A stretch of DNA of 64,000 nt from Anaerococcus sp. (GTDB taxonomy: Bacteria > Bacillota > Clostridia > Tissierellales > Peptoniphilaceae): assembly GCA_030532385.1 (NCBI GenBank), contig JAUNLG010000001.1, positions 1 to 64,000 on the forward strand, in the 5' to 3' direction. A program made the translations under genes and the position numbers. The notes below the pieces were generated by a model, which did no database searches, had not been told where the DNA came from, and saw nothing but the letters and a program-made list of their open reading frames with translations. Each line of letters opens with the position of its first letter. Position 1 is the first letter of the stretch. This document shows, in pieces, positions 1 to 64,000 of this stretch.

Positions 1-2
1 TA

Positions 3-965
3 AGAGAAATTAGAGGTGGAAGATATTGCGATACTGATGCTATCATGTATAGGCAATTAGATAGCCTATCTTCTTTAGAGACAAAGGAAAAATCAACCTA
101 CTCTCCAAAAGAGATGCTAACACCAATGACAGAAACATTATTTTATTTCAATGAAGATACTTACACTGAAACAAGTGAAAGGTATAAGAAAAAAGTTCTA
201 GTTTTTGTAAGGGCTTGTGATATCAACGCAATAAAATACTTAGATGATATGTATCTAAAAAATGGTAATGTTGAGGATCCTTTCTATAAGAGACGTAAGA
301 AAATGGTTCATTATGCCCTAATGGAATGTCCTCATTCATTGGATAATCACTGTTTCTGTGTATCAACAAATTCTAATAAGACTGATGATTACACAATTGC
401 AGTTAGGTTTAATGATGATGATTCAATGAATGTAAAACTTAAGGATGAAGTTTACGAAAACCTTTTTGAAGGCTTTGAAAATGAAGACTTTGACCTAAAA
501 TTCCCTGAAGAAAATACCTTTACAGTAGAATTTCCTGAAATAAGAGATAATAGGGAAGCAAACGAACTTGCCAAAGATCCTTTATGGGATGAGTATAACA
601 AAAGATGTATAGGATGTGGTTCTTGTACAACTTCATGTTCAACCTGTACTTGCTTTACAACAAGAGATTTAGTCTATACTGCCAATGCCAATGTTGGTGA
701 AAGAAGAAGGACCAACGCTTCTTGTATGACCAAAGACTTTGATCTAGTAGCAGGAGGAGGAAAGTTTAGACCTAGCATAAAAGATAGGTATAGGTATAAG
801 ATATTACATAAAATATATGCCCATAACCACAGGTTTGGGGATGGCCCAATGTGCGTAGGATGCGGACGTTGTTCAGCCCACTGCCCACAACTTATAAGCT
901 ACCCTGAAACAATCAATAAGGTTTCTAAGGCACTTATTAGAATAAGAGAAGGAGAGGATAAGTAA
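3..965 (+). CDS. asrA: Anaerobic sulfite reductase subunit A (5' truncated by window start)
   Basis: This is the electron-transfer subunit of the AsrABC siroheme sulfite reductase, which passes electrons to AsrC for reduction of sulfite to sulfide. The open frame runs to the window edge, and the 14 codons before the first ATG (position 45) read like AsrA sequence (GGRYCDTDA), so the true start lies upstream. About 320 residues are visible. Two ferredoxin-type cysteine clusters are present: CIGCGSC with further cysteines near the middle, and CVGCGRCSAHCP near the C terminus, both expected to bind 4Fe-4S clusters. The stop overlaps the asrB start by one base (TAATG), indicating translational coupling. 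Identification is firm from the motifs and the asrB-asrC context. Confidence 0.93.
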   Translation, partial: REIRGGRYCDTDAIMYRQLDSLSSLETKEKSTYSPKEMLTPMTETLFYFNEDTYTETSERYKKKVLVFVRACDINAIKYLDDMYLKNGNVEDPFYKRRKKMVHYALMECPHSLDNHCFCVSTNSNKTDDYTIAVRFNDDDSMNVKLKDEVYENLFEGFENEDFDLKFPEENTFTVEFPEIRDNREANELAKDPLWDEYNKRCIGCGSCTTSCSTCTCFTTRDLVYTANANVGERRRTNASCMTKDFDLVAGGGKFRPSIKDRYRYKILHKIYAHNHRFGDGPMCVGCGRCSAHCPQLISYPETINKVSKALIRIREGEDK

Positions 966-1795
966 TGGAAAAAAATATAATAAAAGATTCTTCATTAGAA
1001 GAAAATCCTATTCGTCCTAAGGCTTACAAGATACTTGACATAAAAAAGCATACAGACATAGAATGGACCTTTAGGATTGAGTTTGACAAAGACTTATTAC
1101 CTGGCCAATTTTTGGAATTATCCCTACCAAGAACAGGTGAGGCTCCAATTTCAGTAAGTGGTTATGGTGAAGGTTTTGCTGAACTTACCATAAGAAATGT
1201 AGGAGAAGTAACAAGAAAACTTTTTGAAAAAAATGTTGGAGATAGCATCTTTGCTAGAGGACCTTACGGCAATGGCTGGCCAATAGATGAACTAAAGGGC
1301 AAAAATGTAGTAATAGTTGCAGGTGGAACAGGCCTATCACCAGTTAGGGGACTTATAGAATATATAAGAAATAACAAGGAAGAATTTAAACATCTTTACC
1401 TAATAGCAGGCTTTAAAAACCATGAAGCTGTCTTATTTAAAGATGACCTAAAGGTATGGAAAGAAGCTTCAAATATAAGCCCAACCTACAGCCTTGATAC
1501 AGAAGAATATGAGGACTTTAAAAAAGGTATGGTAACAGAATTTATCAAGGATATTCCATTCGAAGACTTTGGCGATTCTTATGCTTGCCTAATGGTAGGA
1601 CCTCCTGTTATGTTAAGATTTACAGCCCTAGCTTTCCTAAAGGAGAAAGTTAAGGAAGAGAAAATCTGGACAAGCTTTGAAAGAAAGATGTCTTGTGGAG
1701 TTGGAAAATGTGGACACTGTAGGATAAATGACACCTACGTATGTGCTGATGGCCCAGTCTTTAATTACACAAAGGCAAAAGAGTTGTTGGATTAA
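965..1795 (+). CDS. asrB: Anaerobic sulfite reductase subunit B
   Basis: This is the flavin-containing NAD(P)H-oxidising subunit of the dissimilatory-type anaerobic sulfite reductase. The 276-residue protein has the ferredoxin-reductase fold seen in PyrK/AsrB proteins: an N-terminal FAD-binding barrel, a glycine-rich nucleotide-binding segment (VIVAGGTGLSPVRGL) near residue 120, and a C-terminal cysteine motif (CGVGKCGHCRI followed by a fourth Cys) that binds a 2Fe-2S cluster. It starts on the ATG overlapping the asrA stop and ends 9 bases before asrC, so the three subunits are made from one message. It is cytoplasmic by sequence, with no signal peptide or membrane segment. Confidence 0.94.
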   Translation: MEKNIIKDSSLEENPIRPKAYKILDIKKHTDIEWTFRIEFDKDLLPGQFLELSLPRTGEAPISVSGYGEGFAELTIRNVGEVTRKLFEKNVGDSIFARGPYGNGWPIDELKGKNVVIVAGGTGLSPVRGLIEYIRNNKEEFKHLYLIAGFKNHEAVLFKDDLKVWKEASNISPTYSLDTEEYEDFKKGMVTEFIKDIPFEDFGDSYACLMVGPPVMLRFTALAFLKEKVKEEKIWTSFERKMSCGVGKCGHCRINDTYVCADGPVFNYTKAKELLD

Positions 1796-1804
1796 GGAGA
1801 GATT

Positions 1805-2833
1805 ATGACAAAAGATATAAATATAGGAGAATTGAGAGAAACCTGTTTTAGGCAATCAAAAGTTCCTGGCGAATTTATGCTTCAAATGAGAGTTCCTGGC
1901 GGAGTAGTAGACTCAAAGTGGCTAGGTAAGGTTCAATATATCTGTCAAACCTGGGGAAATGGTGACTTTCACATAGGAACTAGACAAACTTTTGATATTC
2001 CTGGAATTAAGTATGAAAATGTTCCTGAAGTAAAAGAATATATAAGAGATTACATAGATGCTATCGAAAATGATATGTGTGATGTAGGCATGGATGTAAC
2101 AGATGAAGGTTATCCTTTCATAGGACCTCGTAACATAGTAGCTTGTATAGGTGGAGTCCACTGTATAAAGGCAGCTCAAAACACCCAAAGACTTGCCCAT
2201 AAGCTTGAAAAAATTATCTATCCAAGTCCTTACCATATTAAAATTGCAATAGCAGGTTGTCCAAACGACTGCGCTAAGGCTCACTTTACAGACTTTGGTT
2301 TTATAGGAACAACTAAGCCTGTCTATGAAATAGATCGTTGTATAGGATGTGGAGCTTGTGTTGATAAGTGTAAGGCTGCTGCTACAAGAGTCCTTGAATT
2401 AAACGATAACTTTAAGGTTGATAAGGATGCTTGTTGCTGTGTTGGATGTGGTGAGTGTGTAACAGCTTGTCCAACAAGTGCATGGAGACGTGATGAAAAG
2501 AAACTTTGGACTGTAATGATAGGTGGTAGAACTGGTAAGCAATACCCAAGAATGGGAACCATGTTTGCTAAGTTTATGTCTGAAGATGCAATAATTCAAA
2601 TGATGAAAAACTGGCAAGAATTCTCAAGATATGTCCTAGATGGAAAACCTGTCTACCTACACGGTGGCCACTTGATGGATAGGGTGGGCTTTCCTACCTT
2701 TAAGAAGATGATGCTAAAAGATGTTGACCTAAACCCAGAATGTATCATAGCTGACAGGGTAAACTGGACAGAAAAAGAATACAGAAGCAACATCAATGTT
2801 AAGCCATTGGAAGATCATAAAGCGTGGAAATAA
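1805..2833 (+). CDS. asrC: Anaerobic sulfite reductase subunit C (siroheme catalytic subunit)
   Basis: This catalytic subunit reduces sulfite to sulfide with six electrons. The 342-residue sequence carries the siroheme/4Fe-4S cysteine pattern of the nitrite/sulfite reductase family (CIGGVHC about residue 115, then AGCPNDCAKA about residue 150), followed by two ferredoxin clusters (CIGCGACVDKC and CVGCGECVTACP) around residues 175-225. An ATG with a GGAGAG ribosome site lies 9 bases after asrB. The gene completes a classic asrABC operon, which in this kind of organism supports sulfite detoxification or use as an electron sink. A ferritin-like gene follows after 9 bases and probably shares the transcript. 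Confidence 0.95.
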   Translation: MTKDINIGELRETCFRQSKVPGEFMLQMRVPGGVVDSKWLGKVQYICQTWGNGDFHIGTRQTFDIPGIKYENVPEVKEYIRDYIDAIENDMCDVGMDVTDEGYPFIGPRNIVACIGGVHCIKAAQNTQRLAHKLEKIIYPSPYHIKIAIAGCPNDCAKAHFTDFGFIGTTKPVYEIDRCIGCGACVDKCKAAATRVLELNDNFKVDKDACCCVGCGECVTACPTSAWRRDEKKLWTVMIGGRTGKQYPRMGTMFAKFMSEDAIIQMMKNWQEFSRYVLDGKPVYLHGGHLMDRVGFPTFKKMMLKDVDLNPECIIADRVNWTEKEYRSNINVKPLEDHKAWK

Positions 2834-2842
2834 GGAGTTAAT

Positions 2843-3322
2843 ATGTCAACAGAAATATTTGGTGTAAGAGATTTACTAGAATCTTTAGTTAGACTAGAAC
2901 AAAATGGTTATAACTTCTACTCTGAAGCTAGCAAAAAATTTGATGACCTAGAGATTAGGGAATTCTTTAAATTTCTAGCAGAAGAAGAACTAGGCCACGA
3001 ACAACTATATAAGGGTCTTGCAGAAGAAGTAGGAAGCAATGTTTCAAACACAAGTAGAAGTTCTTATGATGAAGAATACAATGAATACTTAAAATCACTA
3101 GTAGAAAATTCATTTGACTTTAACCTAGATGAGAACCTAACAGATGTAAAAGCTGTCTACAAATTTGCCCTAGGTCTTGAAAAAGACACAATAATCTTTA
3201 TAGGTGAGATAAGAAACCTCCTACCTGACTTTAAAAAAGATATCTTTGAAAGAGTAGAAAAAGAAGAAAGAAACCATATCAAGTTAATCAATGATTGGTA
3301 TAGAAAATATATAGAAAAATAA
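2843..3322 (+). CDS. Rubrerythrin-like / ferritin-family diiron protein
   Basis: This 159-residue four-helix protein has a duplicated diiron ligand pattern: Glu19, then Glu49-x-x-His52 in the first half, and Glu112, then Glu141-x-x-His144 in the second. That is the arrangement of ferritin-like/rubrerythrin domains. No C-terminal rubredoxin domain is present, so it is shorter than classical rubrerythrin (about 190 residues). It starts 9 bases after asrC behind an AAGGAG site, so it is probably the last gene of the asr operon. A role in peroxide reduction or iron handling protecting the oxygen-sensitive sulfite reductase is an inference from this context. A strong hairpin terminator follows its stop. 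Confidence 0.82.
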   Translation: MSTEIFGVRDLLESLVRLEQNGYNFYSEASKKFDDLEIREFFKFLAEEELGHEQLYKGLAEEVGSNVSNTSRSSYDEEYNEYLKSLVENSFDFNLDENLTDVKAVYKFALGLEKDTIIFIGEIRNLLPDFKKDIFERVEKEERNHIKLINDWYRKYIEK

Positions 3323-3334
3323 AATCCTATAAAC

Positions 3335-3370
3335 AAAAAATAGTGCTAGGTCCTACTAGCACTATTTTTT
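3335..3370. terminator. Bidirectional terminator between the asr operon and recQ
   Basis: A perfect 15-bp inverted repeat (3335-3349 with 3356-3370) has an A-run on one flank and a T-run on the other. It can therefore stop both the plus-strand asr operon and the convergent minus-strand recQ transcript. Confidence 0.9.
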
Positions 3371-3380
3371 AATCCATAAT

Positions 3381-5159
3381 TTATCCCTTATATTCCCTAA
3401 GCTCTGCTAAGAAAATATCCCCATACTGGATTAGCTTTCTTTCTCCTACTCCCTTTACCATAAGCATCTCTTCCTCATTCTTAGGCCTTAATCTTGCCAT
3501 TTCTTTTAGGGTCTTATCTGAAAAAATTATAAAGGGTGGGACATTTCTTTTTCTAGATAAGTCTAGCCTAATTTTTTTAAGATAAGCAAAAAGGTCCTTA
3601 TCAAAAGTCTGATCTTCTTTTCTTTGACCTTCTTCTCTTTTGATATCAAGGTAGACTTTTTTCTTATCAAAAAGAACCTCCTTGGACTTTTGGGTAAGTT
3701 TTAAGATAGGATAAGGGTTAGAAGAAACCCTTATATATCCATCTGCTATTAGCTTACCTACCAATTCTTTTATATAAGCCTTATCATCATCCTTCATTAT
3801 CCCGTAGGTGGATAGCTTATCTAGGCCTCTTTTTTTTATATTCACATTCTTAGCCCCCTTTAAGGAATCTATTAAGATTCCAAAGCCATAGGCTTGTTTT
3901 AACCTAAAGATTGCCGATAAGACCTTCTGGCTATCAATACTTACATCTACTTTTTCTATGCTAGATAAGCAGTTTGAACACTTATTGCAAGGTTTTTTAA
4001 AATCTTGACCAAAATATCCTAGGATAAAAGACCTTAGGCAGGTTGATGTGTTGGTATAATTTATCATCACCTGGAGTTTATCCAACTGCCTTAATTTAAA
4101 GTCATAGTTATCAGAAAGGTTGATCAAATGTTTGTTTATTATAATATCTTGGGCTGAGTAAAGGAGGATACAATCAGACTCCTCCCCATCTCTGCCAGCC
4201 CTTCCTGCCTCTTGGTAGTAAGATTCCATATCCTTAGGAGTATTATAGTGGATTACAAACCTTACATTGGACTTATCTATGCCCATGCCAAAGGCATTGG
4301 TTGCTACTATGATTTTTTTCTTATCATAGATAAAATCTTCCTGGTCTTTTCTTCTTAAATTTTCATCTAAGCCTGCATGGTAGATTAAAGGATCAAAACC
4401 AGCTTTTTTTAGACCTTTATAGATACTTTCTACCCTCTTTCTTGTTGCAGCATAGATTATTCCCGAATCATCCATATGCTCTTTTAGGTAAGAGATTAGA
4501 TAGTCCATCTTATTCTTTACTTTTTTTATGGCAAAATATAAGTTTTCCCTATCAAAGCCTGTTATCTTTACCAAAGGATCTTTTAGCCCTAAGTTTTTTA
4601 TAATATCTCTTGCAACCTCCTTGGTCGCTGTCGCTGTAAAGGCTGTTAGCTGGATATCTCTTCCCAAATCTTCTATAAACTTTGGTATTAGGGTATAGGA
4701 TGGCCTAAAGTCATGGCCCCATTGGGATATGCAGTGGGCCTCATCTACTGCTATGAAACTTATAGGGATATCCCTTAAAAAATCTTTAAAAAACTCATTT
4801 TCTAATCTTTCAGGAGCTATATATAGGAGTTTGATGGAAGCTTTTTTGATATCACTTAAGACCTTCTTATAAGCCTTAGCCGATAGGCTTGAATTTATAA
4901 AACCTGCCCTTATCCCTGCTTCTTTTAGGGCATCTACCTGGTCTTTCATCAAGGATATCAAAGGTGATATGACCAAGGCTAGGCCATCTTTCATTAAGGC
5001 TGGCAATTGGTAGCAAATAGACTTTCCCCCTCCTGTTGGAAGGATGGCTAAGGCATCCCTTCCCTGCATTATCTCATTTATTATCTCTCCTTGACCCTTC
5101 CTAAAAGTGTCATAGCCAAAGTATTTTTTTAAATTTCTTATTAGATCTTCTTCGCTCAT
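3381..5159 (-). CDS. recQ: ATP-dependent DNA helicase RecQ
   Basis: This 3'-5' DNA helicase acts in recombination and stalled-fork repair. The 592-residue protein has the full helicase core: Walker A GGGKSICYQ near residue 45, the RecQ-type DEAH box (DEAHCISQWGHDFR) near residue 138, the TATAT motif, and the arginine-finger motif QEAGRAGRDG near residue 320. A cysteine cluster (about residues 373-392) and winged-helix RQC domain follow, and a C-terminal HRDC-like domain ends the protein (KGVGERKL near residue 575). Length and domain order match bacterial RecQ. It has its own ATG with SD-like bases upstream and is separated from the upstream operon by a terminator. Confidence 0.94.
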   Translation of the reverse strand: MSEEDLIRNLKKYFGYDTFRKGQGEIINEIMQGRDALAILPTGGGKSICYQLPALMKDGLALVISPLISLMKDQVDALKEAGIRAGFINSSLSAKAYKKVLSDIKKASIKLLYIAPERLENEFFKDFLRDIPISFIAVDEAHCISQWGHDFRPSYTLIPKFIEDLGRDIQLTAFTATATKEVARDIIKNLGLKDPLVKITGFDRENLYFAIKKVKNKMDYLISYLKEHMDDSGIIYAATRKRVESIYKGLKKAGFDPLIYHAGLDENLRRKDQEDFIYDKKKIIVATNAFGMGIDKSNVRFVIHYNTPKDMESYYQEAGRAGRDGEESDCILLYSAQDIIINKHLINLSDNYDFKLRQLDKLQVMINYTNTSTCLRSFILGYFGQDFKKPCNKCSNCLSSIEKVDVSIDSQKVLSAIFRLKQAYGFGILIDSLKGAKNVNIKKRGLDKLSTYGIMKDDDKAYIKELVGKLIADGYIRVSSNPYPILKLTQKSKEVLFDKKKVYLDIKREEGQRKEDQTFDKDLFAYLKKIRLDLSRKRNVPPFIIFSDKTLKEMARLRPKNEEEMLMVKGVGERKLIQYGDIFLAELREYKG

Positions 5160-5172
5160 TTTCTCCGCCTAA

Positions 5173-5206
5173 CAAAAAAATAATTAAGCCTTGGCCTAAT
5201 TATTTT
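5173..5206 (-). terminator. Rho-independent terminator of the truA/ecf operon
   Basis: The 14-bp stem (5177-5190 with 5193-5206, one mismatch) is followed on the minus strand by seven T residues. The stem includes the TAG stop codon of the DUF4097 gene, so the operon ends abruptly before recQ. Confidence 0.85.
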
Positions 5207-6203
5207 CTTCTTGGCCATCAAGGCCTGTATTCTCTTCTTCTAAATCTTGATCTTTTGTGGTTTGCCTATCATTGGTCACATATTCTTCATCATCAAGCTT
5301 GGCACCCTCTCCCTTGTTAAAGTTTATGTCTCCAATTTTTGTAGTCATTGATATATTATACTTACCATCATTTTCGCTTTGGTAGCCATCTTTTATGTTC
5401 CTATAAGATATATTTCCTAGGGTGAAGTTACCTACTCCTAGTTTTGCTGATATCTTATAATTATCAATAGTCTTATCAGCCCCTACATTTATATCCCCAG
5501 TTTGGGTTATAAATTCCAGCCTATTTCCAAGGCTTGAGTCCATGATATTTATATTGCCAGTTGTTGTTTCTAATTTGGTATTTACAAGCTCTGCCCTATT
5601 TAGGTTTATAGACCCTGATTCATTTTTGATAGAGCCTTGAAAGTAGGCATTATCTACAGTTATATTGCCGCTTTTTATCTCAAGGTCAAAGTTTTTTACT
5701 TCAAGGTCTGTAATCTTAACATCACCTGCACTGATCTTTCCCTTAATTTCATCAAGGCCACCTTCCATTGGTAGGAAGATCCTTACTATAGGAATTTTAT
5801 CCTTCATATAAAGCTCTTTGCCTATGATATTGCTCTTAAGCTTAAGGTTTCCCTCATCAAATGAAACTTCCATATTATAAGAGTTCTCTTCTCCCCTATA
5901 AAGAACTGTATATTCTATATAAGGGTTGGTATTTGACCTTTGGATTCTTACATCTGAGCTTCCTAGGTCAAAATCTATAGAAGTTATTTTATTTAAGTCT
6001 ACCCTCATTATCCTAGACTGGTTGTAGGAATTATCATCAATCTGGCTGGTTGTGGCAAGGTTTTTGCCTAGGTTTAAGGGCTTATTTATAAACAAATAAA
6101 TACCAAATCCTAAAAGGGCAATTATTAAGATTACGAGTAAGGATTTTACCTTAAATTTCTTATCACTTTTTTGCTTTTCTTTATTTTCCATCATCTTCTC
6201 CAA
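5196..6203 (-). CDS. DUF4097-type membrane-anchored beta-repeat protein
   Basis: The exact function is unknown. The 335-residue protein has a lysine-rich N terminus, one transmembrane helix around residues 22-40, and a long extracellular region of short repeating beta strands with the pattern 'G-(x)-I-x-(L/V)' (SGNITVDNAYF, TGNINIMDSSL, TGDINVGADK). That pattern is the hallmark of DUF4097/LiaX-like putative adhesin domains, which form beta-helix-like stacks. The C-terminal 35 residues are acidic and low complexity. The start overlaps the end of the preceding small membrane gene by 23 bases, so the pair is likely co-translated. In other Firmicutes such domains are linked to envelope stress sensing; applying that here is inference. 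Confidence 0.7.
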   Translation of the reverse strand: MEKMMENKEKQKSDKKFKVKSLLVILIIALLGFGIYLFINKPLNLGKNLATTSQIDDNSYNQSRIMRVDLNKITSIDFDLGSSDVRIQRSNTNPYIEYTVLYRGEENSYNMEVSFDEGNLKLKSNIIGKELYMKDKIPIVRIFLPMEGGLDEIKGKISAGDVKITDLEVKNFDLEIKSGNITVDNAYFQGSIKNESGSINLNRAELVNTKLETTTGNINIMDSSLGNRLEFITQTGDINVGADKTIDNYKISAKLGVGNFTLGNISYRNIKDGYQSENDGKYNISMTTKIGDINFNKGEGAKLDDEEYVTNDRQTTKDQDLEEENTGLDGQEENN

Positions 6204-6564
6204 ACTTAGCTTGCAAAAATATAAAAATTAGACTTATGACAAAGATAGATCCTATATAATATATACTAAAGTCCCCTAAAAAGGGTCCCAAAAAATATCC
6301 ATACATTGGCTCCATCGGACTTTTCAGTATATATTGTACCATAAAGGCTAGGCTTATTACATTATAAATTGCTAGGAAAAGATTAAGAAAGATCCTAGCT
6401 ATCCTCAAGTTATTTTGTCCAATGAAAATTATAAGTACTAGGATAAGAAAGGAAGCCAGAATCAAATATACAAGGGCCCTAGAAGGTCCTATAAATATCC
6501 CTAAAAAAATACTAAATAATAATATGCTTATAGCCTTAAATTCTTTAAATAAATCTTCTTTCAA
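6181..6564 (-). CDS. Small four-helix membrane protein, TTG start
   Basis: The family is not recognised. From the TTG at 6564 the product is 127 residues with four hydrophobic segments separated by short loops. I chose TTG because GGAGGG sits 7 bases upstream (6571-6576) and the codon overlaps the truA stop as TTGA, a typical coupled junction. A TTG 15 bases further upstream is possible but lies within the ribosome site region. The gene is between truA and the DUF4097 gene and overlaps the latter, so the two membrane proteins probably act together, perhaps as a small envelope module. Confidence 0.6.
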   Translation of the reverse strand: MKEDLFKEFKAISILLFSIFLGIFIGPSRALVYLILASFLILVLIIFIGQNNLRIARIFLNLFLAIYNVISLAFMVQYILKSPMEPMYGYFLGPFLGDFSIYYIGSIFVISLIFIFLQAKFGEDDGK

Positions 6565-7301
6565 AAGTCTACCCTCCAAAGGTAAAGACCTCCTGGTCCT
6601 AGGGCTGGATTAGCCTTTTTCCTAGAATTTTTATCAAGGAAGTTTTTAAAATCATCTAGGCTAAGCCTTCCCCTAGCAAGCTCTACTAGACTTCCCACCA
6701 TAAGCCTAACTTGGTTGTGGAGGAAGGATTGGCCATAAAAGTATATGGCTAAATCAGAGCCTTCTTCTTCAAAATAGGCCTTATCTATTTTTCTAATAGG
6801 ATTAACCCTAACATTTTTATCCTCTGCCATAAAAGAGCTAAAGTCATGGACCCCTTCAAGAAGCTTTAGACCTAAGTCTAGCTTATCTAAGTCCATTTTA
6901 TAAGTTATATTCTCCTTATACTTTCTAAAAATTGGATGCATATTGGTATCCCTATTTATCACATACCTATAAAGCTTGCCCCTACAAGAAAATCTGGCAT
7001 GAAAGTCTAGGTCTACCTTATTTGATGATAGGGCTAGGATATCATCAGGTAAGTACTTATTTATATGAAAGTTATAGGCCTTAGGACTTATATGTGAGGC
7101 TGTTAGAAAGTTTACAAAATGGCTTTTGGCATGAACTCCCGCATCAGTCCTCCCACAAGCTACTATCCTAATATCTTCTCCCGTAAGCTTTCTTAGGGCC
7201 TTTAACAATTCTTCTTCTACACTCCTTTGATCTTTCTGGTATTGAAATCCAGCAAAACCACTTCCATCGTAGGCTATTTCTAATAAGACATTTTTAATCA
7301 T
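6561..7301 (-). CDS. truA: tRNA pseudouridine(38-40) synthase TruA
   Basis: TruA converts uridines 38, 39 and 40 of the tRNA anticodon arm to pseudouridine. The 246-residue protein has the N-terminal YDGSGFAGFQ segment, the catalytic aspartate in CGRTDAGVHA (about residue 53), and the C-terminal FLHNQVRLMVG motif of the family. Its ATG overlaps the ecfT stop as ATGA. truA directly after the ecfA1-ecfA2-ecfT genes is a common order in Firmicutes and supports the naming of those genes. Confidence 0.95.
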   Translation of the reverse strand: MIKNVLLEIAYDGSGFAGFQYQKDQRSVEEELLKALRKLTGEDIRIVACGRTDAGVHAKSHFVNFLTASHISPKAYNFHINKYLPDDILALSSNKVDLDFHARFSCRGKLYRYVINRDTNMHPIFRKYKENITYKMDLDKLDLGLKLLEGVHDFSSFMAEDKNVRVNPIRKIDKAYFEEEGSDLAIYFYGQSFLHNQVRLMVGSLVELARGRLSLDDFKNFLDKNSRKKANPALGPGGLYLWRVDF

Positions 7302-8092
7302 ACAAAGTGAAAGATTATTACTAGGCTACAAAAGAAAATAAATCCTAAGAGGGTTATCCAATCTTTCTTTTGCATAAGGATCTCATTTAATTTAGTCCTA
7401 GGCTCTCCGACCCTATATAACCTTGCTTCCATGGCTGTGGCAAGGTCATCACTCCTCTTAAAGGAATTTATAAAAAGAGGAACTAAAAGTGGAATCATAG
7501 AAGTGGCTCTTTTAATAATATTGCCTGACTCAAAATCAGCCCCCCTAGCCATTTGGGCCATCCTTATCTTTTGGGCCTCATCAAATAAGGTTGGAATAAA
7601 CCTTAGGGAAATTGAAATCATCATAGCAAGCTCTCCTGCCGGAAAACCAAACCTCTTTAGGGGTGAAAGAAGCTTTTCAAGGCCATAAGTTAACTCCATA
7701 GGGCTTGTTGTATAGGTTAAAACTGAGGTTGAAAGGATTATAAGGATTAGCCTTAAGATTGTAAAACCTGTCCTATATACTCCCTCCTTGCTTATATTAA
7801 AGGGTCCTATAGACCATAAGACCTCTCCCCTTGTTGTCAATAAATTTATAAGACCTGTTATAATTATAATAAATATAAGGGGCTTAAGGGACCTAAAGAC
7901 ACTTTTTATAGGAATCTTTCCTACACCAAGCATGGCCAAAAGTAGGATTACAAAGGGTAGGTAACCTAAAAATGAATCTACAAAAAATATAGTTATTATA
8001 TATAAAAATACTCCAATAATCTTTACCCTAGGGTCTAGCCTATGGATAAAGGTATCAAAGGGTAGGTATTGTCCTATACTTATATTTGTCAT
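7298..8092 (-). CDS. ecfT: Energy-coupling factor transporter transmembrane protein EcfT
   Basis: EcfT is the integral membrane scaffold of the group II ECF vitamin transporter; it couples the two ATPases to exchangeable substrate-binding S components. The 264-residue protein has several hydrophobic helices and the coupling-helix motif with two Ala-Arg-Gly-like signatures (AQMARGADFESG about residue 180 and AMEARLYR about residue 220), which contact the ATPases. It lies 1 base after ecfA2 and overlaps truA by 4 bases. Its S components are encoded elsewhere; one candidate is at 24407-24946 in this window. Confidence 0.93.
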   Translation of the reverse strand: MTNISIGQYLPFDTFIHRLDPRVKIIGVFLYIITIFFVDSFLGYLPFVILLLAMLGVGKIPIKSVFRSLKPLIFIIIITGLINLLTTRGEVLWSIGPFNISKEGVYRTGFTILRLILIILSTSVLTYTTSPMELTYGLEKLLSPLKRFGFPAGELAMMISISLRFIPTLFDEAQKIRMAQMARGADFESGNIIKRATSMIPLLVPLFINSFKRSDDLATAMEARLYRVGEPRTKLNEILMQKKDWITLLGFIFFCSLVIIFHFV

Positions 8093-8093
8093 C

Positions 8094-8942
8094 CTAATTC
8101 CTCAAAACTCTCTTTAACTCTTCTACTGCATGATCAACTGTATATATATCATCCCTTACCTTGGGGTTTTTCTTCTTATACTCCCTCATAAACCTAGTCA
8201 CTTGAGGTACATCTAGGCTTATAGATTCAAGGTCCACCTTGGTAAAAGTATCATAGGTTGACTTATCTGAGTAAACTTCTCCCTTATTCATTACAATTAC
8301 CCTATCTACATACTCAGCCACATCTTCCATGGAATGAGAAACTAGAACTATAGTTAGCTCATCATCAGCCTCATATAAGGACATGATTTCATTAAATATC
8401 TCACTTCTACCCAAAGGATCAAGACCTGCTGTAAGCTCATCTAAGACTAAGACCTTAGGATTCATTGACAAAATCCCCGCTACTGCAACCCTTCTTTGTT
8501 GGCCTCCAGAAAGCTCAAAGGGTGATTGGTCCTTGTAAGTTTCATAATCAAGGCCTACCTTGGCCATAGCTACTTTAACCCTCTCTTCTACTTCTTTTTC
8601 TTTAAGACCCATATTTTTTGGACCAAAGGCAATATCTTTGGCAATGGTTTCTTCAAAAAGTTGGTGCTCTGGGTATTGAAAGACAAGTCCTACCTTAAAC
8701 CTTGCTTCTTTTCTTCTATTTTTATCCTTAGAGTTAATTCCATCTATAATACAATCTCCCTTTGAAGGAATCAAAAGGCCATTTAAAAGCTGGACTAGGG
8801 TTGACTTTCCTGATCCTGTTTGACCAATAAGCCCTATGATCTCGTGGGAATTTATAGTTAGGTTTATATCCTTAAGGGCATAAACTTCTGATGGTAGGGA
8901 TTGGTTGTAGATGTAATCAACATTTTTTAATTCTATTTTCAT
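8094..8942 (-). CDS. ecfA2: ECF transporter ATP-binding protein EcfA2
   Basis: This is one of the two ATPases of the ECF module. The 282-residue protein has Walker A (GQTGSGKSTL near residue 40), the Q-loop region VFQYPEHQLFEETI that is characteristic of EcfA proteins, the ABC signature ELSGGQQRRVA, Walker B (VLVLDELTAGLD, with Glu following Asp) and the H-loop (VSHSMEDVAEY). Its ATG overlaps the ecfA1 stop (ATGA). The order ecfA1-ecfA2-ecfT and the pairing of two unequal ATPases are standard for the module. Confidence 0.93.
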   Translation of the reverse strand: MKIELKNVDYIYNQSLPSEVYALKDINLTINSHEIIGLIGQTGSGKSTLVQLLNGLLIPSKGDCIIDGINSKDKNRRKEARFKVGLVFQYPEHQLFEETIAKDIAFGPKNMGLKEKEVEERVKVAMAKVGLDYETYKDQSPFELSGGQQRRVAVAGILSMNPKVLVLDELTAGLDPLGRSEIFNEIMSLYEADDELTIVLVSHSMEDVAEYVDRVIVMNKGEVYSDKSTYDTFTKVDLESISLDVPQVTRFMREYKKKNPKVRDDIYTVDHAVEELKRVLRN

Positions 8943-9760
8943 AAAATTTCTAAAAACTCCTCGATATTTAAGGGAAGGTCCCCTATATTTATGCCAGCTT
9001 CCTTTAGCTCATAGGCAAGCTCTGTAACTTGGGGTACACTTAGGCCAAGCTCTTTCATCTTTGTTACATTGGAGAAAACTTCCCTGGCATTTCCTTCAAG
9101 AGCCTTCTTGCCTTTATCAAGGACTATGACCCTATCTGCCAAGACTGCTTCTTCCATATAATGGGTTATATAAATTATAGTCTTCTTGTATTTTTTATTT
9201 AGCTCTTCTACAAGCTTTATGACATCCTTACGGCCTTTTGGGTCTAGCATGGCTGTTGGTTCATCAAAGATTATATAATCAGATAGCATAGCAACAACTC
9301 CAGCTATAGATACCCTTTGCTTTTGACCACCTGAAAGGTTGGATGGGTTTCTATCCTTATAGTCTGTCATATTTACAAGTTTTAGGGCAGCATCTACCCT
9401 ATCTCTTAATTCAGGGTTTTCCACCCTAAGGTTTTCAGGGCCAAAGGCTACCTCTTCTTCCACACTTGTGGCAACCATTTGGTTATCTGGATTTTGAAAA
9501 ACCATGGAACATTTCTTCCTAATATCCCATAGTTTTTCTTCCTCCTTACTATTTAGGTCATCTATCCAAATATCTCCAGAACTTGGAAATATTTGGGCAT
9601 TTAGTAATTTTCCTAGGGTAGACTTACCTGACCCATTATGGCCTAAGATTGCAACAAATTCTCCCTTGTTTATATCTATTGATAAGTTATCAAGGGCTTT
9701 TTTTCCATCTTCATCATCCATAGATGGGTAAACATAAGTCAAATTTTCTATCTTTATCAT
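8939..9760 (-). CDS. ecfA1: ECF transporter ATP-binding protein EcfA1
   Basis: This is the partner ATPase of EcfA2. The 273-residue sequence contains Walker A (GHNGSGKSTLGK), the EcfA-type Q-loop segment MVFQNPDNQMVA, the signature [11 protein letters not shown], Walker B (YIIFDEPTAMLD) and the switch histidine in YITHYMEEA. It lies 8 bases after the L,D-transpeptidase gene and is translationally coupled to ecfA2. The heterodimer powers uptake of vitamins or metals by rotating S components through EcfT. Confidence 0.93.
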   Translation of the reverse strand: MIKIENLTYVYPSMDDEDGKKALDNLSIDINKGEFVAILGHNGSGKSTLGKLLNAQIFPSSGDIWIDDLNSKEEEKLWDIRKKCSMVFQNPDNQMVATSVEEEVAFGPENLRVENPELRDRVDAALKLVNMTDYKDRNPSNLSGGQKQRVSIAGVVAMLSDYIIFDEPTAMLDPKGRKDVIKLVEELNKKYKKTIIYITHYMEEAVLADRVIVLDKGKKALEGNAREVFSNVTKMKELGLSVPQVTELAYELKEAGINIGDLPLNIEEFLEIL

Positions 9761-9768
9761 ATCTTTTC

Positions 9769-11211
9769 CTAATACATCATAGCAGGTGATAGGTTGGTTG
9801 AAGATTCATAAACTATAACTGGTGTATGGATCTCGGCATTTTCAAAAATTACCCTAGCAACTGATGGCGGTAGGTTGATACAGCCATGGCTACCATTGGT
9901 ATTATAGATATTGCCACCAAAACTATTGCCCCTCCAAGGAGCATCGTGGAAGCCTTCACCATCCCAGCCTATTGGCATCCAATAATCAACAGGGGTCTCA
10001 TAGTCTCCACCAGAAAAATCAATGCCCCTAAGAGTAGTGTTAGCAACCTTATCAAGGATTGATCCAACTCCTACATTAGTTTGCCAACCAGCTTGGCTTA
10101 TACCACTTACAAAGTTAGACTCTATGATAAGGTCCCCATCCTTATAAAACCATAGGTACTGGCGGGATAGGTCAACTTCTATATAGGTATCTCCTATATC
10201 TGTACCATCTTCAGTCCTCTCATAGGCATATCTTTGATAGATTGGTTCAATATCACCTGATTTTCTTTGATTAAATAGTTTATAGACTTCATCAGTTGTC
10301 AATTCTTCATCTAGGATAAAGCCATAGACACCAGGATTTACAACAATCTCTCCTATGCCTGTTGCCATAAACCTCCTATCTTTACCATAGGTGTTAGTTT
10401 TATCAGCAACTTCTTTCATAAATTCTTGAACTAGGTCATAGTTTAATTCAAATTTCCCATCCTTTTGATCAAGCATTTCAACCAAATCTTCTCCTTCTAG
10501 TTTTATATCAAAACCATTGAAGTTAAAGGATATGGATAGGTCTTCTATCCTCTTTCCATCTTCTAAGAGCTCATTCATTTGCTCAGAATCTGCTAGAAGG
10601 CTAGGAGCCTTATAAAAGTCATCTGTAAGGGTGATATCTTCATGGCCCTTATAGATTGATTTAAGGATAGCTTCCTTTAGCCTTCCATAATCAAGCTCAT
10701 CTCCTAGGACCTCTTTTACTATCTTAAACTCCCCATCCTCATAGATAAGCTTAGCATCAACAGGGTTTGTCACATTAGAAAAAAGAGCTGAGTCTTCTAC
10801 AATAGCCTTTAGCTTATCCTTATCATAGGAAATACTTACATCAAAGTCCAGTTGGTCTTCTTTGCCCTTGGCTAAATATACTGGCCAAGCCAAAGGATTT
10901 TGGTCTATACTTGCATTTTCTGGAATCCTTGCATCATAGTCTATATCTTTAGAATTTATGGTAAGTTCCTTATCATTTCTTCCTGATATAGTGAAAGTAA
11001 AGTCATCAGAAACCTGGTCTAGGGCACTTTCCTTTGATGCATAAGAAACATTGTTTCCATTTATATATGTGTTAGGCAAGGTAATAAAGGTAAATACCAA
11101 TGCCACCAACAAATAAATACCTACAAGGCCTAGGATGACCCAAAGGTATATCTTCTTACTCTTCTTGTTAGAAATAATAAACCTCCTAATTCTTCTTTGG
11201 TCGTGGTCCAA
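9769..11211 (-). CDS. L,D-transpeptidase (YkuD) with peptidoglycan-binding domain
   Basis: This cell wall enzyme forms 3-3 cross-links or attaches groups to peptidoglycan. Up to 480 residues: a basic N terminus, one membrane anchor (about 24-45), a long extracellular region resembling the PG-binding type 4 repeats found before YkuD domains, and a C-terminal YkuD domain with the catalytic His and Cys in SHGCINLP near residue 440. The nearest standard start is TTG at 11211, inside the methyltransferase gene. However, a perfect AGGAGG at 11182-11187 is followed 6 bases later by an in-frame ATT (11175), so initiation at a rare ATT codon is plausible and would remove 12 residues. Confidence 0.88.
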   Translation of the reverse strand: MDHDQRRIRRFIISNKKSKKIYLWVILGLVGIYLLVALVFTFITLPNTYINGNNVSYASKESALDQVSDDFTFTISGRNDKELTINSKDIDYDARIPENASIDQNPLAWPVYLAKGKEDQLDFDVSISYDKDKLKAIVEDSALFSNVTNPVDAKLIYEDGEFKIVKEVLGDELDYGRLKEAILKSIYKGHEDITLTDDFYKAPSLLADSEQMNELLEDGKRIEDLSISFNFNGFDIKLEGEDLVEMLDQKDGKFELNYDLVQEFMKEVADKTNTYGKDRRFMATGIGEIVVNPGVYGFILDEELTTDEVYKLFNQRKSGDIEPIYQRYAYERTEDGTDIGDTYIEVDLSRQYLWFYKDGDLIIESNFVSGISQAGWQTNVGVGSILDKVANTTLRGIDFSGGDYETPVDYWMPIGWDGEGFHDAPWRGNSFGGNIYNTNGSHGCINLPPSVARVIFENAEIHTPVIVYESSTNLSPAMMY

Positions 11212-12313
11212 AATACTGGTAGTAGTCTACCTTCTCACCACCATTGTATAACTTTCTTTTTTTGGAAAGCTTTCTTTTAAAAATTTTATCAAATCTTTTG
11301 TCAGCTGTAATAAAATATAAAGACCAGGTATCAAGCTTAGAAAACTTATGGTTAATCTTCTTATAAATCTCTTCTAGGTCTGTTTTAGACAGCCTTAGCC
11401 CATAGGGCGGATTACTAATAAGTATACCATAATCATCCTTAAGCGCTACAGAATCAACATCCCTATGGATAAAGGAAATATCCTCGCTAACTCCTGCATT
11501 TAGGGCATTGACCTTGGCAAGTTCTATAGCCCTTGGCGAAATATCTGATCCTAGGATATGAAGCTTAGACTCATAGTCTATTGCTTCCAGGGCCTCTTTC
11601 TTGGCATTTTTATAATAGGACTTATCCATAAAAATAAAATTTTCAAAGTCAAAGTTCCTATCTATGCCAGGAGCGATATTTCTAGCCATCCTAGCAGCCT
11701 CTATAAGAATGGTTCCTGACCCACAAAAGCCATCAAATAAAAACCTATCCTTATCATAAAAAGAAAGGTCCACTAGGGCTGCTGCAAGATTTTCCCTAAG
11801 AGGGGCCTTGACAGACCCTTGTCTATAGCCTCTCTTATGAAGGCCATCCCCACTTGTATCAATACAAACCTTGGCTAGATTCTTATCTAGCATAATTTCT
11901 ATATTGACTCTTTCGGCATTTTTATCAAAAATTTCTCGCCTATATCTTTTCCTCATAGAATCAATTATCGCTTTTTCACTAATAGATTGGATATCCCTTA
12001 GGGAAAAGAGCTTAGACTTATAGGTCCTTGCATTTACAGTAAAGTTGCTAGCTTCACTTAGAAGGTCAGGCCAGGATATGGCTTTTATATTTTCAAAAAG
12101 CTGGTCAAAAGTAAAAGCCTTAAAAGAATCCACTAGTAAATATACCCTATCGGCGGCCCTTAAATTCATATTTAATTTTGCTATATCTGATAATTTGGCA
12201 TCAAGTGTTATCATCCCATCATTTACCCTTAGCTTATCAAAACCAAGGTCAAAAAGTTCTCTTTTGATGATCGCCTCAAGGCCAAAAGAACATGTAATTA
12301 ATATCTTTTCCAT
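11186..12313 (-). CDS. THUMP-domain SAM-dependent RNA methyltransferase (RlmL/YpsC-like)
   Basis: This is a predicted 23S rRNA base methyltransferase. The 375-residue protein begins with a THUMP/ferredoxin-like RNA-binding region (residues 1-150, ending in the segment GDGLHKRGYRQ) followed by a Rossmann methyltransferase with FCGSGTILIEAA as the SAM-binding motif near residue 196 and the catalytic NPPYG motif near residue 306. NPPY is typical of enzymes methylating exocyclic amino groups such as guanine N2. Its length equals the single-domain Firmicutes YpsC proteins rather than the fused RlmKL of E. coli. It is the first gene of the operon that runs down to the DUF4097 gene. Confidence 0.88.
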   Translation of the reverse strand: MEKILITCSFGLEAIIKRELFDLGFDKLRVNDGMITLDAKLSDIAKLNMNLRAADRVYLLVDSFKAFTFDQLFENIKAISWPDLLSEASNFTVNARTYKSKLFSLRDIQSISEKAIIDSMRKRYRREIFDKNAERVNIEIMLDKNLAKVCIDTSGDGLHKRGYRQGSVKAPLRENLAAALVDLSFYDKDRFLFDGFCGSGTILIEAARMARNIAPGIDRNFDFENFIFMDKSYYKNAKKEALEAIDYESKLHILGSDISPRAIELAKVNALNAGVSEDISFIHRDVDSVALKDDYGILISNPPYGLRLSKTDLEEIYKKINHKFSKLDTWSLYFITADKRFDKIFKRKLSKKRKLYNGGEKVDYYQYFGPRPKKN

Positions 12314-12409
12314 AGGTTTATTATAACTTTATTTTATTTATTTACCATAAAATATTCTATTTATTTCCCCTAAGACTTTTCATCTTTGGCAAATTCCCAA
12401 AATTCTCTT

Positions 12410-12447
12410 AAAAAAATCCCAGCCAGCAAGCTTGCTAGCTAGGATTT
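12410..12447 (-). terminator. Rho-independent terminator after the hydrolase gene
   Basis: An inverted repeat (12414-12430 with 12431-12447, two mismatches) is centred on AAGCTT and followed on the minus strand by a run of seven T residues. It sits immediately after the stop of the alpha/beta hydrolase gene at 12449. Confidence 0.88.
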
Positions 12448-12448
12448 A

Positions 12449-13276
12449 CTAAGCTTCAAAAAACCTATACATTTTTTCAAAAACTTCTTTTCTTATCTTT
12501 AAATTTGTAAAGTCATGGTCAGCCCCTCTTATAAGCTCATAGCGACTATTAGAAAAGGCCTGGTTAAGCTTTACATTTGAATCATCAAAGACTAGCTCAT
12601 CAGCATCTCCCCTTAAGATTAGGACCTTGCCCTTATAGGCCCTAGCACTCTTATAGACATCCTTCTTAAAAAAATCTATAAGAAAATTCTTATGAAGCCT
12701 CAAGCCCCCTATATCAAGATCTTCTATATCGCTTAGGACCTCTCTTATAGAAGGTTCATCTTCTGATTTAAGCTTTTCAAATTTTTCTAAAAATAAACTT
12801 TGGGCCATAACCTTTAGGTAATCCCTATTGTTCATATCACTTGCAGGGGCAAGTAGGCACATCTTCTTTGCCTTAGTCTTTGAACCTATAAGGCTTGCTA
12901 TAACCCCTCCTAGGGAATGACCTAGTATATAAATCCTTTCCTTATCAACAAAAGATTTGATTTTAGTAAAGTCATAGACCATCATGGCATCTTCTTCTTC
13001 CCTAGAAACTGTCATATCATAAAAGGACCCATCGGATTCTCCAGATCCTTCAAAGTCAAACCTCACACAGATATAGCCCCTATCTGTCAGGTACTTAGCA
13101 TTTTGGCTTCTAAAAAAACTTCTCCCATTCCTATCTCCTCCAAAGCCATGGTAGAAGATTACTGCAGGATATTTTTTGCTAGTATCAAAGTCATCTGGGG
13201 TATTGATAACTCCCCTTAAAAGACTCCCATTCTTTTTGCTTATGCTTTGGTAAATATAGTCCATCTTATAAGTCAT
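12449..13276 (-). CDS. Alpha/beta hydrolase (dienelactone hydrolase / peptidase S9-like)
   Basis: This is a predicted cytoplasmic serine hydrolase of unknown substrate. The 275-residue protein shows the oxyanion segment FYHGFGGDRNG near residue 43, the nucleophile elbow GHSLGG (Ser near residue 122), an acid after the strand VLILRGDADELV, and a C-terminal His in GADHDF, completing a catalytic triad. Length and motifs match small esterases or acyl-peptidase-like enzymes. It overlaps the upstream FAD oxidoreductase gene by 11 bases from ATG 13276. A second in-frame ATG at 13264, just after that gene's stop, is an alternative start. Confidence 0.83.
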   Translation of the reverse strand: MTYKMDYIYQSISKKNGSLLRGVINTPDDFDTSKKYPAVIFYHGFGGDRNGRSFFRSQNAKYLTDRGYICVRFDFEGSGESDGSFYDMTVSREEEDAMMVYDFTKIKSFVDKERIYILGHSLGGVIASLIGSKTKAKKMCLLAPASDMNNRDYLKVMAQSLFLEKFEKLKSEDEPSIREVLSDIEDLDIGGLRLHKNFLIDFFKKDVYKSARAYKGKVLILRGDADELVFDDSNVKLNQAFSNSRYELIRGADHDFTNLKIRKEVFEKMYRFFEA

Positions 13277-14639
13277 TTAGGATTCTTGCCATCTTAACCC
13301 CTGAAGCTGAGGCTTGGGATAGGGAGTGGGTTACTCCTGACCCATCTCCTAGGCAGTAGAGTCTCTTCTTGCTAGTCTCAAAATTCTCATCTACATCTAC
13401 TACAGAGTTATAGAATTTAACCTCTATACCATAAAGTAGGGTATCGTCATTGGCCATACCTGGAGCTATCTTATCAAGTTGGTAGATCATCTCAATTATG
13501 TCATCTAATTGCCTTTTTGGCATAACTAAGGATAAGTCTCCAGCTGTAGCATTTAAGCTTGGCTTAGTGAAAGATTTTTTCATCCTTCTTTCTGATGACC
13601 TACGTCCCTTAATTAGATCACCAAATCTTTGCATAAGAACTCCCCCACCTAGCATGTTGGATAACCTTGCTATAGATTCTCCATATTCATTAGAATCCTC
13701 AAAGGGTTCTGTAAACCTATTTGTTACAAGAAGGGCAAAGTTTGTATTATTTGATTGAAGTTTAGGGTCTGTAAATGAGTGACCATTTACAGTAAGGATA
13801 CCATTGGTATTTTCTGTTACAACATGGCCATATGGGTTCATACAAAAAGTCCTTACCACATCGTTATATTGCTTGGTTTGATACATAATCTTTGCCTCAT
13901 ATACATCATCAGTTATATGCTTAAAGACTTCTGCAGGCACTTCTACACGAACTCCTATATCAACCCTATTTTTCTTAAGACCTACATCAAATTTATCGCA
14001 AACTTCTCCTATCCACTTAGATCCAGACCTACCTGCTGCAAGGACTAGGTCTTTTGCCTTATAGACTTCTTTGTCAGTATGGATTAGGTAAGACCCATCT
14101 TCATAGTCTACATCCTTTACTAGGGTATTAAACTCAAAGTCTATGGTATCTTTTACATAATCATAGATCTTTTGTAAAATAACCTTGTTCCTATCAGTAC
14201 CAAAGTGGCGGACCTTAGCCCCCAACAAGTGAAGGTCATACCTTAGGCACTTAGTCTTAAGGTCGTTCTTGTCAGTTGAATAAAGGTCTAAGTCATCTCC
14301 CCCATCAAAATCCATAAGAACATCATCTACATACTCCATAAGCTCCATAGCCTTATCTTCTCCTATGTATTGGTGAAGATCTCCTCCAAAGTTTGTAGTT
14401 ATGTTATACTTACCATCAGATAAGGTCCCAGCCCCTCCAAAACCATACATGATATTGCAAGGCTTGCATCCTATACAATGGTCTACTCTTCCGGTAGATA
14501 TAGGACATACCCTATTTTCTACCTTTCTTCCAGCATCTATGATAAGAACCTTCTTATCAGTCTGTAACTTTGTCAACTCATAAGCAAGAAAGGCTCCACT
14601 TGCTCCTGCTCCTACAACAACAACATCATAGTTTTTCAT
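13266..14639 (-). CDS. FAD-dependent oxidoreductase (COG2509-like)
   Basis: The substrate is unknown. The 457-residue flavoprotein starts with a dinucleotide-binding GxGxxG motif (VVVGAGASGAFLAYEL), followed by a cysteine-containing segment near residues 46-62 (CPISTGRVDHCIGCKPC) and a GGAGTLSDGK motif, all typical of the uncharacterised FAD-dependent dehydrogenases in COG2509. A C-terminal GDGSGVTHS segment closes the FAD site. I place the start at the ATG at 14639, 8 bases after AAGGAG; a TTG immediately before it is the only other candidate. It forms a two-gene unit with the hydrolase. Confidence 0.83.
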   Translation of the reverse strand: MKNYDVVVVGAGASGAFLAYELTKLQTDKKVLIIDAGRKVENRVCPISTGRVDHCIGCKPCNIMYGFGGAGTLSDGKYNITTNFGGDLHQYIGEDKAMELMEYVDDVLMDFDGGDDLDLYSTDKNDLKTKCLRYDLHLLGAKVRHFGTDRNKVILQKIYDYVKDTIDFEFNTLVKDVDYEDGSYLIHTDKEVYKAKDLVLAAGRSGSKWIGEVCDKFDVGLKKNRVDIGVRVEVPAEVFKHITDDVYEAKIMYQTKQYNDVVRTFCMNPYGHVVTENTNGILTVNGHSFTDPKLQSNNTNFALLVTNRFTEPFEDSNEYGESIARLSNMLGGGVLMQRFGDLIKGRRSSERRMKKSFTKPSLNATAGDLSLVMPKRQLDDIIEMIYQLDKIAPGMANDDTLLYGIEVKFYNSVVDVDENFETSKKRLYCLGDGSGVTHSLSQASASGVKMARILNDL

Positions 14640-14715
14640 CAAAAATACTCCTTTACATGATTAGCCTGTTATATTATACAAGTTTTGTGTCTATAATGAA
14701 ACTATTATTTATTTT

Positions 14716-14745
14716 TTAACAATCTTGTGCTAAAATTAGTATAAC
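14716..14745 (+). promoter_or_regulatory. Candidate promoter of azlCD
   Basis: TTAACA (14716-14721) is separated by 18 bases from TATAAC (14740-14745), about 17 bases before the azlC start. An AAGGAG ribosome site follows at 14752-14757. The assignment is by sequence pattern only. Confidence 0.45.
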
Positions 14746-14762
14746 ATTTATAAGGAGCTAAT

Positions 14763-15446
14763 ATGAAAGAAGCATTTAAAAAAGCATTTCCCTATACAAT
14801 TCCAGTTATAATAGGATATATCTTCCTAGGCTTTGCCTTTGGAATTATGGTAAGTCAAGCAGGTTATAAGGCCTTTATGGCCCCGCTTTTGTCTATGACA
14901 GTCTATGCTGGGAGCATGCAATTTGTCCTAATCCCCCTACTTAAATCAAATATTAGCCTTCTAGCCATAGCCATCCTTACCCTATCGGTAAACTTTAGGA
15001 TGATGTTTTATGGCCTATCCTTGATTAAGGAATTTAAGAATTCTAGGTCTAAGTTTCTCTTTATCCTTACCTTATCAGATGAGACCTTTGCCCTAGATAC
15101 TTCGATTAAGGCTCCTAAGGATATAAATAAGAGTGACTTCTTCCTAGCCATTGGCCTAATCAACTACTTTGTCTGGGCCATAGCCTCCCTAGGAGGAGCC
15201 TTGATTGGGGATTTAATTAGCTTTAATAGCCAAGGATTGGATTTTGTCCTAACAGCTCTTTTTATAGTCTTGTTGGTTGAACAATTTTTTGCCACAAGAA
15301 ACCATAGGCCTTTGGCCATAGGACTTGTTGTATCAAGCCTATCTTTAATGTTTTTTGGTAAGGATAAGTTTATGATACCAGCCCTTTTATTAATTATCTT
15401 ATCCCTAATTGGACTTAGGGGAAAGGTTGAGGATTATAATGAGTAA
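14763..15446 (+). CDS. azlC: Branched-chain amino acid exporter, AzlC family
   Basis: AzlC is the large subunit of the two-component AzlCD exporter (LIV-E family), which exports branched-chain amino acids or analogues. The 227-residue protein has six to seven hydrophobic helices and the conserved N-terminal pattern PVIIGYIFLGFAFGIM, followed by the YAGSMQFVLIPLL segment and VNFRMMFYGLS. Its last codons overlap the small partner gene by 8 bases, so both are co-translated. It has its own promoter-like region and an AAGGAG site. Confidence 0.9.
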   Translation: MKEAFKKAFPYTIPVIIGYIFLGFAFGIMVSQAGYKAFMAPLLSMTVYAGSMQFVLIPLLKSNISLLAIAILTLSVNFRMMFYGLSLIKEFKNSRSKFLFILTLSDETFALDTSIKAPKDINKSDFFLAIGLINYFVWAIASLGGALIGDLISFNSQGLDFVLTALFIVLLVEQFFATRNHRPLAIGLVVSSLSLMFFGKDKFMIPALLLIILSLIGLRGKVEDYNE

Positions 15447-15759
15447 GACTTTTTTAATAATTGCAGTAAGTACCCTTACAACTTTTATGATAAGGGCCAT
15501 CCCCTTTATATTTTTTTCAAAAAGAGACCTTCCCAATATAATAACCTACTTTGGTAGGTACCTTCCCTTTGCCCTCATGCCCTTGCTTGTAGTCTTTGCC
15601 CTAAAAGAAGTAGATCCTTTTACCTACCCTTATGGCCTAGCTGAACTTTTAGCCTGCCTGCTTGTAGTTATCCTTCATGTAAGGTATAAGAAATTATCCT
15701 TAAGCATAGGAGGAGGAACCCTTTTTTATATGTTCTTAGTACAGATAGTATTTGCTTAA
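15439..15759 (+). CDS. azlD: Branched-chain amino acid exporter small subunit, AzlD family
   Basis: This 106-residue, four-helix membrane protein is the partner of AzlC. Recognisable features are the N-terminal TTFMIRAIPFI segment and the LPFALMPLLVVFAL helix. I take the ATG at 15439 (overlapping the end of azlC in the arrangement ATGAGTAA) rather than the earlier in-frame codon at 15409, because it gives the usual length (about 105 residues) and keeps the normal coupled overlap. Confidence 0.87.
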   Translation: MSKTFLIIAVSTLTTFMIRAIPFIFFSKRDLPNIITYFGRYLPFALMPLLVVFALKEVDPFTYPYGLAELLACLLVVILHVRYKKLSLSIGGGTLFYMFLVQIVFA

Positions 15760-15798
15760 ATTTAGGGTAAAATTAAAGGTAATTAAGGGAGATTATAA

Positions 15799-17538
15799 AT
15801 GAATAAGGAAATATCAATATCAAACAACAAGGCCATTTTAAACTTCTCTAAGGCCTTTTTTTCAAACTCAGATGACTTATTAAGAAGTAAGGGCTATTAT
15901 GAAGTTTTAAGGTCCTTTGTCAAATTTCATAAGGACAATTCCACTAGAATCTACTCCTACTTAGAAAAATTCTTTAGGTCAAGTGACCTAGACCAATTAG
16001 CAAAAGAATTAAGGGATATAAGTAAGATTCTTACAGTAATGAGCCTTGAAGAAATAAGCGAGAAAATAAATAAGTACCACAAGCTAGATGAACAAGAACA
16101 AGCCCTCTTTAGGATAGTCGAAGATATGTATGACTATTGGAGAAAGCTTGAAAGATATTCAATTATTGAGAAAAATTCTGACAATAGGGGGCTTGAGGTG
16201 GAAAACTTCCTTGGATCAAATGTTAGGTTTAAGGAAATGATCCTTGATATATATAGGAAAATTGAAGTATCAATAACAGGCTTTCCTCCAAAAGTCTTTA
16301 GGCAAGTTCCTGCTGGTGTCAATTCTTCAATCATTGTGAGAAAATCACAAATAAAATATCCTACTTACCTAAGCTGGCTAAATGAGATTCCCTTTATAAG
16401 CAAGGTAATGATTGAAACCCCCTATATAACCTACACTAAGTCTAATAAGAGAGATGGGTTCTTTAGGGAAGTTTTTGAAAACCCCCTAAAAAACCTTAGA
16501 CTTAAGACAGATGAATTCTTATGCTATCCTGCAAAAATAGCTGATAATTTAATCTATGTCTACTTTCACATAGACTATATAACCCATGGTATTTCAGCAT
16601 CAAACCTCTTTGAACTAGCAGATGAAGAGGAAGTTATAAATACAAAACCAGATGGGATCTACATCTTTGGGGTGAAAAATGAAAAAGACCTGGATGTTTT
16701 TTATGAAGATAAGGAAAATGACCTCCTCATAGGTTATTGTAACTATGCTGATAAGAAAGATTATTTTGGCTATCTTAAGAAAATGTGCCTAACCTTAAAT
16801 AATATAATATCCATGAAAAAAGGCTATCTGCCAATCCATGGAGCAGGTGTTAATGTAGTCTTACAAAATGGAAAAAGTGCAAATATAGTAATTCTTGGCG
16901 ACTCAGGGGCAGGTAAGAGTGAATCAATAGAAGCCTTTAGGTCCCTAGCCAAAGAATATATAAGGGATATGATAGTAATCTTTGATGATATGGGATCCTT
17001 TAGGATTAAAGATGGAGAAGTCTTAGCCTATGGAACAGAAATAGGAGCCTTTGTAAGGTTAGATGACCTAGATAGCGGCTATGCCTTTAAACAAATAGAT
17101 AGGTCTGTCTTTATGAATCCAGATAAGATAAACGCAAGATTAATCATGCCTGTAGCAGACCATAAGGATATAATGGCAGGCTATAAGGTAGACTTCTTCC
17201 TTTATGCCAACAACTACGATAAACTAGGTTCTGATGATAAGTCAATAGAAATTTTTGACAGTAAAGATCAAGCAATCAAAACCTTCAAAAAAGGAGCTAG
17301 GATGGCTAAGGGAACTACTACAGAAGAGGGCCTAGTAGAATCCTACTTCGCCAACCCCTTTGGCCCTTACCAAAAACAAGAAACTTGCGATAAACTAATA
17401 GATAAATACTTTAGCAAACTTTTCGAGCAAGATATAAAAGTTGGAACTATTAGAACCCAACTTGCTATAGATAATATGGAAAGTGAAGGACCAAAAAAAT
17501 CAGCTAGAGAACTCTTTGAAATTATAAAAGAACTATAG
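15799..17538 (+). CDS. HPr kinase / PEP carboxykinase-like P-loop protein
   Basis: The 579-residue protein has an N-terminal helical half without a recognised domain and a C-terminal nucleotide-binding domain. The P-loop GDSGAGKSE (Gly367 to Glu375, with Lys373-Ser374) resembles HPr kinase (GxSGxGKSE) more than PEPCK. FDDMGSF (Asp396-Asp397) fits the acidic metal-binding position of that superfamily. Further on, GTTTEEGLVESYFANPFGP and GTIRTQLAI look like the C-terminal part of ATP-dependent PEPCK. The protein is therefore a divergent member of the HprK/PEPCK fold; whether it is a kinase, a decarboxylase or neither is unknown. It sits 39 bases after azlD and ends at a strong hairpin. Confidence 0.6.
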   Translation: MNKEISISNNKAILNFSKAFFSNSDDLLRSKGYYEVLRSFVKFHKDNSTRIYSYLEKFFRSSDLDQLAKELRDISKILTVMSLEEISEKINKYHKLDEQEQALFRIVEDMYDYWRKLERYSIIEKNSDNRGLEVENFLGSNVRFKEMILDIYRKIEVSITGFPPKVFRQVPAGVNSSIIVRKSQIKYPTYLSWLNEIPFISKVMIETPYITYTKSNKRDGFFREVFENPLKNLRLKTDEFLCYPAKIADNLIYVYFHIDYITHGISASNLFELADEEEVINTKPDGIYIFGVKNEKDLDVFYEDKENDLLIGYCNYADKKDYFGYLKKMCLTLNNIISMKKGYLPIHGAGVNVVLQNGKSANIVILGDSGAGKSESIEAFRSLAKEYIRDMIVIFDDMGSFRIKDGEVLAYGTEIGAFVRLDDLDSGYAFKQIDRSVFMNPDKINARLIMPVADHKDIMAGYKVDFFLYANNYDKLGSDDKSIEIFDSKDQAIKTFKKGARMAKGTTTEEGLVESYFANPFGPYQKQETCDKLIDKYFSKLFEQDIKVGTIRTQLAIDNMESEGPKKSARELFEIIKEL

Positions 17539-17540
17539 AA

Positions 17541-17578
17541 TTAGGAGCCTATGGATTATAAATTCCATAGGCTCCTAA
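17541..17578. terminator. Long hairpin terminator between convergent genes
   Basis: A perfect 15-bp stem (17541-17555 with 17564-17578) has an 8-base loop and lies between the end of the HprK-like gene and the convergent bacteriocin ABC genes. The flanking T-runs are short on both sides, so efficiency is uncertain. Confidence 0.7.
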
Positions 17579-17606
17579 AATTTGCCTACTTATAAAAACT
17601 AGGGTT

Positions 17607-18239
17607 TTATTTTAAACGAACAATTCTCTGACAACGACTTGCACAATACTTATCATGAGTTACTATGATTATGGTCTTTCCAGACTCATTGATCTCTTCT
17701 AAAAGATCCATCACATATTTTGCATTCCCCTCATCTAAAGATCCTGTCGGCTCATCAGCAAGTATTAGGCTAGATGGTTTTATAATGGCTCTTGCTAGAG
17801 ATATTCTCTGTTGCTCACCGCCTGATAAGGAGGCTACTTTCTTATCCAAAAATCCCTCCATATTAACCCTTCTAAGAGCATCCTTCATAATTTCTTCTTT
17901 CTCACTCTTATTTTTACTAATATATTTTAAAGCAAGTTTAAGATTATCTCTTACACTCTCATCTTCTATTAGTGCAAAATCTTGAAATAGATAAGAAATT
18001 TCATCTCTTATTATTCGTTGACTTTCCTTGCTATTAACTTTAACATTTTTATAGTCCTTAAAAAAATAATCTCCACTATAATCTCCTTCAATAAAACCAA
18101 TTATGTTTAAAAGAGTGGATTTGCCAGACCCACTCTCTCCTACAATAGCTAGCATCTGACCACCATCAACTTTTAAATCAAAATTATCAAAAATCACTTT
18201 CTCACCAAAGGATTTAGTAAGATTTCTTATACGAATCAT
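17607..18239 (-). CDS. Bacteriocin ABC transporter ATP-binding protein
   Basis: This 210-residue ATPase belongs to the MacB/LolD-like class used by bacteriocin export or immunity systems. It has Walker A ([12 protein letters not shown] near residue 34), signature SLSGGEQQRISLAR, Walker B (LILADEPTGSLDE) and the H-loop (IIVTHDKYCA). It is about the minimum length for a stand-alone nucleotide-binding subunit. Its ATG starts one base after the stop of the permease gene, so the two are translated as a pair. Context (bacteriocin, permease, ATPase in this order) matches lactococcin 972-type operons. Confidence 0.87.
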   Translation of the reverse strand: MIRIRNLTKSFGEKVIFDNFDLKVDGGQMLAIVGESGSGKSTLLNIIGFIEGDYSGDYFFKDYKNVKVNSKESQRIIRDEISYLFQDFALIEDESVRDNLKLALKYISKNKSEKEEIMKDALRRVNMEGFLDKKVASLSGGEQQRISLARAIIKPSSLILADEPTGSLDEGNAKYVMDLLEEINESGKTIIIVTHDKYCASRCQRIVRLK

Positions 18240-18240
18240 T

Positions 18241-20274
18241 CTATACTCCCTTCAATTCATTTACCAAACTCTTCCTATCTTTAGCCCTAATAAAGGCAAA
18301 TATTAGGATAAAATCTATAACTGCATAGGCTAAGAATATCAATGCTACCAAGAAATTTCTACTTGTTAAATAAAGGCTAGCAAGGGATATAAGATCCACT
18401 GTCCCTACAAAAGCTATCAAACTCTTAAACCTATCAAAAAGCCTATATCCCATAAGTTTGCTTACATTTAAGAACCTATTTTTTGTCAAAAAATAGCCTT
18501 GTATCAAGACAAAACTAATAAAAAATGAAAGCAATGTAAGGATTATAAAGATACTGCTAGTCTTTGCTATAAGTAACCTATACTCATCTATAACTTCTTT
18601 CATGATTGAAGAAATACTTGAAAATTTAAGGTAATACTCTCCCTGGTAATCATCATAGACATCCTCGATTATTTGTCTATTTTCCTTAGTATTTTTAATC
18701 TTTAGTGGACTTTCTATACCTGTATTAAGTAAGAATAACTTATGCTTAAAATTCATATTATAATCATCTACAAGAGCAATAATAGGATCATTAACTATAG
18801 GTTTTTCTTCATTGTAGGTAATAGATTGTATATCTTTATCATAATAGATGATATTAATAGGTGTATTTGAAACTTCATCCATATCAATATTATTAGCATC
18901 CTTTATGTAGGTTAGATAATACCTAAATGCCTTATCTAAATTCTTATCATAAGACATGGTTTTTGGAATATAGATGGTGTTTTTCTTATCACTTATCTTA
19001 AGTCCTAACTTTTTAAGATAGGTATCATTGACATTTAAAATCTCATAAGTCTTTGATTGATCATAAGTATCATCATACACAAAAGGAGTGTAAGTATCGT
19101 AGTAAATGTAATTTAGATCATCTATCCTAGCATTAAGTTTTTTGTAGGCATGATATGGCAATTTTACAAGATCAGTAGATTTCATACTAAGCCTGCTCGC
19201 TGATTCCCTACCATATTCATTGGCCAGGTAGTCTTGACTATTTCCCACATAAAACTTAGCTTGATTGAGACTATCAAAGGTAAGATTAAAGCTTAGAGAT
19301 AGAAGATAAAGAGAGGCTACAGCAAATACCGAAATGGCTAGTTTGAAGGTGAAGTTTAAAGCATTGACCCATCTTAGTGAGGTAAACTTCTTTATCATCT
19401 TACTTATAGTAATATTATCGATTATATTATAGGAAAAAAACTCGATTATTAGATAGGATATTATAATTAAACTTTGACTTAAAATCAAAAATCTCATAAA
19501 TCCACTAGGTATATACGAATTAATCGCATATATACCAAGGTCAAATACAAGACTTGTTATAACAATAGTAAGCAAGCCTTCTAGTAGATATGATTTCAGA
19601 ATATCAAATGAAGAGATACCCAAAAGTTTTTCAACACCGATCTTTCTCATTTCAAATAGCGGTCTATAAATGGAGCTAATAACCAAAAGTACATAGGCTA
19701 TAAAAAGTCCGATAGCAGAGAAAATCGATGCATTATTTATGTAGGTAAAACCTGTTTCATAAGGCTTACTTAACAACTCTTCTTTGCTAATAGAAAGAAA
19801 TTGACTTAATTCTTCCAATAAAGAATCCAGGTTTTCTCTATTTTCGCCTATTATCGAATACTCACCACTGATAGAATCTCCAGATTCTTCAAAATAATCC
19901 CCCATACCAACTAGTCTTATTTTTCCTATATTCATAAAAGAAGGAAAATTCTTTGGGCTACTATCAAGGTCAAATTTTCCATCAAATTTATCATAAGGAA
20001 AACTTTCCTCATCTACCACCAAGGCCTTATAATATATGCTATCCTTGTTGTTAGCTTTTAAAAAAGAAAGTCCATATTTATCTGATAAATAATAAAGCTC
20101 TCCTATAAAATCATCCTGATCTATCCTTGCATCTCTTATATAAAATTCTAGTGATTGCTCACTTTTACCAAAATTTCTAAGCCTCTGGTACTCTCTTACC
20201 ATAAAAATATTAGTCGCCAAAATCCCAAAAAGAATAGTTATAGCAGCTAATATCACCTTGTTCATTCTCTTCAT
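18241..20274 (-). CDS. Bacteriocin-associated integral membrane protein (DUF1430-like permease)
   Basis: The 677-residue membrane protein has one N-terminal helix, an extracellular domain, three helices around residues 180-290, another helix near 310-330, a second large extracellular domain, and three C-terminal helices. This layout matches FtsX/MacB-type permeases with duplicated extracellular modules and the DUF1430 'bacteriocin-associated integral membrane protein' family (putative immunity or export component). It follows the bacteriocin gene by 59 bases and is coupled to the ATPase gene. The start is the first ATG behind AAGGAGAAG. Confidence 0.8.
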   Translation of the reverse strand: MKRMNKVILAAITILFGILATNIFMVREYQRLRNFGKSEQSLEFYIRDARIDQDDFIGELYYLSDKYGLSFLKANNKDSIYYKALVVDEESFPYDKFDGKFDLDSSPKNFPSFMNIGKIRLVGMGDYFEESGDSISGEYSIIGENRENLDSLLEELSQFLSISKEELLSKPYETGFTYINNASIFSAIGLFIAYVLLVISSIYRPLFEMRKIGVEKLLGISSFDILKSYLLEGLLTIVITSLVFDLGIYAINSYIPSGFMRFLILSQSLIIISYLIIEFFSYNIIDNITISKMIKKFTSLRWVNALNFTFKLAISVFAVASLYLLSLSFNLTFDSLNQAKFYVGNSQDYLANEYGRESASRLSMKSTDLVKLPYHAYKKLNARIDDLNYIYYDTYTPFVYDDTYDQSKTYEILNVNDTYLKKLGLKISDKKNTIYIPKTMSYDKNLDKAFRYYLTYIKDANNIDMDEVSNTPINIIYYDKDIQSITYNEEKPIVNDPIIALVDDYNMNFKHKLFLLNTGIESPLKIKNTKENRQIIEDVYDDYQGEYYLKFSSISSIMKEVIDEYRLLIAKTSSIFIILTLLSFFISFVLIQGYFLTKNRFLNVSKLMGYRLFDRFKSLIAFVGTVDLISLASLYLTSRNFLVALIFLAYAVIDFILIFAFIRAKDRKSLVNELKGV

Positions 20275-20285
20275 AACTTCTCCTT

Positions 20286-20318
20286 AAAATAGAAAACTTC
20301 TACAAAAGTAGAAGCTTT
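20286..20318 (-). terminator. Putative attenuating hairpin between bacteriocin and permease genes
   Basis: A 7-bp perfect stem (20297-20303 with 20308-20314, AAAA loop on the plus strand) is followed on the minus strand by TTTTCTATTTT. It sits between the bacteriocin stop and the permease start. Partial termination here would give more bacteriocin mRNA than permease/ATPase mRNA. Confidence 0.6.
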
Positions 20319-20333
20319 CTATTATTCTAAATA

Positions 20334-20627
20334 TTAATCAAAACCGTAGTAATATGACAAGCCAATAGGTGGTACTTTGATATATTTCGCATTTGACCAT
20401 TCTCCAGCCCCACCATAATCTTTATCAGAATTTCCATTATCATCATTTACAACTGTGGAATGATGGTAACTTGAAGAGTGGAAATAATCAGAATATCCAA
20501 AGCCCACACTTGGACCGTATCTCCAAATTCCATTACTAGGATACTTAGTAACTGCTAAGGCAACAGTATTAGCAAAGAACATTAACGTAAGTACTGATAG
20601 TATGCCATATTTTCTTGATTTTTTCAT
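20334..20627 (-). CDS. Lactococcin 972 family bacteriocin precursor
   Basis: This is a 97-residue secreted peptide precursor. Residues 1-25 form a Sec signal peptide (basic start, hydrophobic core, cleavage after ALA), leaving a mature peptide of about 72 residues. The mature part follows the lactococcin 972 pattern: a GIWRYG start, a Tyr/His-rich YSDYFHSSSYHHSTVVN core, a KDYGGAGEWSNAK segment and a C terminus with consecutive tyrosines (YYYGF). No cysteines are present, as in lactococcin 972. In that bacteriocin the target is lipid II at the septum; the same target here is inference. Good GGAGAT ribosome site 5 bases upstream. Confidence 0.88.
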   Translation of the reverse strand: MKKSRKYGILSVLTLMFFANTVALAVTKYPSNGIWRYGPSVGFGYSDYFHSSSYHHSTVVNDDNGNSDKDYGGAGEWSNAKYIKVPPIGLSYYYGFD

Positions 20628-20691
20628 TAGTATCTCCTTTCATTACACAGAATAATTTACCATCATTATTCTCTAACTTTTTTACACTTTA

Positions 20692-20720
20692 AGTATAACA
20701 TAGGTCCATGATTATAGCAA
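20692..20720 (-). promoter_or_regulatory. Candidate promoter of the bacteriocin operon
   Basis: On the minus strand TTGCTA (20715-20720) is followed after 17 bases by TATACT (20692-20697), giving a leader of roughly 60 bases before the bacteriocin ATG. A second TATAAT (20711-20716) lies just upstream with no good -35 match. The rest of 20628-20842 is AT-rich and shows no gene. Confidence 0.5.
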
Positions 20721-20842
20721 ACGTTTTTATATTATGGTGTATAGAAGCTTATATACAAGATAATATAACATAATTTAGTAATCTAAAAACACAAAATCAT
20801 TTTCATCTTAATTTGTACCTACTCATGTATATAATTAAGCTT

Positions 20843-20925
20843 AAAAGCCTAGTCATAAATAAACTGACCCTCAAAGTTGTACTAAAAATCAACATGAAAA
20901 GGTCAGTTCACAAGGCTAGTCTTTT
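20843..20925. other. Nested inverted-repeat element downstream of pepD
   Basis: Two nested inverted repeats occupy this stretch: an outer 12-base pair of arms (20843-20854 with 20914-20925, one mismatch and one G-T pair) and a perfect inner 8-bp stem (20862-20869 with 20901-20908), with a short GTTG/CAAC pairing inside. It lies 11 bases after the pepD stop and may act as its terminator. The size and nesting are larger than an ordinary terminator. The left inner arm and following bases faintly recall insertion sequence ends, but no transposase is present. Confidence 0.5.
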
Positions 20926-20935
20926 AATTTTTTCA

Positions 20936-22354
20936 TTATTTAATTATCTTTAACATTTCTACAAGGAACTTATAGTTATTTGCTACAGATTCTATATTAA
21001 CCTTCTCTTCTGGAGAGTGGGCTCCTTTTATTTCTGGTCCAAAGGAGATCATTTCTACATGTGGGATTTCTTTTTTGAAAAGTCCACATTCTAGGCCACC
21101 GTGGGTGGTTGATACTTCCATATCACTTCCAACAAGCTCTTTCCAAACTTTATTTGAAAGATCAATTAGGGCTGTTTCTTCTCTTTGCCAACCTGAATAC
21201 TCAGATTTTACTTCAAAACTTCCCCCAAACCTTCTTACAAGCTCCATATCAATCCTAGCCCTATCAAATTTAGCTGAGTCAATCTCTGACCTAATCATTA
21301 CGTTAAACATGATAGAATCTTCTTTATCTTCTAGGATACCAAGGTTTGAAGATGTTACTATATTATTCTCAAATTTCTTAAATAGTCCATCTGGCATTAG
21401 GTAAAGTATATCGATAATATCCTTTGACTTATCAGCTGTTATAACTTTTCCATCAAAGTTAGGATTTTCATCAATTTCTATTACTCCTTTAGGGTCTGTA
21501 TCCTTATATTCATTAAGGATCTCTTCTTTCCTACTTTCGATAAGTTTAATTGCCTCATTTTTATCCTTAACAGCAACCACTGCCTTAGCACTTGTAGGTA
21601 TTGCATTTCTCTTAACTCCACCTACTAGACTTGCAATTTGTAGGCCATCTATGTCATGAAGGAGTCTAGCCATAGCCTTTATGGCATTTAACCTAAACTT
21701 ATCTATCTCCATACCTGAATGGCCACCGGTAAAGCCTTTTAATTCAAGACCTAGTAAATCGCCATTCCTATCTTCATATTCCTTATCAAAGTTTACTTCA
21801 AGATCAAGGCCTCCTGCACAGCCGATGGTAAGGACTCCCTCTTCTTCTGAGTCTATATTTATAAGGTATTTGCTCTTAAGATTTGATAAATCTAGGGCAT
21901 TGGCTCCTACCATAGAGGTTTCTTCTCCTGTTGTAATGATGGCTTCTATTGGACCATGGTCAAGATTTTCATCATCGAGAACTGCCATAATAAAAGCAAC
22001 TCCCATTCCATCATCAGCACCAAGGGTTGTTCCATCTGCTGTTAGCCAACCATCTTCTACCATTAATTTTATTGGATCTTTAGCAAAATCATGGTCACTA
22101 TCATCTTCCTTTACTGCAACCATATCCATATGGGCTTGTAGGGCGATACTTGGCCTATCTTCAAAGCCCTCTGATGCTTTCTTTCTTATAATTACATTTA
22201 AGGCTTCATCTTGACTTACTTCAAGATTTCTATCCTTGGCAAATTTTACTAAAAAGTTTGATATTTCTTCTTCATTTCCTGATTCTCTTGGTATTTGACT
22301 TATGTCATAAAAGTGAGAAAATACTGCTTTAGGTTCTAAATTTTTAATTTCCAT
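20936..22354 (-). CDS. pepD: Aminoacyl-histidine dipeptidase (PepD, M20 family)
   Basis: This cytoplasmic zinc dipeptidase cleaves Xaa-His (carnosine-type) and other dipeptides. The 472-residue protein has the M20 metal-binding motifs: ALQAHMDMVAVK with the first His and Asp near residue 80, DGTTLGADDGMGVA near 115, the catalytic ITTGEETSMVGA near 145, and the C-terminal HGGLECG and GAHSPEE motifs. I chose the ATG at 22354 because AGGAGG stands 5 bases upstream; the frame is open further to 22384, but that would run deeper into hemZ and has no ribosome site. It overlaps the end of the hemZ-like gene by 11 bases. Confidence 0.92.
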   Translation of the reverse strand: MEIKNLEPKAVFSHFYDISQIPRESGNEEEISNFLVKFAKDRNLEVSQDEALNVIIRKKASEGFEDRPSIALQAHMDMVAVKEDDSDHDFAKDPIKLMVEDGWLTADGTTLGADDGMGVAFIMAVLDDENLDHGPIEAIITTGEETSMVGANALDLSNLKSKYLINIDSEEEGVLTIGCAGGLDLEVNFDKEYEDRNGDLLGLELKGFTGGHSGMEIDKFRLNAIKAMARLLHDIDGLQIASLVGGVKRNAIPTSAKAVVAVKDKNEAIKLIESRKEEILNEYKDTDPKGVIEIDENPNFDGKVITADKSKDIIDILYLMPDGLFKKFENNIVTSSNLGILEDKEDSIMFNVMIRSEIDSAKFDRARIDMELVRRFGGSFEVKSEYSGWQREETALIDLSNKVWKELVGSDMEVSTTHGGLECGLFKKEIPHVEMISFGPEIKGAHSPEEKVNIESVANNYKFLVEMLKIIK

Positions 22355-23657
22355 AATTCCTCCTAATATTTTCATTATACTCATTTATTAGTTTATTTTT
22401 AGCTCTTATTAGCTCATCTAAATTTTCATAATAATCTCTTAGATTCCTAGCATTCCTAAATTTCTTGCCATTTATAAGCTTAGAATTGGCATTCATCCCA
22501 AGACCTATAAGAGATTCCTTCTCTTCATTTACTATGATATTATATCTTTGGCTGGTGTCATTTCTTTGATAGCCTATGTTTTCAAGATTTGATACTTGTT
22601 TTTTCTGCCTATATAGATAATAGGGCTTGTAGGAATGCTCTTTTATAAAATCTTCTATATCCCTACTTATAAGCTCACTTTCATTCTTATCTGCCTTCTT
22701 ATGTTTTTCAAAATACTTTGATCCAACCTTCATGGCTAGGACGTGAAAGGTTATATTATCAGGTAAGAGCTTTTCTAAAAGCCTAAAATTTTTTGAAAAA
22801 AGCCTCCTATCTTCTCCCAAAAGTCCCACAATAAAATCCATATTTACTATAAATCCTAGGTCCTTGGCCATCTCATAGATTTTAAGAAAGTTATCTAGGT
22901 CATAGGCTCTTCCTGCTTTTTTGGCTATCTCTTGATTAAAGCTTTGAGGATTTAGGGAAATTCTTCCAACCTTCCTTTCTTTCATTATCTTAAGTTTAGA
23001 ATAATCTAGGGTATCTTCCCTGCCAGCTTCTAGGGTAAATTCCTTAAAATTAAAGCGATTTATAAGCTCATCAAGAAGTCTTGCAAGATCCTTATTATCT
23101 AAATAAGATGGGGTTCCTCCTCCTATATAAATGCTATCAAGATCTTTGTCTAAATCTAGGCCCTTAAGCTCTTTTATAAGCCTATCTATGTATAGACTTC
23201 TATCATGCTTAGGGCCAATAAGGGTTGGATAGGAGCAATAAGAGCACCTTTGTGGGCAAAAGGGAATATTAATATAAAGGTTAAAAGAAGATTTATCAAA
23301 ATATAATTTATCTTGCTCCTCTTTAACTCTTTTAAGCAGATCAATCTTTTGATCACTTACCCTATAGGTCTTTTTAATCTCTTCTAAGCTTATTTTCTTT
23401 AAAAGCTTTGATGGCTTAGAGCCTGTAAGATAGCCCCAAGGAGCCTTATAGGATAGGTCTTTGGATAAAAGATCATATAGGCTAGCTTTTAGCGTATCTT
23501 TCTTATAAGAAATAAGATTTCCTCCATAAGAAATCTTTCCATCACCTACATAAAGGTCAGCTTCTTTACTAAATTTAAGCTCATCATGGTCAAAAAATAT
23601 ATTTAATATATCAAAAACTTGTTTTCTATCTCTTTGATCTTTAACATAAAATTTCAT
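22344..23657 (-). CDS. hemZ: Radical SAM coproporphyrinogen dehydrogenase-like protein (HemZ family)
   Basis: This radical SAM enzyme is related to oxygen-independent coproporphyrinogen III oxidase. The 437-residue protein has an N-terminal region typical of HemZ, then the SAM-binding cysteine motif CPQRCSYCSY near residue 135, the YIGGGTPSYL segment, and an extended HemN-like C-terminal part. HemZ proteins are common in Clostridia that lack most haem synthesis genes, so the real substrate is uncertain. The ATG at 23657 has only a weak ribosome site. Upstream a terminator separates it from the CpXC gene; downstream it overlaps pepD. Confidence 0.8.
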   Translation of the reverse strand: MKFYVKDQRDRKQVFDILNIFFDHDELKFSKEADLYVGDGKISYGGNLISYKKDTLKASLYDLLSKDLSYKAPWGYLTGSKPSKLLKKISLEEIKKTYRVSDQKIDLLKRVKEEQDKLYFDKSSFNLYINIPFCPQRCSYCSYPTLIGPKHDRSLYIDRLIKELKGLDLDKDLDSIYIGGGTPSYLDNKDLARLLDELINRFNFKEFTLEAGREDTLDYSKLKIMKERKVGRISLNPQSFNQEIAKKAGRAYDLDNFLKIYEMAKDLGFIVNMDFIVGLLGEDRRLFSKNFRLLEKLLPDNITFHVLAMKVGSKYFEKHKKADKNESELISRDIEDFIKEHSYKPYYLYRQKKQVSNLENIGYQRNDTSQRYNIIVNEEKESLIGLGMNANSKLINGKKFRNARNLRDYYENLDELIRAKNKLINEYNENIRRNYGN

Positions 23658-23683
23658 ATCTTAACTATACTTTAAATAAAATT

Positions 23684-23709
23684 AGCAGGAAACCCTAGGG
23701 TAACCTGCT
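23684..23709 (-). terminator. Terminator after the CpXC-domain gene
   Basis: AGCAGG (23684-23689) pairs with CCTGCT (23704-23709) around an inner CCCTAGGG palindrome. The minus strand continues with AATTTTATTT. Moderate strength by appearance. Confidence 0.6.
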
Positions 23710-23713
23710 TAAT

Positions 23714-24358
23714 CTAGCCTTCAATATTTTTTAAAAATTCATAGGCCCAATTTCTATCTATCATTTGACTTTCTTCTTCTTTAAAATAATCTTCATACTG
23801 GTTTAAAATCCTAGTATAGACATCTTTCAAAAATCCAAGACTCATCACTTGGCCATCCTTGGTAAGGATTTTAAAGTTGCCATCATCTTCATAGGTAAAG
23901 CTTTTAACATCATCATAGGATAAGGCAAAGTCATCTGACTCTAAGAGTATGTATTTCATAAGCTCTATGGCCTTATCTGATAGGAAGGATTCAAAAATTA
24001 TAATCTTTTCCTTAAGTTCATCCAAATCCTTAGTCATCCTCATCACAAACTTCTTTGCCTCACCCTTTCTAGTCTTATCCAAAAGTTTAAGAGATGATAG
24101 GAAGGCTAGCCTATATTGAAGGTCCACAAACTTAGGGTCATTTATTATCATAAATTTTATATCATCATCTGTATAGGCAAAATTATAATTTAACCTAAAG
24201 ATATGACCACAATCAGGGCAAATTATACTAGCAAACTTATCTTCTAGTATATCCCTTCTTTCTAGGGAATCTGCAAAAACTGCTGTATTTAGCTTTGTTT
24301 CAAAAGATTCTTCACATGATGGACACTTAACTTTAAATTGATTTATTCTTTTTTGCAT
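23714..24358 (-). CDS. CpXC-domain protein
   Basis: Function unknown. The 214-residue protein begins with a zinc-ribbon-like CPSCEESFETKL (the CPxC signature) and a second pair CPDCGHIF about 40 residues later, the four cysteines expected to bind zinc in CpXC proteins. The rest is mainly helical and acidic. I chose the ATG at 24358 because AGGAGAGAT precedes it; an earlier in-frame ATG at 24376 has no such site. It lies 48 bases after the ECF S-component gene and may be cotranscribed with it. Confidence 0.72.
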   Translation of the reverse strand: MQKRINQFKVKCPSCEESFETKLNTAVFADSLERRDILEDKFASIICPDCGHIFRLNYNFAYTDDDIKFMIINDPKFVDLQYRLAFLSSLKLLDKTRKGEAKKFVMRMTKDLDELKEKIIIFESFLSDKAIELMKYILLESDDFALSYDDVKSFTYEDDGNFKILTKDGQVMSLGFLKDVYTRILNQYEDYFKEEESQMIDRNWAYEFLKNIEG

Positions 24359-24406
24359 AATATCTCTCCTATCCACTTTCTAACTTTCTACCCCTAATAA
24401 AAGAAC

Positions 24407-24946
24407 TTACTCAAAATTAATTCTCTTAAGTAAAGGAAGGGCCAAAATTGATGCAATGATCACTGAAATTAAGGCATTAAACAAGGAAACTCCGGCCTTA
24501 GGAATAAGCTCTGCTAGGATAGCCTGGCTAGTAAAGTCCATCACAAACCTATTTTTAATGTAGGTTTGTAAAAGATAAAGGAAAACATAGGTTATTTGCC
24601 CTAAAATATTAGCAATAACCAAGCGCTTTTTACTAAAAGATCCCCTTTCAAAAATAAGACCTGCCACAAAGGCCATGGCAAATTTTGTTATAAAAGTAAT
24701 AGGAGCTGCTGTAAAATACACAGGATCAAGAAGGTCAAATATAGCTGATCCTAGACCTGCACTTAGGCCACCTAGACCCTTGCCTAGAGTAATCCCTGCC
24801 AAAAGACAAAATACATTTCCCAAATGAAACCTCGTTTGACCGAAGGGAGTTACAATTGGAATTTGAAAAAACCTTGAAAAAATATAAACTAGGGCTGTAA
24901 AAAATGCCCCATAGACTAAACTTTTTGTAGTAAACTTACCTTTCAT
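24407..24946 (-). CDS. ECF transporter S component (substrate unknown)
   Basis: This is a 179-residue membrane protein with about six helices. The N-terminal TKSLVYGAFFTALVYIFS helix with small alanine/glycine residues is the EcfT-contacting helix typical of S components, and the GNVFCLLAGITLGKGLGGLSAGLGSAIFDLL segment resembles the riboflavin-like ECF S family (PF07155-type). The transported vitamin cannot be read from sequence. It would use the EcfA1-EcfA2-EcfT module at 7298-9760. The start has a strong AAGGAGG site. No riboswitch is visible in the 65-base divergent region upstream. Confidence 0.78.
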   Translation of the reverse strand: MKGKFTTKSLVYGAFFTALVYIFSRFFQIPIVTPFGQTRFHLGNVFCLLAGITLGKGLGGLSAGLGSAIFDLLDPVYFTAAPITFITKFAMAFVAGLIFERGSFSKKRLVIANILGQITYVFLYLLQTYIKNRFVMDFTSQAILAELIPKAGVSLFNALISVIIASILALPLLKRINFE

Positions 24947-25011
24947 ACTACCTCCTTAGCTTCTCCTAGTATATCACAAATTATATAGTATGATAAAATC
25001 GAGGTGATAAA

Positions 25012-25662
25012 ATGAGTGAAAAATTAGGTCCAATACATTATCAAATGTATGAAAAGATCAAATTTCAAGATGATATAAGTAAATTTTTGATGGATGATAA
25101 TACAAGTGAGATTGACAAAGACCTTGAACCTGTTTCAAGGAAAGACTTGGCAGAAATCATTGACCAAGACAATGTCCATGGATATCTTGCTTCAAAGATA
25201 GATGTGGTTGAAAATAGACTTGCTAAGGCAATAAAACTTTCTTCTGATCCAAAAAAGAAGATGTATGAGCTTGGGGTAAGTAAGGCAGAAGATTTTTCTT
25301 CCTACCAAGATCTTTTTAATAAATTAAATTCTTATCTATTAGATGGGATGCCTTGTGATAATGCCCTTTCAGCAGGTATCGACCCAGAGGGTAATCTTTT
25401 ATTGATAACCAATGATAACCTTCATAGCAAATACCAAAAGGCCTATGTAAATCCAGATGATTCTTTAAATGCAAGTTGTGGTGGAGGAGACCATGACCAC
25501 CATCATTCCTTTGACCTAAAAGAGCTTGATGGAGAAAATCTAAAAGAAGAAAATTCAACCTACCATGATTATAGGTATGAATTTATCAAGGGCTTTTTAA
25601 GCAAGAGTTCCTATGGTGTTGACCTAGTAAATGGGATAAATTACAAAATTTATCAAAAATAA
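25012..25662 (+). CDS. Uncharacterised protein with Cys-Gly-His-rich metal-binding-like motif
   Basis: I do not recognise this 216-residue cytoplasmic protein. It begins with a LGPIHYQMYEKIKFQDDI segment, followed by mixed alpha/beta sequence, and carries two cysteines: Cys115 in MPCDNAL and Cys156 in a striking CGGGDHDHHH run (156-165), which could bind a transition metal. Metal binding is inference. It is a single gene with a GAGGTGAT ribosome site and its own terminator, transcribed divergently from the ECF S component gene. Confidence 0.6.
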   Translation: MSEKLGPIHYQMYEKIKFQDDISKFLMDDNTSEIDKDLEPVSRKDLAEIIDQDNVHGYLASKIDVVENRLAKAIKLSSDPKKKMYELGVSKAEDFSSYQDLFNKLNSYLLDGMPCDNALSAGIDPEGNLLLITNDNLHSKYQKAYVNPDDSLNASCGGGDHDHHHSFDLKELDGENLKEENSTYHDYRYEFIKGFLSKSSYGVDLVNGINYKIYQK

Positions 25663-25697
25663 AAAAATATCCTGGATTAAAATCCAGGATTTTTTTA
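25661..25697. terminator. Bidirectional terminator between convergent genes
   Basis: ATCCTGGATT (25669-25678) pairs with AATCCAGGAT (25681-25690), flanked by a run of A on the left and T on the right, so it can serve both the plus-strand unknown gene and the minus-strand nucleoside hydrolase-like gene. Confidence 0.9.
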
Positions 25698-26525
25698 TTG
25701 GTAGCTATCTTTGATATAAGCTAAAAAGCTTTCTTCATTTACCCTTATTGCCAGGTAGTTTTTCTTTCTAGTATTTGACCTTTCAAGTTTTCCAAGTTCA
25801 TATTCCCTATCTACCTTAAAGGATCCTTCTTCATAGATAAAAGCCTCTGGGCTTTCTATTAGATATAGACTAAGACTTGCATTAAAGTTTCTTGCCTTAC
25901 TTTTGATAAGACCATCAATTATCTTTGCATTTTCCTTAGTTTTTATACCCTCTAGAAAGTCTCCTCCTATTTCCACTTGCCTTGATATATCCTTTGGTAT
26001 GATAAATAAGTCTATGGATGAATTTAGGATTATATCTATGGCTAGGGGGTCTTTGGCAAAGTTCTCTTCAATCTCTCCAAGGCTGCCCCCACTTATAAAG
26101 ATATGGGATATATAATCTTCTAGGTCAGGATATTTTTCTAAAGCTCCTCCTATATTAGTCAAAGGACCTGTAGTTAGGATATTTAGGGAGCCTGTATCTC
26201 TTGCAAGGTCATAAAGATTATCATAGACATCTACATCTTCTAAGTAATCTTTCTTAGGCTCATAGATTATCTCTCCCTTTTCTTTAAACTCTAAGGGCTC
26301 TTTTTTAAGATTATAAGACCTACCTTCTACAACAGGTAGGAATAGTCCATATACTTCTCCTAGTCCTAGGATATTTTCCCCAGCTTTCTTTTTATTCATA
26401 AAGCCTTGGTTAGTTGATATGCCAACTAACTCAAAGGCTTCTGACCTTAGGGCTAAATCAACCATAAGGGCCTCATCATAGGAGAAATTTGTATCTATAT
26501 ATAAAAATGGTTTTTCTTTTTCCAT
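25695..26525 (-). CDS. Degenerate nucleoside hydrolase-like protein, probably non-catalytic
   Basis: The 276-residue sequence follows the inosine/uridine-preferring nucleoside hydrolase fold: an N-terminal DTNFSYDEAL in the place of the calcium-binding DTDxGxDDA motif, then TGPLTNIGGAL, ISGGSLGE, and a C-terminal strand/helix VDREYELG..FLAYI. Key residues are changed: the second Asp of the DxD pair is Asn13 and the last Asp is Glu18, and the catalytic His-Asp-Pro segment that normally precedes LAVAYLI is replaced by NASLSLYLI. The fold assignment is good; loss of hydrolase activity is inferred. Single gene with terminator shared with its convergent neighbour. Confidence 0.75.
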   Translation of the reverse strand: MEKEKPFLYIDTNFSYDEALMVDLALRSEAFELVGISTNQGFMNKKKAGENILGLGEVYGLFLPVVEGRSYNLKKEPLEFKEKGEIIYEPKKDYLEDVDVYDNLYDLARDTGSLNILTTGPLTNIGGALEKYPDLEDYISHIFISGGSLGEIEENFAKDPLAIDIILNSSIDLFIIPKDISRQVEIGGDFLEGIKTKENAKIIDGLIKSKARNFNASLSLYLIESPEAFIYEEGSFKVDREYELGKLERSNTRKKNYLAIRVNEESFLAYIKDSYQ

Positions 26526-26562
26526 ACTAACTCTTTCTTTATCTTACTTCTTAGATTTTCTC

Positions 26563-28206
26563 TTACACATCCATAAAGCCTTTTTTGTAGGATTTCTTAG
26601 CTAAGCTATAAAATACAAGGGCTATTATTAGGCATATAAGGATTGGGATGAGAATTGATATTAACATATTTTCACCTGTTATATTCATCAATAAGGCTCC
26701 AAGTCCTATCAAAAGCCCAATTCCAACCATACTAGCTAAATAGTAGCCTATGGCCCTAAAATTACCTTGCATAAGCTCTTTAGGATTCTTCCAGTTAATG
26801 GAAATTCCTATAGTAGATAGGTAAAGACCAACTATATTAGCAAATAAGGATCCTAGGCTTAGGCCAATAAAGATCATAAGGGAATTTATAAGGCCAAGTT
26901 TTAGGATAAAGCCTACAGCAACGCTCATTATCACATTAAAGACTAGGGCTATTAGACTTGCTGATAAGAGTCTTGCTAGCATATGGCTTTTAGGATCAAT
27001 AGGTAGGGTTTGGATATGGTAGAAACTTGCTCCCTCCCTTGAAAGGGCATTTTGTATAGGAGATGAGTTTATCCAAATCAAAATTCCTATTAGAAATCCT
27101 CCCCCAAGGCTAAAGTACTTGGCCAAGGGATCATTGAAATTAGCCCCTCCAAGGCCTTCATTCATAGTAGAAATTCCTATTATTACAAATATTAAGGATG
27201 TTAGGGCTGGCTGGTATAAAAAGATAAGATTGTTAAATAAGACCTTCAAATCTCTTTTTGTAAGGGCCTTAAGTTGGCTTCTTTGGGTGAAATTTGAAAC
27301 TCTTCTTACTCTTTTCTTATCCTTAGCTTCCTTATCTTCCTTAGGTTTATCACTTGCAAAGACTGACTTAAAATAAACCTTGCCGGCAAGCTTAGCTGAA
27401 AGAGCCAAGATTATAAAGGCAGCTAGGTAGAGAATAAGGCTTGCAAGAAGTCTTTGGCTAAGGGGTCCTACCAAAGATAGGCCAAAAAGCTTGGCTTGAA
27501 AGAAGATGTTAGAAAAGGATGAATCCTTAAATACATCCACAAAACTACTTCCCAAATCAAAAGAGCCTTGTGAGCTTGCTGAAAAGATATAATAATAAAT
27601 TATACCAGCAACAGCAAAGGCAAAGACATAGCCTAGGTTTTTCAATAACTTCTTATGGCTGTTGATTGATGTAAAGCCCTTAACTAGCATTATAAGAAGA
27701 CCTACTAGGGTGTATGGTATCAAGACCATAGGAAAGAAGTTTAATAGGCCAAGGATAAGGGTTAGGATATCAAAGCCCTTACTTTCACTAAAGATAAAAA
27801 GACTAAGGATAAAGTAGGCATAGTAGTCCACAAAACTTAAGACTCCACCAAAAATCTTACCTAAAAATAACTCTTCTTGACTTATAGGAAGAGTTAGGTA
27901 ATTTCCTATAGCCTTATCAGAGAACATATCCGCTATAATCTTAGTAGCATAGACGCTTAAAACTAAGATAGTGACAATCATAGCAAAAAGGGCAAAGTAC
28001 ATATAGTCTATACCAAAGTCTATAAAGATTTTTACCGAAACTTTTGAAACTGAGAAAAATATCCAAGCCAAAAGTCCATATGACCAGATTATAGTTATAA
28101 GCCTAGCTAGGTAGTTTTTTGGCAGACCCGCAATATTTTTTGATGGTAAATAGGGGAAAAATTGTTCTTTAAAGGCATATTTGCTTAGTGTTTTTATATT
28201 ATTCAT
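26563..28206 (-). CDS. ABC-2 type exporter permease
   Basis: This 547-residue membrane protein has about twelve hydrophobic segments in two groups separated by a basic cytoplasmic loop (KPKEDKEAKDKKRVRR near residue 290). Its layout matches the large ABC-2 permeases of Firmicutes that pair with a single ATPase. Substrate unknown. It starts inside the last codons of the ATPase gene (8-base overlap), which fixes the partnership. No peptidase domain or other fused module is visible. Confidence 0.82.
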   Translation of the reverse strand: MNNIKTLSKYAFKEQFFPYLPSKNIAGLPKNYLARLITIIWSYGLLAWIFFSVSKVSVKIFIDFGIDYMYFALFAMIVTILVLSVYATKIIADMFSDKAIGNYLTLPISQEELFLGKIFGGVLSFVDYYAYFILSLFIFSESKGFDILTLILGLLNFFPMVLIPYTLVGLLIMLVKGFTSINSHKKLLKNLGYVFAFAVAGIIYYYIFSASSQGSFDLGSSFVDVFKDSSFSNIFFQAKLFGLSLVGPLSQRLLASLILYLAAFIILALSAKLAGKVYFKSVFASDKPKEDKEAKDKKRVRRVSNFTQRSQLKALTKRDLKVLFNNLIFLYQPALTSLIFVIIGISTMNEGLGGANFNDPLAKYFSLGGGFLIGILIWINSSPIQNALSREGASFYHIQTLPIDPKSHMLARLLSASLIALVFNVIMSVAVGFILKLGLINSLMIFIGLSLGSLFANIVGLYLSTIGISINWKNPKELMQGNFRAIGYYLASMVGIGLLIGLGALLMNITGENMLISILIPILICLIIALVFYSLAKKSYKKGFMDV

Positions 28207-28921
28207 CAGTTAACTCCAAGAATATTTCTTCTAGACTTCCTTCCTTATTAGCCTTAGTCTTAATCTCTTCAAAACTTCCTATAGTAACAATCTTACCCTT
28301 ATTGATAATAGCTATCCTATCACAAAGTTCTTGAGCAATCTCCATAACATGGGTTGAGAAAAATACTAACTTGCCATCACTGGCTCTTTTTCTTAAGATT
28401 TGCTTTAAATTGTAGGCAGATTTGGCATCAAGACCTACCATAGGCTCATCAAGGATTAGACAATCTGGATCATTGATTAAGGAACCAATTAGAGCGAGTC
28501 TTTGGGCCATACCATGAGAGTAGTTTGATATTTGATCATCCATAGCATCCCTTATATCAAAAAATCCAAGGTAGTAATCAAGCCTTTCCTTTCGAGTTTT
28601 AGAGTCAATATTATATATATCAGCAAGGAAATTTATATATTCATTGCCACTATAATTTTCAAAAAGGTCTGGGTTATCTGGTACATAGGAAAAAAGGGTC
28701 TTATATTTCTTGGCATCTTCTTCTAGGCTTAGGCCATTAATAGTAATAGAGCCAGATGATTTAGAGTTAATCCCTACTATAGACTTTATAGTTGTAGACT
28801 TACCTGCCCCATTTGGTCCAAGAAAGCCAAAGATTTCTCCATTTTTGGCAGTAAAAGAAATATCATCTACAGCCTTTTTTCCATTGGAATAAACTTTTGT
28901 AAAATTTTTAACTTCTATCAT
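28199..28921 (-). CDS. ABC transporter ATP-binding protein
   Basis: This 240-residue ATPase drives the ABC-2 permease encoded directly downstream. Motifs are Walker A (GPNGAGKSTTIK near residue 38), the signature NYSHGMAQRLALIG (with the ABC-2-type SHGM variant), Walker B (CLILDEPMVGLD) and the switch His in FFSTHVMEIA. It resembles multidrug or lipid export ATPases (CcmA-like COG1131). The ATG lies 6 bases after an AAGGAG site. Confidence 0.9.
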   Translation of the reverse strand: MIEVKNFTKVYSNGKKAVDDISFTAKNGEIFGFLGPNGAGKSTTIKSIVGINSKSSGSITINGLSLEEDAKKYKTLFSYVPDNPDLFENYSGNEYINFLADIYNIDSKTRKERLDYYLGFFDIRDAMDDQISNYSHGMAQRLALIGSLINDPDCLILDEPMVGLDAKSAYNLKQILRKRASDGKLVFFSTHVMEIAQELCDRIAIINKGKIVTIGSFEEIKTKANKEGSLEEIFLELTDE

Positions 28922-29053
28922 ATAAACTCCTTTTTACTAATCTACCCGATAGATTTCATCCTAAACACTAGGATTTTGATCATAGATATAAATTATTTGA
29001 TATAAGATTAACTATCTTCAATAAATTATATGCTAGTTTTTAAAAATCTTCAA

Positions 29054-29085
29054 CAAAAAAAGTCTTACAGGAACCTGTAAGACTT
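29054..29085 (-). terminator. Terminator after the ogg gene
   Basis: A perfect 12-bp stem (29060-29071 with 29074-29085) with a two-base centre is followed on the minus strand by seven T residues, 4 bases after the glycosylase stop. Confidence 0.9.
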
Positions 29086-29088
29086 AAC

Positions 29089-29991
29089 TTATTTTCCTAT
29101 CCCCTCACTTCTTCCATAATAGAAGAGGTATTGTTGGGCATAGCCTGCTAGGTCCTTAAAATAATCCCTGGCATAGGCTTCTATTTGTTTTTTGGGAACT
29201 TCCTTTTTTATAAAAAGATTTTCCATAACTCTTTTTATCCACACATCAACCGGGAAGGTCTCCCTCCTATGGTAGGCAAAAAGGAGGATACAATCAGCAA
29301 CCTTAGGCCCTACTCCTGGAAGGTCCATTAATTTTTTTTGGATTTGTTTACTAGTTAGCCCATCAGGATTAAAATCTAGGGCCCCCTCATCTATAAGCTT
29401 TGATGTTTCAACTATCCTCTTATCCCTAAAGCCAACTTTGGCAAATTCCCTAAGGTCAGCTGGGTCAACATTTTTTAGGACAGATGGTTTGGGGAAGGAA
29501 TAATAGGCCTTGCCCATATAAGTTCCTATATAATCTCCATATCTTTCAGAAATTATCCTAACAGCCTTTTTTATCCTTGGTATTTGGTTGTTGGCTGATA
29601 TAATAAAAGAGATTGTCGTTTCAAACAATTCTTGGTTTAAAATCCTAATCCCAGACCCATAGGCTGTAGCCTCTCTTAGGCTTGGAAATTTGCTTAAGTC
29701 TTCCTTGATTTTTTTATAATCAACCCCTAGGTCAAAGTAGTCATAAAAAATCTCATAAAAATCTTCCTTGCTGACATTTCTAATTAGGACATGGTCTTTT
29801 TTTTCTAAAAGATTTATAATTTTTCCTAGAAAAACTGCCGTATATGACCCATCTTTTTCTTTGTTGAAGTTAAAACATTGGCCGCACTCAAATATTTCCT
29901 TAACCTTAAAAGAATCCTCCCTAAGCACTAGGCCTTGGGAGGTTACTTCTAAGTCTAATTTTCTTTTAAAATCTTCTTTATATCTTTGCAT
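29089..29991 (-). CDS. ogg: 8-oxoguanine DNA glycosylase / AP lyase (OGG1 type)
   Basis: This base excision repair enzyme removes oxidised guanine. The 300-residue protein resembles the eukaryotic OGG1 family found in some Clostridia: an N-terminal beta domain with CGQCFNF near residue 38, then a helix-hairpin-helix (LPGVGPKVADC) carrying the catalytic Lys230, and the catalytic Asp249 in FPVDVWIKRV 19 residues later, exactly the spacing seen in OGG1. Its ATG overlaps the sortase stop by one base (TAATG). Co-transcription with a sortase gene has no obvious functional logic. Confidence 0.9.
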   Translation of the reverse strand: MQRYKEDFKRKLDLEVTSQGLVLREDSFKVKEIFECGQCFNFNKEKDGSYTAVFLGKIINLLEKKDHVLIRNVSKEDFYEIFYDYFDLGVDYKKIKEDLSKFPSLREATAYGSGIRILNQELFETTISFIISANNQIPRIKKAVRIISERYGDYIGTYMGKAYYSFPKPSVLKNVDPADLREFAKVGFRDKRIVETSKLIDEGALDFNPDGLTSKQIQKKLMDLPGVGPKVADCILLFAYHRRETFPVDVWIKRVMENLFIKKEVPKKQIEAYARDYFKDLAGYAQQYLFYYGRSEGIGK

Positions 29992-30782
29992 TATTTAACC
30001 CTTACAGCTTGGATAGCAAGCCTTTGATCATCATAGTCATACTCACAAGTTGATAAGGTTATGATACTATCATCACTAGTAAAGCCACTAGAAAGGTCTA
30101 GGTCAACTTCTGAGTTTGCCTTTAGGGTATTAAAATAGTCTATCTTGTCAGCCTCATAAGCAAAATCAAGGCTCCTATAATCATAGTCTGCTGGTATGCC
30201 ATAGGCTGAGAACACCTCATATTCCATAAGGCCCTCTTCTGTTGTTATATAAATTCTCCTGTGATTTTTTGCAAATTCCTCATCCCTATATTGGTCAAGA
30301 GGGGTGAACATAGAATCAATCTCTAGGTGGTGGCCATAGATTACTGTATTATCATCAGTAAAGTCAGGCTCATTGTTGGCATCCATAAAGATAGATCCTG
30401 CTATATCATATTCTTCATTTAGGCCACGTCTTAGATAATAATCATTGTCATTGGCTTGAAGGATAGGATATTTGATGTCAGTTCCAGGTATTTCTACTAT
30501 GGCAACTACATCTAGGTTCTCTTCCTTAAACTTCTTTAATAAATATAGGTTTTGCTCTTCTAACTTCTTAAAGTCTGCCTCAGGGTCTTCTTGGTCTTTT
30601 GAAGAATTTTCATCAGCTGAAGCTACAACTTCACTCTTACTTTCCTCGATTAATCCTTGGATATGCTTGTTGTTTTGTGCATTAGTCCAATAATCATAGC
30701 CCCTCTTACCTAAAATCGCAAGGCAGGCTATTATAATTAAAATTAACAAAAATCTGATTCCAGATATTACTTTATTTTTCAT
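29991..30782 (-). CDS. srtB: Class B sortase
   Basis: This membrane-anchored transpeptidase attaches proteins to peptidoglycan. The 263-residue protein has an N-terminal transmembrane helix (about 8-26), an acidic linker, and a sortase B domain with the catalytic His in IYGHHLEID (His151), the active Cys246 in TLSTCEY and Arg254 in DQRLAIQ. The class B features are the N-terminal VAIVEIPGTDIKYPIL strand and the length of the insert between His and Cys. No protein with a recognisable sorting signal lies nearby, so its substrates are elsewhere on the chromosome. Confidence 0.92.
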   Translation of the reverse strand: MKNKVISGIRFLLILIIIACLAILGKRGYDYWTNAQNNKHIQGLIEESKSEVVASADENSSKDQEDPEADFKKLEEQNLYLLKKFKEENLDVVAIVEIPGTDIKYPILQANDNDYYLRRGLNEEYDIAGSIFMDANNEPDFTDDNTVIYGHHLEIDSMFTPLDQYRDEEFAKNHRRIYITTEEGLMEYEVFSAYGIPADYDYRSLDFAYEADKIDYFNTLKANSEVDLDLSSGFTSDDSIITLSTCEYDYDDQRLAIQAVRVK

Positions 30783-30870
30783 TTTACCACCTTTATATAA
30801 GCTTTATCTTGCTTTAAAATCTTCCTATTATTAGTATAATATACCATAATAGAATAATTTGAAAAGTCTT

Positions 30871-30909
30871 TTTACATATGATTGACCTTATTCTATTTGA
30901 CCAAATAGA
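30871..30909 (+). promoter_or_regulatory. Candidate promoter with overlapping palindromic operator
   Basis: TTTACA (30871-30876), a 17-base spacer and a weak TATTTG (30894-30899) form a possible promoter for the HAD gene. A perfect palindrome with 8-base arms (30892-30899 and 30902-30909, two-base centre) covers the -10 region and could be a repressor site. No regulator gene is adjacent. Confidence 0.35.
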
Positions 30910-30935
30910 TTCACTAGAAAAGAAAAGGAAAAATA

Positions 30936-31751
30936 ATGATTAAGCTAATAGCATCAGATGTAGATGAAACCTTAGTTGATAAGAACAAGATGGTCCCAGC
31001 TATAAATAAAGAGGCCATTAAAAAAGCCCAGGATATGGGAATTATTGTAATGATTGCCACAGGTAGGGGAACCTATGAACTTTTTGATATTCCAAAACAA
31101 GCAGGATTAATCCATAAAGACCGCTATGCAATCTGTTGTAATGGGGCTGTCATAATGGAGCTTGATACAGGCAAGGTCATAAAATCCTTGGCCCTAGAAT
31201 ATAACCATGCCAAAAAAATCCTAGACTATGCAGCCTACAACAAGCTAACCTGCTATATCTACACCCTAGATAACAAGTATGCTATAAACCCTGACAAGGA
31301 CTCATATGCAGAAACTCAAATAACAATCCTAGAAGATAATAATATAGAATTTCTAAAGGATGATACTATCCTTAAAGTAATAATAAAAAATAGGGACATG
31401 AACTACCTTCAAAGCCTAGAAGTTGATATAGCTTACCTTACTGACTATGATGTAGAGATAGCCTATTCATCTGATATGTTTATGGAAGTAAATGCTAGGG
31501 GAGTAAATAAGGCAAGGGCCCTAAAAGACGTCTGTGATATCTATGGGATAGATATGAAAGATACCCTAACTATTGGAGATAACTACAATGATGTAGCCAT
31601 GCTAGAAGCTGCCGGCCAATCTGTAGCCGTAGCCAACGCCCACCTACAAGTAAAAGAAGTAGCAACCTATAGGGCTAAGGCAACTAACGAAGAGGGGGCT
31701 GTAGCAGAAGCAATAGAAAAATTTGTCCTTAAAGCCAATAAGGATAAGTAA
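30936..31751 (+). CDS. Cof-type HAD-family hydrolase
   Basis: This is a predicted cytoplasmic sugar-phosphate or nucleotide phosphatase. The 271-residue protein has the four HAD motifs: the nucleophile DVDETLVDK near residue 8, Thr in ATGRG near 42, a conserved Lys in NKARALKD near 197, and the metal-binding GDNYNDVAMLEAAG near 217. A type IIB cap lies between motifs two and three. Length and motifs match the Cof/YbjI phosphatases. It is a single gene with GAAAAGGA before the ATG and a clear terminator. Confidence 0.9.
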   Translation: MIKLIASDVDETLVDKNKMVPAINKEAIKKAQDMGIIVMIATGRGTYELFDIPKQAGLIHKDRYAICCNGAVIMELDTGKVIKSLALEYNHAKKILDYAAYNKLTCYIYTLDNKYAINPDKDSYAETQITILEDNNIEFLKDDTILKVIIKNRDMNYLQSLEVDIAYLTDYDVEIAYSSDMFMEVNARGVNKARALKDVCDIYGIDMKDTLTIGDNYNDVAMLEAAGQSVAVANAHLQVKEVATYRAKATNEEGAVAEAIEKFVLKANKDK

Positions 31752-31769
31752 AAATAATAATACAAAGAA

Positions 31770-31799
31770 AAATCAGGTCAAAGCCGACCTGATTTTTTC
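31770..31799. terminator. Terminator after the HAD gene
   Basis: A 10-bp stem (31770-31779 with 31786-31795) followed by T residues on the plus strand and preceded by A-rich sequence can stop the HAD transcript and the convergent small membrane protein gene. Confidence 0.88.
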
Positions 31800-32090
31800 T
31801 TACCAAATTTCATAATCTTTTCTTACATGCTTATATATCAAATATCCTATAAGCCCTATCACTATAATAGGTAGGGCATTTACAAGTAGACCTATAAGAC
31901 CTCCGATTATTCCTATAATGCCTCCAAACACGCCTAGAGGAATCACAAAGATTCCAAAGATAAGTATTAGAGGCAAAAATATTACCGCTAAAACTATGCC
32001 TATAAGGGATAGGCCCAACTTGCCTATAAATTTTAACATGCCTCCTCCAAATATCACCATAAGGATGAGGATTAGACCGATTGTAAACAT
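31800..32090 (-). CDS. Small glycine/isoleucine-rich membrane protein
   Basis: Function unknown. From the ATG at 32090 the 96-residue protein is almost entirely hydrophobic, with three to four helices rich in Gly, Ile and Val, and a charged C-terminal tail (KHVRKDYEIW). I prefer this start to the ATG 12 bases upstream because GGAGG ends 5 bases before it; the upstream ATG overlaps that ribosome site. Similar tiny membrane proteins occur in many Firmicutes without assigned roles. Confidence 0.6.
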   Translation of the reverse strand: MFTIGLILILMVIFGGGMLKFIGKLGLSLIGIVLAVIFLPLILIFGIFVIPLGVFGGIIGIIGGLIGLLVNALPIIVIGLIGYLIYKHVRKDYEIW

Positions 32091-32178
32091 AAAAGCCTCC
32101 ATTTCTTAAGACTATTATACATTTTCTTTAAGATATTTGCAAGCGTTTTTTATTATTTTAATATTAGATTTGAGTTAT

Positions 32179-32886
32179 TTAAAGTTCATCTACAATAATA
32201 TCAAATTCCTGGATAAAGGATTGACCTGGCCCTAGGCTAAAGGGGTCAAGATTTTCATCGCTAAAGGAAACCCCATTAAAAGTTGGCTCTAGGCAAACAT
32301 AATCATCTAAGAAATCAGTCCATAGGGTATAAGTATTTACATTAGAAAGACCCTTGATTTTTATAGCAAAATCCTCAGTCTTAAAGGTCATATCAGGACT
32401 TGATATAAAGATAGACCCTGGTAGGTCTTCCCTTTTAATCTGATAGTCATCTAAAGTTAGGTTTTCAAAGCTTGTATTAAAATAAGGGTGGAAGGCTGGA
32501 GCTATTAGCTTATCCTCACTTGCCTTATTTTCTATCTTAAGTCTTGTATTTAACTTATTATCACTTAGCCTATAGCTTATAGTAAAATAAACATCCTCAT
32601 AGGATTTAATCCCAGCAAGAGTAAGACTTAGACTCTCTTCGTCCTCTCTTAAAATATCCCATCTTAAATCCCTTGCAAAGCCGTGGGCAGGTAGTTCATT
32701 TAAAAGCTTATCTATAGAAAAATTAGGGGCGCATACATGCATGCCGCCCCTAACTTTCATAGAACCGCCATCCTTAAGATGACTTTTATCAAAAAAGATT
32801 TTCTTATCCATAAAGGATAGCCTTTCTAGATAAGCTCCTTCTTCATTGATATAGGCCTTTAATTTGCCATTAGTAATTTCTTTCAT
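32179..32886 (-). CDS. Aldose 1-epimerase family protein
   Basis: This is a predicted sugar mutarotase-like enzyme. The 235-residue protein shows the beta-sandwich pattern of galactose mutarotases, with a GGMHVCAPNF segment near residue 47, a His in APAFHPYFNTS near residue 130, and the acid-containing VCLEPTF near the C terminus. It is shorter than full GalM (about 340 residues) and closer to the YeaD/hexose-6-phosphate mutarotase-like subgroup. It follows ferritin by 3 bases, so it is probably transcribed with it. Confidence 0.78.
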   Translation of the reverse strand: MKEITNGKLKAYINEEGAYLERLSFMDKKIFFDKSHLKDGGSMKVRGGMHVCAPNFSIDKLLNELPAHGFARDLRWDILREDEESLSLTLAGIKSYEDVYFTISYRLSDNKLNTRLKIENKASEDKLIAPAFHPYFNTSFENLTLDDYQIKREDLPGSIFISSPDMTFKTEDFAIKIKGLSNVNTYTLWTDFLDDYVCLEPTFNGVSFSDENLDPFSLGPGQSFIQEFDIIVDEL

Positions 32887-32889
32887 AAA

Positions 32890-33396
32890 TTAACCTATAG
32901 CTGGTTTTTGTGGAGCTGGTCTTTGACCTAGTTGGTTATCAAGGATATAGATTGAATGCCAATCAACACCAACTCTTTCAATCCTTGTTATTAGCTTACT
33001 GAAAGTCTCTTCTTCTTCGATTTGCTCATCTATATACCATTGGATAAAGGACCTAACTCTCTCATCTACTCCATTAGCTTCCTTGGCTATATTATGAATT
33101 CTTCTTGTAACTTCCTTTTCATGGTCAAAGGCTGATTTTACAACATCAAGTATATCCTCATAGTCTGCCTTTGGCTCAGGAATTGCCTTAAATACTGGCT
33201 TATAGCCTACAGATTGGAGGAAGTTTTTCATCCCTTCTGCATGGAAGATTTCCTCTGTTACTTGGTGGTCAAACCATGTTGTAAAACCATCAAGGTCAAG
33301 GTCATCAGTATAAGCTGCCATTGCCTTATAAAGGTAGGCAGATTCATATTCAAAGTTCATTTGCTCGTTTAATAGGTCTAATATTTTTTCATCCAT
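32890..33396 (-). CDS. ftnA: Non-haem ferritin
   Basis: This iron storage protein forms 24-subunit cages with ferroxidase activity. The 168-residue protein has the ferroxidase ligands Glu17 (NEQMNFEYESAYLYKAM region), Glu-x-x-His in TEEIFHAEGM near residue 52, and further Glu residues in HEKEVTRR and DEQIEEEE, the standard bacterial ferritin pattern. I chose the ATG at 33396, 6 bases after GGAGAAG; the open frame extends 21 codons further up but that part overlaps the preceding gene and has no family similarity. Downstream is an aldose epimerase gene. Confidence 0.92.
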   Translation of the reverse strand: MDEKILDLLNEQMNFEYESAYLYKAMAAYTDDLDLDGFTTWFDHQVTEEIFHAEGMKNFLQSVGYKPVFKAIPEPKADYEDILDVVKSAFDHEKEVTRRIHNIAKEANGVDERVRSFIQWYIDEQIEEEETFSKLITRIERVGVDWHSIYILDNQLGQRPAPQKPAIG

Positions 33397-33409
33397 AATT
33401 CTTCTCCTT

Positions 33410-33685
33410 TTAAAAATCTTCATACAGGACATATATCCCATATATCTTGATATTTTCATTAATTAGTAGGTTGGCTACCTGGTTAATATTCTTAACTAGG
33501 ATGTCAATTGTGAAAGAATTACCCCTTATAACAAATTTCCTAGACTCTACTATATTTCTCTCATCTAGGCTATTAAAGATTTTAAAGGCTAGGTTTTTTT
33601 CAAAATCCTCATCAAGGTCGAAGGTCACAGGGAAAACCTGGTTGTTATCTTTCTTGATTTTTCTTATAAGTTGTAGATCTTCCAT
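33410..33685 (-). CDS. Small uncharacterised protein
   Basis: I do not recognise this 91-residue protein. It has a beta-alpha-beta-like arrangement: a basic helix, VFPVTFDLDEDF, a helix, two strands around RKFVIRGNSFTIDILV, then a helix and the strand KIYGIYVLYEDF. The last strand and helix resemble small ACT-like or ferredoxin-like folds, but no functional residue stands out. It has a good AGGAGAT site and precedes ferritin by 13 bases, so a shared transcript is likely. Confidence 0.6.
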   Translation of the reverse strand: MEDLQLIRKIKKDNNQVFPVTFDLDEDFEKNLAFKIFNSLDERNIVESRKFVIRGNSFTIDILVKNINQVANLLINENIKIYGIYVLYEDF

Positions 33686-33731
33686 ATTTATCTCCTATAT
33701 GAAATATTACCCACTTATGAGAATTTATAAC

Positions 33732-34361
33732 TTATATTTCTTTTTTTCTATCAAGCATTTCCTTATATGAGAAAATACACCCACAATAATCCTGCCTATA
33801 AAGGTCATATTCCTTGGATAAGTCTATGGACCTCTTGTAGCCATTTTTCTTCTTAAAGTCTGAATATAGGTAGGCTATCTGGTATTTTTCCTCTAGGTTT
33901 CTGCCTATTTCATTTAGCCACTGGCTATTCTTATGGGGTGATATGGATAGGGTTGTAGAAAAATAATCATAGGAATTTTCCTTAGCATATTTGGCAGTTT
34001 CTTCTAGCCTTAGCCTATAGCACTCAAAGCAGGCCCTACCCCCTTCCTTATCATCCTTTCTTAAAGCTAAAACCTTGGCAAAATCTTTCTTATCATTTTC
34101 TGGGAGGATTATTGATCCTGAAAGATTAAAATCACTCTTAAAATTTCTTAAAGTCTCAACCCTCTTACCAATCTCACTTTCTGGATAGATATTAGGATTA
34201 TAGTAGAACATATCTATGGCAAAATCTTCCCTAAGCCTTTCTACTACTGCAGTCGAGCAGGGAGCACAGCAGACTTGAAGGAGAAGTTTTGGCCTAAGCC
34301 CCTTCTTTTTATTTTCCTTTATGATCTCTTCCATCTTTAGGTTATAATTTATTTTTTGCAA
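33732..34361 (-). CDS. queH: Epoxyqueuosine reductase QueH
   Basis: QueH carries out the last step of queuosine synthesis, reducing epoxyqueuosine in tRNA. The 209-residue protein has the QueH cysteine signature LLQVCCAPCSTAV near residue 28, the FYYNPNIYPESEI segment, and the second cysteine pair in CFECYRLRL and DYCGCIFS; the cysteines hold a 4Fe-4S cluster. An ATG at 34367 sits directly on the AGGAG ribosome site, so I place the start at the TTG at 34361, which has the correct 6-base spacing. It is downstream of the rpsI terminator. Confidence 0.9.
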   Translation of the reverse strand: MQKINYNLKMEEIIKENKKKGLRPKLLLQVCCAPCSTAVVERLREDFAIDMFYYNPNIYPESEIGKRVETLRNFKSDFNLSGSIILPENDKKDFAKVLALRKDDKEGGRACFECYRLRLEETAKYAKENSYDYFSTTLSISPHKNSQWLNEIGRNLEEKYQIAYLYSDFKKKNGYKRSIDLSKEYDLYRQDYCGCIFSYKEMLDRKKEI

Positions 34362-34375
34362 ATCCATCTCCTAAG

Positions 34376-34408
34376 TATAAAAAAACACAAGCCATGGGCC
34401 TGTGTTTT
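34376..34408 (-). terminator. Terminator of the rplM-rpsI operon
   Basis: A 12-bp stem with one mismatch (34382-34393 with 34397-34408) is followed on the minus strand by a run of T residues. It lies 20 bases after the rpsI stop and just before queH. Confidence 0.85.
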
Positions 34409-34428
34409 GAATCTTTTGATAATAAATA

Positions 34429-34818
34429 TTATCTCTTTGAGAATTGTGAAGACTTTCTAGCCTTTTTAAGACCAGCTTTCTTCCTTTCTTTCTTACGTGA
34501 GTCTCTTGTTAAGAAACCTGCTCTTTTTAGAGCTTGTCTATAGTCAGGGTTAGCTTCAATCAAAGCTCTTGCTATAGCATGTCTTATAGCTCCAGCTTGT
34601 CCTGTAAAGCCACCACCATTTACATTTATTTTAATATCGTAGTTATTTAGATTTTCTGTTAAAGCTAGTGGTGATTTTGCAATAATTGATAGGGTTCCAA
34701 AGCTAAAGTAATCTTCTAAAGCCCTACCATTTACTAGAATATTTCCACTACCAGCAACCATTGTAGCACGAGCTACAGAGGTCTTTCTTCTTCCTGTTGC
34801 TTGAATTATATCTGCCAT
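34429..34818 (-). CDS. rpsI: 30S ribosomal protein S9
   Basis: This small-subunit protein has a C-terminal tail that reaches the P-site tRNA. The 129-residue sequence starts with [12 protein letters not shown], has the family segment [20 protein letters not shown] and ends in the basic [11 protein letters not shown] tail, as in all bacterial S9. Its start follows AGGAGG by 5 bases, 10 bases after rplM, in the usual L13-S9 pair. Confidence 0.97.
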
Positions 34819-34828
34819 TTTGCCCTCC

Positions 34829-35269
34829 TTAATTTAACTCTAATACTTCAGGCATTTGTGAGTCATGGTTGTGCTCACTACCAGCATATACCCTAAGTTT
34901 CTTAGCCATAGCTCTTCCTAGTTTATTCTTTGGAAGCATGCCTTCTACTGCATGGCTTACGATTCTTTCTGGATGTTTTGCCTTAAGATCCTTATACTTA
35001 GTAATCTTTTGACCACCAGCATAACCTGAATACCTTTGGTATTCTTTTTGATCTTCCTTATTACCTGTAAGGATGACTTTGTCAGCATTGATAATAATTA
35101 CATAATCTCCAGTATCCATGTGTGGAGTAAATGTAGCTTTGTTCTTTCCTCTTAAGATTGCTGCAACTTGGCTAGCTAGTCTACCTAAAACCATGCCTTC
35201 TGCATCAACAAGATACCATTTTCTCTTGATTGAGTCAGGAGTTGCAGTATAAGTTTTTTGATATTTCAT
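34829..35269 (-). CDS. rplM: 50S ribosomal protein L13
   Basis: This early-assembly large-subunit protein is 146 residues from the ATG at 35269, the usual length for L13. Diagnostic segments are [17 protein letters not shown] near the N terminus, [16 protein letters not shown], and [16 protein letters not shown]. The frame stays open for 41 more codons upstream, but that stretch is the transcribed leader: AGGAGG sits 6 bases before 35269 and the extra residues have no L13 similarity. Confidence 0.97.
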
Positions 35270-35412
35270 AAAATTCCTCCTATAAATTTTTCGCCTACTA
35301 TATTTAGACACCGCTCTTAGTAGGTGGCGGCTGTACTCGTCTTGGCATTTATTAATCGCCTCCAAGATCTGCGATTTAACCGAAAGCTTCATAAAAGAAA
35401 CTCTAAGTCGAC
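35270..35412 (-). promoter_or_regulatory. Long structured 5' leader of rplM (candidate L13 autoregulatory leader)
   Basis: From the predicted transcription start near 35412 to the rplM ATG is about 140 bases. The RNA contains CTTGG/CCAAG and CCTACT/AGTAGG pairings that could form two helices ahead of the ribosome site. L13 leaders that bind their own protein are known in Firmicutes; membership of that class is not shown by pairing alone. Confidence 0.5.
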
Positions 35413-35418
35413 CCCTTT

Positions 35419-35447
35419 ATAATACCACAAATCCCCCTATCTGTCAA
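35419..35447 (-). promoter_or_regulatory. Strong promoter of rplM-rpsI
   Basis: On the minus strand TTGACA (35442-35447) is followed after exactly 17 bases by TATTAT (35419-35424). This is close to the sigma-A consensus and fits a highly expressed ribosomal operon. Confidence 0.82.
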
Positions 35448-35466
35448 AGGATAGGAGGATTTTTTC
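35430..35466 (+). terminator. Hairpin with plus-strand T-run overlapping the rplM promoter
   Basis: AATCC-CCTATC (35430-35441) pairs with GATAGG-GGATT (35450-35461, one mismatch), followed on the plus strand by TTTTTT. For the minus-strand membrane protein gene that ends at 35471 it would be a weak terminator, since no T-run follows on that strand. Confidence 0.4.
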
Positions 35467-35470
35467 TATC

Positions 35471-36247
35471 TTATCTTTCAAAATAAGCCCTATTAACTTC
35501 CATATAATCTAGGTACCTATCAGATAACCTAGCCAAAATTATCCCACCAACAACTATACTATAAACTGCTAGGACTATAACTATCAAGGTTAAAACCAAG
35601 GCCTTGCCCATACCAAAGTCTGGTCCTGTCATAAATCCTAGGGCAAATATTCCTAATAATAAAAGGATTGGCACTATAATAGCCTTAAGGTATATGATAA
35701 ATGTCTTTGCCAATAAGTCTTTTCCTATCTTAAAGATATCCTTTATAGCTTGGCCAAGGCCAGGCTTTTGGCCATTTCCTACATAAAAATCTGCCAAATA
35801 AAAATTAGTATAAGTAATCAATAAAGAATAAATAATAGTAAATATAAAAATAGCTAGGATAAGTAAGATCATACCAATTGTACCCCCACCATTAAGCCCT
35901 TGTGAAGCAAAGGCAAAGAAGGCAAAAGCCCCTCCCACCATACTAGCTAGACTTATAATAAAGGTTAGGACTAGCTTTACTAAGATATTTATTAAGATAA
36001 TCTTACCATTAATATAATTTACTTGGTTAAGATATTCGCCTACACTTCCCATCCTATTTCTAATAAGTCCACTTGACATTGCAAATTCAAAAATCAAAGT
36101 CAATACCATAATAATGATTTGGCCTACAAAGATCATAAGCTCTGATTCTCCTGCTATAGCTTGAAATAAAGAACTGGTAATAAAGCTTACTACCGCAGAG
36201 ATTAGGATCATTATAATTATGGATGATAGTTTATATTCTCTTTTCAT
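35471..36247 (-). CDS. Six-helix membrane protein of unknown function
   Basis: The 258-residue protein has a short basic start, six predicted transmembrane helices and a charged C-terminal tail (DRYLDYMEVNRAYFER). The central cytoplasmic segment YVGNGQKPGLGQAIKDIFKIGK between helices four and five resembles DUF975-like integral membrane proteins, but the match is loose. It is a single gene read toward rplM, with an AGGAGG site upstream. No enzyme motif is present. Confidence 0.6.
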   Translation of the reverse strand: MKREYKLSSIIIMILISAVVSFITSSLFQAIAGESELMIFVGQIIIMVLTLIFEFAMSSGLIRNRMGSVGEYLNQVNYINGKIILINILVKLVLTFIISLASMVGGAFAFFAFASQGLNGGGTIGMILLILAIFIFTIIYSLLITYTNFYLADFYVGNGQKPGLGQAIKDIFKIGKDLLAKTFIIYLKAIIVPILLLLGIFALGFMTGPDFGMGKALVLTLIVIVLAVYSIVVGGIILARLSDRYLDYMEVNRAYFER

Positions 36248-36348
36248 AAGAACCTCCTAATAAAATTATATCAAATAATCCCAAAGCTAACAATTGAAAA
36301 TATATTTAGTAAAAAGATATATGGGTATCTATATGGTGAGGTGATAAT

Positions 36349-36630
36349 ATGGATATACAAATAAGATTTAATAAAGAAGAAAAAGAGGCTCAAGCCTTTG
36401 ATGGCCAAAAGAAAATTGGTTTTTGCCAATATGAAGTAAAAGATGGCAATTGGGTTATAACCCACACAGTTGTAAATAAGGAATATGGCGGCCAAGGCCT
36501 TGCTGGCAAGCTCTTAAACACAGTAGTAGATGCTGCAAGAGATGAGGGAGTAAAGATTATCCCAGTATGCTCTTATGCTGTAAAGAAATTTGATGAATCC
36601 GATAAGTACAAGGATGTAGATGCAAGATAA
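36349..36630 (+). CDS. Small GNAT-family N-acetyltransferase (COG2388 type)
   Basis: This 93-residue protein has the minimal acetyltransferase core of the YidJ-like subgroup: a strand ending in THTVVN, the acetyl-CoA loop GGQGLAGKLL near residue 47, and the helix-strand VKIIPVCSYAVKKF. Such tiny GNAT proteins usually have unknown acceptors. It is a single gene divergent from the six-helix membrane protein gene, preceded by GAGGTGAT and followed by a strong terminator. Confidence 0.82.
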   Translation: MDIQIRFNKEEKEAQAFDGQKKIGFCQYEVKDGNWVITHTVVNKEYGGQGLAGKLLNTVVDAARDEGVKIIPVCSYAVKKFDESDKYKDVDAR

Positions 36631-36635
36631 GAAAG

Positions 36636-36664
36636 AGTCCTACTAAGAGTAGGACTTTTTCTTT
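36636..36664. terminator. Bidirectional terminator between GNAT and MATE genes
   Basis: AGTCCTACT (36636-36644) pairs with AGTAGGACT (36648-36656), with T-rich sequence on the plus side. The stem overlaps the MATE stop codon at 36643-36645. Confidence 0.88.
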
Positions 36665-37995
36665 TTTTTCTTAAGCTTATTTAGCTTTCTTATTTCACTT
36701 TCTGCCTTTCTTATAAAGATAAAGGATATAAATAAACTTATTAGCTCACTTATACTTAGGCTATGCCAGATCATAGACCTTTCAAAAACCCTAGGTAGGA
36801 TTAGGATAAGTCCACTGATTAGTATATAGCCCCTAAGAATTGTTATATAAAAATCATACCTGGGCCTTTTTACTGCGCTCATATAGCCACTATTGACCAT
36901 ATTAAAGCCCATGATCAAAAAGGATATGGAAAATACCCTAAGGTTTCTTTGGGCAAAGTCTAGGAAGTTTGTGTCATAATCTCCTATAAACAAGTCAATA
37001 ATAAGCTTAGGATTTGTATAAATTAGGGCAAAAAGACCAAGGCTAATAAGACCTGCGCTTACTATCATATACTTTCTAAGCTCAAGGACCCTCTCATAGC
37101 TTTTCTTACCAAAGTTAAAGGATATAAGAGGTTGGCTGGCCTGGGTTATAGCTATCATTATATTTACAACAAAGACCATGGTGTAAGAGATAACCGAAAA
37201 AGAAGCCAGACCATCTATCCCATAGTAAAAACCTATAGCCTTATTAAACAAAAGGGTCACAAAACCTGAGGATAGTTCGCTAAGACTTGCAGGAAGGCCA
37301 TAGGTTAGGATGGACTTAACCATGTGGGCCTTAGGGGTAAACCTCCTAAACTTAAGCCTTGCAAGCTTTGACCTAAAATACCCCAGGTAGGCAAGGGTTG
37401 GCAGAAACTGGGACATGCCAGTAGCAAGGGCAGCTCCCCTTAGGCCAAATCCTAGCCTAAAAATAAAAAGATAATCTAGGATAATATTAGTAAGGGCTGA
37501 TATTACCATAAAGATACTAGCTATAATAGGCTTACCATCAGCCTTTACCATAATCTCAAAAAAATAGGCTAGGATATAAAAGGGCGTAAAAATTAAGATT
37601 ACCGAAAGGTAGTCTTTGACAAGGTCATGGATTTGCCTCTTAGCACCTAGTAGGCTAATAAGCTCATCTAAGAAAAATAAACTTATGGCTGATATAAAGA
37701 TCCCAAGACCTAGGGCAAGGCTTAGGCCTAGGGAGAAAAGTTCATCAGCCTTTTTCTTATCCCCCCTACCAAGCTGGTAGGTAATTAGGTTAAGTGAGCC
37801 AATTGATATTAGGATAGATAGGGCAAAGGTTAGGGTAACAAAGGGAATAGCAATATTAACAGCAGATATCCCCCTAGACCCTAGACCCTGGCCTACAAAT
37901 ATTCCATCAACCATAGTGTAGGTTGCATACATAACCATGGTCAAAAGCGTTGGAAGTAAGAATCTTAAGTAAGACTTTAGCAAAGTTTTTTTCAT
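36643..37995 (-). CDS. MATE family efflux transporter
   Basis: This multidrug or metabolite exporter probably uses a Na+ or H+ gradient. The 450-residue protein has twelve hydrophobic segments in two homologous halves; the N-terminal MVDGIFVGQGLGSRGISAVNIAIP and the second-half segments GFYYGIDGLASFSV and QASQPLISFNFG are typical of MATE/DinF-like proteins. A poly-lysine C-terminal tail (KKKKKK) follows the last helix. Substrate cannot be inferred. ATG behind CAAGGAG. Confidence 0.9.
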   Translation of the reverse strand: MKKTLLKSYLRFLLPTLLTMVMYATYTMVDGIFVGQGLGSRGISAVNIAIPFVTLTFALSILISIGSLNLITYQLGRGDKKKADELFSLGLSLALGLGIFISAISLFFLDELISLLGAKRQIHDLVKDYLSVILIFTPFYILAYFFEIMVKADGKPIIASIFMVISALTNIILDYLFIFRLGFGLRGAALATGMSQFLPTLAYLGYFRSKLARLKFRRFTPKAHMVKSILTYGLPASLSELSSGFVTLLFNKAIGFYYGIDGLASFSVISYTMVFVVNIMIAITQASQPLISFNFGKKSYERVLELRKYMIVSAGLISLGLFALIYTNPKLIIDLFIGDYDTNFLDFAQRNLRVFSISFLIMGFNMVNSGYMSAVKRPRYDFYITILRGYILISGLILILPRVFERSMIWHSLSISELISLFISFIFIRKAESEIRKLNKLKKKKKKSYS

Positions 37996-38102
37996 ATAAT
38001 CTCCTTGTTATATTATTATAGGGACCAAACTTTAATAAAGTCAAGGCAAAAAACTTGGCTAAAATAAAATAATAAAAAATTTCATCAATAAGCAAATTAT
38101 CA

Positions 38103-38150
38103 TTTACTAGTAGGGATAAATTTGCTATGATATGATTTGTTACTAGCAAA
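38103..38150 (+). promoter_or_regulatory. Candidate promoter and inverted repeat upstream of the MFS gene
   Basis: TTTACT (38103-38108), 17 bases, TATGAT (38126-38131) form a plausible promoter. TTTGCTA (38121-38127) and TAGCAAA (38144-38150) form an inverted repeat around the -10 and start region, suggesting a regulator site. Confidence 0.4.
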
Positions 38151-38166
38151 GATAAGAGAGGAACCT

Positions 38167-39303
38167 ATGAAAAAACTTACAAGCTACAATTTAAAAGACT
38201 TTGCCATCCTATCCCTGGCCCTATTACTTGCCAGTAATGCAGCCATAAGCGGGACCCTTCCCTTTATGAAAACCTCCCTTGGCATAAGCATGGAGGCTAG
38301 CGAATTTCTTATAACCCTATCATCCATTGCAACAGTCCTTGCCATTAGCCTAAGTGAATTTATTACAAGAAGGCTTGGGATTAAGAAAACTGTAGAATTA
38401 GGCTTAAGTTTAGTCTTTATCTCTTCTCTTACTCCCCTAATAAAAACCACCTACCCATCAATCTTTCTATCAAGGATCATCCTAGGTCTTGGCCTTGGTC
38501 TTTTTAATGGTCATTCTGCCAACTATATCTCTGCCCTTTATGATGGCAAGAAACTTTATAGGCTCCTAGGCCTTAGAAATGCCATGGAATTTGTAGGCCA
38601 GGTCCTACTTTTAATCCTAGCAGGATTTTTGATTAAAATCTCTTGGGTCTATGGGTTTTTATCCTACAGCCTGGCATTTTTTATCCTCCTTCTTTTTAGA
38701 AGTAGGGTCCCTGATATTAGGATAGAAAAAGAAGAGGGCCGCTTTAGGATAAATAAGCAAGTCCTCTTTTATGTAAGCTTTGCAGGCCTTATGATTATGA
38801 ATGTAAATGCCATAGTAGTTAGGCTTCCTAGCCTAGTAAGCCAAAGCCTTGGCCTTTCTAGCAATATCAATGCCATCATGGTCTTACTTCCCCTAGCTGG
38901 CATGGTAGCTGGCATACTTTTTGCTAGGATAAATAAAATCCTTGGGGCAAAAACCCCACTTTTGGGCCTAATCCTTTATATGCTAGCAAACCTAGGGATG
39001 GGACTTTTAGGCCATAGGCTTTGGATTTTTATAGGCTTTATGGTCCTTGTTGCCTTTAGCCAGTCTCTTTGCTTTCCCTATCTTTTTGCAGAAGTATCCC
39101 GCTTCTCCCGTGGGTCAGCCAATAGGATTATAAATAACCTAATCTTTATAGCCTGCAATATAGGAGGATTTTTATCCCCCTTCTTTCTTAGGGCCTTCTC
39201 TTTTATAAAAGAAGACTCCCTAACAGGAGCCTTCCTAGTCTTTCCTATAATCTACCTGGGATTTTTCCTAGTTATGCTAGCTGAATACCTTAGGGTTAAG
39301 TAA
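38167..39303 (+). CDS. Major facilitator superfamily transporter
   Basis: The 378-residue protein has about twelve transmembrane helices, with MFS features such as SEFITRRLGIKKTVELG between helices two and three and RIILGLGLGLFNG in helix four. It resembles drug or sugar efflux permeases; the substrate is unknown. I chose the ATG at 38167 (after AGAGGAAC) rather than an upstream codon at 38137, which lies within the promoter-proximal region and has no ribosome site. Its stop abuts the convergent glutaminase stop with no spacer. Confidence 0.87.
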   Translation: MKKLTSYNLKDFAILSLALLLASNAAISGTLPFMKTSLGISMEASEFLITLSSIATVLAISLSEFITRRLGIKKTVELGLSLVFISSLTPLIKTTYPSIFLSRIILGLGLGLFNGHSANYISALYDGKKLYRLLGLRNAMEFVGQVLLLILAGFLIKISWVYGFLSYSLAFFILLLFRSRVPDIRIEKEEGRFRINKQVLFYVSFAGLMIMNVNAIVVRLPSLVSQSLGLSSNINAIMVLLPLAGMVAGILFARINKILGAKTPLLGLILYMLANLGMGLLGHRLWIFIGFMVLVAFSQSLCFPYLFAEVSRFSRGSANRIINNLIFIACNIGGFLSPFFLRAFSFIKEDSLTGAFLVFPIIYLGFFLVMLAEYLRVK

Positions 39304-40233
39304 TTATACAAAAATATTTAGACCCAAGTCTTGGGATATTATCTTAAATAATTCCTTGCCCCTTACAGAATTGCCCGTCCTATCAAGCCTTGGAGAATAA
39401 ACTGCAAGGCCACAAATACCAGGAACCACCCCAACTATCCCGCCTGACACCCCAGACTTTGATGGGATTCCGACATTCATAAGGTAAGAGCCAGAATTTT
39501 CATACATGCCGCAAGAAGCCATCTGGCTTACTACTATCTGAACTATATTTTCTGGAATAAGCATTTCCCTAGTCCTAATCCCTATGCCCTTATTGGCAAG
39601 GACTGCCCCCATCATAGCAAGGCCTTCAATATTTGTACAAATAGAGCAAGCCCTTATATATAAATCAAGGACCTCTCCAGGGTCCTGGTCTATAATTCCC
39701 TTACTCTTTAGGTAATAGGCAATAGCCTTATTCCTATCAGCCGTTTTAAGCTCAGACATATAGATATCATGGTCCATATAAGCTTCAGCAAAATCAGAAA
39801 TCCCCCTATAAAAATCCAAAATCCTCTCAAACTTATGGTCATTATTAAGGCCTAAGACCATGGAGGCAGTAGTAATAGCCCCGGCATTGATAAAGGGGTT
39901 GGCTGGCTTATCCCCTATGGGAATTAGGGAATTAAATTCATACCTAGTAGGCTCTGAACCTACCTTTTGGTAAAGGTCAGTAGGATTGGTATCAGTTAGG
40001 GCAATTATAAGGGTAAGAAGCTTTGAAATAGACTGCAAAGAGAAGGTAATATCCTTATCCCCATAGGTAAAAACCTCGCCTGTAGTTGAAATAAGGGATA
40101 GGGAAAGATTGTCTTTATCAACCTTCATAAGCTCTGGGATATAAGAAGCAAGCTCTCCTAGGCCTATATAGTCCTTAGAATTTTCTATAGACCTTCTAAG
40201 TTTTTCATCTATCAATTCTCTACTAAATAACAT
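39304..40233 (-). CDS. glsA: Glutaminase A
   Basis: This enzyme hydrolyses glutamine to glutamate and ammonia. The 309-residue protein has the beta-lactamase-like serine glutaminase motifs: FSLQSISKLLTL (Ser-x-x-Lys nucleophile, about residue 65), NPFINAGAI, EFNSLIP and a C-terminal KSGVSGGIVG segment. Length matches bacterial GlsA (about 305). It is a single gene with a GAGGTGA ribosome site. In an amino acid fermenter it would supply glutamate. Confidence 0.95.
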   Translation of the reverse strand: MLFSRELIDEKLRRSIENSKDYIGLGELASYIPELMKVDKDNLSLSLISTTGEVFTYGDKDITFSLQSISKLLTLIIALTDTNPTDLYQKVGSEPTRYEFNSLIPIGDKPANPFINAGAITTASMVLGLNNDHKFERILDFYRGISDFAEAYMDHDIYMSELKTADRNKAIAYYLKSKGIIDQDPGEVLDLYIRACSICTNIEGLAMMGAVLANKGIGIRTREMLIPENIVQIVVSQMASCGMYENSGSYLMNVGIPSKSGVSGGIVGVVPGICGLAVYSPRLDRTGNSVRGKELFKIISQDLGLNIFV

Positions 40234-40305
40234 AAATTCACCTCTTTTATATAATACCCTTTATTGGCGTAAATTTAGATGTACAGTTATAGTAAGGAGA
40301 AAATT

Positions 40306-40902
40306 ATGAAAGTTATAGATATATTAAAAAACGATTCCTGGGTTAGAAAGTATGACTTTTACCCTGACTTTTTGGAATCTGATTATTTTAACCTACTAAT
40401 AGACACCTATGAGACCTTAAATGAAGATATCCTCTTTAAATCCAAGGTCCACGGTAAAGACCATATAGAAAGGGTGATCTTTTATACCCTGGTTTTATCC
40501 TTTGCCTACAAGCTAGATTATGATGATACCAATATCCTTAGGGATGCGGCAAGCCTTCATGATACAAGAAGGGTAAATGATGGCTGGGATATAGACCATG
40601 GTAGGAGGGCTGCAGAAGAATCTATAAAGTATGCAAAAACCAAGAAAGAAGACCAAGATATCCTAAAGGCAGTAATCACAGCCCATTCTACAAATGATAA
40701 GCATATGGAAGATATCATAAAAGAGTTTGTAAAAGATCAAAGCCAAAGGCCTCGCGCCCTAAAACTTGCCAAGCTCTTTAAGGATTCCGATGGCCTAGAT
40801 AGGGTTAGGATCAACCGCCTAGACCCAGCCTACCTTAGGAATGATTATTCCTTGGGCCTGGTAGATTTCGCCTACGAATTTTATGAAAATTTCTGGAAAT
40901 AA
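40306..40902 (+). CDS. HD-domain phosphohydrolase
   Basis: This 198-residue predicted metal-dependent phosphohydrolase has GKDHIERV near residue 47 (first His), the HD pair in AASLHDTRR near residue 85, DHGRRAAEE near 100, and a later acidic KDSDGLDRVR segment, together forming the HD metal site. Substrate unknown; nucleotides are usual for this fold. The start is the ATG at 40306 behind AAGGAG; the frame upstream to 40279 lacks a ribosome site. Confidence 0.83.
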   Translation: MKVIDILKNDSWVRKYDFYPDFLESDYFNLLIDTYETLNEDILFKSKVHGKDHIERVIFYTLVLSFAYKLDYDDTNILRDAASLHDTRRVNDGWDIDHGRRAAEESIKYAKTKKEDQDILKAVITAHSTNDKHMEDIIKEFVKDQSQRPRALKLAKLFKDSDGLDRVRINRLDPAYLRNDYSLGLVDFAYEFYENFWK

Positions 40903-40923
40903 AATCAACTAAAATTCCATTTG

Positions 40924-40946
40924 TATGTTATAATATAAATAACATA
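40924..40946 (+). promoter_or_regulatory. TATAAT box inside a palindromic element upstream of the NlpC/P60 gene
   Basis: TATGTTAT (40924-40931) and ATAACATA (40939-40946) are perfect inverted arms around a 7-base centre, and a TATAAT box (40929-40934) lies inside. This may be an operator overlapping the promoter of the cell wall hydrolase gene. The -35 region is weak. Confidence 0.4.
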
Positions 40947-40963
40947 TATTTTGGGAGTTATAA

Positions 40964-42037
40964 ATGTCATTAATCAAAAAAACTTTAATATCTGGATCAG
41001 GTATTTTTTTGGCCGCATTTTTTTTATTACCCCAAATAGGCCATGCCGATTCAGTAATGATCAATAAGGAAAACACAGATGGGGTCAATATCAGGGCAGA
41101 AAAATCCAATGATGCAGAAATTTATGGGATAGTAAGAGACTATACCCCAATAGAGGTCATTGATTCAGATGATACTTGGATAGAAATATCCTATGAGGGA
41201 AAGCCTGCCTACCTAGGTAAGTCTTACTTTTTTGACCTTACTGATAGTAAATTAATCAAAAAGGCCAATCTTAAGGCAAAAGATGATAAGGATTCATCAA
41301 ACCTCCTTGAAGATGACCTAGAAATCTCTAGTGTAGTGACTATCCTAGGATTTTCTGAAAATGAAGACTTTGTCAAAGTATCCTATAGGAGTGAGGACTT
41401 TGATAATAAAAAAATCAATAGCAAAAGAGACCTTGAGGATGAAAAGGACCCAGAAGAAGAGCCTATCATAAAAGAAGGCTATATAAGATTATCATCCCTT
41501 GACCTAAGCGAAAAAAGCAAGAAAGATTTGGCTGATCTTAAAGAAAAATACAAAGAGATAAATGAAAAAGTCGATAAGCAGAGGGAAGAAGAAGCCCAAG
41601 AAGATAAAACTTATGAAGAAGTCTACTATGTAAGCTATTTGGTAGATGAAAATGGGACTATTATAGAAAATTCTTCTTCTGATCTGGGAGCTTCAATCTA
41701 TAACCATGCCCTAAGCTATTTGGGAAGTCCCTATGTCTTTGGGGGCCTATCCAAAGATTATGGGATTGACTGCTCAGGCCTTGTTCTTAGAGTCTATGAA
41801 GCTTACGGCCTATCTCTTCCTCACCTAGCAAAGGCTCAGGCAAATTATGGGCAAAATGTTGCCTTTGGAAGCGAGAAGGCAGGAGACCTAGTCTTTTTTG
41901 GAAGCTCTTATTCTGATATCTACCATGTTGGTATAGCTGATGGTAGGGGCAATATGGTCCATGCAGCAAGTCCTGGCCAAGGAGTTATAGTAAGTCCAAT
42001 CTATGATCCTTTCCTTATAAAAAGAATTCTTGAATAA
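40964..42037 (+). CDS. Secreted SH3 / NlpC-P60 cell wall endopeptidase
   Basis: This exported peptidoglycan hydrolase cleaves stem peptides. The 357-residue protein has a signal peptide (hydrophobic core SGSGIFLAAFFLLPQIGHA, cleavage near residue 28), an SH3b-type domain (GVNIRAEKSNDAEIYG.. about 35-85), a second SH3-like region, an acidic coiled-coil-like linker (LADLKEKYKEINEKVDKQREEE), and a C-terminal NlpC/P60 domain with the catalytic Cys in YGIDCSGLV near residue 270 and His in YHVGIADG near 325. It is followed after 3 bases by a thioesterase gene. Confidence 0.92.
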   Translation: MSLIKKTLISGSGIFLAAFFLLPQIGHADSVMINKENTDGVNIRAEKSNDAEIYGIVRDYTPIEVIDSDDTWIEISYEGKPAYLGKSYFFDLTDSKLIKKANLKAKDDKDSSNLLEDDLEISSVVTILGFSENEDFVKVSYRSEDFDNKKINSKRDLEDEKDPEEEPIIKEGYIRLSSLDLSEKSKKDLADLKEKYKEINEKVDKQREEEAQEDKTYEEVYYVSYLVDENGTIIENSSSDLGASIYNHALSYLGSPYVFGGLSKDYGIDCSGLVLRVYEAYGLSLPHLAKAQANYGQNVAFGSEKAGDLVFFGSSYSDIYHVGIADGRGNMVHAASPGQGVIVSPIYDPFLIKRILE

Positions 42038-42040
42038 GCC

Positions 42041-42412
42041 ATGGACCTTTACCTAGGCCTTGAGGGCTTTGAAGAAAAAATTGTAAGTGAAAATGACTTG
42101 GCAAGTCTTCTTGGTAACAAGGGAGTTGATGTCCTATCATCCCCTGCCATGATTGCCTTTATGGAGCTTACTTGTAGAAAATCAGTAGGTCCCTTCCTAA
42201 AAGAAGGAGAAACTACCCTAGGAATCTCCTTCAATATAGACCACCTGGCCTCAGCCGGGATTGGATCTAAGATAAGGGTTACCAGCAAGCTTATAGAAAT
42301 CCATGGCAAAAGACTTGTCTTTAAGGTTAAGTGCCTAAGTGGTGATAAGGTCATAGGCCAAGGCATCCACCAAAGGTATATAAAAAATCCTAAGGATATA
42401 AAAAAGTATTAA
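42041..42412 (+). CDS. FlK-like hot-dog fold thioesterase
   Basis: This 123-residue protein matches the fluoroacetyl-CoA thioesterase (FlK-like) subfamily of hot-dog proteins: SPAMIAFMELTCRKSVGPFLKEGETTLGISFNIDHLASAGIGSKI contains the conserved Glu, Thr-Gly-like and His catalytic positions (Glu in FMELTC, His in NIDHLAS). The reaction is probably hydrolysis of an acyl-CoA; the acyl group is unknown. It starts 3 bases after the NlpC/P60 stop and so is read from the same message. The family is widespread in anaerobic Firmicutes. Confidence 0.8.
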   Translation: MDLYLGLEGFEEKIVSENDLASLLGNKGVDVLSSPAMIAFMELTCRKSVGPFLKEGETTLGISFNIDHLASAGIGSKIRVTSKLIEIHGKRLVFKVKCLSGDKVIGQGIHQRYIKNPKDIKKY

Positions 42413-42440
42413 AAAAGATCCCAAAAAGGGATCTTTTTTC
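42411..42440. terminator. Bidirectional terminator
   Basis: A perfect 12-bp stem (42411-42422 with 42428-42439) with AAAAAA and TTTTTT at its base separates the thioesterase gene from the convergent DUF1002 gene. Confidence 0.92.
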
Positions 42441-42450
42441 TTGGCTTTCT

Positions 42451-43419
42451 TTAATTTGTCTGACCTTCTTCAGAAGAGAAGGCATCCTTAATTGACCTAA
42501 GGATTGAATTAAAAAACTCTACTATCTTATCCCATAGGCCAGATTCCTTAACTTCTTTTCCTATCTGGTCTATCTGATCTTTATTCTCCTCATAAAAGGA
42601 GCTTGCCTTATCAGATATATCTCCTGCAAGGATCTTTAGGTTTTCTGCTACCTCTTTGGAATCAATTGCTGATGACTTTTGGTAGTTATCAAAGTAATTT
42701 ACCAAGACTTCTATATTGTTATTTGATAAGATATCTCCCATATTTACCTGGGCTAGGGAATCTTTGATAAAACCTGCTATTTGGTCACCACCTGCAAGGT
42801 CTCCCTCAGTCTCCTTATAGTCTGCTAGCTTTTGCTTTACTTCAATAATGACAGTATCAAGCTTTTTATCATCAAAACTTGCCTTACCCTCATTTTCATT
42901 GGCAAGAGAGCTTACTAGTTCTAGCTCTTCTTGGGCAAGCTTGGTCCTTTGGCTATCAAGCTTATTGCCCCTAGCCTCTTCTGCCTTATAGACTCCTACT
43001 AGGGCAGATTCTCCTGTTACAGGACTTGGACTTGCAACAAGGATATCTGCATCAGAGATACCCGCAGTTATGGCTGCATTTATATATTGGCCTTCTGTAA
43101 TAAGGCTAATATTTTCAGGAGTTTTTATAAAAACTTCTATACCCTGACCAGAATCATTTTTCTTTAGCAAGACTGATGAGATCATATTAGAATCTGCCGT
43201 ACCATAGCCAAGGTATCTTTTAAGGTCAGACCCATCTACAAAAAGCTCTTCCTCATCCCCCTTTAGGGAAAGACTCTCCCCTACCATAGACCTTTGACTC
43301 TCATTAAGGCCTACCCCGTAGACTACATAATCACTTTCCTTATCAAGGTCTTTAGCATAGGCCCTTGGGGCAAAGGCAAGGCTTAGGGATAAAAGGCCTA
43401 GGATTATTGATCTTTTCAT
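42451..43419 (-). CDS. DUF1002-family secreted protein
   Basis: The 322-residue protein has a signal peptide (residues 1-22, ending AYAK) followed by the DUF1002 domain: VVYGVGLNESQR near residue 32, GYGTADSNMISSVLL near 70 and TAGISDADILVASPSPVTGESALVGVYKA near 115-145. These proteins are secreted or surface-exposed in Firmicutes and their role is unknown. The C-terminal half is helical and charged. Its ATG overlaps the Mrp stop (TAATG), so it is cotranscribed with mrp. Confidence 0.85.
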   Translation of the reverse strand: MKRSIILGLLSLSLAFAPRAYAKDLDKESDYVVYGVGLNESQRSMVGESLSLKGDEEELFVDGSDLKRYLGYGTADSNMISSVLLKKNDSGQGIEVFIKTPENISLITEGQYINAAITAGISDADILVASPSPVTGESALVGVYKAEEARGNKLDSQRTKLAQEELELVSSLANENEGKASFDDKKLDTVIIEVKQKLADYKETEGDLAGGDQIAGFIKDSLAQVNMGDILSNNNIEVLVNYFDNYQKSSAIDSKEVAENLKILAGDISDKASSFYEENKDQIDQIGKEVKESGLWDKIVEFFNSILRSIKDAFSSEEGQTN

Positions 43420-44207
43420 TATAGGCTTTCTATCTTTCTAACTAGTGGATCAAGGCCATCTTCTCTGACATCTTCAGCCAATCCTTGGTCGATCTTTTCT
43501 GCAATTGTTGGATTTATAGGAAGCTTAACTAGGGTATCTACCTCATACTTATCAGCAACCTCTTTAATATTTGACTTACCAAAGATCTCATGGCGACTGC
43601 CACAGTCTGGACATTCAAAGTAAGACATATTTTCTACAAGGCCAAGTATTGGCTTACCCATCATCCTTGCCATCTTTAGGGATTTTTCTACAACCATTTC
43701 AACAAGCCCTTGAGGAGTTGCAACAGCTACCACCCCATCTATAGGTAGGGATTGGAAGATTGTAAGAGGAACATCAGCAGTTCCTGGAGGCATATCCACT
43801 ATCATATAGTCAATCTCTCCCCAATCTACATCAGTAAAAAATTGCTTTAGGACACTTGTTACAATAGAAGCCCTCCAAATAACTGGGTCAGTCTTCTCCT
43901 TTAAGATCATATTTACTGATATAAGCTTGATCCCTTCCTTGGTCACTGCAGGCATCATAATACCATCAGCATTGCCCATGACTCTTTCATCTATGCCAAA
44001 GGCCTCAGCCATAGATGGACCTGTAATATCTCCATCAAGAATAGCCACCTTATGGCCCTTCTTCTTTAGGCTTGATGCAAGCAAGGCAGAAACTGATGAC
44101 TTACCAACTCCTCCCTTACCACTCATAACAGCTATAACATGGTTGATCTTTGTACCCTCATGGGTCTTAACCTTAAATTTATCTAAATCTAACTTTTTAT
44201 TTTCCAT
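43419..44207 (-). CDS. mrp: Mrp/NBP35-family iron-sulfur carrier ATPase
   Basis: This P-loop ATPase binds and transfers Fe-S clusters. The 262-residue protein has the deviant Walker A GKGGVGKSSV (Lys at both ends of the motif), the VDMPPGTADVPLTI segment, and the cluster-binding CPDCG motif near residue 200. I chose the ATG at 44207 with AAGGAGAAT upstream; the frame is open for 29 codons further but those are not Mrp-like. The first cysteine-containing N-terminal domain of long Mrp proteins is absent, as in many Firmicutes. Confidence 0.93.
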   Translation of the reverse strand: MENKKLDLDKFKVKTHEGTKINHVIAVMSGKGGVGKSSVSALLASSLKKKGHKVAILDGDITGPSMAEAFGIDERVMGNADGIMMPAVTKEGIKLISVNMILKEKTDPVIWRASIVTSVLKQFFTDVDWGEIDYMIVDMPPGTADVPLTIFQSLPIDGVVAVATPQGLVEMVVEKSLKMARMMGKPILGLVENMSYFECPDCGSRHEIFGKSNIKEVADKYEVDTLVKLPINPTIAEKIDQGLAEDVREDGLDPLVRKIESL

Positions 44208-44340
44208 ATATTCTCCTTTAAACAAAAGTCTTTGTTCTACCCTATAATTATATAGGTTTTTGCCACAATTTCCATAGGACCATAACCTGACCAAGGCCTT
44301 TTATACTTAGAGAAAAATAGATTTTTTTGGATAAAGTTAC

Positions 44341-44368
44341 TTGACAAGAATTTTATTTGATGTATTAT
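44341..44368 (+). promoter_or_regulatory. Promoter of the T-box-controlled amino acid transporter
   Basis: A consensus TTGACA (44341-44346), 16-base spacer and TATTAT (44363-44368) place the transcription start near 44375, exactly where the T-box Stem I begins. Confidence 0.8.
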
Positions 44369-44373
44369 AGAAC

Positions 44374-44632
44374 CAACAACTTTGATAAGACGAGTAACCA
44401 AAGACCTTAAAAGACAGAGAATCCTAGCTGGTGTGAATGGAGATTTTAAACTTTGGCCAATAAAGACTTTGAGTTTTGCTGGGGATATATTGATCTAGCA
44501 ACGCGGCTTGCCCGTTACAGCAAGAGAGTATGTATGTACTTATTAAGAAATAGCTTGTGAGAGCTATCAAAATTAAGGTGGTAACGCGAATATTCGCCCT
44601 TAGTTTCCCTTGCGGAGACTAGGGGCTTTTTT
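44374..44632 (+). ncRNA. T-box riboswitch leader
   Basis: This leader senses uncharged tRNA and controls the transporter downstream. Visible parts are Stem I with CCAAAG (44398-44403) pairing CTTTGG (44451-44456), a loop-E-like GAGTA at 44392-44396, and a lower stem (44374-44382 with 44471-44478); the T-box proper AAGGTGGTAACGCG (about 44574-44587), whose UGGU would pair with a tRNA ACCA end; and an intrinsic terminator (44596-44608 with 44614-44626, then six T). The specifier side of Stem I (44457-44470) contains AAA/AAG lysine codons, so tRNA-Lys is a candidate but not proven. Confidence 0.9.
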
Positions 44633-44674
44633 AAGTCTACTTTGTCAAAGAAAAAAATTAGAAAGGAATATTTT

Positions 44675-46240
44675 ATGAAAAAATTACTAAAAATCTTCCT
44701 AAGCCTACTTATAATCATCTCTCCTTTGACCATAAGTAGGGCGGAAGAAAACCAAACCCTAAGAGTTGGCATGGAAGTAAACTATGCCCCTTTCAACTTC
44801 TCTGAAGTAAATGATACCAATGGAGGCCACCCTGTAGCAAATTCACCTGGCGAATATGCCAACGGCTATGACGTCCAATTTGCCAAAAAAATAGCAGATG
44901 GCCTGGGCATGGACCTTGAGATCTATAAGATCGAATGGGATGGCCTAATCCCTGCCCTAACATCAGGAAAAATCGATGCAATAATTGCAGGCATGAGTCC
45001 TACAGAAGAAAGGCTAAAGCAAATAGACTTCTCTATCCCCTACTATGAAGCCAAGGTGGTAGTAGTAACCCAAAAGGACTCCCCTTATGTAGGTGCCAAA
45101 TCCATAGATGACTTTGAGGGGGCAAAGATTACAGGCCAACTTGGAACCTTCCACGTAGATGTAATAGACCAAATGGATGGAGTAGCCAAGCAAGAGGCCA
45201 TGGATTCCTTCCCAACCATGATAGCTGCAACCAACGCTGGCACAATCGATGGCTATATATCAGAAGAAGCAGGAGCAGAAGCTGCTATTGCCTCAAACAA
45301 GAACCTTACCTACATAGGCTTTGATGAGGGCAAGGGCTTTGAAACATCTGACTCTGATACCTCAGTAAGTGTAGGCCTTGCCAAAGGATCAAAGCTTACA
45401 GAAAAGATCAACAAGATCCTAGGCCAAATCGATATAGAAACTGAGCAAGCAAGGATAATGGGAGAAATGACAGCCCTAACCACAGATGATAAAGAAGCTA
45501 GTGGCTTTATGGCAGAAGTAAAAGATATTTGGCAAACCTACTCAGGCCTTTTCCTAAGAGGACTTGTAAATACCCTAATCATAGCCATAGTAGCAACCCT
45601 TCTAGGCTTTCTAATAGGCCTAATAGTTGCCATCATAAGAAGGTCAGAAGTATCAAAATCTAACACCCCAATCCTCTACTACCTCCACAAAATCCTAAAA
45701 ATCATCCTAGGAGCCTATGTAGAAATCTTTAGGGGAACTCCGATGATGGTCCAAGCTGTAATCATCTTTTATGGGCTAAAACAATACTTTGACATAGACC
45801 TATCCACCATGTTTGCAGCAATCCTTATAGTATCAATCAACACAGGAGCCTACCTATCAGAAGTAGTAAGGGGTGGAATCAACTCCATAGACAAGGGCCA
45901 ATTTGAAGCCACCAAGGCCATAGGCCTAAGCCAGTTTCAAGCCATGGTCCATGTAATCCTCCCACAGACCATCCTAACCATCCTTCCTTCCCTAGGAAAT
46001 GAGTTTGTAATAAACATCAAGGATACCTCAGTCCTTAACGTAATAAGTGTAACAGAGCTATTCTTCATGTCAAAATCTGTAGCAGGATCAACCTACCAGT
46101 ACTTCCCAACCTACCTAATCACAGCAGTGATCTACTTTATCCTAACCTTTAGTATAACAAGGATCCTCTTATATCTAGAAAGGAAATTTTCAGATAAGGA
46201 CTTTATAATGGAATCATCAACAGGAGCAAAAAATGTCTGA
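44675..46240 (+). CDS. Amino acid ABC transporter, fused substrate-binding and permease protein
   Basis: This single protein captures an amino acid outside the cell and forms the membrane channel. The 521-residue sequence has a signal peptide (1-24), a type 3 solute-binding domain ([12 protein letters not shown], then [28 protein letters not shown], about 30-275) and a HisM/GlnP-type permease with the EAA loop ([20 protein letters not shown] near residue 420). I chose the ATG at 44675 behind AAAGGAAT; a frame extension to 44642 lies in the terminator tail. The T-box upstream implies control by one amino acid; basic amino acids are likely. Confidence 0.92.
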
Positions 46241-46970
46241 GATAATAAAAGTAAGCAATTTAGAAAAAAAATTTGGAGATAACCTAGTCCTAAAAGACAT
46301 CAATATGAGTGTGGACAAGGGAGAAGTAGTATCTATCATAGGATCATCAGGGTCTGGAAAATCCACCCTCCTAAGGTGCCTAAACCTCCTAGAAACCCCA
46401 ACTTCTGGGAAAATTTATTATAGGGGAGATAATATCCTTGATAATAACTATGACACCAGGGTCTTTAGGTCAAGGGTAGGCATGGTCTTTCAAAACTTTA
46501 ACCTCTTTGCCAATAAGACAGTCCTAGAAAACTGTACCCTAGGCCAAACCAAGGTCCTTCATAAGTCAAAAAAAGAGGCCATAGATACTGCAAGAAAGTA
46601 CCTAGCCTCAGTAAATATGGCAGAATTTGTAAATGCCAAGCCCTCCCAAATCTCAGGAGGACAAAAGCAAAGGGTGGCCATAGCCCGTGCCCTTTGTATG
46701 GACCCAGATGTCTTATTATTTGATGAGCCAACCAGTGCCCTAGACCCTGAGACTGTAGGAGAAGTCCTAGAGATTATGGCATCCTTGGCCAAGTCAGGAA
46801 TGACTATGATAGTAGTAACCCATGAGATGGACTTTGCAAGAGATGTATCTAGTAGGGTCTTGTTTATGAACAAGGGGATAATCCTAGAAGATGGAAGTCC
46901 TCAAGAGATCTTTACCAATCCAAAACACGATAGGACCAGGGAGTTTCTATCAAGATTTTTGGAAAATTGA
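46233..46970 (+). CDS. Amino acid ABC transporter ATP-binding protein (GlnQ-like)
   Basis: This 245-residue ATPase energises the fused binding-protein/permease. It has Walker A ([12 protein letters not shown] near residue 37), the Q-loop [11 protein letters not shown] typical of polar amino acid transporters, the signature [14 protein letters not shown], Walker B ([14 protein letters not shown]) and the H-loop VVTHEMDFA. It starts 8 bases before the end of the permease gene and ends at a strong terminator. Confidence 0.95.
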
Positions 46971-46975
46971 CAAGG

Positions 46976-47008
46976 AAAAAAGCTTTGGCCCAAGGTCAAA
47001 GCTTTTTA
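46976..47008. terminator. Terminator between the transporter operon and hsdS
   Basis: AAAAAGCTTTG and CAAAGCTTTTT form a stem with an inner CC/GG pairing around CAA. It can act on both strands, and the hsdS stop codon (47006-47008) lies at its edge. Confidence 0.85.
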
Positions 47009-48181
47009 GATGAAAAGTTTTTGCAAAAGCCCACGCTTAAGGTCCTTAAGAGCCCTAAGCTTTTCTTCTTCTCTTTGTATTTTCTTATCCAGGCTAGCAA
47101 AAACCTGGCCTATTTTTTCTTGTTCTGGGAGGGTTGGGACTTTGATTTTGATTGTGGAGAAAGCTTCATAACTTAATGTTTTTCTAACACTACCTTCAGA
47201 ATGATTATCTCTTTGTTTTGCAAAATCATCTGTTTTTAGCCAATACAAGAAGAACATATTATTCACAGAATCCATTATACTAAATGAAATATATAACGGA
47301 CTGACTACCGAAGTCTTATAGTCAAATTTGTATCCTAAAGATCCTACGTTAATTCTCGAAGGATTATATACAAACATATCATGATTGATAATATAATAAT
47401 TATCAAGATTTTTACTAGCCACCCTATTATCAAATTGATGCTCTTGAGGTATTAAACCATGTTTATTGCTAACGCTTTCAACATATATAATTTTATTATC
47501 TTTATTTTTCTTAGTATTCTTTACTGAAATATGACCAATCCTGACCTCTTCCCAATCACCAGCAAAGCCAGGGAACCTAAGGGCTGGTTGGCTTTGGCCT
47601 TCTTTGGGGAAAAGTCTTTGGATAAGGCCCTTTTTTAAATCCTTGTAGGAATTTATATATTTTTCTTGCTTGTCTAGTAAGGAATCTAGCCTTGCAAAAA
47701 CCTGGCCTATTTTTTCTTGTTCTGGAAGGGTTGGAATTAAAAATTCTCTATTTGAAACTAAACTCCAATCAGAGCGGGGCATCTTTGTACCAGTTGATAT
47801 ATTTGAAATATAATAAAATTGATTCGTTTGAATTAAATAATAAACAAATTTCGAATCGGAACCAGTTGGTTTCAATACCCAAAAATCTCCTACAGCGACT
47901 CCTTCACCTAAAGGTAAGAACCAATTTTTTAAATAAGGTCTTAGTTTTCCATATAAAATATCACCATTTTCAAAAAATATACCCTTCTTATGCTTATTGT
48001 CTTTCTCAAATACATCTATTTTGAGTGAACCTAAACCAGAGTTAATATCTTCGTACTCTATTCTTGGTAAAGTCTTGTTTGAAGATGATTTACTCCTTCT
48101 ACTTACTAATTTAGAAAACTTTTTCTCATCCCAAGCCCCAGTAAAGCCAGAAAACCTAAGTCTTGGTACTAATCTTTCCAT
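47006..48181 (-). CDS. hsdS: Type I restriction enzyme specificity subunit HsdS (orphan)
   Basis: HsdS recognises a two-part DNA sequence and directs HsdM/HsdR. The 391-residue protein has two target recognition domains, each ended by the conserved segment TLPEQEKIGQVFA followed by a long helix (LDSLLDKQEKYINSYKDLKKG and LDKKIQREEEKLRALKDLKRG). The start of each half is also repeated (RLRFSGFTGAWDE and ALRFPGFAGDWEE). No hsdM or hsdR lies in the window. The ATG comes one base after the stop of the retropepsin-like gene, so the pair is translationally coupled. Confidence 0.9.
   Translation of the reverse strand: MERLVPRLRFSGFTGAWDEKKFSKLVSRRSKSSSNKTLPRIEYEDINSGLGSLKIDVFEKDNKHKKGIFFENGDILYGKLRPYLKNWFLPLGEGVAVGDFWVLKPTGSDSKFVYYLIQTNQFYYISNISTGTKMPRSDWSLVSNREFLIPTLPEQEKIGQVFARLDSLLDKQEKYINSYKDLKKGLIQRLFPKEGQSQPALRFPGFAGDWEEVRIGHISVKNTKKNKDNKIIYVESVSNKHGLIPQEHQFDNRVASKNLDNYYIINHDMFVYNPSRINVGSLGYKFDYKTSVVSPLYISFSIMDSVNNMFFLYWLKTDDFAKQRDNHSEGSVRKTLSYEAFSTIKIKVPTLPEQEKIGQVFASLDKKIQREEEKLRALKDLKRGLLQKLFI
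47097..47128. repeat. 32-bp direct repeat in hsdS, copy 1
   Basis: This 32-base stretch encodes part of the second conserved EQEKIGQVFA segment of HsdS and is identical to 47694-47725. Such repeats allow domain exchange by recombination. Confidence 0.85.
47694..47725. repeat. 32-bp direct repeat in hsdS, copy 2
   Basis: Identical in sequence and orientation to 47097-47128, 597 bases apart. Deletion between the copies would remove exactly 199 codons and leave a one-domain HsdS in frame. Confidence 0.85.
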
Positions 48182-48182
48182 C

Positions 48183-48959
48183 CTAGTTACTTACCCTTAT
48201 ATAGCCCATTGGGTTATAGAGAGCCCAGGAGGTGTGTCTTAATAGGTCTGCCCCAAAGACTATTTGGATGTCAGATCCATTTAGGGCTGGTTCTACCTGG
48301 CTTGATGGGACCTTTACTTCCCTTTCATCTATCTTGAAGGTGAATTTGGTCTCATAGGCTACTTCCTTATGGTCAAGGCCTAGCATTTTGATGGTTGAGG
48401 CTACATTTTCATCTTCTACCTTGATACTTGCTGCTATGTCTTCTGATATTATTGTTACAGGCCTAGATGTGTCTATGGCAGCCTTGTGGGTCTTGCCTTG
48501 AAGGCTTATATTAAAGACTGGCATGTTGACCTTGCCCTTTTTGCTTGGCTTTCTAAAGTCTGATGTTTGGACTTCAAATTTGCCCTTCCTTAAATCTCCC
48601 CTAAAGACTAGCTGGCTTATGACATTCCAGCCTAGGACCATATCTGCCCTAAAGACATTGCCTACAGGGTCTACTCCCAGGTCTAGGACCTTATCCTTGC
48701 ATACTAATACTGGAACTTCCTTTAGCTTAAGGTTGCCTATGTCCATGGAGGATAGCTTGGCCCTCCTAAAGCCTCTTTTTTCATCTATTGGCTTTTGGTC
48801 TATATATTCTATGTCCAAGTCCTTTGCTAATTTTTCTGGTATTAGGGTGTTGCCCCTGGTGTCAAACATGGCTGTGACAGGCCTTCCTCCTGCAAGGATT
48901 CCTATAAATATATAGTTATAAAATTGCTGATCTCCTATTGGTACTGGTGAAAAATCCAT
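48183..48959 (-). CDS. Two-lobed retropepsin-like protein of unknown function
   Basis: The 258-residue cytoplasmic protein contains two consecutive aspartyl-protease-like lobes. In the first, Asp33-Thr-Arg-Gly follows a hydrophobic strand (TAMFDTRGN) and is later followed by a VLGWNVISQL segment, like the ILG motif of retropepsins. In the second, Asp163-Thr-Ser (AAIDTSRP) is followed by IVFGADLLRH. Both Asp-Thr-Gly triads are changed at the Gly (Arg35, Ser165), so activity is doubtful. The gene follows RNase H by 17 bases and is coupled to hsdS. Fold assignment is by motif spacing only. Confidence 0.6.
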   Translation of the reverse strand: MDFSPVPIGDQQFYNYIFIGILAGGRPVTAMFDTRGNTLIPEKLAKDLDIEYIDQKPIDEKRGFRRAKLSSMDIGNLKLKEVPVLVCKDKVLDLGVDPVGNVFRADMVLGWNVISQLVFRGDLRKGKFEVQTSDFRKPSKKGKVNMPVFNISLQGKTHKAAIDTSRPVTIISEDIAASIKVEDENVASTIKMLGLDHKEVAYETKFTFKIDEREVKVPSSQVEPALNGSDIQIVFGADLLRHTSWALYNPMGYIRVSN

Positions 48960-48975
48960 TTCTTCTCCTTTTTTC

Positions 48976-49554
48976 TTAACTTATCCTAGCTGCCTTTTTG
49001 GCAAGGGCGTCTGCTAGGTCATTGTACTTATCGTTGGAATGGCCCTTTACTTTTACAAAGTCTATTTTTATCTTTTGGCTTGCTTTTTTTATAAAGTCTT
49101 GGTAGGACTTTGTCAGATCGTTTTTGGCCCTCCATTCTCCCATAGCCCAAGAGGCTATGCCCTGGTAGTCATGGTAGATGGTTATTGTTTGTTTATTTTG
49201 GCTTATGGCATATCTTATGGCAAGTTCGCTTGCCTTTACTTCTCCTGCTACATTCCTATGGATATAGTACTTATCCTCATAGGTCTTATACATTTGTTTT
49301 TCTCCACCTTCATCTATGTAGACTATGCCAGCCCCATAGATTTTCTCTTTTAGGTTAAAGGACCCATCTACATAGGCTAGGGGGTATTTATTTGTAAGTT
49401 TAACTTCTTTTTCTTCTAGGTAGGCTTCTGCTTCTTTCCTAGTTTTAAAGGACTTATATTTGGCATTGGAAAAGCCCTTTACTTCTTTTAAGCAAGAATC
49501 CCAGGATGTGTATATCCCGGGATTTCTTCCCACTTTTACTGCATAGTATTTCAT
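48976..49554 (-). CDS. rnhA: Ribonuclease H with N-terminal viroplasmin-type domain
   Basis: This enzyme degrades RNA in RNA-DNA hybrids. The 192-residue protein has an N-terminal hybrid-binding domain (YYAVKVGRNPGIYTSW.. GFSNAKYKSF, residues 2-48) as in eukaryotic and Clostridial RNase HI, then the catalytic domain with Asp in YVDGSFN, Glu in KASELAIRY, Asp in IYHDYQGIASW and the final His/Asp in VKGHSNDKYNDLAD. Its ATG overlaps the amylase stop (ATGA). It is part of the compact operon ending in hsdS. Confidence 0.93.
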   Translation of the reverse strand: MKYYAVKVGRNPGIYTSWDSCLKEVKGFSNAKYKSFKTRKEAEAYLEEKEVKLTNKYPLAYVDGSFNLKEKIYGAGIVYIDEGGEKQMYKTYEDKYYIHRNVAGEVKASELAIRYAISQNKQTITIYHDYQGIASWAMGEWRAKNDLTKSYQDFIKKASQKIKIDFVKVKGHSNDKYNDLADALAKKAARIS

Positions 49555-50996
49555 TTTTCTTTTACCCAGTAGGTTACAGATCCTGGTCCTACTGTAAATA
49601 GGCCATTGCCTTCTCCATCGATTTTTACAGGGTCGTTTTTGCCTGACTTATCTATAAAGGTTGATCCAGCATAGGCCTTGCCTACAAACATTTGTTTTTC
49701 TGCTGCATCCTTTATTGAGATTAGGACTGCTAGAGGGCTATGGTCCCCATCTCCCCTTCTTACCCAGCCTACTACTGATGGGTGGTCGAAGTAGTCATCT
49801 TCATCCCCAAAGTTGTGGTTTTTCCTAACTTCCATCATGGTGTTTAGCTTATCATACATAGGCTTGGTTTTTACTTCTCCCTTTAGGCCATAGTAGTCGC
49901 CTGCAAAGATACATGGGTAGCCGTCCTTTCTAAAAAGGATTAGGGCATAGGCTATTTCCTTAAACCAGTCTTCTACCCATGATTCTAGGGATTGGCCTGG
50001 TTGGGAGTCGTGGTTGTCGACAAAGGTTACTGCCTGGGCTGGGAAGTCTTTGACTAGGGTGTTATCAAAGATATTTCTCATATCATAATTTCCCATGGAC
50101 TTACTTGCCTCTTGCATGTGAAAGTGAAGGGGTACGTCAAAGAGGTCTATCTTATAGTCAGTTTTTTCTAAGTAGGCTGATATTTCTTCCTTGTTATATT
50201 GCCAGAATTCCCCAAAAAGATAGAAGTTCTCCTTGCCCTTGTCTTTGATTATATGGGTGGTTAAGTCCCTTATAAAGTCTGATGATATATGTTTTAGGGC
50301 ATCATACCTAAAGCCGTCTACTCCTGTTTCATCTATGAACCAATCAGCCCACTTAAAGATTTCTTCTATCACTTCTGGGTGGTCATGGTCTATGTCACAG
50401 TTCATTAGGTAGTCAAAGTTGCCTTTTTCGCTTGATACATCACGGTCCCAGTACTTGCCATCTCCTAGGATCCTAAAGATTGCTGGGGTTTCTGTTTTTA
50501 CATCATAGTCTACCCCTGAAAAATGGTAGTAGTGCCAGGTCATATCTGAATACTTGCCAGCCCTTCCCTTAAAGTCAAAGCCTGTCCAAGCCTCTATGTC
50601 AGAAGCTTCTCCTACATCTTGGTCCCTGTTGTTTTGATCTACCATGATGGCCTTAAATTCTTCAGTAAAGTCTGCATTGCCCTTATGGTTTAAGACTACA
50701 TCGGCATAGGTCCTGATCCCTGCTTCTTTTAGGGCCTTGATGGCTTCTATTAGGTCTTTTTTGCTCCCATACTTGGTCCTAACTGTTCCCTTTTGGTCAA
50801 ATTCCCCAAGGTCCCATAGGTCATAGACCCCATAGCCTACATCCATGTCTGAGCCTCCCTTGGTCATTGGAGGTAGCCATATGCCATCTATCCCATTTTC
50901 TTTAAGGTTCTTTGCATCTTCTTTTAGTTTTTTATAAAAGTTCCCTGACCCGTCTGTATCCCACTCAAAGGATTGGATCATTATTTCATTGGCCAT
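49551..50996 (-). CDS. Cytoplasmic alpha-amylase (GH13)
   Basis: This endo-acting enzyme hydrolyses alpha-1,4 glucans. The 481-residue protein has the GH13 motifs in order: DVVLNHKG near residue 100, the nucleophile in GVDGFRYDALKH (Asp near 230), the acid Glu in FGEFWQ near 263, and FVDNHDSQ near 328. No signal peptide is present, so it acts on internal glycogen or imported maltodextrins. It follows deoC by 2 bases and overlaps rnhA by 4 bases, both pointing to one transcript. Confidence 0.92.
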   Translation of the reverse strand: MANEIMIQSFEWDTDGSGNFYKKLKEDAKNLKENGIDGIWLPPMTKGGSDMDVGYGVYDLWDLGEFDQKGTVRTKYGSKKDLIEAIKALKEAGIRTYADVVLNHKGNADFTEEFKAIMVDQNNRDQDVGEASDIEAWTGFDFKGRAGKYSDMTWHYYHFSGVDYDVKTETPAIFRILGDGKYWDRDVSSEKGNFDYLMNCDIDHDHPEVIEEIFKWADWFIDETGVDGFRYDALKHISSDFIRDLTTHIIKDKGKENFYLFGEFWQYNKEEISAYLEKTDYKIDLFDVPLHFHMQEASKSMGNYDMRNIFDNTLVKDFPAQAVTFVDNHDSQPGQSLESWVEDWFKEIAYALILFRKDGYPCIFAGDYYGLKGEVKTKPMYDKLNTMMEVRKNHNFGDEDDYFDHPSVVGWVRRGDGDHSPLAVLISIKDAAEKQMFVGKAYAGSTFIDKSGKNDPVKIDGEGNGLFTVGPGSVTYWVKEK

Positions 50997-50998
50997 GG

Positions 50999-51637
50999 TT
51001 ACTCCTTACAGATTGCTATTGATTTTGAAGCACCAATCCTATCAGCTCCTGCCTTTATTAGGGCAAGGGCTTGATCTTTTGTGTGGATTCCCCCACTTGC
51101 CTTTACCTTTAGCCTATCTCCTACTGTTTTTTTCATCAAGGCTACATCAGCTAGCTTGGCTCCTCCTGTTGAAAATCCTGTGGAGGTTTTTACAAAGTCA
51201 GCTCCAGCTTCTTCAGAAAGCTTGCAGGCCATGATTTTTTCTTCATCTGTCAAAAGAGAGGTTTCTATTATTACCTTTAGGATATTTTCTCCTATGGCTT
51301 TCTTTACCATTTTTATATCATCTCTTACATAATCATAAGATCCTTCTTTTAGTCTTCCTATTTCTAGGACCATGTCTATTTCACTTGCCCCATCTTCTAT
51401 AGCAGTCTTTGCTTCAAAGGCCTTGGCCTTGCTTGCCATTGCCCCTAGAGGAAAGCCTACCACAGCAGCTATCCTTACATTTTTGTTGTATTCTCTTACT
51501 GGTTTTACAAAGGATGAGTTGACACAAACACTATAAAACTTGTATTCTTCTGCTTCATCTACTATTTTTTTGACATCTTCCATCTTGGCATCTGCATTTA
51601 GGATGGTGTGGTCTATATAGGTATTTAATTCTTTCAT
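50999..51637 (-). CDS. deoC: Deoxyribose-phosphate aldolase
   Basis: DeoC splits 2-deoxyribose 5-phosphate into glyceraldehyde 3-phosphate and acetaldehyde, salvaging deoxynucleosides. The 212-residue TIM barrel shows the Schiff-base lysine in DFVKTSTGFSTGGA near residue 150 and the second catalytic lysine in KVKASGGIHT near 180; the N terminus YIDHTILNADAK is also typical. Its ATG overlaps the SpoIIE gene stop by one base. Other deo genes are not in the window. Confidence 0.95.
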   Translation of the reverse strand: MKELNTYIDHTILNADAKMEDVKKIVDEAEEYKFYSVCVNSSFVKPVREYNKNVRIAAVVGFPLGAMASKAKAFEAKTAIEDGASEIDMVLEIGRLKEGSYDYVRDDIKMVKKAIGENILKVIIETSLLTDEEKIMACKLSEEAGADFVKTSTGFSTGGAKLADVALMKKTVGDRLKVKASGGIHTKDQALALIKAGADRIGASKSIAICKE

Positions 51638-52728
51638 TATTTCTCCTTTATATCTATTTGGACAAGGCTTATATCATCTTCTTGCTTGCCCCAGGTAAAT
51701 TCTTCTATGCCTTCTCTTACATCTTCTAGGTCAAGGCTTTGGGCGAACCTATCTTTTAGGCCTTCTAGGCCATATTCTTTTTTATCCTTGTTTTTGCTTT
51801 CTATTGCCCCATCTGAGAAGAGAAGGATCTTATCATTTGGTGCAAATTTGACCTTTTTTTCATCGTAGTTGTCAGGTTCTATTATGTTTGATATCATTCT
51901 TCCACTTGCTAGAAGAAAGTTAACCCTATCTTTCTTTTTGGAATAAAATATGGGTGGACAATTATGTCCAGCGTTTGAAAAGATCAGGGTTGATTCTTTT
52001 AGGTCAAAGATTCCAAGCCATGAGGTGAAATATTGGGAGGATTGCATGTCTAGGTCAAAAAACTTCTCCCTTAGCTTAAATAAGACCTTGGATGGTGAGT
52101 AGGTCGGATGCTTATCAAAGATTGCATTCATGGTTACCTTTATAAACATGGTCATTATAGAGGCCTTGACCCCATGGCCCATTATGTCTGCTATATATAA
52201 GGCATACTTATCTTCACTTATCCTTATTATATCAAAAAAGTCTCCAGATACATCATCTGTTGGTAGGTAGATGCTTCTTAAAGAAAGCCTGCCATAGGTC
52301 TTCTCCTTTGGCAAGATATTGGTTTGGATTTTTCTTACAAATCTTATATCTTCTACCATATCCCTATTTTTGTTAAAAAGTTCTATCTTTAGGAGGGATT
52401 CACGAGTTATATCCCTGTAGACTTCGATTATGCCTATTAGTTTATCATCTTCATAGATGGGGGAAGACTTGATTGAAAAATACCTATCATCTATGAGTTT
52501 TTCTTCTATCATGGTAGTCTTTTTTATGGCCTGGTTCCTGGTTCCATTGAGGAAGGAAGCGTTTTGCCCTACATAAGACTTAAGCTCTTTTGATTCTTTG
52601 ACTGCTCTTTTGAAGGATTCATTGATAAAGATGGTCTTACCCCTGGTATCTACTATCCTTACCCAATCATCCATTGCGTTTATTATAAAATATTTGTCCT
52701 TATCGTTAATTTTTCCTAGCTTTGCCAT
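51637..52728 (-). CDS. PAS-SpoIIE (PP2C-type) protein phosphatase
   Basis: This is a predicted serine/threonine phosphatase acting on an anti-sigma-factor antagonist or similar target. The 363-residue protein has an N-terminal PAS domain (about 15-110, FINESFKRAVKESKE... IGIIEVYRDITRE), a short helical linker, and a SpoIIE/RsbU-type phosphatase domain with the metal-binding DVSGDFFDI (about residue 158), IADIMGHGV and LFSDGAIES motifs. It is soluble. It is the first gene of the operon deoC-amylase-rnhA-retropepsin-hsdS and has its own promoter. Confidence 0.87.
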   Translation of the reverse strand: MAKLGKINDKDKYFIINAMDDWVRIVDTRGKTIFINESFKRAVKESKELKSYVGQNASFLNGTRNQAIKKTTMIEEKLIDDRYFSIKSSPIYEDDKLIGIIEVYRDITRESLLKIELFNKNRDMVEDIRFVRKIQTNILPKEKTYGRLSLRSIYLPTDDVSGDFFDIIRISEDKYALYIADIMGHGVKASIMTMFIKVTMNAIFDKHPTYSPSKVLFKLREKFFDLDMQSSQYFTSWLGIFDLKESTLIFSNAGHNCPPIFYSKKKDRVNFLLASGRMISNIIEPDNYDEKKVKFAPNDKILLFSDGAIESKNKDKKEYGLEGLKDRFAQSLDLEDVREGIEEFTWGKQEDDISLVQIDIKEK

Positions 52729-52752
52729 TATCTAACCCTACCTTTATCTATA

Positions 52753-52781
52753 ACTATATCTTTTGCCCCTCTAATTATCAA
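52753..52781 (-). promoter_or_regulatory. Promoter of the PAS-SpoIIE/deoC/amylase operon
   Basis: On the minus strand TTGATA (52776-52781) is followed after 17 bases by TATAGT (52753-52758), about 25 bases before the ATG. The rest of the 158-base gap holds the rplQ terminator. Confidence 0.68.
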
Positions 52782-52832
52782 TCTTTCGGCAAGGTTTTTC
52801 TCCTAAAGGTTTATCTTTATTTTTTGGCAAAT

Positions 52833-52862
52833 AAAAAAGCACCTTCAATCTCTCAAAGATGC
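52833..52862 (-). terminator. Terminator of the ribosomal superoperon (after rplQ)
   Basis: On the minus strand GCATCTT pairs with AAGGTGC (52856-52862 with 52839-52845, one G-T pair), followed by six T. It ends the S10-spc-alpha transcript 24 bases after the rplQ stop. Confidence 0.85.
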
Positions 52863-52886
52863 TAGAAGTTTTTAAACTTTTAATTT

Positions 52887-53228
52887 TTATAATAGTTCAA
52901 GAATGGCACGTTCTGATCCGTCGCCTCTTCTTGGTCCTAGTTTTAGTACTCTTGTGTATCCACCATTTCTCTCTTCATATTTAGGTGCAATTTCTGCAAA
53001 TAATTTTTGAAGGGTTGCTGGTTTATAAATGTATGATGCAGCTTGTCTTCTTGTGTGAAGTGTATTTTTCTTTCCAAGTGTGATCATTTTTTCAGCCATT
53101 TTTTGAGCTTCTTTTGCACGAGTTACGGTAGTTTCTATCCTACCATTTTCGAATAATGATTGCACAAGGTTTCTAAGCATAGCATCTCTATGGTCACTTC
53201 TTCTACCAAGTTTTCTCTTATTGGCCAT
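52887..53228 (-). CDS. rplQ: 50S ribosomal protein L17
   Basis: This large-subunit protein, last gene of the alpha operon, is 113 residues, the usual length for the shorter Firmicutes L17. The N-terminal [18 protein letters not shown] and C-terminal [11 protein letters not shown] segments identify it. Its start lies 9 bases after rpoA. Confidence 0.97.
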
Positions 53229-53237
53229 ACTTGCCTC

Positions 53238-54194
53238 CTATTCTTCCTTTAAGCTTAGACCTAGTTGGTCTAGTTTGTCTTCTACTTCTGTCAATGATTT
53301 TTTACCGAAGTTCTTGATTGATTTAAGCTCAGATTGTGTAGCTTCTGTTATATCGCCTACAGTGTTATAGCCTGCTCTTTTTAGACAATTAAAGGACCTT
53401 AATGATAGGTCTAGCTCTTCTATTGTCATAGATAAATCTTCATTTACTTCTTCTACTTCTAATATTTCTTCACTTTCTTCTTCTTCTACTTCTGGTGGGA
53501 ATTGTTGACCTGGAAGTTGGTTGAAGAAGGCGAAGTTTTCCATTAGGATTGATGATCCTTGGGCTAGGGCTTCTTGAGGGGTGATTGTACCATTGGTCCA
53601 TACTTCTATGATTAATTTATCATAGTCAGTCCTCTCAGCTACCCTGGTGTTTTCTACAGTATAGTTTACTTTCTCTACTGGGGTAAATGATGAATCTATT
53701 GGAATTGCTCCAATTGGGTCAGATTCTTTTTTGTTTTCTTCTGATACCCTATAGCCTTTTCCATCTGTGACATCCATGGCTATAAAAAGCTTGGATTTTT
53801 CATTGACTGTTGCAATGTAGTGGTCAGGATTGGCTATTTCTACTTGAGCGTCAGCCTTTATATCTTTTGCTGTTACAATCTTTGGTCCTTTTATGTCTAA
53901 AAACAAGGTTACATCTTCATCTGTATGTTTTATAACATCAAGACCTTTTATATTTAGAACTATTTCAGGAACATCTTCAACTACCCCACTTATGGTGGAG
54001 AATTCATGAAGTACTCCATCTATAAGTATTTTTGAGACGCTAGAACCAGGTAAGGATGACAAAAGCACCCTTCTCATACTGTTTCCAATGGTTGTACCAT
54101 ATCCTCTCTCAAGTGGATATAAGGCGAATTTTCCATAATTTTCTTCTTCTCTTATATCCAGTATTTCTATATTTGTATCTAATTTTTCGATCAT
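53238..54194 (-). CDS. rpoA: DNA-directed RNA polymerase alpha subunit
   Basis: The alpha subunit dimerises to nucleate RNA polymerase assembly and contacts upstream promoter DNA and activators. The 318-residue protein has the N-terminal dimerisation domain with RGYGTTIGNSMRRVLLSSLPG near residue 30, an acidic linker (EVEEEESEEILEVEEVNED), and the C-terminal helix-hairpin-helix domain (DLSLRSFNCLKRAGYNTVGDI) that binds UP elements. It follows rpsD by 31 bases. Confidence 0.98.
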   Translation of the reverse strand: MIEKLDTNIEILDIREEENYGKFALYPLERGYGTTIGNSMRRVLLSSLPGSSVSKILIDGVLHEFSTISGVVEDVPEIVLNIKGLDVIKHTDEDVTLFLDIKGPKIVTAKDIKADAQVEIANPDHYIATVNEKSKLFIAMDVTDGKGYRVSEENKKESDPIGAIPIDSSFTPVEKVNYTVENTRVAERTDYDKLIIEVWTNGTITPQEALAQGSSILMENFAFFNQLPGQQFPPEVEEEESEEILEVEEVNEDLSMTIEELDLSLRSFNCLKRAGYNTVGDITEATQSELKSIKNFGKKSLTEVEDKLDQLGLSLKEE

Positions 54195-54225
54195 GGTAAC
54201 TCCTTAGTTCTAACTTAATTTCTAC

Positions 54226-54819
54226 CTATTTAGAGTAGAACTCAACGATCATACGTTCTTCAACTGGAATGTCGATATCTTCTCTTGTAGGGAATCTGTC
54301 TACTGTTACTTTTAGATTTTCTATATCACTAGTTAGCCATTCAACTACACCAAATGAAGCATTTACTTCTTTGATTTGTTTAAATAGTTGGCTAGATCTT
54401 GATTTTTCACGAACTTCTATAACATCTCCCTCTTCTACCTTATAAGATGGGATGTCTACTTGTTTGCCATTAACTGTTAGGTGTCCATGAGTTACTATTT
54501 GACGAGCTTCTCTTCTTGTTCTTGCAAGTCCTGATCTAAAGGCAATATTATCTAATCTTCTTTCACAAAGGATTATTAATTGCTCACCTGTTTGACCTGG
54601 CATTTTTGTAGCTTTTTCATAATAGCCTCTAAATTGTTTTTCGCTTACACCATATATAAACTTAGCTTTTTGTTTTTCTCTTTGTTGAAGACCATATTCT
54701 GATAGTTTTGATCTTCTATTTGGAAGGGCTCTGTTGCTCTCTCCTGTATAGCCTAAATATGCTGGAGAAATTCCTAAAGCTCTAGCTCTTTTGTATACTG
54801 GATCTTTTGATACTGCCAT
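54226..54819 (-). CDS. rpsD: 30S ribosomal protein S4
   Basis: This primary 16S rRNA-binding protein is often a translational repressor of its operon. The 197-residue protein carries the S4 RNA-binding domain (RLDNIAFRSGLARTRREARQIVTHGHLTVNG near residues 85-115). The N terminus lacks the zinc-binding cysteines of some S4 paralogues. It lies inside the alpha operon between rpsK and rpoA, the typical Firmicutes-Clostridia order. Confidence 0.97.
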   Translation of the reverse strand: MAVSKDPVYKRARALGISPAYLGYTGESNRALPNRRSKLSEYGLQQREKQKAKFIYGVSEKQFRGYYEKATKMPGQTGEQLIILCERRLDNIAFRSGLARTRREARQIVTHGHLTVNGKQVDIPSYKVEEGDVIEVREKSRSSQLFKQIKEVNASFGVVEWLTSDIENLKVTVDRFPTREDIDIPVEERMIVEFYSK

Positions 54820-54831
54820 AATCTCTCCTTA

Positions 54832-55227
54832 TTAAACTCTTCTTCTCTTTGGTGGTCTACATCCATTATGTGGGATTGGTGTTACATCTTTAATCATTGT
54901 AACTTCAAGTCCTGCAGCTTGTAGGCTTCTTATTGCTGATTCTCTTCCGCTACCTGGTCCTTTTACATATACTTCTACTGTTTTTAGACCTTGGTCGATT
55001 GCTTTTTTAGCAGCAACATCAGCAGCTTCACTTGCTGCAAATGGAGTAGATTTCCTACTTCCCTTAAATCCTAATTGACCAGCAGATGCCCAAGAAAGTG
55101 CATTTCCTTGCATATCTGTTAGTGTAACCATTGTATTGTTAAATGTTGAGTTAATGTGAGCTTGGCCACGTTCAACATTTTTCTTTACTCTTCTTCTTCT
55201 AGAAGTGGTTTTTCCTTTTTGTGCCAT
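54832..55227 (-). CDS. rpsK: 30S ribosomal protein S11
   Basis: This platform protein of the small subunit is 131 residues, with the core [15 protein letters not shown], the [13 protein letters not shown] segment and the conserved C terminus [18 protein letters not shown]. It is 8 bases after rpsM and precedes rpsD. Confidence 0.98.
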
Positions 55228-55235
55228 TTACTACC

Positions 55236-55580
55236 TTAACCCTTTCTACTCTTTCTGGTTCTAGCGTTATTTTTTGTATTTTGTCCTCTTACTGGAAGGT
55301 TGTTTTTGTGTCTAAGTCCCCTATATGAACCGATTTCTCTTAAAGCTCTAATGTTCATTGAAACTTCACGTCTTAGGTCACCTTCGATTGTGTATTTGTT
55401 TAACTCATCACGGATTTTACCTAATTCTTCTTCAGTAAGATCTTTCATCTTTGTATCAGGGTTGATTCCTGCATTTGTTAATATTTCATTTGCAGTTGAA
55501 CGACCTATACCATAGATATAAGTTAGTCCAATTTCTGCTCTTTTTTCTCTAGGTAAATCTATACCAGCTATTCTTGGCAT
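55236..55580 (-). CDS. rpsM: 30S ribosomal protein S13
   Basis: This head protein contacts the P-site tRNA and the 50S subunit. The 114-residue sequence begins [25 protein letters not shown] and has the tRNA-contacting [24 protein letters not shown] tail. It is a few residues shorter than E. coli S13 (118). It follows rpmJ by 9 bases. Confidence 0.97.
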
Positions 55581-55589
55581 TAAACCCTC

Positions 55590-55703
55590 CTAACCTTGTC
55601 TTTGTTTATGTTTTGGATTTTCGCAAATTACCATAACTTTACCGTTTCTTTTGATAATTTTGCACTTATCGCACATTTTTTTTACTGATGCTCTAACTTT
55701 CAT
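55590..55703 (-). CDS. rpmJ: 50S ribosomal protein L36
   Basis: This is a 37-residue zinc-ribbon protein of the large subunit, too short for most gene finders. Reading the minus strand from the ATG at 55703 gives [17 protein letters not shown], then [11 protein letters not shown]; the three Cys and the His bind zinc (the C-plus form). It lies between infA and rpsM in the standard position. Confidence 0.95.
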
Positions 55704-55711
55704 TCTAACTC

Positions 55712-55930
55712 CTATTTCTTTCTCCAAGTTATTCTGCCTTGGCTAAGATCGTATGGAGATAGTTCTACTGTTACCCTATCTCCCTCTAGTATCCTTATGC
55801 TGTTCATACGAAGCTTACCTGAAATATGGGCTTGGATTTGATGTCCATTTTCAAGCTCTACCTTAAATATCGCATTTGGCATTGCTTCTATAACAACTCC
55901 TGTAACTTCTATAGCATCTTTTTTTGACAT
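55712..55930 (-). CDS. infA: Translation initiation factor IF-1
   Basis: IF-1 binds the ribosomal A site and helps IF-2 and IF-3 during initiation. The 72-residue single S1/OB-fold domain ([33 protein letters not shown]) has the family's exact usual length. AGGAGG precedes the ATG. The 117-base gap upstream, larger than elsewhere in the operon, may hold an internal promoter, but I see no convincing one. map would normally lie in this gap in many relatives. Confidence 0.97.
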
Positions 55931-56047
55931 CGATAGAACTCCTCCTTTGTTAGTGTATTTTGTCTATTGAACGCCATTAATTCATCTTTTCAATAAGACC
56001 TATACCTAATTTCTGTTAGATCCTATCGCTTTTATTTTTATCATAAA

Positions 56048-56707
56048 TTAGGATATTTCTCCTAATTTATCGTTAAATTCATCAAAAACTTCATCTGGAG
56101 AATTTGTGCCATCAATACTTAGTAATATACCTTGATCCTTGTAATAATCAATTAGTACAGCTGTTTGGCTATTGTATACGTGGATTCTTTTCTCAACTGT
56201 TTTTTCAGTATCGTCATCTCTTTGGATAAGTTTTTCTCCACATACATCACATACCCCCTCAACTTTTGGTGGGTTGTTTTTTACATGGAAGGTTGCTCCA
56301 CAGTTTGTGCAAACTCTCCTGCCAGAAATTCTTTCTACTAGAATATCTTCATCTACATCAAAATAGACTACTTGATCGATTTTTTGACCTCTTTCCTTCA
56401 TTCCTAAATCAAGGGCTTTGGCTTGGTCTATTGTTCTTGGAAATCCATCAAAAAGTACGATCTTTTTGTCATCTTTACTATCAATCTTATCGAAAGCATC
56501 CCATACTAGGTCAACTGTAAGTTCATCTGGTACAAGATCTCCCCTATCCATATAAGCTTTTGCTTTAAGGCCTAAGTCAGTTTCATTTGATATATTGTAT
56601 CTAAATATATCGCCTGTAGCAATTTGAACAGCGTCTTTTTCTTCTTTGATTTTATTTGCTAGTGTACCCTTTCCAGCTCCTGGAGGGCCTAATAAAATTA
56701 TATTCAT
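56048..56707 (-). CDS. adk: Adenylate kinase (zinc-binding LID type)
   Basis: This enzyme interconverts AMP, ADP and ATP. The 219-residue protein has the P-loop GPPGAGKGT near residue 7, the FDGFPRTIDQA segment near 85, and a long LID with two cysteine pairs (CTNC and CDVCG, about residues 131-155) that bind zinc in many Gram-positive enzymes. It follows secY by 3 bases, as in most Firmicutes. Confidence 0.97.
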   Translation of the reverse strand: MNIILLGPPGAGKGTLANKIKEEKDAVQIATGDIFRYNISNETDLGLKAKAYMDRGDLVPDELTVDLVWDAFDKIDSKDDKKIVLFDGFPRTIDQAKALDLGMKERGQKIDQVVYFDVDEDILVERISGRRVCTNCGATFHVKNNPPKVEGVCDVCGEKLIQRDDDTEKTVEKRIHVYNSQTAVLIDYYKDQGILLSIDGTNSPDEVFDEFNDKLGEIS

Positions 56708-56710
56708 ATC

Positions 56711-57985
56711 CTACCTATTTAAAAAACCTTTATATTGCTTCATGGTCATCATTGCTTCTAATTGTTTTACTGTCTCTATTATAACACCTACTACGATGAT
56801 TACTGAAGAACCACCGAAGCTTATATCAAGGCCTAGAAGTCTTGATGCAATTGAAGGAATAATTGTCAGTAGGGCTAGTGCTATTGAGCCTATAAAGGTA
56901 ATCCTTGTTGATACAGTGCCCAAAAAGTCACTAGTTGGCTTACCAGGTCTTATTCCTGGAACAAAACCACCGTTTTGTTGTAGTTGCTTTGCATATTCGA
57001 CAGTATTAAACTGGATTTGATTATAAAAGTATGCAAATACTAATATCAAAATACTTTGTATTAGTAAGTATAAGATAAAGCCAAATGTTGTTTCGTTAAA
57101 GAAGTTTCCTATTCCACTTGCCCCATTGTTTCCAAAAAATAGGGATATGGTTGATGGTATGGCAAGTACTGCTGATGCAAATACTATTGGCATTACTCCA
57201 CCCATGTTTACCTTGATTGGAATGTGGGTTGATTGGCCACCATACATCTTTCTTCCAACTACTCTTTTAGCATATTGGATTGGTATCTTTCGCTCTCCTT
57301 CAGATATTAAGACTACTGCTATAACTATAGCTATAATTATTATTGCCATTATGACAATTGCTAATATGCTTGTTGTATTATAGTGTAATCCTTGTTGCCA
57401 TCTAGCAATTGTTCTAGGAAAGGATGCTATTATACCCATAAAGATTATAAGACTTGTACCATTTCCAAGTCCTTTTTCTGTCATGGTCTCACCCATCCAT
57501 GTTACAAACATGGTACCACCTATTAGGACTATGTTCATTATAAGTTTTTGGAAACCTGTTGCATCTGCAAGGGCTGCTCCATATAGTCCATTGGTTATTG
57601 CTATAGCTTGAAAGATTGCAAGGGCTATTGTCACATACCTGGTGTATTTTTGTATAGTCTTTCTTCCTTGCTCCCCTTCTCTTGATAATTCTTCAAGTCT
57701 TGGTATTACAACTGTCAAAAGTTGCATTACTATTGAGGCGGTAATGTAAGGTTGGATTCCTAGGGCAAATATTGATAGGGTTGAAAGTCCACCACCTGTT
57801 AGCATGTTTAGGTAGTCAACCAAGGTTCCTTCAATATTTTGATAAGCATTTGCTAGCGCCTTTGTATCTATGAATGGTATAGGAATGTTATTTCCTAGTC
57901 TATATACTACTAGCATAAGAAGAGTGAAATAAAATCTCTTTCTTATTTCTTCTTCTTTTGCTGCCTTTTTTATTATCTTAAGCAT
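56711..57985 (-). CDS. secY: Protein translocase subunit SecY
   Basis: This is the channel-forming subunit of the Sec translocon, acting in the cytoplasmic membrane with SecE, SecG and SecA. The 424-residue protein has ten hydrophobic segments, the pore-ring region GIQPYITASIVMQLL near residue 75 and the ribosome/SecA-binding loop RKIPIQYAKRVVGRK near residue 225. It lies 14 bases after rplO. Confidence 0.98.
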   Translation of the reverse strand: MLKIIKKAAKEEEIRKRFYFTLLMLVVYRLGNNIPIPFIDTKALANAYQNIEGTLVDYLNMLTGGGLSTLSIFALGIQPYITASIVMQLLTVVIPRLEELSREGEQGRKTIQKYTRYVTIALAIFQAIAITNGLYGAALADATGFQKLIMNIVLIGGTMFVTWMGETMTEKGLGNGTSLIIFMGIIASFPRTIARWQQGLHYNTTSILAIVIMAIIIIAIVIAVVLISEGERKIPIQYAKRVVGRKMYGGQSTHIPIKVNMGGVMPIVFASAVLAIPSTISLFFGNNGASGIGNFFNETTFGFILYLLIQSILILVFAYFYNQIQFNTVEYAKQLQQNGGFVPGIRPGKPTSDFLGTVSTRITFIGSIALALLTIIPSIASRLLGLDISFGGSSVIIVVGVIIETVKQLEAMMTMKQYKGFLNR

Positions 57986-57999
57986 AGGTCACTCTCAAT

Positions 58000-58479
58000 C
58001 TATGCTTTCTTAGTTGGGTTTGCCCATTTTTTGCTTTCGATTATTTCTATACTTCCACCAGCTTGTTTGATTTTCTCTTCAGCTGATTTTGTAAATTTGT
58101 GAGCTTTTACTGTAAGTTTTTTGTTTAATTCTCCATCTCCTAAAATCTTGATTCCAGCCTTAGCCTTATTTTCATTTAGGAAGTTGTTAGCAAATAAAAA
58201 TTCTGGTGTGATTTCACTACCATCTTCAAATACATTTAGACTTTCAACATTGATTACTTCATAGTATTTTCTGTTGATGTTTTTAAATCCTCTTTTTGGT
58301 AGTCTTCTGTATAGTGGCATTTGACCACCTTCAAAGCCTGGTCTTACTCCTCCACCACTTCTTGAGTTTTGTCCATCTTGTCCACGGCCTGCTCTTGTAC
58401 CATTTCCACTTCCTGGACCCCTACCTTTTCTTTTTGCTTTTTTTAATCTCTCATTAGGTTGTAAATCATGTAATCTCAT
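58000..58479 (-). CDS. rplO: 50S ribosomal protein L15
   Basis: This late-assembling large-subunit protein is 159 residues. It starts with the glycine/arginine-rich extended region [22 protein letters not shown] and continues with [13 protein letters not shown] and a C-terminal globular domain with [10 protein letters not shown]-like and GGSIEII segments. The length is about 10 residues longer than the E. coli protein. Confidence 0.96.
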
Positions 58480-58488
58480 CTTACACCT

Positions 58489-58671
58489 CTAGTCTAATTC
58501 ATTTACATCAACCATAAAAGAAATTTTCTTAATCATTCCTCTGGTTGTTTTATTATCTTCTCTTGTTACACTTTGCCCAATTTTCTTTAGGCCAAGAGCT
58601 TTAGCTGTTGCGATTTGATCATCTTTTTTACCGATAAAAGATTTTTTTAGTCTGATTTCAATCTTTGCCAT
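58489..58671 (-). CDS. rpmD: 50S ribosomal protein L30
   Basis: This is a 60-residue single-domain ribosomal protein. The segments IRLKKSFIGKKDDQIATAKALGLKKIGQSV and GMIKKISFMVDV are typical of bacterial L30. It lies between rpsE and rplO in the standard order, with gaps of 11 and 9 bases. Confidence 0.96.
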   Translation of the reverse strand: MAKIEIRLKKSFIGKKDDQIATAKALGLKKIGQSVTREDNKTTRGMIKKISFMVDVNELD

Positions 58672-58682
58672 CTCTACTCTCC

Positions 58683-59192
58683 TTAATAATCAAATTCTTC
58701 TACCGATTTACCACGAAGTTTTGCAACTTCTTCAACAGTTTTCATATTATTAAATGCATTCATTACTGCATTGATAATATTTCTAGGGTTTGATGATCCA
58801 AGGTTTTTAGCTCTTATATCCTTATATCCTGCTAGTTCACAAATAGCACGAACTGGACCACCTGCGATGATTCCTGTACCCTCTATAGCTGGCATTAGAA
58901 GAACATGACCACTTCCCTTATGTCCGTTGATCCTATGAGGGATTGTTGTTCCAACTAGTGGAACCCTAATCATATGCTTTTTAGCATCTTCGCTTGCTTT
59001 TCTTATTGCTTCTGGTACTTCTGTAGCTTTTCCTGTTCCTACTCCAACGAAACCATCTTGATTTCCAACTACTACTAGGGCTGAAAATCTCATGTTACGT
59101 CCACCTTTTACAGTTTTAGCAACTCTGTTGATCGCTACTACTCTATCTTCGAGGTTTAGTTTTTCTACTTCACTTCTTAATAAATAATTCAT
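58683..59192 (-). CDS. rpsE: 30S ribosomal protein S5
   Basis: This small-subunit protein is important for decoding accuracy. The 169-residue sequence has the double-stranded RNA-binding-like N-terminal part ([30 protein letters not shown]) and the C-terminal domain with [23 protein letters not shown]. The frame start is ATG at 59192. Confidence 0.97.
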
Positions 59193-59207
59193 CTATAACC
59201 TCCCCAA

Positions 59208-59570
59208 TTAAAATTTAAGACCAGCATCTCTTGCTGCATCTGCTAAAGCTTTTACTTTGCCGTGGTATAGGTAGCCATTTCTGTCAAATACTACTTCTTC
59301 TATTCCATTATCTAAAGCTTTTTTACCTATAGCTTCTCCTACTTTTTTAGCAGCTTCGATGTTTGCGTTATTACCCTCAATTCTTATACCTTCTTGTAGG
59401 CTGTTTGCACTTACTAGTGTTACGCCATTTACATCATCTATAAGTTGAGCGTAGATATTTGTGTTTGACTTATAAACGCTTAGTCTTGGTTTTTGAGGAG
59501 TACCGCTTACTTTAGCTCTAACTCTTCTTTTACGAGTTAAAAGTCTGTCTTTTTTTGTTTTTTTAGCCAT
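59208..59570 (-). CDS. rplR: 50S ribosomal protein L18
   Basis: This 5S rRNA-binding protein of the central protuberance is 120 residues with a basic N terminus ([37 protein letters not shown]) and the C-terminal [24 protein letters not shown] segment. It precedes rpsE by 15 bases. Confidence 0.97.
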
Positions 59571-59579
59571 TCTTATCTC

Positions 59580-60119
59580 CTACTTACCTGTTTTACCTTC
59601 TTTACGTCTTACATACTCATTAGCATACCTTATTCCCTTGCCCTTGTATGGTTCAGGTTTTCTCCAGTTTCTAATATTTGCAGCATGTTGACCTACTAGC
59701 TGTTTATTTATTCCCTTTACAATTATTGTCCTATCATTTGGGACTTCAACTTCGATTCCTTCAGGATCTGCCATTGTTACTTGGTGTGAGTAACCTAGGT
59801 TCATTACAAGGTTTTTGCCTTGTTTGTTTGCCCTATATCCAGTTCCCTCGATTAGAAGTGTTTTGCTATATCCTTCTGATACTCCAACAACCATATTGTT
59901 TATTAAAGATCTATATAGACCGTGGTCTATGTTTTGAGCTTTTGTGTAAGTTTCAGGAATTTTTACTAATAGTTCTTTTTCATTTAGTTCAAGTTCTAAA
60001 TTATTAGTTACCTTTAGGCTATCTTCTCCCTTAGGTCCCTTTACGCTTACATTTTGGTCATTAATTTCAACTGTTACTCCAGAAGGTATTTCGATTGGAA
60101 GTTTTCCTATTCTTGACAT
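59580..60119 (-). CDS. rplF: 50S ribosomal protein L6
   Basis: This two-domain large-subunit protein sits near the factor-binding site. The 179-residue sequence has SRIGKLPIEIPSGV at the start and the C-terminal signature GINKQLVGQHAANIR followed by EPYKGKGIRYANEYVRRKEGK. Length matches the family. Confidence 0.97.
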   Translation of the reverse strand: MSRIGKLPIEIPSGVTVEINDQNVSVKGPKGEDSLKVTNNLELELNEKELLVKIPETYTKAQNIDHGLYRSLINNMVVGVSEGYSKTLLIEGTGYRANKQGKNLVMNLGYSHQVTMADPEGIEVEVPNDRTIIVKGINKQLVGQHAANIRNWRKPEPYKGKGIRYANEYVRRKEGKTGK

Positions 60120-60130
60120 ATATTAACTCC

Positions 60131-60526
60131 TTACCATACGTAACAAATAACTTCTCCACCTACATTTTCACTTCTTGCAGAGCGGTCAGTTAATAGTCCT
60201 TTTGATGTTGAAATAATTGCAGTTCCTAGTCCATTTAATACCTTTGGGATTTCATTTGCTTTTACATAAACCCTAAGGCCTGGTTTTGAAATTCTTCTAA
60301 GTCCTGAGATTACTTTCTCACCATTGTCTGTATATTTTAAATCTATTGTAAGAATACCTTGTTTGCCATCTTCTTCTACATTAAATCCAGAAATGAAGCC
60401 TTCATCAAGCAGAATTTGGGCAATAGCTTTTTTTTCGTTAGAAGATGGTAGGGCAACACTTTTATGGTTTGCTTTATTACCATTTCTGATTCTTGTTAGC
60501 ATATCCGCTATTGGATCTGTCATCAT
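60131..60526 (-). CDS. rpsH: 30S ribosomal protein S8
   Basis: This primary 16S rRNA-binding protein represses spc operons in some bacteria. The 131-residue sequence has [22 protein letters not shown] near the start and the conserved [26 protein letters not shown] end. The ATG at 60526 and the one 3 bases later are both possible starts. Confidence 0.97.
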
Positions 60527-60543
60527 AATAATTTCCCCCTTAA

Positions 60544-60729
60544 TTACCAGCTTGCTTTTCTTACTCCTGGAATTTGTCCACTATTTGCAAGTTCTCTGAA
60601 GCAAATACGGCAGATTCCATATTTTCTTAAGTAGCCGTGTGGTCTTCCACAAAGTTTACATCTTGTATATTCTCTTGTGGAGAATTTTTGTTTTCTTTGT
60701 TGTTTAGCTTTTTGTGACTTTTTAGCCAT
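60544..60729 (-). CDS. rpsN: 30S ribosomal protein S14, type Z
   Basis: This 61-residue S14 has two CxxC pairs ([20 protein letters not shown]) that bind zinc, marking the short zinc-dependent type Z rather than the longer zinc-free form. It lies in the spc operon between rplE and rpsH. Confidence 0.97.
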
Positions 60730-60739
60730 TCTTGCTCCT

Positions 60740-61282
60740 TTATTTTCTAAATGGCATTCCCATTAATTGTAAGAATGCTTTTGCTTCTTCGTCAGTTTCA
60801 GCAGTAGTTACTATACTAATGTCCATTCCGTGTAGGAAGTCTACATCATCATATTTGATTTCAGGGAAGATCAGTTGTTCTTTAATTCCTAATGAATAGT
60901 TTCCACGTCCGTCAAAGCTGTTAGGATTGATTCCTCTAAAGTCTCTAACTCTTGGAAGTGAAATTGATATAAGTTTGTCTAAGAAGTCATACATCTTCTC
61001 TCCTCTTAGGGTAACTTTTGTACCAATTGTTTGACCTTCTCTTAGTTTAAAGTTAGCTACTGATTTTTTAGCCTTAAGTTCAATTGGGTATTGACCTGTG
61101 ATTAAAGCTAATTCTTCTTTGGCTTTGTTCAAAAGATTTGCATTATCTTTTGCTTCACCTAAACCTATGTTTATTACAATTTTTGTAAGTTTTGGAACTT
61201 GCATTACATTTTCGTAGCCGAATTGTTCTATAAGCTTTCCAACAACTTCGTTTTGATATTTTTCTTTTAATCTACTTGTCAT
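60740..61282 (-). CDS. rplE: 50S ribosomal protein L5
   Basis: This 5S rRNA-binding protein contacts P-site tRNA. The 180-residue sequence has [33 protein letters not shown], and the C-terminal [27 protein letters not shown], all typical of L5. It follows rplX by 15 bases. Confidence 0.97.
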
Positions 61283-61297
61283 GATATCTCCTTTGAA

Positions 61298-61606
61298 CTA
61301 GTCGAATTTCTCGTCGCTCTTAGTTGATACACGTACCTTCTTGCCATCAACTACTTCTACTCTAGTTCTAACACCACGCTTTAATTCTTCTGAATAAAGA
61401 AGGACTTTTGATGCATATATTGGCATTTCCTTTTCTATTCTTCCGCTTTCGCCACCCATTTGAGTCGCTTTTTGGTGTAAGGTTCTTATATTTGCACCTT
61501 CAACTATTACTTTTCCTTCTTTTGGTAAAGCTTTTATAACTTCACCTACATGTCCTTTATATTCACCTGATATTATTTGGACTTTATCGCCTTTTTTAAT
61601 ATGCAT
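61298..61606 (-). CDS. rplX: 50S ribosomal protein L24
   Basis: This assembly-initiating large-subunit protein is 102 residues with the N-terminal KOW motif (KKGDKVQIISGEYKGHVGEVIKALP) and the GRIEKEMPIYASKVLLY segment. It sits between rplN and rplE. Confidence 0.97.
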   Translation of the reverse strand: MHIKKGDKVQIISGEYKGHVGEVIKALPKEGKVIVEGANIRTLHQKATQMGGESGRIEKEMPIYASKVLLYSEELKRGVRTRVEVVDGKKVRVSTKSDEKFD

Positions 61607-61615
61607 TTAATCCTC

Positions 61616-61984
61616 CTATAATACTTCTGGTGCAAGTGAAATGATTCTCATGAATCCTTCAGCTCTTAGCTCTCTTGTTACTGGTCCAAAGATTCTTGTA
61701 CCAACAGGTGACTTATCATCTTTTATTATAACTGCTGCATTTTCATCAAAACTAATTGTTGAGCCGTCATTTCTTTTTAGCCCTCTTTTGCTTCTTACGA
61801 TTACAGCTTTGATTACAGCGCCTTTTTTTACCGCTCCGCCGGGTGTTGCACTTTTAACTGAACAAACTACCACATCACCAATGTTAGCATATCTTCTTCC
61901 AGCTCCACCGAGAACTTTGATTACTGATAGTTCTCTTGCTCCGGAGTTATCTGCAACTCTCATACGAGTTTCTTGTTGTATCAT
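61616..61984 (-). CDS. rplN: 50S ribosomal protein L14
   Basis: This large-subunit protein forms an inter-subunit bridge. The 122-residue sequence starts [19 protein letters not shown] and ends with the typical [20 protein letters not shown]. It precedes rplX by 9 bases. Confidence 0.98.
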
Positions 61985-62002
61985 AATAATCTCCTATATC
62001 TA

Positions 62003-62263
62003 TTAAACAATTTCTGCTTTTTGGCTAATGCGTACTAGTCTCCATCTTTTTGTCTTTGATAAAGGTCTAGTTTCCATAATCTCTACTATATCGCCAACCT
62101 TAGCCTCGTTTGCTTCATCATGAGCCTTGTATTTTTTACTTCTGTTGATTCTTTTTTTATAAACTGGGTGTTGAATCTTCTCTTCTACTAAAACTGTTAT
62201 AGTTTTATCCATTGCATCAGATACTACAACTCCTCTTTCTACTCTTCTAGTATTTCTTTCCAT
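62003..62263 (-). CDS. rpsQ: 30S ribosomal protein S17
   Basis: This is an 86-residue primary 16S rRNA-binding protein with an OB fold. Signature segments are [19 protein letters not shown] and the C-terminal [24 protein letters not shown]. It follows rpmC by 5 bases. Confidence 0.97.
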
Positions 62264-62268
62264 GAAAT

Positions 62269-62475
62269 TTAAGCCTCCCTATTTAAATTAAGCTTTCTTT
62301 CTGTTTGGATTGTCTTAACTCTTGCAATATCTTTCTTAACAGTTCCTATTGCTGCTGGATTTTCTAATTGTCCTGTTGCAAGCCTGAAACGAAGATTGAA
62401 AAGCTCACTTTGTAAATCATATAGTTGTTTATCTAAATCTTGGTCTGATAAATTTCTGATTTCTGCTGGTTTCAT
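62269..62475 (-). CDS. rpmC: 50S ribosomal protein L29
   Basis: This two-helix ribosomal protein near the peptide exit site is 68 residues: [36 protein letters not shown] followed by a second helix with [15 protein letters not shown]. It starts 2 bases after rplP. Confidence 0.97.
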
Positions 62476-62477
62476 CC

Positions 62478-62906
62478 TTATTCCTCCGTAGCTGTCACTT
62501 CAAGTCTTTGGATGAATTTAGTCTTTACTGGAAGTTTTTGAGCTGCAAGTCTCATAGCTTCTCTTGCAATTTCTTCACTAACTCCACTCATCTCAAACAA
62601 TACTCTACCTGGTTTTACTACTGCAACCCAATATTCTGGAGCACCTTTACCAGATCCCATTCTTACTTCTGCTGGTTTCTTTGAAACTGGCTTATCTGGA
62701 AATACTTTAATCCAAATATTTCCGCCTCTTTTTATATATCTTGTCATCGCACGACGAGCAGCCTCGATTTGATTTGCTGTCATCCATGAAGCTTCTGTAG
62801 CTTGAAGACCATACTCACCATAAGTAAGTTGGTTTCCCTTATGAGCAAATCCTTTCATCCTGCCTCTATGTTGTCTACGATATTTAACTCTTTTAGGCAT
62901 TAACAT
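62478..62906 (-). CDS. rplP: 50S ribosomal protein L16
   Basis: This large-subunit protein helps place tRNA in the A site. The 142-residue sequence has [16 protein letters not shown] at the start, the [39 protein letters not shown] core and a normal C terminus. It starts at ATG 62906, 36 bases after rpsC. Confidence 0.97.
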
Positions 62907-62942
62907 AATAATTCTCTCCTAATTCTTAAACTAGTTGCATCC

Positions 62943-63665
62943 TTATTTATTTTTATTATTTGGACGTCTGTTATTTCTTCTTCTTCTGTTATTTTTAGGT
63001 TGTTTCATCTTTGGCTCTCTTAAAGCTTTCTCTCCTGGAAGAACTTCTCCCTTATAGATCCAAACTTTACAACCGATCTTACCATATTCTGTATCTGCTT
63101 CTGCAAAACCATAGTCAATGTTTGCTCTTAGGGTTTGAAGTGGGATTGTTCCTTCTGAATATCCTTCGCTTCTTGCCATATCTGCTCCACCAACTCTTCC
63201 TGAAACCATAGTTTTTATACCCTTAGCTCCAGCTCTCATTGTTCTTTGGATAGATTGTTTCATAGCACGTCTAAAAGCAACTCTGTTTTCTAGTTGGCTT
63301 GCAATATTTTCTGCTACTAGTTGAGCTGATAGGTCTTGGTATTTGATCTCTTCTACATTGATGATGATTCTTTTACCAGGTGCAAGTTTTTCAAGTTTTT
63401 TCTTTAATTCTTCTACACCAGAACCACCCTTACCAATTACCATTCCAGGTTTGCCTGTAAAGATTGTAATCTTTAGGTTGTTTACAGCTCTTTCTATTTC
63501 AATATCTGCAATTCCTGCATCATATACTTCTTTTTTTACTAATTTTCTGATGTTATAATCTTCTACTAATAGATCTGAGAAATCTTTCTTATCTGCGAAC
63601 CATTTTGAATCCCAGTCCTTGATAACACCTACTCTAAATCCTTTTGGGTTTACTTTTTGGCCCAT
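62943..63665 (-). CDS. rpsC: 30S ribosomal protein S3
   Basis: This mRNA entry-channel protein has an N-terminal KH domain ([22 protein letters not shown] near residues 55-80) and a C-terminal domain with [27 protein letters not shown]. The 240-residue protein ends in a very basic, asparagine-rich tail ([20 protein letters not shown]). It begins 1 base after the rplV stop. Confidence 0.97.
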
Positions 63666-63666
63666 C

Positions 63667-64000
63667 TTATTCCTCCGTATCTTCTATATCTGCTAGCACT
63701 ACGCCGATATGACTTGATCTTTTTAGTATAGGATATGCTGCTCCCTTAGCCTTTGGTCTATATCTTTTCATTGTTGGAGCATCATTAGCAAATGCTTTTT
63801 TTACATATAAGTTGTTTCTATCAAGTCCATTGTTGTTTTCAGCATTGGCAATTGCACTTTTTAGTACATCTTCAAGTAGTCTAGCACCCTTTTTGTTGGT
63901 AAATCTTAAGATGTTTAATGCCTCATCTACTTGTTTGCCTCTGATCTCTCTTGCTATATAGTGAACTTTAAGAGGAGATATTCTTTGATATTTAGCTGTT
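63667..64000 (-). CDS. rplV: 50S ribosomal protein L22 (5' part cut by window end)
   Basis: The minus-strand frame runs from the window end to a TAA at 63667-63669, giving the last 111 codons. The visible start [22 protein letters not shown] matches the N-terminal part of L22, so only a few residues are missing. Later segments include [17 protein letters not shown] and [15 protein letters not shown]; the C terminus has an acidic tail ([11 protein letters not shown]). L22 lines the peptide exit tunnel. rpsS and rplB are expected next, outside the window. Confidence 0.93.

Follow-up and report, generated by a model that had tools for sequence, protein, structure and literature searches.

The window analysed here, a stretch of 64,000 nucleotides from an Anaerococcus sp. 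contig, very probably contains a complete lactococcin 972-type bacteriocin operon, encoding a Sec-exported killer protein and a protective ABC pair. As the original prediction had it, though without naming the strand, three uninterrupted open reading frames, all on the minus strand, encode a precursor, a permease and an ATPase in the order seen on the Lcn972 plasmid pBL1 (Table 1). The operon adds one more relative to an established family and is not a new type of weapon, and the further suggestion that a homologue in an anaerobe would extend this family is out of date. Lcn972-like genes in anaerobes were already listed by a 2014 mining study (PMC4289311), and the activity of the gut bacteriocin mediterrocin, from Mediterraneibacter gnavus, was demonstrated in 2025 (PMC12345188). 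Two aspects are possibly less known: a hairpin between the precursor and permease genes, and a set of Anaerococcus precursors missed by the standard family model.

Table 1. Features of the operon and its flanks, in window coordinates.
Feature	Position	Strand	Basis or reading
Perfect 15-bp inverted repeat, loop 8	17541..17578		Likely two-way terminator
ABC ATPase, 210 aa, putative bacteriocin export/immunity subfamily	17607..18239	-	TIGR03608
DUF1430-type ABC permease, 677 aa, putative immunity permease	18241..20274	-	PF07242; TIGR01654 below cut-off; hydropathy
Precursor-permease gap: 16-bp perfect hairpin, U-rich stretch, permease Shine-Dalgarno	20275..20333	-	MFE; shuffles
Lactococcin 972-family precursor, 97 aa	20334..20627	-	PF09683; TIGR01653; 2lgn sequence and fold; hydropathy; composition
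Promoter-like site TTGCTA-17-TATACT, TG before -10	20692..20720	-	Weak evidence

The assignment of the precursor to the lactococcin 972 family is supported by two family models and by structure. The TIGR01653 search put forward as its test returned 49.3 bits against a cut-off of 32.1 (E 4.5e-13), with the match covering model positions 1-96 of 97, and PF09683 returned 43.4 bits against a cut-off of 22 (E 5.2e-11). Among solved chains, the best sequence match was Lcn972 itself (2lgn, E 9.3e-9). The same NMR structure ranked first in a PDB fold search with an AlphaFold2 model of the precursor (E 4.7e-5; TM-score normalised by target length, 0.83), which yielded only two matches at E <= 0.001; the second was 9hkj, 'Formosin D', known here by its PDB title and sequence alone. 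Block-mean pLDDT in this model is 80-93 from residue 31 onward, the model having been built from an alignment of 11 rows, with two of the five models presenting a mean pLDDT under 50.

The predicted Sec-type signal peptide, called by hydropathy and by eye, is also present, and no double-glycine leader was found in the precursor. The signal peptide spans about residues 1-25 and comprises a KKSRK segment, a hydrophobic stretch peaking at residues 12-26 and an ALA at 23-25, with a predicted cut after Ala25 (ALA|VTKYP) that would leave a mature part of about 72 residues. The mature part had been described as free of cysteine and rich in tyrosine and histidine; the first two traits hold (no Cys in 72 residues, 10 Tyr), whereas the enrichment in histidine is only mild (3 His). 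Its calculated pI of 5.8 makes it acidic, while Lcn972 is basic (9.7), and target binding may therefore differ from that of Lcn972.

This acidic character, together with the patchy presence of the family in the genus (7 of 31 Anaerococcus genomes by PF09683, this one included), could also indicate a diverged copy that is no longer a bacteriocin, such as a secreted signal or a wall-remodelling protein, or else a decaying locus. We consider this very improbable. All three genes are open, and the core residues of the precursor are kept, with W35, Y37, G38, S46, Y48, H50, S52, H55, V59, G75 and S78 among the 15 columns that are invariant with four relatives. Furthermore, the three products retain 64, 47 and 67% identity (precursor, permease and ATPase, respectively), over nearly their full length, to those of an Anaerococcus nagyae operon.

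The ATPase next to the permease scores 273.5 bits against a TIGR03608 (L_ocin_972_ABC) cut-off of 254.85, in agreement with the earlier assignment. It matches solved chains that include MJ0796, FtsE, PsdA, MacB, LolD and BceA, and its sequence contains what we take to be Walker-type motifs and a THD. The permease passes PF07242 (29.9 bits against 28.2, at C-terminal residues 577-676), as expected for the DUF1430-like protein that had been proposed, but fails the stricter curated cut-off of TIGR01654, with 126.5 bits against 189.35 in spite of an E-value of 1.2e-36. By these scores it is a divergent relative, a DUF1430 protein related to TIGR01654 but not filed there. Hydropathy suggests about eight transmembrane segments, laid out twice as one segment, an extracellular domain and three segments, and a comparison of the two halves with hhalign gave 91.6% over 46 columns. 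A layout of this kind is one criterion for MacB/FtsX-type (type VII) ABC permeases, but a relation to MacB remains unproven: the permease profile matched MacB at E 0.32-0.94 in the PDB, with NADH dehydrogenase subunit M scoring slightly better, and hhalign against MacB-like proteins gave 7.4% for the whole protein, 13.6% for the N-terminal half and 0.6% for the C-terminal half. The AlphaFold2 model of the permease is poor and unusable (mean pLDDT 44.7).

The mechanism that we infer for this locus begins with Sec, which would export the precursor; after removal of the signal peptide, the product would fold into a small beta-sheet protein. By homology, the mature protein may bind lipid II of close relatives and so block septal wall synthesis. 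Lcn972 itself binds lipid II without modified residues (PMC8538875). The permease and the ATPase would form an ABC complex that protects the producer; removal of the peptide from the membrane or from lipid II is its most likely mode of action, rather than export of the precursor. In Lactococcus lactis carrying the Lcn972 cluster, MICs reach 800-1600 AU/ml, versus 12.5 in the parent (PMC4055356; four table rows, with column order per the legend).

The name of the TIGR03608 model, 'putative bacteriocin export ABC transporter', nevertheless raises the alternative that the pair is a dedicated exporter and that immunity lies elsewhere, a reading to which we give little chance. Export by the ABC pair is disfavoured because the precursor carries a Sec-type signal and lacks a double-glycine leader. 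Streptococcin B, moreover, was secreted whether or not ComAB was present, the strain used being one that lacked two other bacteriocin exporters; the authors of that study take this as support for Sec (PMC11796350). In addition, permease-ATPase pairs with no precursor within 1.5 kb upstream were identified in three places (G053, G036 and G029:C5), and another pair, in G082, is accompanied by a broken remnant. Immunity therefore fits these pairs better than export does.

The layout of the locus is compact, with a gap of 59 nt between precursor and permease and of 1 nt between permease and ATPase, and a Shine-Dalgarno-like AAGGAG or GGGAG was seen by eye ahead of each of the three genes. The inverted repeat downstream of the ATPase gene separates it from a converging gene (15799-17538). 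The evidence for the promoter-like site upstream of the precursor is weak, because the region shows no clear excess of such sites (22 found, versus 20.2 expected from shuffles). A Pfam scan of 11 neighbouring genes (12449-17538 and 20936-26525; one without a match) detected no sensor kinase, response regulator or other regulator, and these neighbours likewise contain no linked two-component system of the kind used as a criterion for BceAB modules. Distant regulators may still exist, since the assembly is only 82% complete. Base composition was also considered as a signal and set aside, the difference between the operon (28.5-32% GC in 1-kb windows) and its surroundings (about 31-37%) being too small to use.

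The hairpin in the precursor-permease gap has a minimum free energy of -20.2 kcal/mol, and none of 200 shuffles was equally stable. It is a candidate leaky terminator or mRNA-processing hairpin that, lying after the precursor gene, would probably keep bacteriocin mRNA above pump mRNA. Significant hairpins were detected in 17 of 22 precursor-permease gaps tested, Lcn972 included, corresponding to about ten distinct stems that are alike in place and varied in sequence. This count leaves out L062, L063 and L065, in which no full precursor ORF was called, as well as type-4 and type-5 gaps, of which that of L050 surfaced among the controls.

A chance hairpin, or a generic one of AT-rich intergenic regions, could account for this pattern. 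Five of the 22 gaps have no significant hairpin (G105b, G029, G071, L054 and L077, the last with a gap of 186 nt as annotated that may hold coding sequence), and 8 of 31 control gaps, taken between other co-directional genes of these loci, also gave z-scores below -3. The corresponding figure for precursor-permease gaps is, however, 6 of 8 (p 0.016). It becomes 6 of 9 (p 0.033) when G105b, absent from the z-test and without a significant hairpin, is added, and 7 of 10 versus 7 of 30 (p 0.012) when the control L050 4815-4885, which proved to be a precursor-permease gap, is moved as well. Given this enrichment and the family-wide recurrence of distinct stems, we regard the chance or generic explanation as unlikely, though with an appreciable share of the probability. 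A phylum-wide sampling with TIGR01653 hit 2 of 398 genomes, this one included, which is too few for a hairpin test.

The distribution of the family in Anaerococcus depends on the model used to search for it. PF09683 identified 12 places in the genus, two of which, at contig edges in G022, may belong to a single gene, and TIGR01653 identified six; the standard precursor model thus undercounts in this genus. Two precursors found by TIGR01653 (G071 and the second of G105) were missed by PF09683. Searches of genome contigs with the single precursor returned no loci, while a five-row precursor alignment returned 13; precursor relatives were detected neither in viral contigs nor, at E 1e-5, in plasmids. 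The same gene order was observed at eight of nine precursor loci in relatives, the ninth (G022) stopping at a contig edge. Four congeners carry other genes at the spot occupied by the operon, which was therefore probably gained at its present site. In a tree of ATPases, the operon groups with a plasmid operon of Enterococcus casseliflavus and not with the other Anaerococcus operon types compared, and BLAST searches with the permease likewise link it to plasmid operons of E. casseliflavus and Lactobacillus amylovorus and not to those types.

One genus presents several clearly different operons, together with certain pump pairs that have no precursor beside them. This variety lends itself to finding out, from natural material, which permease confers protection from which peptide. 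According to PMC11796350, what the two partner proteins do had not been verified in any such locus. Most of the operons examined have a hairpin at the same position, a point that can be tested at low cost. Tentatively, and as a possibility that we would not favour over its negation, these observations could be joined in a single reading. The DUF1430 permease would be two FtsX-type units fused into one chain and, together with two copies of the ATPase, would pull bound bacteriocin off lipid II, clearing the target in the manner proposed for BceAB. Permease subclades would each go with a precursor type of their own; in the Anaerococcus-Enterococcus-Lactobacillus subclade, a diverged permease would be paired with precursors that end in PPxG(L/M). 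The position-conserved, sequence-variable hairpin would set the ratio of weapon to shield mRNA across the family.

Among known systems, the nearest operon found is that of A. nagyae DSM 101193 (NZ_JAGGLS010000010; G011), which lies elsewhere, flanked by a CDP-alcohol phosphatidyltransferase gene (PF01066) and by recA (PF00154). The operons of E. casseliflavus (NZ_CP068133) and L. amylovorus (NZ_CP104880) were the only two plasmid records matched by the permease at E 1e-8, with identities of 28.7% over 100% and 25.0% over 98% of the permease, respectively, and both matched permeases are annotated as 'hypothetical protein'. Precursors in these two operons and in the window end alike (K-I/V-PPxG-L/M), and the E. 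casseliflavus precursor is 36% identical to the one described here over 85 residues. Outside the genus, the nearest precursors among the 13 loci belong to streptococcin B (scbABC) and to streptococcal loci akin to it (38-48% identity over the matched parts). These loci share the gene order, as judged by ORF sizes, but their permease was not found by BLAST at 1e-3, and one of them (L054) presents a ComR-type regulator upstream (PF18710) that has no counterpart among the 11 neighbours scanned here. Mediterrocin, also a member of the Lcn972 family, has both an ABC protein and a DUF1430 protein as companions (PMC12345188). It differs in its precursor, the NCBIfam mediterrocin model matching ours only at E 0.32. 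With respect to the Lcn972 operon of L. lactis pBL1 (NC_004955), the precursor is 35% and the ATPase 43% identical, and for the permease BLAST gives no more than a marginal match (25% identity over 130 residues, E 0.003). The mature part is acidic where Lcn972 is basic, and the operon lies on a 238-kb contig whereas that of Lcn972 is on a plasmid. Both operons nonetheless share a Sec-type precursor with a cysteine-free mature part and a beta fold, the permease and ABC ATPase genes in the same order, and a significant hairpin in the same gap.

The three genes expected to make up a complete lactococcin 972-type operon, encoding precursor, permease and ATPase, were all found as uninterrupted open reading frames on the minus strand. 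The precursor was likewise assigned to the lactococcin 972 (Lcn972) family, passing the cut-offs of both PF09683 and TIGR01653, the latter being the search named with the original prediction. Sequence comparison against the PDB matched the Lcn972 chain 2lgn (E 9.3e-9) and, less strongly, 9hkj (E 0.0044), with no further matches at E <= 10. A structure model built from 11 sequences presented seven strands from residue 25 onward (block-mean pLDDT 80-93 from residue 31 onward), and a PDB fold search with this model ranked 2lgn first (E 4.7e-5), followed by 9hkj (1.8e-4), whose title is Formosin D, with no further entry reaching E 0.001. The precursor N-terminus contains lysines followed by a hydrophobic stretch (peak at residues 12-26), with Ala-Leu-Ala at 23-25. 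The predicted mature part encompasses 72 residues (8.06 kDa), including ten Tyr, three His and no Cys, and its calculated pI is 5.8, in contrast with 9.7 for Lcn972 under the same treatment.

Features of the window operon, its surroundings and related Anaerococcus loci
Feature	Location	Strand	Remarks
Precursor, 97 aa	20334-20627	minus	intact ORF
Permease, 677 aa	18241-20274	minus	intact ORF
ABC ATPase, 210 aa	17607-18239	minus	intact ORF
M20 peptidase gene, 482 aa	20936-22384	minus	PF01546; upstream of operon
579-aa gene	15799-17538		converges with operon on far side; no family above cut-off
Perfect 15-bp inverted repeat	17541-17578		between ATPase gene and 579-aa gene; likely two-way terminator
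Inverted repeat, 21-nt arms, spacer 0, 86% complementary	20727-20768		immediately upstream of promoter-like site; possible operator
Longer precursor type	L050:4371-4814; L079:5865-6257; L080; L081; L018:18702-19073; L082	L079 minus	
Small signal-peptide-like ORFs	L088:2361-2663 (G004); L051:606-905 (G022)		
HTH proteins, ~300 aa	L050:3324-4220; L079-L081; L088:1241-2155; L014:8068-8985; L015:8041-8967		near Lcn972-type operons

The ATPase scored above the TIGR03608 cut-off. The anticipated DUF1430-like identity of the permease stood in part: it narrowly passed PF07242, but its TIGR01654 score of 126.5 bits fell short of the 189.35 required. In the permease, roughly eight hydrophobic segments, arranged as 1+3, 1+3, surround two extracellular parts. 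The two halves of the protein are related: hhalign pairs residues 176-221 with the corresponding region close to the C-terminus (91.6%, E 8e-7, 46 columns). The 1+3, 1+3 layout resembles two fused FtsX/MacB units; direct matches to MacB were not significant in profile searches against the PDB or with hhalign, and AF2 modelling yielded no usable fold.

Pfam scans of 11 operon neighbours, which include AzlC, AzlD, a radical SAM protein, a CpXC protein and an ECF transporter component, detected no regulator- or sensor-like protein. The genomic spot was compared in congeners through its two flanks, the peptidase gene and the 579-aa gene, present respectively in 30 and 26 of the 31 genus genomes (E <= 1e-60; own genome included). 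In four congeners the flanks lie <=7 kb apart, and in all four they enclose other genes, with a product of 483 aa in G026 and G022 and of 1424 aa in G006 and G018; in the remaining congeners they are far apart, on separate contigs, or one was not found. Given this alternative cargo, window positions 17539-20935 constitute a variable spot in Anaerococcus, and gain of the operon there is the simplest reading. The Anaerococcus nagyae operon (64, 47 and 67% identity for precursor, permease and ATPase) is located elsewhere, with a CDP-alcohol phosphatidyltransferase gene on one side and recA on the other.

Precursors were detected in 9 of 150 genomes with TIGR01653 and in 10 with PF09683 (own genome included in both), the PF09683-positive Anaerococcus numbering 7 of 31 (G000, G011, G017, G020, G022, G027 and G029). 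TIGR01654 matched 37/150 genomes at E <= 0.001, only 7/150 above cut-off, and in a phylum-wide draw TIGR01653 identified 2 of 398 genomes, own included. In an ATPase tree of 22 rows, with the L. amylovorus row left out, the window and A. nagyae sequences grouped together (100/97) and were joined by an E. casseliflavus plasmid operon (95/94); Lcn972, streptococci and the Anaerococcus G027/G020 operons fell in a separate 12-row group (100/100). With the permease, two plasmid records matched at E 1e-8, one from E. casseliflavus and one from L. amylovorus; in each, the matched protein is annotated 'hypothetical protein' and lies next to an annotated Lcn972-family bacteriocin. The window, A. nagyae, E. 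casseliflavus and L. amylovorus precursors have in common a K-I/V-PPxG-L/M ending that was not seen in the other precursors compared. Together, the tree, the plasmid matches and this ending suggest that such operons may have entered Anaerococcus on more than one occasion.

A longer precursor type (123-147 aa, with a ...W-R-H-G-V-like core) occurs in Anaerococcus G020, G011, G017, G029 and G022, A. nagyae (G011) carrying both this and the window type. Where the contig extends that far, a permease of 715-728 aa and an ATPase of 219-222 aa come after it. L050, L079 and L018 were scanned, and all three passed PF09683 but scored only 13-25 bits with TIGR01653, against a 32.1 cut-off. Small ORFs of 99-100 aa also precede 737-739 aa DUF1430-like permeases and ATPases in L088 and L051; they showed no PF09683 match and only 16.5-17.7 bits with TIGR01653, and possibly represent a further, undescribed precursor type. 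Several Anaerococcus Lcn972-type operons have a nearby HTH protein, the layout of streptococcal ComR-type control, and these proteins might exert peptide-pheromone control. HTH_3 was identified in all three scanned, a weak TPR in one and ComR_TPR in none; beside the window operon no such ~300-aa protein was found.

The precursor would leave the cell via its Sec-type signal, and the permease-ATPase pair would serve immunity rather than peptide export. We favour this reading of the sequences because of that signal, because the precursor lacks a double-glycine leader, and because some pump pairs stand without a precursor: none was found within 1.5 kb upstream of L045 (G053), L046 (G036) or L047 (G029:C5). 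In L048 (G082), a broken precursor remnant lies upstream of the permease. As reported in PMC11796350, streptococcin B is secreted with and without ComAB, and its authors regard the B and C roles as unverified. A S. mitis study describes bacteriocin-less loci, proposes a defensive role and bases terminators in such loci on program predictions (PMC11921387). L045-L048 may be loci that provide a shield only, of the kind found in streptococci. BceAB has been proposed to clear peptide from lipid II. By analogy, our best guess is that the pump would likewise strip the peptide off lipid II. PMC7438565 ties Lcn972 selection to a Bce-like module, with bacitracin MICs up 8-fold, up 4-fold and down 2-fold in three Lcn972-resistant mutants.

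Precursor and permease genes are separated by 59 nt that can fold into a 16-bp perfect stem, followed by a U-rich stretch, just ahead of the permease Shine-Dalgarno (MFE -20.2; 0/200 shuffles as stable). Comparably unusual folds (<=1/200 shuffles) appear in 17 of 22 precursor-permease gaps, including those of Lcn972 on pBL1, E. casseliflavus and L. amylovorus, and are absent from five; these rows are not independent, the hairpin-bearing Streptococcus rows reducing to two stem types and G027/G020 being identical. Once related rows are grouped, roughly ten different stems remain, along with four groups that lack a hairpin. Within the same loci, z < -3 was reached by 6/8 precursor-permease gaps vs 8/31 other co-directional gaps (p 0.016), by 6/9 with G105b, initially missed, included (p 0.033), and by 7/10 vs 7/30 with one control additionally reassigned as a precursor-permease gap (p 0.012). 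Lantibiotic operons are known to carry such hairpins downstream of their structural genes, and the theme is therefore not new. The hairpin likely acts as a leaky terminator or processing site, either of which would favour precursor mRNA. In Staphylococcus aureus, the mRNA of an Lcn972-like ORF is listed with the RNAs that RNase III binds, and its level is higher when RNase III is missing (PMC3386247); these data would fit hairpin processing, but concern the Lcn972-like ORF itself.

The expectation that a homologue in an anaerobe would extend the family is outdated, Lcn972-like genes being already listed in anaerobes in passages of a 2014 mining study, which name no Anaerococcus operon (PMC4289311). 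Our literature search for lactococcin 972 with Anaerococcus or Peptoniphilus found no report for this group. Mediterrocin, from a gut bacterium, is described in PMC12345188 as an active Lcn972-family member accompanied by a DUF1430 and an ABC protein. With anaerobe members and an active mediterrocin already known, the window operon adds a member, not a kind: the lactococcin 972 family is known, also in anaerobes, and what is new is this operon, in the little-studied genus Anaerococcus.
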